Source of the DNA: a virus
IMG/VR virus record: IMGVR_UViG_3300022214_000016
Span: 1-25,894 of that record
DNA: 25,894 bases
Strand: one strand, 5' to 3'
Shown: positions 1 to 25,894 of the stretch, in pieces
Layout of the letters: every line of letters starts with the position of its first letter
How positions within the stretch are numbered: position 1 is the first letter of the stretch
Position numbers and translations under genes: made by a program
The notes under the pieces: generated by a model
Databases searched by the model: none
Seen by the model: the letters and a program-made list of their open reading frames with translations, nothing else
What the model was told of the DNA's origin: nothing

Positions 1-228
1 CGTGCCCGTGAGCGTTGCTGCGTAAATCTCGCGCTGCGTCCCACCAGACGTTACCTTTTCCTTGACCCTGATCTTGTACTGATCGCCAGCGGCCATGTTG
101 CCGGTGTCGATGAACACCTGATACACGCCGTCGTCCGTGATCGAGGCCGGAGTGGTGCTGTTGTTCGGCAACGAGTATTCCGTCGAACTGATCGTGTTGC
201 TGTTGGTGTAGGCTTCGCTGATCGCCAT
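1..228 (-). CDS. Phage virion-associated protein, truncated by window edge
   Basis: The first 76 codons of a gene running off the left edge. The ATG at 228 lies one base after the stop of the upstream gene and has a GGCGG Shine-Dalgarno-like site about six bases upstream, so the two are probably translated together. The protein begins MAISEAYTNSN and is rich in Thr, Ser and Asn, with a later DDGVYQVFIDTGNMAAGDQY stretch. This resembles short phage proteins encoded beside tail or head genes. No catalytic motif is visible and I do not know its function. It is last in a run of receptor-side structural genes, so a tail or virion role is inferred from position only. Confidence 0.7.
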   Translation of the reverse strand, partial: MAISEAYTNSNTISSTEYSLPNNSTTPASITDDGVYQVFIDTGNMAAGDQYKIRVKEKVTSGGTQREIYAATLTGT

Positions 229-229
229 T

Positions 230-1069
230 TCATCCGCCTAGTAAGTAGACCGCTGCGTTGTAAGCATCAAGCGTAGTACTTGACTGCGCCCTCATGTAGA
301 TATTCGATCCTGCCGGAATGTCCCACTCCACGCCCGCAGTGAGCGGAGGATTGCCTACATACTCGCCCGTGTCCGTGCAAAAATTCGCGTCTTGGATGAT
401 GACATCCTTGTTCGACGCATCTCCTACCGCAACGTCAACGTGAATCGCCGCCAAGTTCCACGTCGTATCTGCGGTGTTGACCTGCATCCCGAACTGCACC
501 CACCACGTTCTGTTCGTCGTGGTGCCAATCGAGGTCCATGCGCCTTCGCTGGTAGTACCCGGCGTGATGGCAGTACCGCCCGGCAAGCTGATCCCGAGCG
601 CCTCTACAAATGACCCCTTGCGGATAAGCTGTGGGTTCGCAGGGCGCTCGAAAAACACTGCGCCGACGCGAATAGCGGTAGTCACAGAGCCTTGTGCTCT
701 TGCAGCTACGGTCGCACCAGCCGGGATGAACAACGGGAAGTAATACCAGTTCCCGCCGCCATTGCGCGTATAAGCCGAAGAACCGCCGCAGATCAGGTCG
801 GGGATTGTTACTGTGTACGACGTGCCGCCTGCAAGGTCGATCCCTATATCAATGACCGTGTTGCGCGATGCGGTCGAGGCAAAGTTCGTGTTGATGTTGA
901 TGAGGATGCCAAAGGCGTCGTCTGTGAGCGCGCTACCGAGCGCGGCATACGACCCCTTGCTCCCAACGGCAGGCGTGACCGAAGTGCCGTTCGCCGTGTT
1001 GGGCCGAGTCGTTCCCCACGACGGCTCTGTGAGGCAGAAAGTGTTCGCGCCGGTAGGGACGTGGAGCAT
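230..1069 (-). CDS. Virion structural protein with two tandem homologous domains
   Basis: 279 residues, Thr/Gly/Ala-rich and predicted beta-rich, with no signal peptide or membrane helix. The chosen ATG at 1069 overlaps the TAA of the upstream gene (TAATG) with an AGG core upstream; an in-frame GTG at 1075 would add two residues. It is an internal duplication: residues about 28-147 and 165-279 align, each with GT(S/A)(V/I)TP, then S(K/E)G(S/A)(Y/W), a VD(I/V) strand, and a closing IPAG(A/S)xxxxRAQ motif (near residues 115 and 250). This suggests two copies of one beta-sandwich domain, as in phage fibre, decoration or receptor-binding proteins. The location just after the tail-spike candidate supports a tail-associated role, which is inference. 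The specific family was not recognised. Confidence 0.8.
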   Translation of the reverse strand: MLHVPTGANTFCLTEPSWGTTRPNTANGTSVTPAVGSKGSYAALGSALTDDAFGILININTNFASTASRNTVIDIGIDLAGGTSYTVTIPDLICGGSSAYTRNGGGNWYYFPLFIPAGATVAARAQGSVTTAIRVGAVFFERPANPQLIRKGSFVEALGISLPGGTAITPGTTSEGAWTSIGTTTNRTWWVQFGMQVNTADTTWNLAAIHVDVAVGDASNKDVIIQDANFCTDTGEYVGNPPLTAGVEWDIPAGSNIYMRAQSSTTLDAYNAAVYLLGG

Positions 1070-2505
1070 TACCACCTACTCACAGTTAATGGGTTGGTCT
1101 GAGGTTCCATGCCACCGAATCCAGCGGATTCGTGCAGGGCGGTGAGTCCTCCTCCACCTCCGCCACCGCTAGCATACGGATTGCCGTTACCGAACTGGTT
1201 CATGATGTACGCCGTCAGGGAGGACGCACTTCCGAAGCCTCGGGTCACGCTGACATCGGTGCACATCTCCTTCTTGATCCGCGCCTCGTTCGGCCACGGC
1301 CAGAGCGATTCTCCGGTGTCGGCGTTGTAGTCTGTTTCCCCGTACAGCGTCCCGGAGACTCCGATCTTGTTCCTGATGTTCGCCCCGCGCTGGCCGAACG
1401 TCCCGCCGCTTGCAAGAGTAGAGCCGGTTTCGATGCGGGCTGGATAGAGCAGGCCGTTCGAGTAGACCGCGATCACTGTCGTCCCGGCGTTGTCCCCATT
1501 GTTGTAGCCCACGCAGTTGCTTCCAGACCCTGAGTTGAAGGCGTCTCCTGTGAAGTCAGCGATGATGCAGTCGTCAATGTCAGTCGATCCACCGAAGATG
1601 CCGAAGCCGCTCTGACTGCCGTCGATCAGCGTCAAGCGGCGGTAGATGATGCTCGTGCCCTTCAGTTGCGAGATGCCCCACGTTCCGCCGACCGAGGCAC
1701 AGTCCACCCATGAGCAGTTCGTGGCGGCAGAGCCTACGCCCTCGTTCGCCCCGAAGTATCCGATCCTCTCCGGGTCGATCAAGATGCAGCCCCTGAAGTG
1801 CTTGTTGTCATTCGGCGTCGAGGTCGTCCCATTCATGACGTTGTAGTAATTCGACACATACTCGGCTGCTGGAGTCGTGGGGTCTATGGCAATGTGATTC
1901 TGTACCTCCACCCTCCGCGAGTCATACAGCGTCACGTTCGCCATCGGCTCGCCGACATCAGCATCTGATCCATCGAAGCGTGTCACGCAGCGACGCACAA
2001 TGATGTCCTCGGCGTTGTAGACGAGGATTTTGTATCGCCCTCCGTAACCATGAACCCAGCAATCCTCCAACAGCATGAACGTAGCGCCCGGTGTGGAATC
2101 GCTAGTCCCGATCACCACAGACATTGACGATCCACCGCTCGGCCCGCCTTTGAACTCGGTTTCCTTGACCTTGATACGTGTTCCCAAGAAGTCGCGCTGC
2201 GCGTTCGCATGATGGCGCAGGCCCTTGTACTCCTTGCGTTGTGCCGAGCTTGAACTGCCGAAGGCACCAGTGAAGATCACACCACCCGCAGCGCTGATCG
2301 TGTTGATCTTGGTATCGCCAGCACCCGCGCTACCGTCCGGCAAGCTACTGAGCGGGTCGGTGTACGTCCCATCTCCGACCTTCAGCTCATCACCGGCAGA
2401 CATCTGCGTGTAGGCAAAGGCTGGCGTGAGCCAAGCATTTCCGTCGCCCGGCCCAAGGCCGTCGTTGGAATTGCTGCCACCCTTGGTGACGTAGTAGGTG
2501 GTCAT
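1069..2505 (-). CDS. Tail spike-like protein with right-handed beta-helix fold
   Basis: 478 residues. The start is the ATG at 2505, which overlaps the stop of the upstream gene as ATGA; there is no good Shine-Dalgarno site, so translational coupling is likely. A longer in-frame reading to 2541 lies inside the upstream gene and is less likely. The N-terminus (MTTYYVTKGGSNSNDGLGP) has the YYV...GS.SN.G pattern that opens many pectate-lyase-like beta-helix proteins. It is followed by many short strands with Asn and Asp turns and phrases such as LLEDCWVHGYGG and IDDCIIADFTGDAF, typical of parallel beta-helix rungs. A run of about seven glycines near the C-terminus precedes a short Gly/Met/Pro tail. 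Beta-helix phage proteins are usually tail spikes that bind or cleave host polysaccharide. No catalytic residues could be assigned, so enzymatic activity is unproven. Confidence 0.8.
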   Translation of the reverse strand: MTTYYVTKGGSNSNDGLGPGDGNAWLTPAFAYTQMSAGDELKVGDGTYTDPLSSLPDGSAGAGDTKINTISAAGGVIFTGAFGSSSSAQRKEYKGLRHHANAQRDFLGTRIKVKETEFKGGPSGGSSMSVVIGTSDSTPGATFMLLEDCWVHGYGGRYKILVYNAEDIIVRRCVTRFDGSDADVGEPMANVTLYDSRRVEVQNHIAIDPTTPAAEYVSNYYNVMNGTTSTPNDNKHFRGCILIDPERIGYFGANEGVGSAATNCSWVDCASVGGTWGISQLKGTSIIYRRLTLIDGSQSGFGIFGGSTDIDDCIIADFTGDAFNSGSGSNCVGYNNGDNAGTTVIAVYSNGLLYPARIETGSTLASGGTFGQRGANIRNKIGVSGTLYGETDYNADTGESLWPWPNEARIKKEMCTDVSVTRGFGSASSLTAYIMNQFGNGNPYASGGGGGGGLTALHESAGFGGMEPQTNPLTVSRW

Positions 2506-3182
2506 GCTGGCGGTATGGAAATTGCACAGAGCCCAGACCAAGACTCGTCTTCTGAATTACAGACCTGCGTTGAACCAGTCGCCACGATATACGAGAGCTT
2601 GGCCCCCTCACCATTATTCGCATGCGTTTGCGATGATGTCCATCCAGCAGATGTGCTCGGTGGCGTCCCAAAACGCATATCCATTTTCAGCACCAGATCA
2701 TCTGTCGCCGTAGTAAGGGTCACACTCAATGCCGCAGTTCCGTCTCCCACCTGACCGTCAGCATCCCTCCATGCGGTGGTGCTACCGCCTTTCACATAAG
2801 CGACGATACAAGTTGACCCCTCGACTGGCGCTGTATCCCATGCCACGTCCAATGTTTGACTGCCAGTTGACGGGTTATACCAAGCCGTTACTCCGACGGC
2901 AGGAGCATCAGCAGCCCCAGTCGGCACTTCAAAGAGTTCGTCAGGAGATGCTGAATTCAATGTTGCAGATAACAATCCGTGTCCATCTGGATTGACGTAA
3001 TAAGCCCAGAACATATAAACCGCAGTTGCATCACTTGGAATCGTAATACTCTGTCCTGCGGGATCAGCGCCGGAAGCCCACGTTACCGCCGTTGGAGTGC
3101 CGGTAAGTTCAGGCAAGCCACCACCAGCCGCAGGCGCGAAGTCACCACCAGAACCAAATATCATGACGTGCTTACGTGACAT
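2502..3182 (-). CDS. Phage structural protein, beta-rich
   Basis: 226 residues. The ATG at 3182 has a GGAGG site four bases upstream; the adjacent GTG at 3185 would sit too close to it. The protein opens with MSRKHVMIFGSGGDF and then has alternating Thr/Ser/Val strands and aromatic residues (AVYMFWAYYVNP, TAWYNPSTGSQTLDVAW), as expected for a beta-sandwich. It contains only two cysteines and no transmembrane helix or enzyme motif. Its stop overlaps the start of the beta-helix protein, so the two are co-translated and probably act in the same tail or receptor-recognition assembly. No specific family was recognised. Base composition is less GC-rich than in the terminase-portal part of the operon. 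Confidence 0.8.
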   Translation of the reverse strand: MSRKHVMIFGSGGDFAPAAGGGLPELTGTPTAVTWASGADPAGQSITIPSDATAVYMFWAYYVNPDGHGLLSATLNSASPDELFEVPTGAADAPAVGVTAWYNPSTGSQTLDVAWDTAPVEGSTCIVAYVKGGSTTAWRDADGQVGDGTAALSVTLTTATDDLVLKMDMRFGTPPSTSAGWTSSQTHANNGEGAKLSYIVATGSTQVCNSEDESWSGLCAISIPPA

Positions 3183-3201
3183 CACGCCTCCAATGGCACA
3201 C

Positions 3202-3242
3202 GCGAGGGGCCGAGTGGCCCCTCGCTACCATGCCACTCGGCC
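3202..3242 (-). promoter_or_regulatory. Intergenic hairpin with two mutually exclusive pairings
   Basis: In the only long gap of this part of the late operon, 3202-3211 pairs perfectly with 3216-3225 (10 bp stem, GAGT loop). Bases 3208-3218 can instead pair perfectly with 3232-3242 (11 bp). The two structures share bases and cannot coexist. No T-run follows on the minus strand, so this is not a classical intrinsic terminator. It may be a factor-dependent terminator, an attenuator or an mRNA-stabilising processing hairpin. Confidence 0.5.
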
Positions 3243-3722
3243 TTACTCGGTAATTTCGGCCGAGACGTGGTGCAGCATCGACGCGACGCCCGCCACGCTG
3301 TTGATGTTCAGCTCGTCCGAGCCGCCACCTTCCACGTGAATGCACGAGTCCGCGTCGCGCGCGACCCATCCGCCCGGCCCAGCCGCACCGCAGCCGAACG
3401 CGAGTTGGTACGCGCCCGACACGGTTCCCGGCGTGATCGCCGTCACTTTGTCAGCGGCGGTCGTCGAGGCCGTGGTGCCGACCCTGCGCGGGGCAGGCGT
3501 GATCGCCGTGCCGCCCGTGCCAGCGGTCGTCCAGCGCCGCACGCGATAGCCGATGCCGGTGATCGCGGTCAGCCCTGCACCGCGACCCTGAACGTAAAGC
3601 GCCTGCAAGTCGAAGCCGCGCGTGGCTTGGCGAAGAACCAGTGTCGGGTCTTCGGTGTTCGGCGTCGCGTGGGTCGCGTAAGGGGTCGCCGGGGCTCCCT
3701 CAACTCCATAGGCAAATGGCAT
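3243..3722 (-). CDS. Small phage structural protein (head decoration or minor virion candidate)
   Basis: 159 residues starting at an ATG with a strong TAGGAGA site eight bases upstream; the site overlaps the stop of the preceding gene. The sequence is Gly/Ala/Thr-rich (MPFAYGVEGAPATPYATHA), with TAITP repeated twice and a long Ala/Thr/Gly central part, then a conserved-looking end (CIHVEGGGSDELNINSV). It has no membrane segment and no enzyme motif. Its good ribosome site, low complexity and position after the portal fit an abundant virion protein, but it is too short and unlike known folds to be called the major capsid protein. Its function is unknown. Confidence 0.75.
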   Translation of the reverse strand: MPFAYGVEGAPATPYATHATPNTEDPTLVLRQATRGFDLQALYVQGRGAGLTAITGIGYRVRRWTTAGTGGTAITPAPRRVGTTASTTAADKVTAITPGTVSGAYQLAFGCGAAGPGGWVARDADSCIHVEGGGSDELNINSVAGVASMLHHVSAEITE

Positions 3723-3733
3723 GGTCTTTTCTC

Positions 3734-4081
3734 CTAGCGCCCCTGTTTGAGAAGCGTGGCGAGCGGCGAGGCATCCGCTTCCACGACTGCACGAAGTTCT
3801 TGCTCGGACAGGTAGCGACCGTAGGTCGCCATCTGCTCCTGCTTGACTTTTTCAAAGAACACTTCATCCGGCATCAGCATCAGGCCGGCAATCGCACCAT
3901 GGGTCTCAGCGCACTTGTTGCAGAGGTAGAACAGGAAGTTCATGTTCTCCTCGGGGCAGTGGCCGCCCTGCGCACCGCAGTTCGCGCAGAAAATCGGGAT
4001 CCACGTACCGCCGGGCCCGTGAATCATGCCCTTCGGGGTGTGCGGGGTCTTGAGCCTGCTATCGGGCAGGATGTTGTTCAT
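3734..4081 (-). CDS. Small zinc-knuckle phage protein downstream of portal
   Basis: 115 residues. The ATG overlaps the portal stop as ATGA and has GAGGG about eight bases upstream. Cysteines C32-x2-C35 and C54-x2-C57, with His41 and Cys42 between them, look like a zinc ribbon. The C-terminal half is predicted helical (MPDEVFFEKVKQEQMATYG...SEQELRAVVEADASPLATLL). The family was not recognised beyond this. Translational coupling to the portal suggests a role in head assembly or as a portal-associated accessory factor, but this rests on position only. Confidence 0.75.
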   Translation of the reverse strand: MNNILPDSRLKTPHTPKGMIHGPGGTWIPIFCANCGAQGGHCPEENMNFLFYLCNKCAETHGAIAGLMLMPDEVFFEKVKQEQMATYGRYLSEQELRAVVEADASPLATLLKQGR

Positions 4082-6543
4082 TGCAAGACCCTCGAGGTTC
4101 CGCCGATCGGCAAGCCGTCCTTGTCGAGTTCCACTTCGATGCGACGCGGGGCCGCGTTGCTCTGGGCCATGCGCTCCATGGATTCTCCGAGCTTCTCGAG
4201 CACCGCACCAAGCTGGGCAAGCACGTTCTGCTGCTGCTCGGTGAGCGCGCGCTGCAGGTCACGAAGCTCGCGAGAGGCGGACTTGTCGGACTCGCGCTCG
4301 GCAGTCTCGCGCTCCTTCTCGAGCTGCTGCTCCTCGGTGGCCTTGGCATTGATCTGGGCGAGCTGGATCTTGGTCTCGGCCTCTCGGTCGATCTTGTATC
4401 GCGCGAGCTCATCGGCCCTTCTGGCGGCATCGGCATCCGCCTGCGCCTTGGCATTGGCGGCAGCTTCGTCGCGCGCCATCTGCTCGGTTGCCATCTGGTC
4501 CGCGCGCGCCTTTTCCTCGAGCGCGCCCTGCGCCTTGACCGCACGCTCCTGATCCCCAGACACAGCCTTGTCACGTTCGGCGGTCAGCGCCTGCATCTGC
4601 TCGGCACCCTGCTGCAACTGCGCCTGCAGCTGCTGGATCTGCTGCATGGCCGCCTGCATCTGCTGCCCCGGCGAGTCCTCGTCGACCGGCGGGATCAGCA
4701 TGTCCACGTCGATCCTCTCCTCGAATCGGCGCACGGTCTCCCTGAGCAGCTCGATCGCTGTGTTGGCCATGTCGATGTTGCCTGTCGCGCGCGCCTCGGT
4801 GACGCCCTCGATCGTCTCCTTGATGATCGGCAGGAGCTGCAGCCACTGCTCCTTGTCCTTCAGGCTGTTCGGCTTGCCAGAGGAGCCGGCGCGGATCTTC
4901 ACGTCCACCATCGAGAAGATCTCCTCGACGGACTCCTCGCCATCTGGCCAGATGGCATTCTGGCCGCACATCTGCTTCACCTCTTCCAGCGTGAAGCAGC
5001 GCAGGCCCGTCTCGAGCGCTGAGGTGAACATGTCGCTCATCAGGTCCTCGTTCACGTCCCGGCGTTCCTCGGACCTCGAGCCCATCGACTGCGCCATCAG
5101 CTCCGCCTCGGTCGCGGTCTTGGGCTTGATCAGGTTCGCCCGGCTCGCATCCGAGATGCCGGCCATCATGTCGATGTCGTTCCTGATGAGCGTCACGTCA
5201 TAGGCATTCGGGTCGATCTTGGGCGCATCGAGCTGCATCACGTCCTGATTGATCGGGACGGCCGGATTTCCCTCGACGCCGATCCAGTCCCGGTTCATGG
5301 AGTTGACCAGAGCATCGATGTCGTTGTCGCTGAGGTTCCCGCCCTTCCTGAACACGCGCCGCGGGACCGCATCCTTCCTTGCGTCTGCGAAGTTGTCGCG
5401 CGTCTTGGTGTACTCGTCCTGCAGCCCCATGAGCAGCTCGGGCTCGGAGATGGGACGCCAGCGCCCCTCGAGCAGGTTGAAGCCGAGCACGAAGTACGGG
5501 TACCAGCGCTCGGACGCGTACTTGGGCGTCATAGCATCCCGCGTCCAGCGCTCCATGCCCTTCGCCACCGTCCTGATCGTGCCGGACTCGCGATCCCAGA
5601 TCTCGATCACGCAGACGTACTGGTCGTCCGACGACATGTTCTCCAGAGGCTGGGCCGCCGGCTGCGGCGCTCCCTCCTTGGTCTTCTCGTCGGACCATGG
5701 CGTGTTGTACTTGGTCGCCTTCTCCGGGTAGTGGCCGAAGCGCGCGCTGTACTCGCGCACCGTCATGAAGATCTTGTCACCCAGCGCCTTCGATTCCTCG
5801 TACTCGTCGAACTCGTTGACCGACGGGTCGAGGATGAGGAAGTTCTCGGACTTCACCCGGTCCAAGGCGAAGCCCTTGTACATCTTGATCTCATTGGAGG
5901 ACATCAGGCCCTTCAGCTGGGCCCGAAGCTCGTCACGCTTGACGGCCAGCTGCTGCGGGTCGTACTCGCTCTTCAGGTCCTTGGCGAGCGCCTCGATCTG
6001 CGCGATGTTGTCCTGCGCGTCCTGAATGCGACGCACTTGGATCGGGTCGCCATTCAACGACTCCTGCAGCGTCATCTTGAGCACGCCGAAGGAGGTGATC
6101 AGCGTGGAGCGCACGTTCGCCTTGGCCCGCTTCTTCAGCTTGGCCTCGTCGATCACCACCTCGTTCAGGAATTGTTCCGCCGTCTGGCAGAAGCCCTTCA
6201 CCATCTTCAGCCGGTCTGGCGGGCAGCCCTTGGACGGCGAGACAGAGACCTCTGGGTTCTTGGCGTAGATCTGTGGAACGATCGTCGCTATCGTGGCGAA
6301 CACGAGGTTCGTGCGCTCGTACTTTGCGCCGGCCTCCGTGACCCTCACGCCAGCCGCGTACTGGCGCATGGTCTGCAGCTCACGGAAGAAGGCTTCGTTG
6401 TCGCGCTCGGCGCGCGCGACCCGGGCGAGCCAGTGCTTTACAGCTGAGCGCTCGTCCTCGCTCGGCTCGTAATCGTCGCGCCTCGGGTCAGTGGAGGCCG
6501 ACCCGGGTCGGGCTTTCGTCTTTGACGATTCTTGCCTTGCCAC
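4078..6543 (-). CDS. Portal protein with long C-terminal coiled coil
   Basis: 821 residues starting at GTG 6543, chosen because GAGGTGA lies six bases upstream; this start lies 56 bases inside the upstream gene. Portal proteins form the ring at the head vertex through which terminase pumps DNA. The core (residues about 30-620) carries features of long phage portals: an aromatic and charged N-terminal helical region (FFRELQTMRQYAAGVRV), FLILDPSVNEFDE, a RWYPYFVLGFNLLEGRWRP segment and PISEPELLMGLQDEYTKTRDN, followed by KTATEAELMAQSMGSRSEERR. Residues about 627-793 are almost entirely Gln/Glu/Ala/Lys/Arg with heptad character, a very long coiled coil, ending in a short RRIEVELDKDGLPIGG strand pair. 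Size and position next to terminase support the call. No frameshift was seen. Confidence 0.88.
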   Translation of the reverse strand: MARQESSKTKARPGSASTDPRRDDYEPSEDERSAVKHWLARVARAERDNEAFFRELQTMRQYAAGVRVTEAGAKYERTNLVFATIATIVPQIYAKNPEVSVSPSKGCPPDRLKMVKGFCQTAEQFLNEVVIDEAKLKKRAKANVRSTLITSFGVLKMTLQESLNGDPIQVRRIQDAQDNIAQIEALAKDLKSEYDPQQLAVKRDELRAQLKGLMSSNEIKMYKGFALDRVKSENFLILDPSVNEFDEYEESKALGDKIFMTVREYSARFGHYPEKATKYNTPWSDEKTKEGAPQPAAQPLENMSSDDQYVCVIEIWDRESGTIRTVAKGMERWTRDAMTPKYASERWYPYFVLGFNLLEGRWRPISEPELLMGLQDEYTKTRDNFADARKDAVPRRVFRKGGNLSDNDIDALVNSMNRDWIGVEGNPAVPINQDVMQLDAPKIDPNAYDVTLIRNDIDMMAGISDASRANLIKPKTATEAELMAQSMGSRSEERRDVNEDLMSDMFTSALETGLRCFTLEEVKQMCGQNAIWPDGEESVEEIFSMVDVKIRAGSSGKPNSLKDKEQWLQLLPIIKETIEGVTEARATGNIDMANTAIELLRETVRRFEERIDVDMLIPPVDEDSPGQQMQAAMQQIQQLQAQLQQGAEQMQALTAERDKAVSGDQERAVKAQGALEEKARADQMATEQMARDEAAANAKAQADADAARRADELARYKIDREAETKIQLAQINAKATEEQQLEKERETAERESDKSASRELRDLQRALTEQQQNVLAQLGAVLEKLGESMERMAQSNAAPRRIEVELDKDGLPIGGTSRVLQ

Positions 6544-6784
6544 GGCTCACCTCGGGGTGGCTGAGAATGGGCACGCCCAGAATCATGGCCACCAGCTCCT
6601 CGTTCTTGGGCTCGTCACGATCGAGCAGGGGCAGCTTGGTGCCGGTGCCGTTCAGCTCGTCCTTGACCGAGTTCTTGTCGTACTCGGACAGCACTACAGC
6701 CCGCACCGAGATGCCCGCACGGCGCAGGTCCTCGATCATTTCACGAAGACCTGCGACCGTGAGGGTGGGCTCGAATGCGGGCAC
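6488..6784 (-). CDS. Hypothetical phage protein between FCCH protein and portal
   Basis: 98 residues; GTG start at 6784, three bases after the upstream stop. The Shine-Dalgarno site is weak; an ATG at 6739 is an alternative. The sequence has a helical N-terminus (LREMIEDLRRAGISVRAVVLSEYDKNSVKDEL) and a middle part (PKNEELVAMILGVPILSHPEV) that could be a small alpha/beta fold. It overlaps the portal by 56 bases, so its last 18 codons are read in two frames. No family was recognised. Conserved position between head genes suggests a small assembly factor, without further evidence. Confidence 0.65.
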   Translation of the reverse strand: MPAFEPTLTVAGLREMIEDLRRAGISVRAVVLSEYDKNSVKDELNGTGTKLPLLDRDEPKNEELVAMILGVPILSHPEVSRGKARIVKDESPTRVGLH

Positions 6785-6787
6785 CCG

Positions 6788-7324
6788 TCAGGCGACGAGC
6801 ACGCAGTTCGCGCCGCCCGAGGTGTAGGCCGAGCAGCGGAAGCGCATGTAGGCCGCGAGCTCCACCTCGACACAGATGCCGATGCCCGCGCTGGCCGCCG
6901 GGATCGCCACAGCACCGGAGGGAAGTGCGGTCGCGTAGGTGACGTGGTCCGGCGAGCCCTCCACCAGCACCGTGCCGACCAGCACCGCAGCGCCGGGCGT
7001 GTTGCCGATGTGCGCGGACGCACGGTGGCGCTGCAGGAAGGGCGTGGTGTCCATCACTGAGGCCACGGACGCGGTGCCGCCGAAGGTGCCGTTGCCCACC
7101 GAGCCTAGCAGCTGGTAGGTCGTGTCGGTCACGCGCTTCACGCTCCACGTGCCGTTCATGGCGGTCAGGCCGGTCACGCCGGAGATGATGATGCGGTCGT
7201 CGTCCTTCAGCCGGTGACCGGCGGTGACGGTGGCGACGATGGGGGTGGCGTTGGTACCGCCGGTGATCAGGATGCCGGCCGCCGCGGAGGCGACCGAACC
7301 GAGGGACAGCACCTTGTTGCTCAT
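6788..7324 (-). CDS. Phage structural protein with FCCH-like domain
   Basis: 178 residues; ATG at 7324 with AGGAGA about eight bases upstream. Residues about 30-86 (AGHRLKDDDRIIISGVTG, then MNGTWSV and DTTYQL with GxGxF) match the pattern of the small beta-barrel called the ubiquitin-activating E1 FCCH domain, which is common in phage virion proteins and is not evidence for ubiquitin chemistry. The rest is Ala/Gly/Thr-rich with a hydrophobic beta-rich end (VEVELAAYMRFRCSAYTSGG). It is the first gene after the promoter candidate at 7407-7434, which fits high expression of a head or tail component. Its exact role is unknown. Confidence 0.78.
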   Translation of the reverse strand: MSNKVLSLGSVASAAAGILITGGTNATPIVATVTAGHRLKDDDRIIISGVTGLTAMNGTWSVKRVTDTTYQLLGSVGNGTFGGTASVASVMDTTPFLQRHRASAHIGNTPGAAVLVGTVLVEGSPDHVTYATALPSGAVAIPAASAGIGICVEVELAAYMRFRCSAYTSGGANCVLVA

Positions 7325-7406
7325 GACTTTCTCTCCTTGCGACAGAGATAGCCCCTGTCAGGCCGCAGGAAGGTCACGATCCTGCTGCGTGCGCCAGCTG
7401 GGGCGG

Positions 7407-7434
7407 ATGATACGTCACCCGGGCCCGGCGTCAA
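7407..7434 (-). promoter_or_regulatory. Sigma70-like late promoter candidate with palindrome in the spacer
   Basis: On the minus strand TTGACG (7434-7429), a 16-base spacer and TATCAT (7412-7407) match the sigma70 pattern. The 115-base gap ahead of the FCCH-protein gene is otherwise empty. The spacer contains the perfect 10-base palindrome CCGGGCCCGG (7419-7428), a possible operator. The -35 box sits directly beside the stop of the upstream gene. Confidence 0.55.
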
Positions 7435-7439
7435 CTGGC

Positions 7440-7979
7440 TCACCACTTCCACGGCAGGCCGCCGATCACGTGGGCGAGCATGGAGCGCATCTTCGGGTCC
7501 GTCTTGAGGGTGCCGTCGCCGCGCGCTCTCGAGCCGCCAGCGTCATGCTCGAGGCCTGCATTCACCGGCCCCTGATCCACAGCGTGCTGCAGCCTGAACT
7601 CCTCCTCCAAGAGCTCGATCGTGGAGGCGACACCGTCCTTGGCGAGCCTGAAGGCCTGCTCGAAGTTGCGGCCCTGAACGAGGATGCACTCGCCGGCAAA
7701 GAGCGCGCCCTTCACCGCGTTCCCGTCGAGCACACCATCCAGCGAGAAGAGCCAGACCTTGTTGCGCGCTCTCGAGTCACCCGGCAGGCGAAGCTCCTTC
7801 TCGAGCCGGGGCTTCACGTCCTTCATGCGGTAGAGCTCGTCGGCGCTGAGGATGCGCCTGACTGCGGCAAGGTCAGTGCGCGCGCTAGCGATCGCAAGCT
7901 CCGCAGCGCCCGCCTGCTGGTCCTCCTGCCCCGGGACGATGATCATCCCCGGTCGATGTTGTAGCTCGGCCTCTTCCAT
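7440..7979 (-). CDS. Hypothetical phage head-module protein, coiled-coil N-terminus
   Basis: 179 residues. The ATG at 7979 is preferred because AAAGGA precedes it by about five bases; a longer reading to 8012 lacks this. It overlaps the end of the large terminase by 37 bases. Residues 1-60 are charged and helical (ILSADELYRMKDVKPRLEKELRL). Then comes a compact segment with VWLFSLDGVLDGNAVKGALF and ECILVQGRNFEQAF, and a helical end followed by a Gly/Arg-rich tail. No known family was recognised. It is not an obvious scaffold or protease, since no Ser-His pair could be assigned. Location between terminase and portal suggests head assembly. Confidence 0.7.
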   Translation of the reverse strand: MEEAELQHRPGMIIVPGQEDQQAGAAELAIASARTDLAAVRRILSADELYRMKDVKPRLEKELRLPGDSRARNKVWLFSLDGVLDGNAVKGALFAGECILVQGRNFEQAFRLAKDGVASTIELLEEEFRLQHAVDQGPVNAGLEHDAGGSRARGDGTLKTDPKMRSMLAHVIGGLPWKW

Positions 7980-9526
7980 GGCTTTCCTTTCCAGCCCTGC
8001 TGCTCCAGCCACGGGATCGTACCCGGTTTCGGGCCCGTCTCCTCCGGCCTTGGCTCGAGCTTCCTCCTCGGCCTGCTCATGCAGCCGTAGCGCAAGCCGT
8101 CAGGAGGATGGTCCTCGCCGTCGGTGTCCGCGTCCTCCGGCTTCAATTCATCGTGCTGCAGCGACTCGAGCGTGGTGATCAGCTCCGGGCAGGTCTCGAA
8201 GATGTAGATGAGCGGCCGGTCGTCACCCTCGTCTCCGTGCAGCCTCATCCTGATCTGGTCCCAGCCGGGGAGCCTTCGCTTGTCCGCCGGCCTCAGGTTC
8301 AGCTTCCTCGGGCCGTGCCTCACCTTGCTCGCTGCTTCCGCAAGGCTCGGGCCTCCGTCCTCGTCGAACATGGAGGCGTCGACCACGTCGTAGTCGATCG
8401 TCTCCTTGGACGATCTTATGATCACCCCGCGCGCCCACTTCGTGGCAGGGATCTTGACGCCCACGTTCCTCTGCTTTCCGTCCCAGCCGTACCACTCGCG
8501 GTACACGATGATCGAGCCACGCGGGATGGTGATCGGACTTCCCACCGACGTCGTCGACCTCATGTCGTCCTGAGCGACCGCTCCCCAGCCGGTCCAGAAG
8601 GGCTTTGCCGAGCCCCAGTCGGACATGGTGAAGCGTGACCATTCGGCCGGCAGCTCGAGAGGCTTGATGACGTGCCTTCCCCTCGAGAACTCCGGGAAGA
8701 AGCCACCAGCGAGCACGTTCCAGTCGCCCGCCTCCATCGCCTTCACGAGGTTCGGGTCGAGCAGGCCTCGAGTCCTCGTCACGTATTCAGGGTCCTCTGC
8801 CATCCCGATCGGGTTGTCCTGCATGAGCGCCGGGATGAACTGCCTCTGCATCGCGCCCTCGGTGTCGGGCGTCTTCCAGATCTGGAAGGAGCGCATTGCG
8901 TCCACGAACGAGCGCTTGACCCACGCGTGCCCGATGTTGCCCGGGTTGGATCCGCACAGCACACGAGGGAACCAGTCCCACTCGTTCACCTTCCCGTGCG
9001 GCCCGATCTCACCCTTGCGGTACTTGACCGGGTAGGAGTCGAGATACTTGCCCGTCCCCGGGTCTCGCTTGATGCCCACCATGCGCGTGCGGAACCTGAG
9101 GTAGCGGTAGATCACCTCGGTGAAGGTGGTGAGCTCGTCCACGATGAGAACGTGGATCTCCGCCCCGTGGTACTTGAAGCGATGCGCCTCGTCCTTGCAG
9201 TGGCACAGGAAGATCTTCGAGCCGTTCCAGAAGCGGATCTCGGTCTCGACGATGCGCGCGAGCCCTGCGTTCACCCACGGCGCGAGCATGTTGCGAAAGC
9301 CGTGAGGACCTTCCATGTGGTTCTTGATCAGGTCATCTTCCACCCGGCGGAAGATGTAGACGTTCAGCCCCGGGATCTCGTAGCACCAGCTGATGGCGGC
9401 CACGCGCTCGAGGTAGCTCTTGCCACCGAACGCTGCGCCCCCGTACAGGATCTCCGTGGCCGGCGAGAGAAAGGCCTGCAGCTGCTTGGGCTGCAGCGCC
9501 AGCCGGAGCTCTACCTGTTGCGCCAC
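7943..9526 (-). CDS. terL: Terminase large subunit (packaging ATPase and nuclease)
   Basis: 527 residues; GTG at 9526, two bases from the upstream stop. TerL drives ATP-dependent packaging of DNA into the prohead and cuts the concatemer. The ATPase half shows a Walker A variant GGAAFGGKSY (residues 29-38), a Walker B VLIVDE (126-131) and a following TT coupling motif. The C-terminal nuclease has RNase H-type acidic positions: DWG near residue 300, DASMFDEDG near 380, and an Asp in the DHPPDGLRYG segment near 476. Length is normal for the family and the reading frame is intact. It sits upstream of portal in the usual order. Confidence 0.93.
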   Translation of the reverse strand: MAQQVELRLALQPKQLQAFLSPATEILYGGAAFGGKSYLERVAAISWCYEIPGLNVYIFRRVEDDLIKNHMEGPHGFRNMLAPWVNAGLARIVETEIRFWNGSKIFLCHCKDEAHRFKYHGAEIHVLIVDELTTFTEVIYRYLRFRTRMVGIKRDPGTGKYLDSYPVKYRKGEIGPHGKVNEWDWFPRVLCGSNPGNIGHAWVKRSFVDAMRSFQIWKTPDTEGAMQRQFIPALMQDNPIGMAEDPEYVTRTRGLLDPNLVKAMEAGDWNVLAGGFFPEFSRGRHVIKPLELPAEWSRFTMSDWGSAKPFWTGWGAVAQDDMRSTTSVGSPITIPRGSIIVYREWYGWDGKQRNVGVKIPATKWARGVIIRSSKETIDYDVVDASMFDEDGGPSLAEAASKVRHGPRKLNLRPADKRRLPGWDQIRMRLHGDEGDDRPLIYIFETCPELITTLESLQHDELKPEDADTDGEDHPPDGLRYGCMSRPRRKLEPRPEETGPKPGTIPWLEQQGWKGKPWKRPSYNIDRG

Positions 9527-9527
9527 C

Positions 9528-9668
9528 TCAGCTCGCGATCCTGCGCGAGTACTTGACGAGCCAGCGGTGCTTCCACACGATCGGCGCTGCCTTCACGATC
9601 GCGCCGTTCTGGACGATGAAGCCGGCGCAGATGTCGCGATAGATCGCTTGGTACAGCCCGTCCGGCAT
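9528..9668 (-). CDS. Conserved 46-residue phage peptide upstream of terL
   Basis: 46 residues from an ATG at 9668 that overlaps the preceding stop as TGATG, with GGGGA about eight bases upstream. The sequence MPDGLYQAIYRDICAGFIV followed by a QNGAIVKAAPI stretch has a compact pattern (ICAGFxVxxGxVxxAAPI) that I associate with short phage genes beside the terminase. It is too short for a domain assignment and has a basic C-terminus (KHRWLVKYSRR). It is tightly coupled on both sides in the packaging operon, and its role is unknown. A longer in-frame reading to 9740 lies inside the upstream gene and lacks support. Confidence 0.7.
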   Translation of the reverse strand: MPDGLYQAIYRDICAGFIVQNGAIVKAAPIVWKHRWLVKYSRRIAS

Positions 9669-10003
9669 CAGCAGTGATCCCCGCTCGGGTCGAACGTGTC
9701 GAGCACGTTGCAGATGCGAAGCGCGATCCACATGCGCCACCTTCGCTCGAGAGGGTTGCCGGCGTAGCGCTTGAGGCGCGCGGTCAGGAGCTCACGCCAG
9801 CTGGCCGGCGCGTCGAGGAAGAGCACGCTCGCGAAGAGCACGTTGAAGAGCCAGTCCCAGAGCACGGCGAGGATGACCGGAGGCGCAACCACCACCTTCG
9901 CGGTGAGCGGCAGCTCGGGCCACGCGCGCTGCACGCCCATTGTGAAGATGTACAGGTAGAACAGCCCGAGAGCCGCGGCGAGAATGGTGAGTGAGATGAT
10001 CAC
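9668..10003 (-). CDS. Small membrane protein with two transmembrane segments
   Basis: 111 residues; GTG at 10003 with GGAG six bases upstream and a GTGA overlap with the preceding stop. An N-terminal helix (IISLTILAAALGLFYLYIF) and a second around residues 39-62 (VVAPPVILAVLWDWLFNVLF) are clear membrane segments. The soluble end is basic (LLTARLKRYAGNPLERRWR) and closes with an FDPSGDHC motif, which I have seen as a common ending in small phage membrane proteins. A holin role is possible but the fold is not diagnostic and no endolysin lies next to it. Reading upstream beyond 10003 gives a low-complexity Arg/Ala/Gly stretch and is rejected. Confidence 0.75.
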   Translation of the reverse strand: MIISLTILAAALGLFYLYIFTMGVQRAWPELPLTAKVVVAPPVILAVLWDWLFNVLFASVLFLDAPASWRELLTARLKRYAGNPLERRWRMWIALRICNVLDTFDPSGDHC

Positions 10004-10287
10004 GACGTTCTCCTCGAGAAGAAGCGCTTCACGCGATCGGCCGCACGCTTGAGGATGCCGCCATGCTGCGCGCGCTGAGCTTTGCGCTCTGCCTCCTGCT
10101 GTGCGCGCTCGACGAGAGCCTGCGCCTTCGCCTTCGCCTCGCGCTTTTCCTTCTGATCCTTCAGCCACCTCATGTGGCGACGCATACGCTGCGCGGCCTT
10201 CTTGCTGCTCCACATGGGAAGCCAGCCCTCGGCTACGCCTGCGTTCACGTGCGCAAGCGGCACCATCAGATGCGCCTCGAGCTTCAC
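10000..10287 (-). CDS. Basic coiled-coil small protein
   Basis: 95 residues; GTG at 10287 overlaps the preceding stop as GTGA. An internal ATG at 10266 also has a GAGG site and is an alternative start. The middle is a long charged helix rich in Lys, Arg, Gln and Glu (KKAAQRMRRHMRWLKDQKEK onward), and the C-terminus is very basic (RAADRVKRFFSRR). Such composition suggests nucleic-acid binding or a structural coiled coil. No family was recognised. The overlap with the membrane-protein gene makes coordinated expression likely. Confidence 0.65.
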   Translation of the reverse strand: MKLEAHLMVPLAHVNAGVAEGWLPMWSSKKAAQRMRRHMRWLKDQKEKREAKAKAQALVERAQQEAERKAQRAQHGGILKRAADRVKRFFSRRTS

Positions 10288-10571
10288 GCGAGCGGATCCC
10301 TGCGGCCTTCGCCGCCGAGCACGGGACGATCGATCGCGCCGACGTGCAAGACGGCGACGCCGTCGTCCGTGTGCCGGTGCTCGCGCATGTGGTGCTTGGT
10401 CTGGTACACGACGCCAGTCAGCTGCTGCAGCATCTGCGTGAGCAGTCGCACTTCGTTACGCAAGCGCTCGATGCGCTGCTCGATCGTGAGCTCATCGAAG
10501 GTCGGCTCCCTATGTGCGCCCGGATAGTCCGCGAGGCTCTTCGTGCCAAATGATTCGCCAGCATTGCCCAT
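10284..10571 (-). CDS. Hypothetical coiled-coil protein next to small terminase
   Basis: 95 residues; ATG at 10571 with AGGAG about 12 bases upstream and a GAG closer in. Residues about 24-55 form a leucine-rich amphipathic helix (DELTIEQRIERLRNEVRLL followed by QMLQQL). The end is short and polar with a HMREHRH cluster. No enzyme motif is seen. It lies two bases from the small terminase stop, so it belongs to the packaging operon. Function is unknown. Confidence 0.7.
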   Translation of the reverse strand: MGNAGESFGTKSLADYPGAHREPTFDELTIEQRIERLRNEVRLLTQMLQQLTGVVYQTKHHMREHRHTDDGVAVLHVGAIDRPVLGGEGRRDPLA

Positions 10572-10573
10572 GG

Positions 10574-11077
10574 TCAGCTCTTCTCCTGAGGTTGTGATGC
10601 AACGATGACGAGCGCCGGCACTGCAAGCGGCGTCCCGTCTGGATTCTGGTGCGTGATCCGGTCACCGTAGAGCACGGGCAGGACCTTCGCGACGAGCCAT
10701 TTCCTCGTGTCCACGCGCAGCTTCTGCCACGCGACCGCGGCACTGTCGACTCGCACCACCTGCTTGTCGTCCGGGTCGAGAGCGCTGAACGCGACGACCG
10801 GATCATCATCCGCGAGCTGCATCAGCTCCTCGGACTTCTGCGTCGCGTAGCTCGCGCGCGCTTCCTTGTCGGCCGCCTTCAGCACCTCGCTCGCGCTGAT
10901 CGAGCGAACGCGCCGGTAGAACGTGACCCAGTCGGGCATCTTCGGGTCGGACTTCAGGATGTTCAGCAACAGCTCGCCCTGAGCGTGACGATGCAGGATC
11001 TCTAGGAAGACCTCGTCCGGGTACGCATCCGCTGGGATGCCACCTGAACCGGGCCCGCGTGTGGGTGTGTCGTCCAT
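10574..11077 (-). CDS. terS: Terminase small subunit-like protein
   Basis: 167 residues from an ATG at 11077. The only nearby Shine-Dalgarno (AGGAGG) is about 12 bases away, so the start is the least certain part; the frame is open upstream to 11329 but that stretch has no protein-like character. The helical core with YPDEVFLEILHRHAQGELLL, then SASEVLKAADKEARASYA, and the C-terminal SAAVAWQKLRVDTRKWLVAK and VLYGDRI motifs match phage small terminases, which recognise DNA and recruit the large subunit. The RVDTRKWL...YGD signature is characteristic. It is the first gene of the packaging operon. Confidence 0.82.
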   Translation of the reverse strand: MDDTPTRGPGSGGIPADAYPDEVFLEILHRHAQGELLLNILKSDPKMPDWVTFYRRVRSISASEVLKAADKEARASYATQKSEELMQLADDDPVVAFSALDPDDKQVVRVDSAAVAWQKLRVDTRKWLVAKVLPVLYGDRITHQNPDGTPLAVPALVIVASQPQEKS

Positions 11078-11123
11078 ACCGCAGTGTGCCCTCCTGCCCA
11101 GATTCCTGCAACATACTCGAGCT

Positions 11124-11284
11124 GTTGATACCCGGGGAAGGACTATAGGATGGGGGTTGTCTCGTCTGGTCTGGTATGGTGGGTTGAATGGTTTAATTTG
11201 TTGAGGACGTGGTTGAATGCTTACGGACGTCACTGGACGGTTGACATTGCACTCCTCATCTGGATGCGCTGTTGAAGTTGTTGA
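11124..11284. repeat. Iterated GTTGA motif in the divergent control region
   Basis: GTTGA occurs at 11124, 11183, 11200, 11212, 11240, 11271 and 11280 on the plus strand. Several copies extend to GGTTGAATG (twice) or TGTTGAAGT (twice). Spacings 11183-11212-11240-11271 are 29, 28 and 31 bases, close to three helical turns. This could be a regulator-binding array or replication-origin iterons. No function is shown. Confidence 0.5.
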
Positions 11285-11309
11285 AGTCAAGATGCTGTTG
11301 TGGTAGGGT
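11281..11309 (+). promoter_or_regulatory. Rightward early promoter candidate
   Basis: TTGAAG (11281-11286), a 17-base spacer and TAGGGT (11304-11309) with an upstream TGG that fits an extended -10. It would start transcription about 30 bases before the first early gene. Its -35 box lies inside the last GTTGA copy, suggesting that a repressor or activator binding the array would control it. A TTGACA at 11241-11246 is another -35 option but has no good -10 partner. Confidence 0.45.
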
Positions 11310-11345
11310 CCGCCGATCCCGCAATTCACCTCGAGGAGGGCTGTC

Positions 11346-11558
11346 GTGAAGATTTCGACTCAAGCTGTTCCGATGCCTGCGTTCAGGCCGATCAGGATCA
11401 TCATCGACATCGACGACCCGAATGAGATGGATGCGGTGGCGCGCGTGCTGATCTTCCGTATCGCAAAGCTGTCCGGCGAGCCAAAGAGGTTGACCGCTCA
11501 CGAGACCGTAGAGCTGCGCGTGTGCAGCGAGCTGAAGCCAGCATTCGAGAGGGTCTGA
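11346..11558 (+). CDS. Small phage early protein
   Basis: 70 residues; GTG start with GAGGAGGG about six bases upstream, an excellent site. The protein (MKISTQAVPMPAFRPIRIII, then DDPNEMDAVARVLIF) looks like a small alpha/beta protein: a beta hairpin, an acidic turn, then a helix. I do not recognise a named family. It is the first gene after the early promoter candidate and lies three bases before the replication-protein gene, so it is expressed first in the rightward operon. Confidence 0.75.
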   Translation: MKISTQAVPMPAFRPIRIIIDIDDPNEMDAVARVLIFRIAKLSGEPKRLTAHETVELRVCSELKPAFERV

Positions 11559-11561
11559 TCC

Positions 11562-12374
11562 GTGTACAACAAGCTGTTCGGCTCGATGTTCGACGGGTCT
11601 CTCGCCACGCGCGGGCCGTGGGAGGCTCTGGTCACGTTCACCATGATGCTCGGGCTCGCGGACAAGCATGGGCACGTGGACATCACCGCCGAGATGATTG
11701 CGAGGCGCACGCTGATCCCGCTCGACGTGATCAAGAAGGGCATCGAGGAGTTGATGAAGCCCGATCCGTACTCGAGAAACCCGGCGCACGATGGCCGCAG
11801 GATTCTTCCGCTCAGGGAGAACACGGACTGGGGCTGGCTCATCGCCAACTTCGAGGAGTACCACAAGCTGCGCACGAGCGACGAGCGCGCTGCGTACCAG
11901 AGGGGCTACTACCAGACGGTGACCAAGCCGAAGCTGGCTCAACAGTCTCAACCATCTGGGGAGGTTTCACGTGGAACACAGGCCCGTGGAACCACATTCG
12001 AGAAGCATCTCGAGCTGGCGCAGGGATCTGGTGAGGATGGGGTGGAGGCCTACGTGGCGCAGATGGCTGGATGGTGCCGGCGCGAGCGCCCGGACTTGGA
12101 TGCGGCCAAGGTCTTCCTCGCCTTCCGTGATCACTGGCGCGCGAACGCGAACCAGCGCTCGGGCAAGAAGCTCGACTGGGAAGCCGCGTGGCGCAACTGG
12201 GTCAGGAAGGAGCCGCCGCCCAAGGGCACGCTCGCCGGCCCCATGCCCAAGGCCGAGAAGCGCACCTGCGACTACTGCGGGGCCCCGAGGGTCGGGGTGA
12301 CCAACGGCATCAATCACTGCCGTGAGCACGCCAACGAGGCGATGGATGGGATCCAGCCGAGGGCAAGGGCGTGA
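11562..12374 (+). CDS. Winged-helix replication-initiation-type protein with C-terminal zinc knuckle
   Basis: 270 residues; GTG start with AGGG eight bases upstream. Residues about 1-125 (YNKLFGSMFDGSLATRGPWEAL, ADKHGHVDITAEMIARRT, LDVIKKGIEEL, then WGWLIANFEEYHKLR) match the N-terminal winged-helix module of phage replisome-organiser proteins, which bind the origin and recruit the host helicase. A Ser/Gln/Thr-rich linker follows, then a helical domain (about 150-220) with WCRRERPDLDAAKVFLAFRD and LDWEAAWRNWVRK, typical of phage replication proteins. The end carries C236-x2-C239 and HC at 252-253 with His256, a zinc knuckle. A replication role fits its position at the head of the early operon. 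The exact family could be O-like or DnaD-like. Confidence 0.72.
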   Translation: MYNKLFGSMFDGSLATRGPWEALVTFTMMLGLADKHGHVDITAEMIARRTLIPLDVIKKGIEELMKPDPYSRNPAHDGRRILPLRENTDWGWLIANFEEYHKLRTSDERAAYQRGYYQTVTKPKLAQQSQPSGEVSRGTQARGTTFEKHLELAQGSGEDGVEAYVAQMAGWCRRERPDLDAAKVFLAFRDHWRANANQRSGKKLDWEAAWRNWVRKEPPPKGTLAGPMPKAEKRTCDYCGAPRVGVTNGINHCREHANEAMDGIQPRARA

Positions 12375-12637
12375 ACAGGCCACCCTACCGTCAGGCGAGA
12401 GTGCTCGCCACCCACGTCCTCGTGAACGACGATGGGAAGGTGGTGATGTTCCGCTACTGGGGATCACCGTGGCTGAGGAGCAGGCTCAGGCAGGACGTGC
12501 CCTGCTCCTCGTGCTCAAGCCCGCTCGAGAAGGGGCAGTACGCGCACAGGCCGATCGACAACAGCCTCTTCCGTGCTGACCGCCTGTGCATCGAGTGCGT
12601 TCAGAAGCTGTGCCAGCTTGAAGGAATCTCCCCATGA
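12371..12637 (+). CDS. Zinc-ribbon small protein
   Basis: 88 residues; GTG overlaps the preceding stop as GTGA. Cysteines C45-x2-C48 and C73-x2-C76 frame a loop with EKGQYAHRPIDNSLFRADRL, a classical four-cysteine zinc ribbon. The N-terminal half is a basic beta-rich segment with HVLVNDDGKVVMFRYWGSPW. Coupled to the replication protein, it may assist DNA or protein binding, but no known family was recognised. Confidence 0.7.
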   Translation: MNRPPYRQARVLATHVLVNDDGKVVMFRYWGSPWLRSRLRQDVPCSSCSSPLEKGQYAHRPIDNSLFRADRLCIECVQKLCQLEGISP

Positions 12638-12912
12638 AAGAAATCATCGTGCTCTGCAATGTGCCACATAACATCACAGAGGGCAGTTGTGCCTTATGTG
12701 AACGCGACCGCGCGCTTGAAGATGCGCGCCGATACAGAACACTGCGGGCTATGGTGGGGGTTCTTAACGTCGAGATAGGGCGCATCACCGGCATTCCAGA
12801 ACACGCTTTTACGAAAGCAACGCCAGAAGATATTCGCATTTTGTTAGATACGGAACTTGATCGGAAGTTTTATACCGAGAATAAGCCACGCGAACTAGGG
12901 GAGGACGAATGA
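12634..12912 (+). CDS. Hypothetical small protein, AT-richer gene
   Basis: 92 residues; ATG overlaps the preceding stop as ATGA with AAGGA about eight bases upstream. It contains a CALC motif (residues 19-22), an Arg/Glu-rich helix (RDRALEDARRYRTLRAMVGV) and a long acidic helix. Codon use (AAA, GAA, CAT, TTA, TTT) is visibly more AT-rich than in its neighbours, suggesting recent acquisition. No family was recognised. Confidence 0.65.
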   Translation: MKEIIVLCNVPHNITEGSCALCERDRALEDARRYRTLRAMVGVLNVEIGRITGIPEHAFTKATPEDIRILLDTELDRKFYTENKPRELGEDE

Positions 12913-13151
12913 CCAAGCAATCAGATACGCCGCTGACGGATGCTGTGCGCCTGTCCTGTCAGTCTCTTGGCGGTCAGTACCTGTCCAGTTCGTGCCACAT
13001 GGCGCTGAATCACGCAGAACGTCTTGAACGCGAACGCGCCAAGCTCGTGGAGGCGCTGCGTAGCCTAGTCCACGCAAGGCGGGATGGGCACTACCACGGA
13101 GAATGGGACAACGCCAATGAATTGCTACAAGAACTCGGGGAGAACGCATGA
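12909..13151 (+). CDS. Hypothetical small protein
   Basis: 80 residues; ATG overlaps the preceding stop as ATGA, with GGGGAGG upstream. The sequence MTKQSDTPLTDAVRLSCQSL, then a charged helix (HAERLERERAKLVEALRSLV), and an ending NANELLQELGENA, is helical and polar. Many phage early regions carry such TPLTDA-type helical proteins, but I cannot name a function. Its composition is intermediate between the AT-richer neighbour and the GC-rich backbone. Confidence 0.65.
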   Translation: MTKQSDTPLTDAVRLSCQSLGGQYLSSSCHMALNHAERLERERAKLVEALRSLVHARRDGHYHGEWDNANELLQELGENA

Positions 13152-13223
13152 CCAAGCGCACCGCTCGCTAAGGAGCTGGCGCAGATCGAGCAGTCCCGAA
13201 GTTCAACCTGAAAGGAGAGAAGC

Positions 13224-13619
13224 ATGGACGAGAAACAGGCAGCCCAGACTGTGGGCGAGATGAGGGAGCAGCGCGCGCGGGATATGTCGGTGCCCGTGAT
13301 GACCATCAGGGAGGCTGTGGAGCTGGCCCAGTGGCTTCGCAGGACCCCCGACGGGATCATCCCCCAGCACAAGGTCGAGCAGGCTATGGCGGCCCTTCTG
13401 GCCGCGCTGGAGGCGAGCCAGTGCTACCTGAAGGCCACCCTCGCCGGTGAGCAGACCTTCGTGCTCAGGCAGCGCGATCGTGCCGCTCCCGCGGCGATCT
13501 CGGTCTGGGCGATGGAGGCCCAGAAGCACGGCTGCAGCGACGACAAGACCGCGGAGGCGCACCGCATGGCCGCCAGCTGGGCCATGCAGCCCGACAGCGC
13601 CACCAAGTGGCCAGACTGA
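13224..13619 (+). CDS. Hypothetical helical early protein
   Basis: 131 residues; ATG with AAAGGAGAG about six bases upstream. It is mostly helical (MDEKQAAQTVGEMREQRAR; VELAQWLRRTPDGIIPQHK; QAMAALLAALEASQCYLKAT), with an Ala/His-rich end (AMEAQKHGCSDDKTAEAHRM). There is no membrane helix and no motif that I can match. It overlaps the next gene by 13 bases. Restart of a strong ribosome site here follows a 70-base gap with only a 7-codon reading frame. Confidence 0.7.
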   Translation: MDEKQAAQTVGEMREQRARDMSVPVMTIREAVELAQWLRRTPDGIIPQHKVEQAMAALLAALEASQCYLKATLAGEQTFVLRQRDRAAPAAISVWAMEAQKHGCSDDKTAEAHRMAASWAMQPDSATKWPD

Positions 13620-13942
13620 TCCATGAGCGCCGCTCGCTCGAGGGGGACCTGCTCTCCTTCGAGCGGGATGGCGTGCTCTGGCGTCGTGGATCCGCACGAC
13701 GTGATCACTGGTGCTCGATGGGTCACGAGAGGATCCTCCCGGGCGAGTACCTGTACCGATCGGTGCGAGCTCTCGCCGACCGCGGCAGCAAGCACGCGAA
13801 CCTGCGCCTGTGCTGGTCCTGCGCCCAGTGGCTCACCGCCCCGGACAGCGATCTAGCCGAGTGCCCCAAGCCGGCGAGCGCGAGATGGATCAGCCCCATC
13901 TTGGACAGCGTGAGTGAAGACTCACTTACGAAATCTGCTTAA
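13607..13942 (+). CDS. Small zinc-binding protein
   Basis: 111 residues from a GTG at 13607 inside the end of the preceding gene; no strong Shine-Dalgarno is seen, so the start is uncertain. C36 with H40, and C69-x2-C72, form a plausible zinc site within WCSMGHERILPGEYLYR and LRLCWSCAQWL, a pattern of small phage zinc-finger proteins (C-x-x-G-H-x-I-x-x-G-E). The last codons overlap an operator-like inverted repeat. Function is unknown. Confidence 0.6.
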   Translation: MARLIHERRSLEGDLLSFERDGVLWRRGSARRDHWCSMGHERILPGEYLYRSVRALADRGSKHANLRLCWSCAQWLTAPDSDLAECPKPASARWISPILDSVSEDSLTKSA

Positions 13943-14001
13943 CAGTCACTTAACCTCTTTCGCGTAAGTGGTTGCTTACATTTTTCTATCCATGCTACCG
14001 T
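13923..14001 (+). promoter_or_regulatory. Promoter candidate with operator-like inverted repeats
   Basis: In an AT-richer pocket, CACTTACG (13923-13930) and CGTAAGTG (13963-13970) are perfect 8-base inverted repeats, with another CACTTA at 13947-13952 between them. Immediately downstream TTGCTT (13972-13977), an 18-base spacer and TACCGT (13996-14001) with a preceding TGC resemble an extended -10 promoter. A repressor or activator binding the repeats would sit just upstream of the -35 box. An overlapping hairpin at 13910-13925 lies in the end of the previous gene. Confidence 0.5.
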
Positions 14002-14434
14002 CGGGCCGTGGTTCGGTGGTCGAGGGCGGTGCCAGCCGCCTCGGAAAGACGGATCTGGTGGGTCGGGCCGGAGCGCTGATACTCCGGCGGTTCTGGGGAA
14101 GAGGCCGGAACCTCTCCCGGTGGCGAGGAAGCTGAGGTGGGTGGCCGGGGGTCGTAGAGGGGGTCGGCGGGTGCGTGAGCGCCCTGCAGGCTCGAGCGAG
14201 GCGGCCGAGGAAGGTCAGTGACATGTTGGGCCGACGGTGCTGCTGCTCGGAGGGCCGGACCCCCCGGGTTGTTCCCGGTGAGTGGCTTGAAGACCTGTCC
14301 CCGGGAGCTACTCGAGAGCGCGTGCTGCTGCATCAGATCGGCCTTGTGTGCCTAGCGTGGCGGCGCGCGCTGCCGAGTAGTGAAGGGTTCCGCCAGCCAC
14401 CCTCGAGAGCTGGCTCCTCAAGAAGGAGCTCCCC
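14002..14434 (+). ncRNA. Candidate structured leader or non-coding RNA (gene-free, hairpin-dense)
   Basis: About 430 bases with no convincing gene on either strand. Local hairpins seen by hand are: 14021-14029 with 14036-14043 (one bulge); 14067-14073 with 14082-14088; 14096-14104 with 14111-14118 (one bulge); 14169-14174 with 14179-14184 closed by a GUGA GNRA tetraloop; 14264-14268 with 14274-14278. A longer-range pair 14163-14168 with 14230-14235 encloses the GNRA hairpin as a multi-helix domain. It follows a promoter candidate and ends at the ribosome site of the next gene. No known RNA family was recognised and GC-rich DNA forms hairpins by chance, so this is a candidate. Confidence 0.4.
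14413..14429 (+). promoter_or_regulatory. Hairpin covering the Shine-Dalgarno of the following gene
   Basis: GCTCCT (14413-14418) pairs perfectly with AGGAGC (14424-14429) around a 5-base loop. AGGAG is the core of the ribosome site for the ATG at 14435, so the stem would sequester it and could make translation depend on upstream RNA structure or a factor. Confidence 0.5.
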
Positions 14435-14608
14435 ATGGAAGTCAAGAACCTGAGCTTGAAGGGCATCGCCTCCTACGCGATGGCCAACGGGCTGAAGTTG
14501 AAGGTGCTCAGCGTCAAGGGCAAGCTGGTCAGGCTCGCCGCGGTCAACGCGATGGGCGAGAAGCTCGCATACGCGAGCGGCTACAGGCTGGAAGGGGGTG
14601 CTGCATGA
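14435..14608 (+). CDS. Small basic beta-rich peptide
   Basis: 57 residues; ATG with AAGGAG six bases upstream. Sequence MEVKNLSLKGIASYAMANGL followed by KLKVLSVKGKLVRLA is rich in Lys, Leu, Val and Ala, with alternating charged and hydrophobic positions, suggesting a small beta-rich fold. No cysteine and no membrane segment is present. It is the first gene after the 490-base gene-free stretch, and its stop overlaps the next start as ATGA. No family was recognised. Confidence 0.7.
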   Translation: MEVKNLSLKGIASYAMANGLKLKVLSVKGKLVRLAAVNAMGEKLAYASGYRLEGGAA

Positions 14609-14844
14609 TCGCGCGCGACTGGTGGAACCTGATCCTGATCCTGATCGCAGCGCTGATCGCGCAAGGCTCCTCGCTGATTCCCGCCGAGGCAGCCTGCTCC
14701 ACGGACAGCGAGTGCGTGATGCTCTGCCCGGTCGACGAGATCGACTGCGACGGCGGCCCCGCGCCGGCACTGCTCGAGCTGGGCGGCGGCAAGGTGATGG
14801 ACAAGAGCGGCACGGTGCGCAGCCCGCACCGGATCTGGATCTGA
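14605..14844 (+). CDS. Small exported cysteine-rich protein
   Basis: 79 residues; ATG overlaps the preceding stop as ATGA, with GGAAGGGGG upstream. A hydrophobic segment (residues 8-19, NLILILIAALIA) after RDWW and the following IPAEA-A make a likely Sec signal peptide cut near residue 29 or 30. The mature part has four cysteines (C31, C37, C41, C48) in an acidic ACSTDSECVMLCP...DCDGGP stretch and a polar tail. It could be disulfide-bonded in the periplasm. A single-pass membrane anchor is an alternative. Such peptides occur in phages, but the function is unknown; superinfection or envelope-related roles are speculative. Confidence 0.72.
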   Translation: MIARDWWNLILILIAALIAQGSSLIPAEAACSTDSECVMLCPVDEIDCDGGPAPALLELGGGKVMDKSGTVRSPHRIWI

Positions 14845-14879
14845 ACCTCAACCTGAAGGAGAAGACGATGGCCAAGAAC
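14838..14879 (+). repeat. 42-base direct repeat, copy 1 (translation start module)
   Basis: Exact copy of 15184-15225, spanning the end of the previous gene, the AAGGAG ribosome site, the ATG and the first codons (Met-Ala-Lys-Asn) of the 105-residue gene. The two copies are 346 bases apart. Confidence 0.95.
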
Positions 14880-15185
14880 CTGTTGAAGTCCAAGTACTGG
14901 CGCTTCAGCTATGAGGAGAAGCCCAACCTCGGGCTGTGTGCCTACGGCTGGGGCGAGTACCCGCGCGGCTCGGTGCTGGCGGGGCAGCCCATGAAGGTGT
15001 TCCTCGAGAGCTTCGAGAGTCTCGAGGCGCTGCTCGCGAAGTACCCCTCGGCCAATGGTGGCGGCCGCTGGGTGGACCCGCAAGTCAACCTGAACCACCT
15101 CCCGGGCGAGGATGACCCGGCGGTGGGCGGCATGTGGCCCGACGACCTCGATCTCAAGGCGGCGGACGCGCGCCGGCTGTACTGA
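14868..15185 (+). CDS. Hypothetical small protein with duplicated initiation module
   Basis: 105 residues; ATG with AAGGAGAAG upstream. The protein (MAKNLLKSKYWRFSYEEKPN, then GLCAYGWGEYPRGSVL) is aromatic-rich with a YGWGEYP patch, a helical middle (VFLESFESLEALLAKYPS) and a C-terminal WPDDLDLKAADARRLY. No domain was recognised. It shares its first four residues and an identical 42-base start region with the next gene, though the proteins differ after that, which points to duplication of the ribosome site plus start rather than of the gene. Confidence 0.72.
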   Translation: MAKNLLKSKYWRFSYEEKPNLGLCAYGWGEYPRGSVLAGQPMKVFLESFESLEALLAKYPSANGGGRWVDPQVNLNHLPGEDDPAVGGMWPDDLDLKAADARRLY

Positions 15186-15225
15186 TCTGAACCTCAACCT
15201 GAAGGAGAAGACGATGGCCAAGAAC
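15184..15225 (+). repeat. 42-base direct repeat, copy 2 (translation start module)
   Basis: Exact copy of 14838-14879, overlapping the stop of the 105-residue gene and containing the ribosome site and start of the following gene. Confidence 0.95.
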
Positions 15226-15474
15226 GCATTCGGCAAGTCCCGCAAGCCCGGCAACGCGTACGTGGTGCTCGGGGGCAACGGCTGGAAGTGGGAGATCCTC
15301 AAGCTCTACAAGAGCCCCGAGGCGAGCCTGAAGGATCCGTACGCCCGTGCCTTCTGCTACGTGCACGGCATCGAAGCCGAGTACGGCGACGTCTACCTGC
15401 GCGAGATCCCGGGCGCGATGGCGTGGCTGAACAGCATGGCGTACGCCGCCAACGCGGCGAAGGCGGCGGCATGA
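15214..15474 (+). CDS. Hypothetical small protein, paralogous start
   Basis: 86 residues; ATG at 15214 inside the second 42-base repeat. Sequence MAKNAFGKSRKPGNAYVVLG, then GWKWEILKLYKSPEA and a middle with CYVHGIEAEYGDVYLREIPG, ends in an Ala-rich helix. No domain is recognised, and beyond MAKN it is not obviously similar to its left neighbour. Its stop overlaps a 13-residue reading frame that carries the ribosome site of the next gene. Confidence 0.72.
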   Translation: MAKNAFGKSRKPGNAYVVLGGNGWKWEILKLYKSPEASLKDPYARAFCYVHGIEAEYGDVYLREIPGAMAWLNSMAYAANAAKAAA

Positions 15475-15512
15475 TCGAAGTCAGGCTGCACAGCAAGAAA
15501 GGGGGCAGCTGA
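15471..15512 (+). other. 13-codon reading frame, possible coupling peptide
   Basis: ATG overlaps the preceding stop (ATGA) and its own stop overlaps the next ATG (TGATG), encoding MIEVRLHSKKGGS. The GGGGG ribosome site for the following gene lies inside it. It may keep ribosomes moving through the junction. It may also be coincidental. Confidence 0.3.
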
Positions 15513-15673
15513 TGCCGCACTGCCCGATGTGCAACGGGCCCGGCGCGAAGCTGGGCAACCTCGGTTGGATGCACTGGTTCCGGTGCATCGACTGCGGGTG
15601 GGACTTCTCGATCCCGAGCGACGCGCTCGCCGAGGAGCTGGACGACGCAGACTACGACGTGGAGGCCGCATGA
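15512..15673 (+). CDS. 53-residue zinc-ribbon peptide
   Basis: 53 residues; ATG overlaps the preceding short frame as TGATG with GGGGG about six bases upstream. C4-x2-C7 and C25-x2-C28 with MPHCPMCNGPG and WFRCIDCGWDF form a zinc-ribbon of the kind seen in tiny phage proteins; the rest is acidic (LAEELDDADYD). The spacing between the pairs suits a zinc knuckle that could bind RNA polymerase, DNA or ribosome factors, but no target is known. The stop overlaps the next start as ATGA. Confidence 0.72.
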   Translation: MPHCPMCNGPGAKLGNLGWMHWFRCIDCGWDFSIPSDALAEELDDADYDVEAA

Positions 15674-15885
15674 AGCTGTACTACGTGACGCTGCAGGAGA
15701 AGATGAGAGAGCGCGAGCATAAGCGCTGGCAGCACAAGCTGGTCGTGATGGCCGAGAGCGATGTGGGCGCTATCGCCGCCGCGCGCGATGCGGACCCGCA
15801 CTACTTCAACAACCTGCACTGGTGTCAGGTGGAAGAGGTGGGGCGCGATGCCGTGAAGCTGAACATGGTGAAGGTGCCGGCATGA
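15670..15885 (+). CDS. Hypothetical small protein
   Basis: 71 residues; ATG overlaps the preceding stop as ATGA. The sequence MKLYYVTLQEKMREREHKRW, then QHKLVVMAESDVGAIAAARD, followed by a beta strand, fits a small alpha/beta protein (strand, helix, strand). Its layout resembles the 71-residue proteins at 22611 and 25001, each opening with a strand like MKLYYV, LFAIQAYG or IYVVEV and a following helix, so they may share a fold. That likeness is by eye and not an alignment. Function unknown. Confidence 0.7.
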   Translation: MKLYYVTLQEKMREREHKRWQHKLVVMAESDVGAIAAARDADPHYFNNLHWCQVEEVGRDAVKLNMVKVPA

Positions 15886-16175
15886 AGAACCCGACGAGAA
15901 CACCGCTGCCGTTCAAGTCTGAGTTTGGCGAAGGCCGCGCCCACATTGTTAGCGATGGGCAAGACATTGCGACCATCTGCCGGATGCACGGCGACAAGTC
16001 GGCGCAGATGGAATTTGACCTCGCCGCCTACATCGCCCACGCCTGCAACGCCTACCCGCGATTAGTGTCCGCTTTGCGTGACGCACGCATGCGCCTTTGG
16101 CAATGGGATTCGCACCCATCGTCGAGAGCCGTCCCAGAGATCGATGCCCTTCTGCGCGAACTGGGCGAGGAGTAG
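15882..16175 (+). CDS. Hypothetical small protein
   Basis: 97 residues; ATG overlaps the preceding stop as ATGA. MKNPTRTPLPFKSEFGEGRA precedes a segment IVSDGQDIATICRMHGDKSA, then helices (DLAAYIAHACNAYPRLVSALRDARMRLWQW) and an acidic end (EIDALLRELGEE). The layout of a short beta hairpin followed by a helical ACNAYPRLVSAL part looks like many small phage proteins whose role is not known. Composition is slightly AT-richer than adjacent genes. Confidence 0.7.
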   Translation: MKNPTRTPLPFKSEFGEGRAHIVSDGQDIATICRMHGDKSAQMEFDLAAYIAHACNAYPRLVSALRDARMRLWQWDSHPSSRAVPEIDALLRELGEE

Positions 16176-16178
16176 ACC

Positions 16179-16421
16179 ATGAGCCTGTACGACAGGATCC
16201 GCTCGCCGGATCCGTACGTGCGCCTGTTCGCGCTGCTCGAGGTGGCGCAGATGCGGCAGAAGGCCGCAATGGCGGATGAGCTGGCCAACGCGCTGCAGTC
16301 CCAGCTGCAGGACGTGGTCGAGCTGCGCGCGAAGCTGCCGATCGAAAAGTGCGGGCCGGCGGACAGGTGGCATGCCGCCTGTTCCGTGCTCGTTAAGTTC
16401 AACCTGACCAAGGAGGTGTGA
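16179..16421 (+). CDS. Hypothetical helical protein
   Basis: 80 residues; ATG with GAGGAG about six bases upstream. MSLYDRIRSPDPYVRLFALL leads into a long helix (EVAQMRQKAAMADELANALQ, SQLQDVVELRAKL) with coiled-coil character, then a short C-terminal segment with two cysteines and WHAACSVLVKFNLTKEV. No domain recognised. Its last codons contain the AAGGAGG ribosome site of the next gene. Confidence 0.68.
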   Translation: MSLYDRIRSPDPYVRLFALLEVAQMRQKAAMADELANALQSQLQDVVELRAKLPIEKCGPADRWHAACSVLVKFNLTKEV

Positions 16422-16423
16422 CC

Positions 16424-16870
16424 ATGCTGAAGATGTCCGAACTGCGCGCCCGCGTGCGCGAGGATGTGCTGCGCCACAAGCGTGAAGCGTCGATGTGCGG
16501 CAAGAACGCGCGCATCGGCCTGAAGGAGCTGTCCAAGCTGCTGCCGGCGATCAAGCGTGCCAAGCTCTACCCCAGCATCTTCGCCGGGGTGAGCGGGCGC
16601 GTCTACGTGTCCGTCAGCTACCCCGTCAAGTCGTTCAAGGATCCCGGGCTGGTGCGCCTGCTCGAGAGCGCGATCAACGTGCTCGGCGAGAGCGGGATCG
16701 CTTCGCAGGACTACGCCGACATGGGCCTGCGCGAGTACAAGATCAACGGTGCGCAGTGCCGGCTCGAGGTGAACGCGAGGCTGGACGGCGAAGGCACCCC
16801 GCTCTGCCGCCGCATCAAGGTCGGCGAGGAGAGGGTCGTTGTCGAGAAGTACGAGTTCCGCTGCGACTGA
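16424..16870 (+). CDS. Hypothetical early protein, 148 residues
   Basis: ATG at 16424, chosen because AAGGAGG lies seven bases upstream; a GTG at 16418 is the alternative. The N-terminus is helical and basic (MSELRARVREDVLRHKREAS), the middle has strands (AKLYPSIFAGVSGRVYVSVS) and the end is basic with RRIKVGEERVVVEKYEF. Two cysteines (about C28 and C119) and the final RCD give no clear zinc site. The alpha/beta layout is plausible for a nucleic-acid-binding protein, but no family was recognised. Confidence 0.68.
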   Translation: MLKMSELRARVREDVLRHKREASMCGKNARIGLKELSKLLPAIKRAKLYPSIFAGVSGRVYVSVSYPVKSFKDPGLVRLLESAINVLGESGIASQDYADMGLREYKINGAQCRLEVNARLDGEGTPLCRRIKVGEERVVVEKYEFRCD

Positions 16871-16881
16871 CGGAGGTGACT

Positions 16882-17070
16882 GTGGCGATGACGAAGAAGT
16901 ACTACGAGCTGGTGGCGAGCGCCTTCGCAGAACAGATGGAGCTCAAGGCGGATCCCAAGAGGGTGGAGATGATGAAGATCCTCGCCTTCAGCCTCTCGGA
17001 GAAGTTTGCGGCCGACAATCCGAGGTTCGACCGTGTGCGCTTCCTCGAGTCGTGCAGGGTGCGGCTATGA
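16882..17070 (+). CDS. Hypothetical small helical protein
   Basis: 62 residues from a GTG with GGAGG five bases upstream; an ATG six bases later is a poorer match to the spacing. The sequence (AMTKKYYELVASAFAEQMEL, then KADPKRVEMMKILAFSLSEK and NPRFDRVRFLESCRVRL) resembles short phage proteins built from three helices with a final F-L-x-x-C motif. No function assigned. The stop overlaps the next start as ATGA. Confidence 0.68.
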   Translation: MAMTKKYYELVASAFAEQMELKADPKRVEMMKILAFSLSEKFAADNPRFDRVRFLESCRVRL

Positions 17071-17246
17071 GCAGCGGCAACCAGTACATCGGCCGCAAGG
17101 CGCGCCTGCTCAGGTGCCTGCACTTGGCGCGCATCTTCCTCGCTGCCGGCATGGTGGAGAACGCGCGCCGGCTGTTGAAGACCTATCGCAACCAGTACCG
17201 ACTGGCCCCGGCGAGCACCAAGCGTCGGTGGCGCAGCGGCAACTGA
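17067..17246 (+). CDS. 59-residue basic protein
   Basis: 59 residues; ATG overlaps the preceding stop as ATGA. Very basic (MSSGNQYIGRKARLLRCLHL, ARRLLKTYRNQYRLAP, STKRRWRSGN) with a hydrophobic middle (ARIFLAAGMVE) too short to be a confident membrane helix. Probably nucleic-acid binding or membrane-associated, without direct proof. Just below common gene-finder size limits. Confidence 0.6.
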   Translation: MSSGNQYIGRKARLLRCLHLARIFLAAGMVENARRLLKTYRNQYRLAPASTKRRWRSGN

Positions 17247-17258
17247 AAGGAGGTGTAT

Positions 17259-17474
17259 ATGCACTACGAGAAGCGAAGCGTGGAGCGCCAGCGCGTGCGC
17301 CACGGGCAGATCGAGCACGAGTTCTATGGCCCGCCCCGGTGGGTCAGCGAGCAGATCTCGGCGCTGCTCAAGGCGAAGCCCTACGAGGGCTACGGCACGC
17401 GCATCGTGCGCGACGAGATGGACGGGATGCGGAACCGGCTCGTCGTGCTCAAGCGCAGCGCGAGCTGCGAATGA
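17259..17474 (+). CDS. Hypothetical small basic protein
   Basis: 71 residues; ATG at 17259, five bases after AAGGAGG; a GTG at 17253 would lie inside the ribosome site. MHYEKRSVERQRVRHGQIEH, then FYGPPRWVSEQISALLKAKP and a C-terminal strand with RNRLVVLKRSASC give a small alpha/beta protein rich in Arg. No family recognised. Its stop overlaps the next start as ATGA. Confidence 0.65.
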   Translation: MHYEKRSVERQRVRHGQIEHEFYGPPRWVSEQISALLKAKPYEGYGTRIVRDEMDGMRNRLVVLKRSASCE

Positions 17475-17701
17475 GTTACCCGTCCATGGAGCAGGTGGAG
17501 GCGGCGAGCCACGAGCAGCTGTGCCGCTGGTGGCGATTCCTCCCGAGCCCGGGCTACGAGCAGTTGGGCGAGCCCGACTTCGAGCAGGTGCTCGAGGAGG
17601 AGGCCGCCGTCATGAACCGAATCGACGCCCGGCTGAAGGAGCTGGGTGGATTCACTCCCGAGATCAGCAAGCTGATCGGCTGGGAGAAACCATGGAGGTG
17701 A
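17471..17701 (+). CDS. Small conserved phage protein with RWWRFLPSPG motif
   Basis: 76 residues; ATG overlaps the preceding stop as ATGA. A helical N-terminus with SMEQVEAASHEQLCRWWRFL leads to PSPG and an acidic segment (EPDFEQVLEEEAAVMNRI). The CRWWRFLPSPG motif recurs in short phage proteins I have seen, but no activity has been tied to it that I can name. Its end overlaps the ribosome site of the next gene, giving tight coupling. Confidence 0.7.
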   Translation: MSYPSMEQVEAASHEQLCRWWRFLPSPGYEQLGEPDFEQVLEEEAAVMNRIDARLKELGGFTPEISKLIGWEKPWR

Positions 17702-17703
17702 GC

Positions 17704-17886
17704 ATGGCACTGAAGGTAGTGTACGCCGAGGGCAAGCACCGCATCGACACGGAACGCAAGCTGATCAACCTCGTCATCCGCGCAGTGCAGTCCGGTCGTC
17801 TGTTGGACATGACGATCTACGACGACCGCGGCGGCAATGGCGGGTTCGTGGTTCGCCTGCGGTCCATCGACGGCGCGCCGCTCTGA
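17704..17886 (+). CDS. 60-residue hypothetical protein
   Basis: 60 residues; ATG at 17704 with GGAGG five bases upstream; an in-frame ATG at 17692 lies before the ribosome site and is less likely. MALKVVYAEGKHRIDTERKL, then LINLVIRAVQSGRLLDMTIY and DDRGGNGGFVVRLRS, looks like a beta hairpin, helix and strand. No domain recognised. Its stop overlaps the next ATG as TGATG. Confidence 0.65.
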   Translation: MALKVVYAEGKHRIDTERKLINLVIRAVQSGRLLDMTIYDDRGGNGGFVVRLRSIDGAPL

Positions 17887-18125
17887 TGGCGACGAAGAGC
17901 ATTCGCCCGGTGACGCGCGAGTCCAGCGCGTTCGTCCGGGAGCGAGGGTTGCGGCCGCTCATGGTCACGATCCACGACAGCCTTCTCCTGCTGCGCCCGA
18001 AAGGGCTGCGGCGCGAGGAGGTACTGGACTTGAGTGCCGCCTACAGCGTGGCGGTGAAGACGCGGGTGCAGCGCGAGCGATGGGAGCGAGCGCAGGCCCG
18101 CAAGGCAAAGCGGAAAGGAGGTTGA
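17886..18125 (+). CDS. Small basic phage protein
   Basis: 79 residues; ATG overlaps the preceding stop as TGATG. Strongly basic, with MATKSIRPVTRESSAFVRE, RGLRPLMVTIHDSLLLLRPK and LRREEVLDLSAAYSVAVKTR, then a Lys/Arg-rich tail (RKAKRKGG). The pattern (PLxVTIxxSLxxLRPKGLRREEVLDL) resembles widely distributed short phage proteins. A DNA-binding or host-interaction role is possible, neither demonstrated. It ends four bases before the winged-helix gene, whose ribosome site (AAAGGAGG) is inside its last codons. Confidence 0.68.
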   Translation: MATKSIRPVTRESSAFVRERGLRPLMVTIHDSLLLLRPKGLRREEVLDLSAAYSVAVKTRVQRERWERAQARKAKRKGG

Positions 18126-18129
18126 TAGC

Positions 18130-18528
18130 ATGGAAGTCAAGTCGAACCGTGAGCGCGTCATTCAGGCGCTGAAGGAATCGCCGCAGCCGATGGGCCTGCG
18201 TGACGTCATGGCCGCGACTGGTCTGCGGCGCGCGGTGGTGACGGGGTGCTTGTACCGTCTGCGCGACGTGGGTTGTGTCGAGGTGCAGCTGACGCAGGCG
18301 GGCTATTCCCAGTTCAAGTTCACCGGGAAGGAAGACCGCAGCAACACGCGCATCCTGCAGAGCCCGCGCAAACGTCCGCGCAAGTCGAAAGACAACGACA
18401 TGGGCGTGGAGCTGATGGTGCGGGTGCTGGACTCGAAGGGCCAGATCCTCGAGCTGACGCTGGCTCAGGCCCTCGAGGTGGAGAAGCAGCTGTCGGCGCT
18501 GCGCAAGCAGATCGGCGCTGCACTCTAG
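18130..18528 (+). CDS. Winged-helix DNA-binding regulator
   Basis: 132 residues; ATG with AAAGGAGG about eight bases upstream. Residues about 3-60 (VKSNRERVIQALKESPQPMG, RDVMAATGLRRAVVTGCLYR, DVGCVEVQLTQAGYSQFKF) have the layout of a winged helix: a helix, the turn around PQPMGLRDVMAATGL, a recognition helix and a wing with two strands. A basic linker (RKRPRKSKDN) and a helical, leucine-rich C-terminus (LTLAQALEVEKQLSALRKQI) suggest an oligomerisation helix. Likely a transcriptional regulator of phage genes, targets unknown. It precedes the DUF932 gene with a hairpin between them. Confidence 0.72.
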   Translation: MEVKSNRERVIQALKESPQPMGLRDVMAATGLRRAVVTGCLYRLRDVGCVEVQLTQAGYSQFKFTGKEDRSNTRILQSPRKRPRKSKDNDMGVELMVRVLDSKGQILELTLAQALEVEKQLSALRKQIGAAL

Positions 18529-18539
18529 TAGGCGTGGCA

Positions 18540-18565
18540 CCCGGGCGGGCATCCGCTCGCCCGGG
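18540..18565 (+). promoter_or_regulatory. Intercistronic hairpin before the DUF932 gene
   Basis: CCCGGGCG (18540-18547) pairs perfectly with CGCCCGGG (18558-18565) around a 10-base loop. Only a short TCTTTC follows, so termination would be partial at best. It may attenuate read-through from the winged-helix gene. Confidence 0.55.
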
Positions 18566-18585
18566 AATCTTTCAAGGAGCAACGC

Positions 18586-19671
18586 ATGAAACAGGGTATG
18601 AGCATCACCGATCTGGCCAAGGAGCTGGAGCGGCAGGCGAAGGCGAAGCGCGACTACGTGGCCAACACCACGGCGCTCGCGCTCGCGGACGACGCCAAGA
18701 CGATCGGCGTGCAGGGCAACGGCAACTACGTGCTGGGCGAGCACGCCCGGCGGCAGCTCGCCGACAAGCTGGGCATTCCCTTCGCGTACTTCGACCGCAT
18801 GAGCGGCGCGCACCCGGACATCATCGCCCGGGACGTGAACGCGCTCTTCCAGCGCGAGCCGGCCACGCACATGGTGCGGACGCTGGATGGCAAGGTCCGC
18901 GCGTTCCTGTCCGATCGCTACCGCCCGCTCGACAACTTCGACTTCGCGGACGCGGTGCTGCCGGTGCTCACCGAGGCCGGCGTCGTGGTCGAGAGCTGCA
19001 ACGTGACCGAAACCAAGCTCTACATCAAGTTGCGGATGCCGTGGCTCGATCGCGAGCTGCCGGTCCCGGAGGGCCTGAAGATGGGTCAGGGGCACAACTG
19101 GTTCGTGCGCAAGATCGAGGCCGCGCTCACTCTGTCCAACTCCGAAGTCGGCGCGGGCGCGCTGTCGATCAGCCCGGGGATCTTCGAGAAGATGTGCACC
19201 AACCTCTCGGTCTTCAAAGACGAGGGCTTCGGCCGGATGCACATCGGCAAGAAGAACGTTAACGAGGACGACGATATCGTGAAGTACCTGAGCAACGAGG
19301 CGCGCACGGCGGACGATCGCGCGGTGTGGCTGAAGGTGCGCGACGTGGTCAAGGCGGCGATGGATGGACGGGTCATGGACTCGATCGTCGAGCGCCTGAA
19401 CGCGGCGCGTGGCGACATCATCACCGGCGACCCGGTCAAGGTGGTGGAAGTCTTCTCCAAGAAGCAGGGCCTCAACGAGTCCGAGAAGGGCGGCCTGCTG
19501 CGCCACCTCGTGGGCTCTGGCGAGATGTCCCGCTACGGTCTGCAGTGGGCCGTGACGCGCCTCGCCGGTGACGTCGAGAGCTACGATCGCGCGAGCGAGC
19601 TGGAGCGCCTCGGCGGGCAGGTGATCGAGCTGGCGGCCAACGACTGGAAGGTCTTGGCCGAAGCGGCGTGA
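18586..19671 (+). CDS. DUF932 family phage/plasmid protein
   Basis: 361 residues; ATG with CAAGGAG about six bases upstream. The protein matches the DUF932 pattern seen in many phages and plasmids: YFDRM (residues about 68-72), MVRTLDGKVRAFLSDRYRPLDN, LYIKLRMPWLD, the GALSISPGIFEKMCTNLSVF stretch and a helical C-terminal half. The biochemical role of this family is not established; it often lies near recombination or replication genes, and the gene here is near the recombination block. Full length for the family and intact. It is followed within nine bases by a strong terminator. Confidence 0.85.
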   Translation: MKQGMSITDLAKELERQAKAKRDYVANTTALALADDAKTIGVQGNGNYVLGEHARRQLADKLGIPFAYFDRMSGAHPDIIARDVNALFQREPATHMVRTLDGKVRAFLSDRYRPLDNFDFADAVLPVLTEAGVVVESCNVTETKLYIKLRMPWLDRELPVPEGLKMGQGHNWFVRKIEAALTLSNSEVGAGALSISPGIFEKMCTNLSVFKDEGFGRMHIGKKNVNEDDDIVKYLSNEARTADDRAVWLKVRDVVKAAMDGRVMDSIVERLNAARGDIITGDPVKVVEVFSKKQGLNESEKGGLLRHLVGSGEMSRYGLQWAVTRLAGDVESYDRASELERLGGQVIELAANDWKVLAEAA

Positions 19672-19679
19672 GGTAGCAC

Positions 19680-19709
19680 CCGGGCCCGGTCATTCGGGCC
19701 CGGTTTTTT
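19680..19709 (+). terminator. Intrinsic (Rho-independent) terminator
   Basis: CCGGGCCCG (19680-19688) pairs with CGGGCCCGG (19695-19703) around a six-base loop, followed directly by six T's (19704-19709). It ends the rightward early operon after the DUF932 gene. It is the best terminator in the window. The T-run is immediately followed by the ribosome site of the next gene, so any transcript reading on must come from read-through or a separate promoter. Confidence 0.9.
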
Positions 19710-19720
19710 CAGGAGGTGTC

Positions 19721-19984
19721 ATGGAAGATCTGATGCAACAAGCGAAGCAGATGCAGGCCCTCGTCAACAGCGGCGACGCGTGGCGTCTCGAGGGCAGCGT
19801 CGGTCGTGCCTGCATGGCGGCGCTCGAGAGTGGGGACATCATGCTCGGGCCCGAAGGCGTGAAAGACTACTGGGGCAACTACGTGCCCAGCAGGTACGAG
19901 GTGAAGGCCGGCACCAAGGGCAGCCGCGAGCTGGTCGTGCAATCCCACGGGGAGGAGTACGCTCTCGAGCTGGAGGCTGCATGA
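19721..19984 (+). CDS. Hypothetical small protein after the terminator
   Basis: 87 residues; ATG with CAGGAGG about four bases upstream, just past a strong terminator. MEDLMQQAKQMQALVNSGDA leads to WRLEGSVGRACMAALESGDI, then a PxxxVKDYWGNYVPSRYEVK region with aromatic and Gly residues, and a final beta strand. No domain recognised. Expression depends on terminator read-through or on an unseen promoter. Stop overlaps the next ATG as ATGA. Confidence 0.7.
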   Translation: MEDLMQQAKQMQALVNSGDAWRLEGSVGRACMAALESGDIMLGPEGVKDYWGNYVPSRYEVKAGTKGSRELVVQSHGEEYALELEAA

Positions 19985-20337
19985 ACTTCGAGGACAAGCT
20001 GATCAAGGCGGTGCTCGAGGAGCGCACCGCGCTCATCGCTGCGCATGGTGAGCCGGCGGTGAAGATCGCGGCCCTGCTCTCTCAGGGAACGACCATCGCC
20101 CAGCTTCTGGCCGGCGCGGACAGGAACAACCTCGAGGAGGTGAAGGCGAAGGCGATCGAGCATCTGCTATCCCTGACGAAGAGCATGACGGGATGGCTGT
20201 GCGACATCACCAACTGCAACTCCGCCAACGTCATCGAGATCGCCAAGAAGATCGACGCGTCAGCGGAACGATTCGCCGAGGAGGCGATGAGAAGGACGTT
20301 CCAAGTGATCGACGGCGGCAAGTCAGGCAAGCACTAG
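19981..20337 (+). CDS. Hypothetical helical protein
   Basis: 118 residues; ATG overlaps the preceding stop as ATGA. Almost entirely helical (MNFEDKLIKAVLEERTALIA, AVKIAALLSQGTTIAQLLAG, NNLEEVKAKAIEHLLSLTKS), with a CDITNC pair of cysteines near residue 75. No family recognised. Its TAG stop is shared with the TAG stop of the opposing gene through the palindrome CTAG (20334-20337), with no terminator in between. Confidence 0.68.
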   Translation: MNFEDKLIKAVLEERTALIAAHGEPAVKIAALLSQGTTIAQLLAGADRNNLEEVKAKAIEHLLSLTKSMTGWLCDITNCNSANVIEIAKKIDASAERFAEEAMRRTFQVIDGGKSGKH

Positions 20338-20681
20338 AGCTGCCAGATCTTCACCTCAGCGGAGCCAAGACGGTCACGGGGCGGGAACTTCACCGCCCCG
20401 ATGGCCACCACCTGCGAATCATCAATCCACGCCACACCGTTCATCGCGTCAAGCAGGATCTTGAGCGCGTTGTCCACGTCACGCTTCTGTCCATCGGCAG
20501 GCTGAAAGAGGTTCACCATGATCGTGACCGGTCCCGTCAGCCTGATCCCTCCCGAGGCCTTGTAGGCCCACCCAGCATCGACCGCCCACTTCTTGGCCGA
20601 CGCTGTCTTCCTCACCCCACCGTTCACCTTCGACCTGTAGATCCTGTTCAGGCTCGGCGGGTACGGCAGGGTGAACGTCAC
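20334..20681 (-). CDS. rusA: RusA family Holliday junction resolvase
   Basis: 115 residues, normal for the family. RusA is a dimeric endonuclease that cuts four-way junctions during phage recombination. GTG at 20681 overlaps the stop of the preceding gene as GTGA; a longer reading upstream to 20801 is unlike RusA. The sequence begins TFTLPYPPSLNRIYR, and the core has KRDVDNALKILLDAM followed by IDDSQV. D68, D70 and D87, with K74, line up with the acidic and lysine active-site residues of E. coli RusA (D70, D72, D91, K76). All key residues are present. It is last in an inverted four-gene cassette. Its stop overlaps the converging gene. Confidence 0.9.
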   Translation of the reverse strand: MTFTLPYPPSLNRIYRSKVNGGVRKTASAKKWAVDAGWAYKASGGIRLTGPVTIMVNLFQPADGQKRDVDNALKILLDAMNGVAWIDDSQVVAIGAVKFPPRDRLGSAEVKIWQL

Positions 20682-20794
20682 CTTGGGTGCACCCAGCACT
20701 CTATCTTGCCACCCAGTACTTCCCCCTCTCCATCCAGCTTGTGCTGTAGAAGCACCGCTCTCTCCCCGTAGACCGGCCTTCCATGCATCCACAT
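20678..20794 (-). CDS. 38-residue peptide upstream of rusA
   Basis: 38 residues. ATG overlaps the nuclease stop as TGATG and the stop overlaps the RusA start as GTGA, so coupling holds on both sides. The sequence MWMHGRPVYGERAVLLQHKL followed by DGEGEVLGGKIECWVHPR looks like a small beta-rich peptide. Such a short gene would normally be ignored; the double coupling makes it credible. Longer upstream reading in this frame overlaps the nuclease and is rejected. Confidence 0.55.
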   Translation of the reverse strand: MWMHGRPVYGERAVLLQHKLDGEGEVLGGKIECWVHPR

Positions 20795-21264
20795 CACGCA
20801 TGGGAGTACGTCATCAGGCGGTCTGCCAATTCCGGCGAGAAAGGCTCCAGCAAAAACGCCGAGCGCGAAAAAAAGACCACTGGTTCCACGTCCTGCTCGT
20901 CTCCCCTGTCTTTCCTCCCTCCGATCCCGGGCTCCATCCTCACGCTTCTGAGATCGCATACCCCCACCTCCCTCTTGTCGGTCCATGCAACAACCAGCAC
21001 GGGCATGAAGGCGCTCGTCGCTGCCATCACGAGCATCGTGGTCGCCTTGTGCAGCGACAGCATGTACCGATCGTATGCTCTCTGCCGGATCTTCACCTCT
21101 ACCAGCCAGTGCTCGCGCACGTTCTCACCCATCGGCTGGAACACCCAGTCGCATGGGTAGTACCGTGGCGTGCGGTGCGGGATCATCAGCCGCGGCGTTG
21201 CAACAGCGAGAGCAACCTCGCGCTCTCGAGCGCGATCGGCGCTCGTCTCGTAGGATGGTCTCAC
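20794..21264 (-). CDS. PD-(D/E)XK-like nuclease candidate
   Basis: 156 residues; GTG at 21264 overlaps the preceding HTH stop as GTGA. Residues D39 (in PCDWVF) and E56-x-K58 (in WLVEVKIR), with E15 in the first helix, match the core of a PD-(D/E)XK nuclease; the downstream helix with SLHKATTMLVMAATSAFMP and VLVVAWTD fits the following helix and strand. I regard it as a VRR-NUC- or resolvase-like phage nuclease, most likely working with RusA on branched DNA. No family match was verified. It lies directly after a repressor-like gene. Confidence 0.62.
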   Translation of the reverse strand: MRPSYETSADRAREREVALAVATPRLMIPHRTPRYYPCDWVFQPMGENVREHWLVEVKIRQRAYDRYMLSLHKATTMLVMAATSAFMPVLVVAWTDKREVGVCDLRSVRMEPGIGGRKDRGDEQDVEPVVFFSRSAFLLEPFSPELADRLMTYSHA

Positions 21265-21494
21265 TGGCGCAGCCTGATGGACATGCCGAGGGCGTCGGCC
21301 ACCTCCAGCACCTTGGAGAACCGCGGCTCCTTGTCCTGACCGGCGGCGAATGCAACGATCCACCTGTAGGTCATCGGCGTGTTCGCGTTCAACTCGAGCA
21401 CCTTGCGCAGGACCGCAGCGTAGGCACCGTTCTGGCGCAGCTTGTTCCTCACCGTGTTGGTGATGTGCGCGACCTCCTCTGGCCGGGTTTGCAT
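21261..21494 (-). CDS. HTH transcription regulator (Cro/CI-like)
   Basis: 77 residues; ATG with ACAGGAAA about four bases upstream. The sequence VRNKLRQNGAYAAVLRKVLE, then NTPMTYRWIVAFAAGQDKEP and FSKVLEVADALGM, has the helix, turn and recognition-helix spacing of small phage HTH regulators (YxxxLxxVxxLxxxTxxxxRxxxG with LxxxADALGM). Likely a DNA-binding regulator of the divergent YqaJ gene and of its own cassette, inferred from the shared promoter region. It opens the inverted cassette. Confidence 0.72.
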   Translation of the reverse strand: MQTRPEEVAHITNTVRNKLRQNGAYAAVLRKVLELNANTPMTYRWIVAFAAGQDKEPRFSKVLEVADALGMSIRLRQ

Positions 21495-21552
21495 TTTCCT
21501 GTCCGTCTGCGATAGAATCCTAACCCTACGTCCACGGAGGAGGACCTGTCAA
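21489..21552. promoter_or_regulatory. Divergent promoter region between HTH gene and yqaJ
   Basis: Plus strand: TTGCAT (21489-21494), 18-base spacer, TAGAAT (21513-21518) toward YqaJ; the -10 is good and the -35 weak. Minus strand: TTGACA (21552-21547), 18-base spacer, TAGGGT (21528-21523) toward the HTH gene. The two overlap, so a regulator bound between them could switch between directions. The same TAGGGT -10 appears at 11304-11309. Confidence 0.5.
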
Positions 21553-22451
21553 TGCCACTGACTTTGGAGCAGCTGAAGGCGAGGATGGCCGGCATCGGAG
21601 GTAGCGATGCAGCTGCTGTGCTTGGCCTGCGCAGCGCTCGCTGCACAGCTCTCGAGGTGTACAGGTCCAAGGTGCAGGAGCCGGTCCCGGAAGAAGCCCC
21701 GGATGGGCCGCGCGTGTGGGGCAACCTGCTCGAGGATGCGATCGCCAAGCACTACGCGAAGCAGCACGATCTCATGCTCTTCACTCCCGGCACGATGGTG
21801 CGGGCTGGAATGCCAGCAGTCGCGACCGTCGACAGGATTGTCGACATGGGCTCGAGGCCGCTCGACCCGGAGCGCGCGCTGGAGATCAAGACGTCGGATC
21901 GTTCGCTCGCGTGGCGCTGGGGCCCGTCTGGCGGTGACCATCTGCCAGAAGAGTACTGGGTGCAGGTGCAGCACTACTACGCTGTCATCCCGACGCTGGT
22001 GCGTATCGACGTCGCCTGCCTGATCGGCGGCAACGACTACCGCGAGTACAAGGTCTCGAAGGACGAGAGCTTCTGTCGTGATCTGCTCGAGGCCGAGCGC
22101 GCATGGTGGGAGCGGCATGTGATCCCTCGGTTTCCTCCAGATGCGACCGAGGCAGATCTTCCAACCCTGAAGAAGCTCTACCCCGGCACCGACGGCAGTA
22201 CGATCGAGCTTCCTGTTGCAGCTCAAGCGTGGCACGCTGTTCGTGAGGATGCCATGGCCCAGATCAGAGACCTGAATACCGTGAGCGATGTCGCCATGGC
22301 GAACATCCTGCGCGCGATGGGCAACGCAGCGATCGGCCTGCTTCCCGGTGGTGTGCGCTACGAGAGAAAGCTGATCAAGAAGAAGGCGTACAGCGTCGGT
22401 GACGTCGAGTACATGGACACGCGGTCCATCAAGGGCCGCGCGCGCCAATGA
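21552..22451 (+). CDS. YqaJ-type recombination exonuclease
   Basis: 299 residues; ATG with GGAGGAGG about eight bases upstream. YqaJ-family nucleases degrade one strand of duplex DNA ends, making 3' tails for single-strand annealing. Visible motifs are GIGGSDAAAVLG (residues 14-25), WGNLLEDAIAKHYA (56-69), D94 (in ATVDRIVD) with E111-x-K113 (in LEIKTS), and YWVQVQHYYAV, giving the D-(E)xK active site and the downstream Gln-Tyr helix. The length is normal. It is first in a rightward group that also has an HNH-like and a putative annealing protein, forming a recombination unit. No deviation from the family was seen. Confidence 0.9.
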   Translation: MPLTLEQLKARMAGIGGSDAAAVLGLRSARCTALEVYRSKVQEPVPEEAPDGPRVWGNLLEDAIAKHYAKQHDLMLFTPGTMVRAGMPAVATVDRIVDMGSRPLDPERALEIKTSDRSLAWRWGPSGGDHLPEEYWVQVQHYYAVIPTLVRIDVACLIGGNDYREYKVSKDESFCRDLLEAERAWWERHVIPRFPPDATEADLPTLKKLYPGTDGSTIELPVAAQAWHAVREDAMAQIRDLNTVSDVAMANILRAMGNAAIGLLPGGVRYERKLIKKKAYSVGDVEYMDTRSIKGRARQ

Positions 22452-22618
22452 GCGAGCGCGAGCAGAGGGCGGTGGAATTGCTGCGTCAAGCGCATTGTCC
22501 TAATTGCGATGGTAGCGGCGTGTACGCAGTCCATCATCCGACTACCGGAGAGGCTATGCCAGAGCAGTGCCAATGGTGCTGGGAGCGCGATTCTATCCTC
22601 GGAGACCACCATGCCTAA
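22448..22618 (+). CDS. 56-residue zinc-knuckle peptide
   Basis: 56 residues; ATG overlaps the YqaJ stop as ATGA. C17-x2-C20 followed by DGSG, and C41-x2-C44, form a DnaJ-like CxxCxGxG-type zinc site in MSERE...HCPNCDGSGVYAV and PEQCQWCWER. Probably binds zinc and a protein or nucleic acid partner; nothing further can be said. It overlaps the next gene by eight bases. Confidence 0.7.
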   Translation: MSEREQRAVELLRQAHCPNCDGSGVYAVHHPTTGEAMPEQCQWCWERDSILGDHHA

Positions 22619-22826
22619 GCGCAAGCGGCTGTTCGCTATACAAGCGTATGGCACCTACGGTGGTGGGTGGGCATTAGTGTTCGCGGTGGATGAGGCGAGA
22701 GCAAGGAAAATAGCTTCTACGATTAAAGATTCAATTTGGTTTACGAGATACGACGACCCTAGCGAAGTCGTTGAGTTGGCCCTCGATGGAGAGGGCCTGC
22801 TTTATCACTATGAAACTGGCGAATAA
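22611..22826 (+). CDS. Hypothetical small protein
   Basis: 71 residues; ATG at 22611 with GGAGA about seven bases upstream, overlapping the preceding gene by eight bases. MPKRKRLFAIQAYGTYGGGW, VFAVDEARARKIASTIKDSI and a final strand give a small alpha/beta protein. Composition is AT-richer than the YqaJ gene. It has the same size and general layout as the proteins at 15670 and 25001; whether they are related is untested. Confidence 0.68.
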   Translation: MPKRKRLFAIQAYGTYGGGWALVFAVDEARARKIASTIKDSIWFTRYDDPSEVVELALDGEGLLYHYETGE

Positions 22827-22843
22827 CGCCGCCCGGAGGCTCC

Positions 22844-23635
22844 ATGCCCGCTAACCCCATGACCGCGAGAGAGGCCGTGCTGAAGGCGGCGGAGATTGCT
22901 CGGCAGACAGCTCGTTGTCCGCGTAATGCCGTCGGTGTTGCGCGTGACGAGACATCTGGCTGGTTCAGCGCCGATCAGTACCGCGAAGAAGGCGCAGATG
23001 CTGTCGCTGATGCTCTCAGCGCCTTTGCAGACACCCTCCCCGAAGGGCCGCAGACAGAGCGAGACGCGGTGGTGCCGGAGGGGTGCATCGAGTGTATGCA
23101 TGAAGCGTCCGACATTCTTGAAGGGGTACGTCCGATGCGTGGTCCAATCGTGGACGAACTGTGGGGCTTCTCGCTTATGCTGCGCGACCTCGCCGCCGCC
23201 CCTGCCGCAGCCATGTCCGCCGACAGCGACCGGGCGAAGCTGGAAGAAGGGCCGCAGACAGAGCGAGACGCGGCTAGGTACAGGTGGCTGCAACGGCGCG
23301 TCGATATTTATGGCTTCCTAAACATGCCAGATGACATACTGGATGCTTTCTACGACTTCGATGGCAACAAGCTGGATCAGGCCATCGACGCAGCCATGTC
23401 CGCCGACAGCGACCGGGCGAAGCTGGAAGAAGGGCCGCAGGCAGAGCGAGACGCGGCCAAGGGAATCAAGGAACTCGACCTCGACGGACTTGAGCTAACT
23501 CCGGGGACAACGCTCATAGGCAAGGCCACGAAACATGACGGCGAGTGGCGCTGCTTAGCGAATTGGCATGGCTCTATGGTCGTTGTGGCGCTGAACATTA
23601 CTGCCGCCGACAGCGACCGGGCGAAGAACAAGTGA
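22844..23635 (+). CDS. Modular protein with repeat-bounded domains
   Basis: 263 residues; ATG with GGAGG four bases upstream. A repeated stretch of about 23 residues (MSADSDRAKLEEGP, then Q(T/A)ERDAA) occurs twice in full and twice in part (residues about 67-76, 125-144, 186-205, 254-261), separating different modules: an N-terminal helical part, an aromatic segment with RYRWLQRRVDIYGFLNMPDD, and a beta-rich part with TPGTTLIGKATKHDGEWRCL. The gene therefore looks assembled from exchangeable blocks flanked by near-identical DNA. The RYRWL...AIDAAM module is common in prophages. No enzyme motif was seen. Its stop overlaps the next GTG. Confidence 0.72.
   Translation: MPANPMTAREAVLKAAEIARQTARCPRNAVGVARDETSGWFSADQYREEGADAVADALSAFADTLPEGPQTERDAVVPEGCIECMHEASDILEGVRPMRGPIVDELWGFSLMLRDLAAAPAAAMSADSDRAKLEEGPQTERDAARYRWLQRRVDIYGFLNMPDDILDAFYDFDGNKLDQAIDAAMSADSDRAKLEEGPQAERDAAKGIKELDLDGLELTPGTTLIGKATKHDGEWRCLANWHGSMVVVALNITAADSDRAKNK
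23042..23069 (+). repeat. Partial copy (3' part) of module-boundary repeat
   Basis: 28 bases identical to 23246-23273 within the full repeat; the 5' half of the unit is missing. Confidence 0.9.
23206..23274 (+). repeat. Module-boundary repeat, full copy 1
   Basis: 69 bases matching 23389-23457 with a single substitution, inside the 263-residue modular gene. Confidence 0.95.
23389..23457 (+). repeat. Module-boundary repeat, full copy 2
   Basis: 69 bases, one substitution relative to 23206-23274, 183 bases downstream of copy 1 (61 codons, in frame). Confidence 0.95.
23604..23626 (+). repeat. Partial copy (5' part) of module-boundary repeat
   Basis: 23 bases matching the 5' part of the repeat unit, at the very end of the modular gene. 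Confidence 0.85.
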
Positions 23636-23997
23636 AGCCGGTTCCTGCTGGCCTGACATTCGAGCAAGCGCTGCTGCGCGGCTATATCGGCCGCATCGAG
23701 CATCGCGGCTACCGCGAGTGGATCAAGACGCTGCCATGCGACACGTGCGGTCGCGCCGGGCCGAGCGATCCGAGCCACTTCAACGGCTTCAAAGGCATGG
23801 GCACCAAGTCGCCTGACTGGTGGTGCATTCCGCAGTGCCGCAGGTGCCACGAGGAGTACGAGCGCTATGGCGACGCGCTCTGGCGCGCGAATGGGACCTT
23901 CGTGGCGCGCGCCGCGCTGTACCTGCTGCGCGCGATCGTCGAAGGTAAACTGATCTGGAAAGGAGAGGCACATGGACCAAGAGCAGCAAAGCGCTGA
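23632..23997 (+). CDS. HNH-like putative nuclease (DUF968/DUF1364-type)
   Basis: 121 residues; GTG overlaps the preceding stop as GTGA. C36-x2-C39, D46-P-S-H49 and C69-x2-C72-H73 with PCDTCGRAGPSDPSHFNGF, then GMGTKSPDWWCIPQCRRCHE, match the zinc-beta-metal fold of phage HNH-type proteins of the DUF968/DUF1364 kind. These usually lie in recombination or Nin-like regions and may cut branched or single-stranded DNA. All expected metal and catalytic positions are present. It overlaps the annealing-protein candidate by 26 bases. Confidence 0.72.
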   Translation: MKPVPAGLTFEQALLRGYIGRIEHRGYREWIKTLPCDTCGRAGPSDPSHFNGFKGMGTKSPDWWCIPQCRRCHEEYERYGDALWRANGTFVARAALYLLRAIVEGKLIWKGEAHGPRAAKR

Positions 23998-24793
23998 ACT
24001 GGTGGTGGTGGAACCCTCGGCTCTGGAGGCGCTCAACAGGGCAGAGATCGACACGCTGATCACGACCGCGAAGAGGTACCCGCGCTCGATCACCGAGTTC
24101 AGGAAGCGCTGCAACGATCTCGCCACGCTCGATTCCTTCATCGCCGCCGAGTGCACCTACAAGCTCAAGCGTGGCGGCAAGGAGATCGTCGGCCCGACCG
24201 CTCGCTTCGCCGAGATCGTCGCTCACAGCTGGGGAAACTGCCGTGCCGGCGCGCGCGTGATCAGCGTTGGAGAGAGGATGATCACCGCGCAAGGCTACTT
24301 CGCTGACCTCGAGGCGAACGTGGCCATCCAGTACGAGGTGCAGAGGCGCATCACCAACAAGGACGGCGAGCGCTTCAACGACGACATGATCGGCGTGACC
24401 GGCAATGCCGCCTGCTCCATCGCGCTCAGGAACGCTGTCCTGAAGGGCGTTCCCAAGGCGATCTGGAACCCGATGTGGGAGCGCTCGAGGCAGGCCGCGA
24501 AGGGCGACATCTCCACGCTGATCGACAGGCGCAACGCGGCATTCGATCAGCTGGCCAAGATGGGCGTGCAGGCCGATCGCGTCTTCAACGCTCTCGGCGT
24601 GGGCGGGCCTGCCGACATCGGTCTGGATGAGTTGGTCGAGCTGAACCAGCTGATCACCGCGATCAACGAGGGCGACCAGTCCATCGACGACGCGTTCCCG
24701 CAGGTCACCGTCGCCCCTCGCCGGGCGGAGGCCAAGACCGCCGAGAAGAGCGCGAAGGAACTGGCCGCGGAAGCCGCCTGTGGGAAGGAGTAG
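23972..24793 (+). CDS. Putative single-strand annealing recombinase (RecT/Erf-like role)
   Basis: 273 residues; ATG with AAAGGAGAG about six bases upstream. The core reads GPTARFAEIVAHSWGNCRAG, then a strand with ISVGERMITAQGYFADLEAN and VAIQYEVQRRITNKDGERFN, then DDMIGVTGNAACSIALRNAV followed by LKGVPKAIWN. This GPxxRFAExxAxxWGN...D(L/M)E...ACSIALRNA pattern is one I associate with uncharacterised phage proteins encoded beside exonucleases. RecT and Erf proteins pair with YqaJ exonucleases, and this gene shares that operon, so an annealing role is a reasoned inference. The C-terminus is an acidic and Lys-rich tail. Sequence similarity to RecT or Erf is not evident by eye. Confidence 0.55.
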   Translation: MDQEQQSAELVVVEPSALEALNRAEIDTLITTAKRYPRSITEFRKRCNDLATLDSFIAAECTYKLKRGGKEIVGPTARFAEIVAHSWGNCRAGARVISVGERMITAQGYFADLEANVAIQYEVQRRITNKDGERFNDDMIGVTGNAACSIALRNAVLKGVPKAIWNPMWERSRQAAKGDISTLIDRRNAAFDQLAKMGVQADRVFNALGVGGPADIGLDELVELNQLITAINEGDQSIDDAFPQVTVAPRRAEAKTAEKSAKELAAEAACGKE

Positions 24794-25004
24794 CGCGAAC
24801 AACTGCGGCTGGATCATATGCCTCGAGCGCAAGGGCCCGAAGGGTGGTCGCTCGACCGTAGATCTGAGCGGAGTGCTGGTGACGCAGTCCGGCGCGCTGC
24901 AGATGTTGGAGCTCCTGCGTAGGCAAGGCCACGACGGTGCGTACGTGGCCGATGCCATGGACAAATCGCGCACCAGAATCACTACCCAAGGATGGATCAC
25001 ATGA
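24780..25004 (+). CDS. Hypothetical small protein
   Basis: 74 residues; GTG at 24780 within the end of the preceding gene, with no convincing ribosome site, so the start is uncertain. NNCGWIICLERKGPKGGRST leads to a helix (GALQMLELLRRQGHDGAYVA) and a final TRITTQGWIT. It could be a small DNA-binding or regulatory protein but shows no clear motif. Its stop overlaps the next start as ATGA. Confidence 0.55.
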   Translation: MGRSSANNCGWIICLERKGPKGGRSTVDLSGVLVTQSGALQMLELLRRQGHDGAYVADAMDKSRTRITTQGWIT

Positions 25005-25216
25005 GCAAGAGAATCTACGTCGTCGAGGTCAACCTCAGCGTGCTGCACGGCTACGCGCAGGAGGAAGGTGCCAAGCCCGCCACCTTCCGTCGGCTGGTGA
25101 ATGCCTCCACGCCGGCCGCGGCGGAGCGCGCGATCTACGGCAAGGCGATCAACGCCCGCTACGCCGAGCAGGCGGACCTGCTGGACGTGTCCTCCTCGGA
25201 CATCGTGCAGGCATGA
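25001..25216 (+). CDS. Hypothetical small protein
   Basis: 71 residues; ATG at 25001 with AAGGA eight bases upstream; an ATG at 24992 is nearer that site and less likely. MSKRIYVVEVNLSVLHGYAQ, then a helix around TPAAAERAIYGKAINARYAE, gives a strand-helix layout like the 71-residue proteins at 15670 and 22611. The stop overlaps the next start as ATGA. Confidence 0.68.
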   Translation: MSKRIYVVEVNLSVLHGYAQEEGAKPATFRRLVNASTPAAAERAIYGKAINARYAEQADLLDVSSSDIVQA

Positions 25217-25518
25217 GCTTCAGGTACGGGCCAGCACCAATGCCGGACGGGGAGGTCCTCGCCCGGCTGTCGGAAGGCTGGACCCTGCGCATGAACAGGG
25301 GGGTCCTGTACTTCGGGATCTTCCTGTGCCATGGGCGGGAGAGGCTGGCCATCAATCGGCCATGCTTCAGCCGGCTACGGCAGGCCGGGCTGATCAGGTA
25401 CGTCAGGCCAGCCACCGCCAAGCTGACTCCGGCCGGTATCAAGGCAGCCGGCGAATGGCGCTCCCAGAACCCAGCCGGAGGCGCAGGAGAGGCGCTGGCC
25501 GAACGGGCGGTGGGCTAG
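25213..25518 (+). CDS. Small winged-helix-like protein
   Basis: 101 residues; ATG overlaps the preceding stop as ATGA. The sequence MSFRYGPAPMPDGEVLARLS, INRPCFSRLRQAGLIRYVRP and KLTPAGIKAAGEWRS has the helix, strand and final helix order often seen in short winged-helix proteins (RLRQxGLIRY...LTPAGxKAA). A DNA-binding role is possible. The tail is Ala/Gly-rich. Its TAG stop is shared with the converging gene through CTAG (25515-25518). Confidence 0.65.
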   Translation: MSFRYGPAPMPDGEVLARLSEGWTLRMNRGVLYFGIFLCHGRERLAINRPCFSRLRQAGLIRYVRPATAKLTPAGIKAAGEWRSQNPAGGAGEALAERAVG

Positions 25519-25894
25519 ACCTTGCCGGCCTTGCGCTCGCTGGAGCGCATCTGGGCCACGCCCAGCAGGGTTCCGAGCACGCCCAACGCTTCCGTGGTGT
25601 CCAGAGGCGGCAGGTCCGGCACGTCCGGCACCCCGGCCACCTTCAGGCACCACGGCAGCAGCGCCCTGAGCGCCGGGTAGATCAGGGCCAGACAGACCGC
25701 CGCCCAGCCGGCGAATGGACGCCAGCCGCCCTTGAAGATGCCGGCCTGACCGGCCTCGATCTTGTTGACCTCGATCTGGCCCTTGGCGAGCTCTGTCTCG
25801 GAGGCGAGCTGTGCCTTGGCCAGATCCACCTCGAGCGCCCTCAGGGCCACCAGCTGCTCACCGGTCATGTTCCCCATGGCCACGGCAGTCTGCT
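25515..25894 (-). CDS. 3TM holin-like protein (GTA_holin_3TM type), start possibly outside window
   Basis: At least 122 residues in frame, open to the window edge. GTG at 25883 and ATGs at 25877 and 25868 exist but none has a convincing ribosome site, so the real start may lie further right. An amphipathic N-terminal helix (VALRALEVDLAKAQLASETE) leads to KGGWRPFAGWAAVCLALIYP and PWCLKVAGV, then a final hydrophobic helix (EALGVLGTLLGVAQMRSSER). GWRPFAGW followed by LG-rich helices is diagnostic for the three-transmembrane holin family in phages of Gram-negative bacteria, which form lesions in the inner membrane for lysis. It likely starts the lysis or late unit to the right. Confidence 0.8.
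   Translation of the reverse strand, partial: QTAVAMGNMTGEQLVALRALEVDLAKAQLASETELAKGQIEVNKIEAGQAGIFKGGWRPFAGWAAVCLALIYPALRALLPWCLKVAGVPDVPDLPPLDTTEALGVLGTLLGVAQMRSSERKAGKV

Follow-up and report, generated by a model that had tools for sequence, protein, structure and literature searches.

A probable structured leader RNA behind a conserved promoter in the early-type region of a tailed phage

The window, meaning the whole stretch of DNA analyzed here, is a 25,894-base virus record of a tailed phage. Its left part is carried on the minus strand; its right part is carried on the plus strand and also holds many small genes without assigned function. Within the plus-strand, early-type region (judged early from its gene content) lies a block of some 425 nt, 14008–14434, that is the subject of this work.

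4078–6543, minus strand: portal gene
6788–7324, minus strand: tail gene
7943–9526, minus strand: large terminase gene
10574–11329, minus strand: small terminase gene
11562–12374, plus strand: replication-initiation protein gene, upstream of the block
13925–13978, no strand assigned: five CTTA motifs (three in CACTTA, one inverted), upstream of the promoter and into its −35 region
13972–14001, plus strand: promoter TTGCTT, 18 nt, TACCGT; a TG directly precedes the −10 hexamer, and the conserved RNA start follows after 6 nt
14008–14434, plus strand: probable structured leader RNA, about 425 nt, non-coding, its start placed from the promoter, with counterparts in two related phages
14435–14608, plus strand: first downstream gene, a predicted lysine-rich protein of 57 aa
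21552–22451, plus strand: RecE-like exonuclease gene

Two further promoter sequences stand out in the window. A candidate, TTGAAG-17-TAGGGT, occupies 11281–11309 in the divergent region, and a similar TTGCCT-17-TAGGGT occurs in the relative L002 at 8561 (minus strand). A second good promoter, TTGCAT-18-TAGAAT, lies at 21489–21518, directly 5′ of the RecE-like exonuclease gene.

A terminase search yielded two relatives, L002 and L004, with terminase identities of 75% and 66%; in each of them the block occupies the equivalent genomic position.

L002, 6876–6460, minus strand: homologous element
L004, 6574–6118, minus strand: homologous element

Over 94 nt of the element, the window and L002 share 80% DNA identity, whereas the neighboring early proteins are 34–55% identical. 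The gene behind the RNA is the 57-aa gene in the window and in L002 (55% identity) and a different gene in L004, where no homologue of the 57-aa gene was found. The RNA is thus retained although its downstream neighbor differs, and so it belongs to the operon rather than to any one gene. In L004 and in a further phage, L109, the leader is flanked by the early genes on one side and by the divergent gene for the small terminase subunit on the other. L109 shares a downstream gene with the window (70%), and at the corresponding site (4971–5332) it has perfect sigma70 hexamers, TTGACA, 19 nt, TATAAT, followed by a gene-free leader of about 320 bases that holds a very long hairpin. The L109 leader has no sequence similarity to the block. 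This one case hints at a genomic site where different large leaders are swapped.

An earlier sequence-only reading had described the block as free of genes, and comparison with L002 agrees. The open reading frames in 14008–14434 are mechanical readings only. Substitutions between the window and L002 are spread flatly over codon positions (26/20/21), and the gap runs measure 1, 18, 5, 1, and 12 nt. By comparison, a nearby true gene at 17886–18125 has 12/6/29 substitutions and no gaps. The block shows neither a frame kept across homologues nor a preponderance of third-position changes, and we exclude coding because of its 1- and 5-nt indels and flat substitution pattern. The predicted 79-aa protein of the gene at 17886–18125 is 89% identical to the L002 homologue, far above other early proteins; the substitution pattern confirms that the gene is coding, and its aligned RNA also folds unusually well (z −5.55).

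The promoter proposed in the same reading also proved sound, as did the inverted CACTTACG/CGTAAGTG repeats, found at 13923–13930 and 13963–13970. L002 and L004 have matching promoter layouts, TTGCAA-17-TACACT and TTGACA-17-TAGCGT, and each of the three promoters fits TTGnnn-N17/18-TAnnnT and ends 6–7 nt 5′ of the conserved RNA start, GURG. Immediately upstream, 5 of the 27 CTTA/TAAG copies in the window fall within 54 bp (13925–13978), spaced roughly one helical turn apart; none of 500 random placements reached such clustering. All three CACTTA copies in the window lie in this upstream region, and although a total of three is about the chance number, their clustering is not. The array, which is only loosely echoed in L002 and L004, probably holds regulator-binding sites and could be an operator for a phage regulator.

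The block was also described as dense in hairpins. That much is expected, because the block is about 69% GC. Its whole folding energy is unremarkable against shuffles (z −1.13), an outcome that the sequence-only reading had named as counting against a structured RNA and that would do so if taken alone. The hairpins are nonetheless real, and the case for them rests on covariation and on a long hairpin near the 3′ end.

14025–14040, plus strand: H1, GGCGG-UGCCAG-CCGCC, with covariation
14067–14088, plus strand: H2, GCCGGAG-CGCUGAUA-CUCCGGC, with covariation and double changes in 3 of 7 pairs; preceded by an invariant GGUGGGUCG (14057–14065)
14089–14112, plus strand: H3, GGUUCUGG-GGAAGAGG-CCGGAACC, with covariation and G-U pairs
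14169–14184, plus strand: H5, GGGUGC-GUGA-GCGCCC, with 5 pairs preserved in each of the three phages, 2 of them with double changes, in a hand alignment
14192–14250, plus strand: long-range helix P6, 14192–14198 with 14244–14250, with 7 pairs kept in all three phages
14308–14380, plus strand: long 3′ hairpin whose main stem has 22 pairs, z −3.56
14412–14430, plus strand: hairpin over the ribosome-binding site AAGGAG, z −0.28

Compensatory changes, which the earlier reading had proposed to look for in homologues, were found across three sequences (window, L002, and L004), aligned with the gaps in two loops placed by hand. All 21 pairs of H1–H3 (14025–14112, within the first 105 nt) form in each phage. 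Seven of these pairs are altered on both sides, and none of 5000 shuffles that kept the column conservation pattern matched this. Under a less hand-fitted alignment two hairpins remain, and 0 of 2000 shuffles reach their double-change count. A slide control, scored by pair count, found 98% of cells paired in register versus 40–67% when slid. Position 3 of P6 is G-C, C-G, and A-U in the three phages; support for this helix is moderate, because shuffled window/L002 alignments yield about two stems with one double change. Taken in isolation, the 5′ domain of L002 and that of L004 show no folding advantage over shuffled sequence. Column-shuffled alignment folding gave z −2.84 for window/L002, a value that we do not rely on because the coding control also scored −5.55. 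Since H3 and H5 use G-U pairs, they act as plus-strand RNA, and the reverse strand loses H3. Two finer details of the earlier reading fared less well: the GUGA tetraloop is present at 14175–14178 but is not conserved, and the proposed long-range pairing of 14163–14168 with 14230–14235 is complementary in the window but not in L002 or L004.

Long hairpins also occur in the 3′ halves of the other leaders (z values: L002, −6.35; L109, −4.70; L004, −4.87). All four z values, that of the window included, are somewhat flattered because the hairpins were chosen by eye. Closer to the downstream gene, a hairpin said to hide the next ribosome site does exist, but its energy is ordinary; an equivalent is present in L002 (CUCCUCGAGAAGGAG), weak in L004, and absent from L109. 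A simple scan of 11000–16000 found no intrinsic terminator on the plus strand before the gene at 14435, and the RNA is therefore most simply a 5′ leader.

In agreement with the earlier failure to recognize any known RNA, Rfam returned only chance-level matches for the window, L002, and L004, none of them near the gathering score, and covariance models placed the block in neither GOLLD, ROOL, nor any other Rfam family. No DNA match to the block was found in 50,697 phage records, and plasmid matches were rejected as short chance hits. DNA patterns drawn from conserved stretches recovered L002 and L004 only, plus unrelated chance hits. A covariance model, R1, found no further member in 90 loci and none in about 700 genomes, in searches run without a positive control. 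One locus, L035, shares a 361-aa protein and was considered as a carrier; on reading its sequence the element is absent, and the model found nothing in the other loci of the 361-aa protein search.

Taken together, these comparisons indicate that the block is very probably a new functional RNA whose shape is kept by matching mutations in two related phages. Compensatory change in three phages, a shared promoter position, and the exclusion of coding all support the earlier suspicion of a structured RNA behind a promoter. That reading had left the choice among RNA gene, leader, and DNA-level structure undecided; a leader fits best, given that no terminator was found, that H3 and H5 use G-U pairs, and that the reverse strand loses H3. 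We are highly confident that the block is the structured 5′ leader of a phage early transcript.

Three known systems offer comparisons. The put RNA of phage HK022 needs no phage protein to bring about terminator read-through, for which it uses the zinc-binding domain of the RNA polymerase β′ subunit. Its two copies per genome, putL and putR, are each about 70 nt long with two stem-loops (PMC9378689). Like put, the block is a structured RNA placed at the very start of an early transcript or close to it (early by gene content), directly behind the promoter and with no dedicated protein evident. It differs in its length of about 425 nt, about six times that of put, in its architecture (five or more helices spread across upwards of 240 nt, with a long hairpin toward the 3′ end), in the single copy found in the window, and in the lack of any sequence match to put sites. 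Given these differences in size, copy number, and sequence, we do not file it as a put RNA. The large ornate RNAs found in phages, GOLLD and ROOL among them, are like the block multi-helix RNAs of hundreds of nucleotides with no assigned function; the block has no Rfam match, is smaller, and is a leader joined to the early operon. The nut site of phage lambda is a short boxA/boxB element that needs the N protein. The block shares with such sites its place as a cis RNA in an early leader but is a large domain, and we identified no N-like protein.

How might such a leader act? Its tie to the operon, not to one gene, speaks for an effect on the whole transcript and hence for anti-termination or anti-pausing in cis. 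Transcription would start from the promoter at 13972–14001, and the leader would fold into the conserved 5′ domain (H1, H2, H3, H5, and P6) followed by the long 3′ hairpin. It may then act on its own transcribing RNA polymerase and prevent pausing or termination across about 11 kb of downstream early genes much as put does, while the CTTA array may set the timing of leader synthesis. Anti-termination itself is a tentative proposal by analogy, suggested by position only. The single copy and the sixfold greater length count against put-like action, the long 3′ hairpin is not obviously needed by a cis anti-terminator, and the scan of 11000–16000 identified no downstream terminators for the leader to overcome. 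We regard the full reading, in which an early-operon leader combines put-like cis action with CTTA control, as evenly balanced between right and wrong.

After anti-termination, two close rivals are next most likely. The leader might instead govern how the first early gene or genes are translated or how stable their message is: RNase III would cut at the long 3′ hairpin, and the hairpin that hides the ribosome site would stay closed until a ligand, a protein, or cleavage opened it. Long hairpins in the 3′ halves of all four leaders and the paired ribosome sites of the window and L002 suit this idea, but the ordinary energy of the ribosome-site hairpin, its absence from L109, and a first gene that varies between phages do not, and we consider it rather unlikely. 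Marginally less probable still is a trans-acting non-coding RNA, cut from the early transcript and abundant in infection, with targets such as host RNA polymerase, a host defence protein, or the ribosome. The large conserved 5′ domain with a promoter directly in front would fit such an RNA, and the cleavable-looking long hairpin could split it from the mRNA; against this, the RNA is followed at once by the next gene's ribosome site, no terminator was found, and no known family matched.

A replication-priming transcript at an origin, with G-rich R-loop RNA and the CTTA array as initiator sites, would draw on a G-over-C skew that ranks near the top for the early region, on the repeat array, and on the upstream replication-initiation gene. 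We judge it very improbable: the skew is weak in L004 (0.075), where no homologue of that gene was detected, and it is the RNA structure itself, not clearly the array, that is conserved. Least credible is the view that these are chance hairpins in GC-rich spacer DNA. The unremarkable energies of the whole block and of the isolated 5′ domains of L002 and L004 are what it would predict, but it does not sit with the compensatory changes, the conserved promoter and position, or a DNA identity well above that of the neighboring early proteins.

Finally, the contrast between the leader shared by the window, L002, and L004 and that of L109 raises the possibility, which we consider rather unlikely, that large phage leader RNAs form a new class whose members, unrelated in sequence, are swapped at one site among phages of this group. 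Such swapping would be expected of a leader that, with no protein involved, itself contacts the host transcription machinery or a host defence. To our knowledge, few large structured phage RNAs have been described and almost none has a known job, and protein-free anti-termination is known to us mainly from HK022-like phages. The block has a clear address, heading an early transcript, and it has a defined start and a conserved 105-nt 5′ domain. If anti-termination is indeed its role, a large, unrelated RNA acting without a protein would be a second solution besides that of the HK022-like phages.
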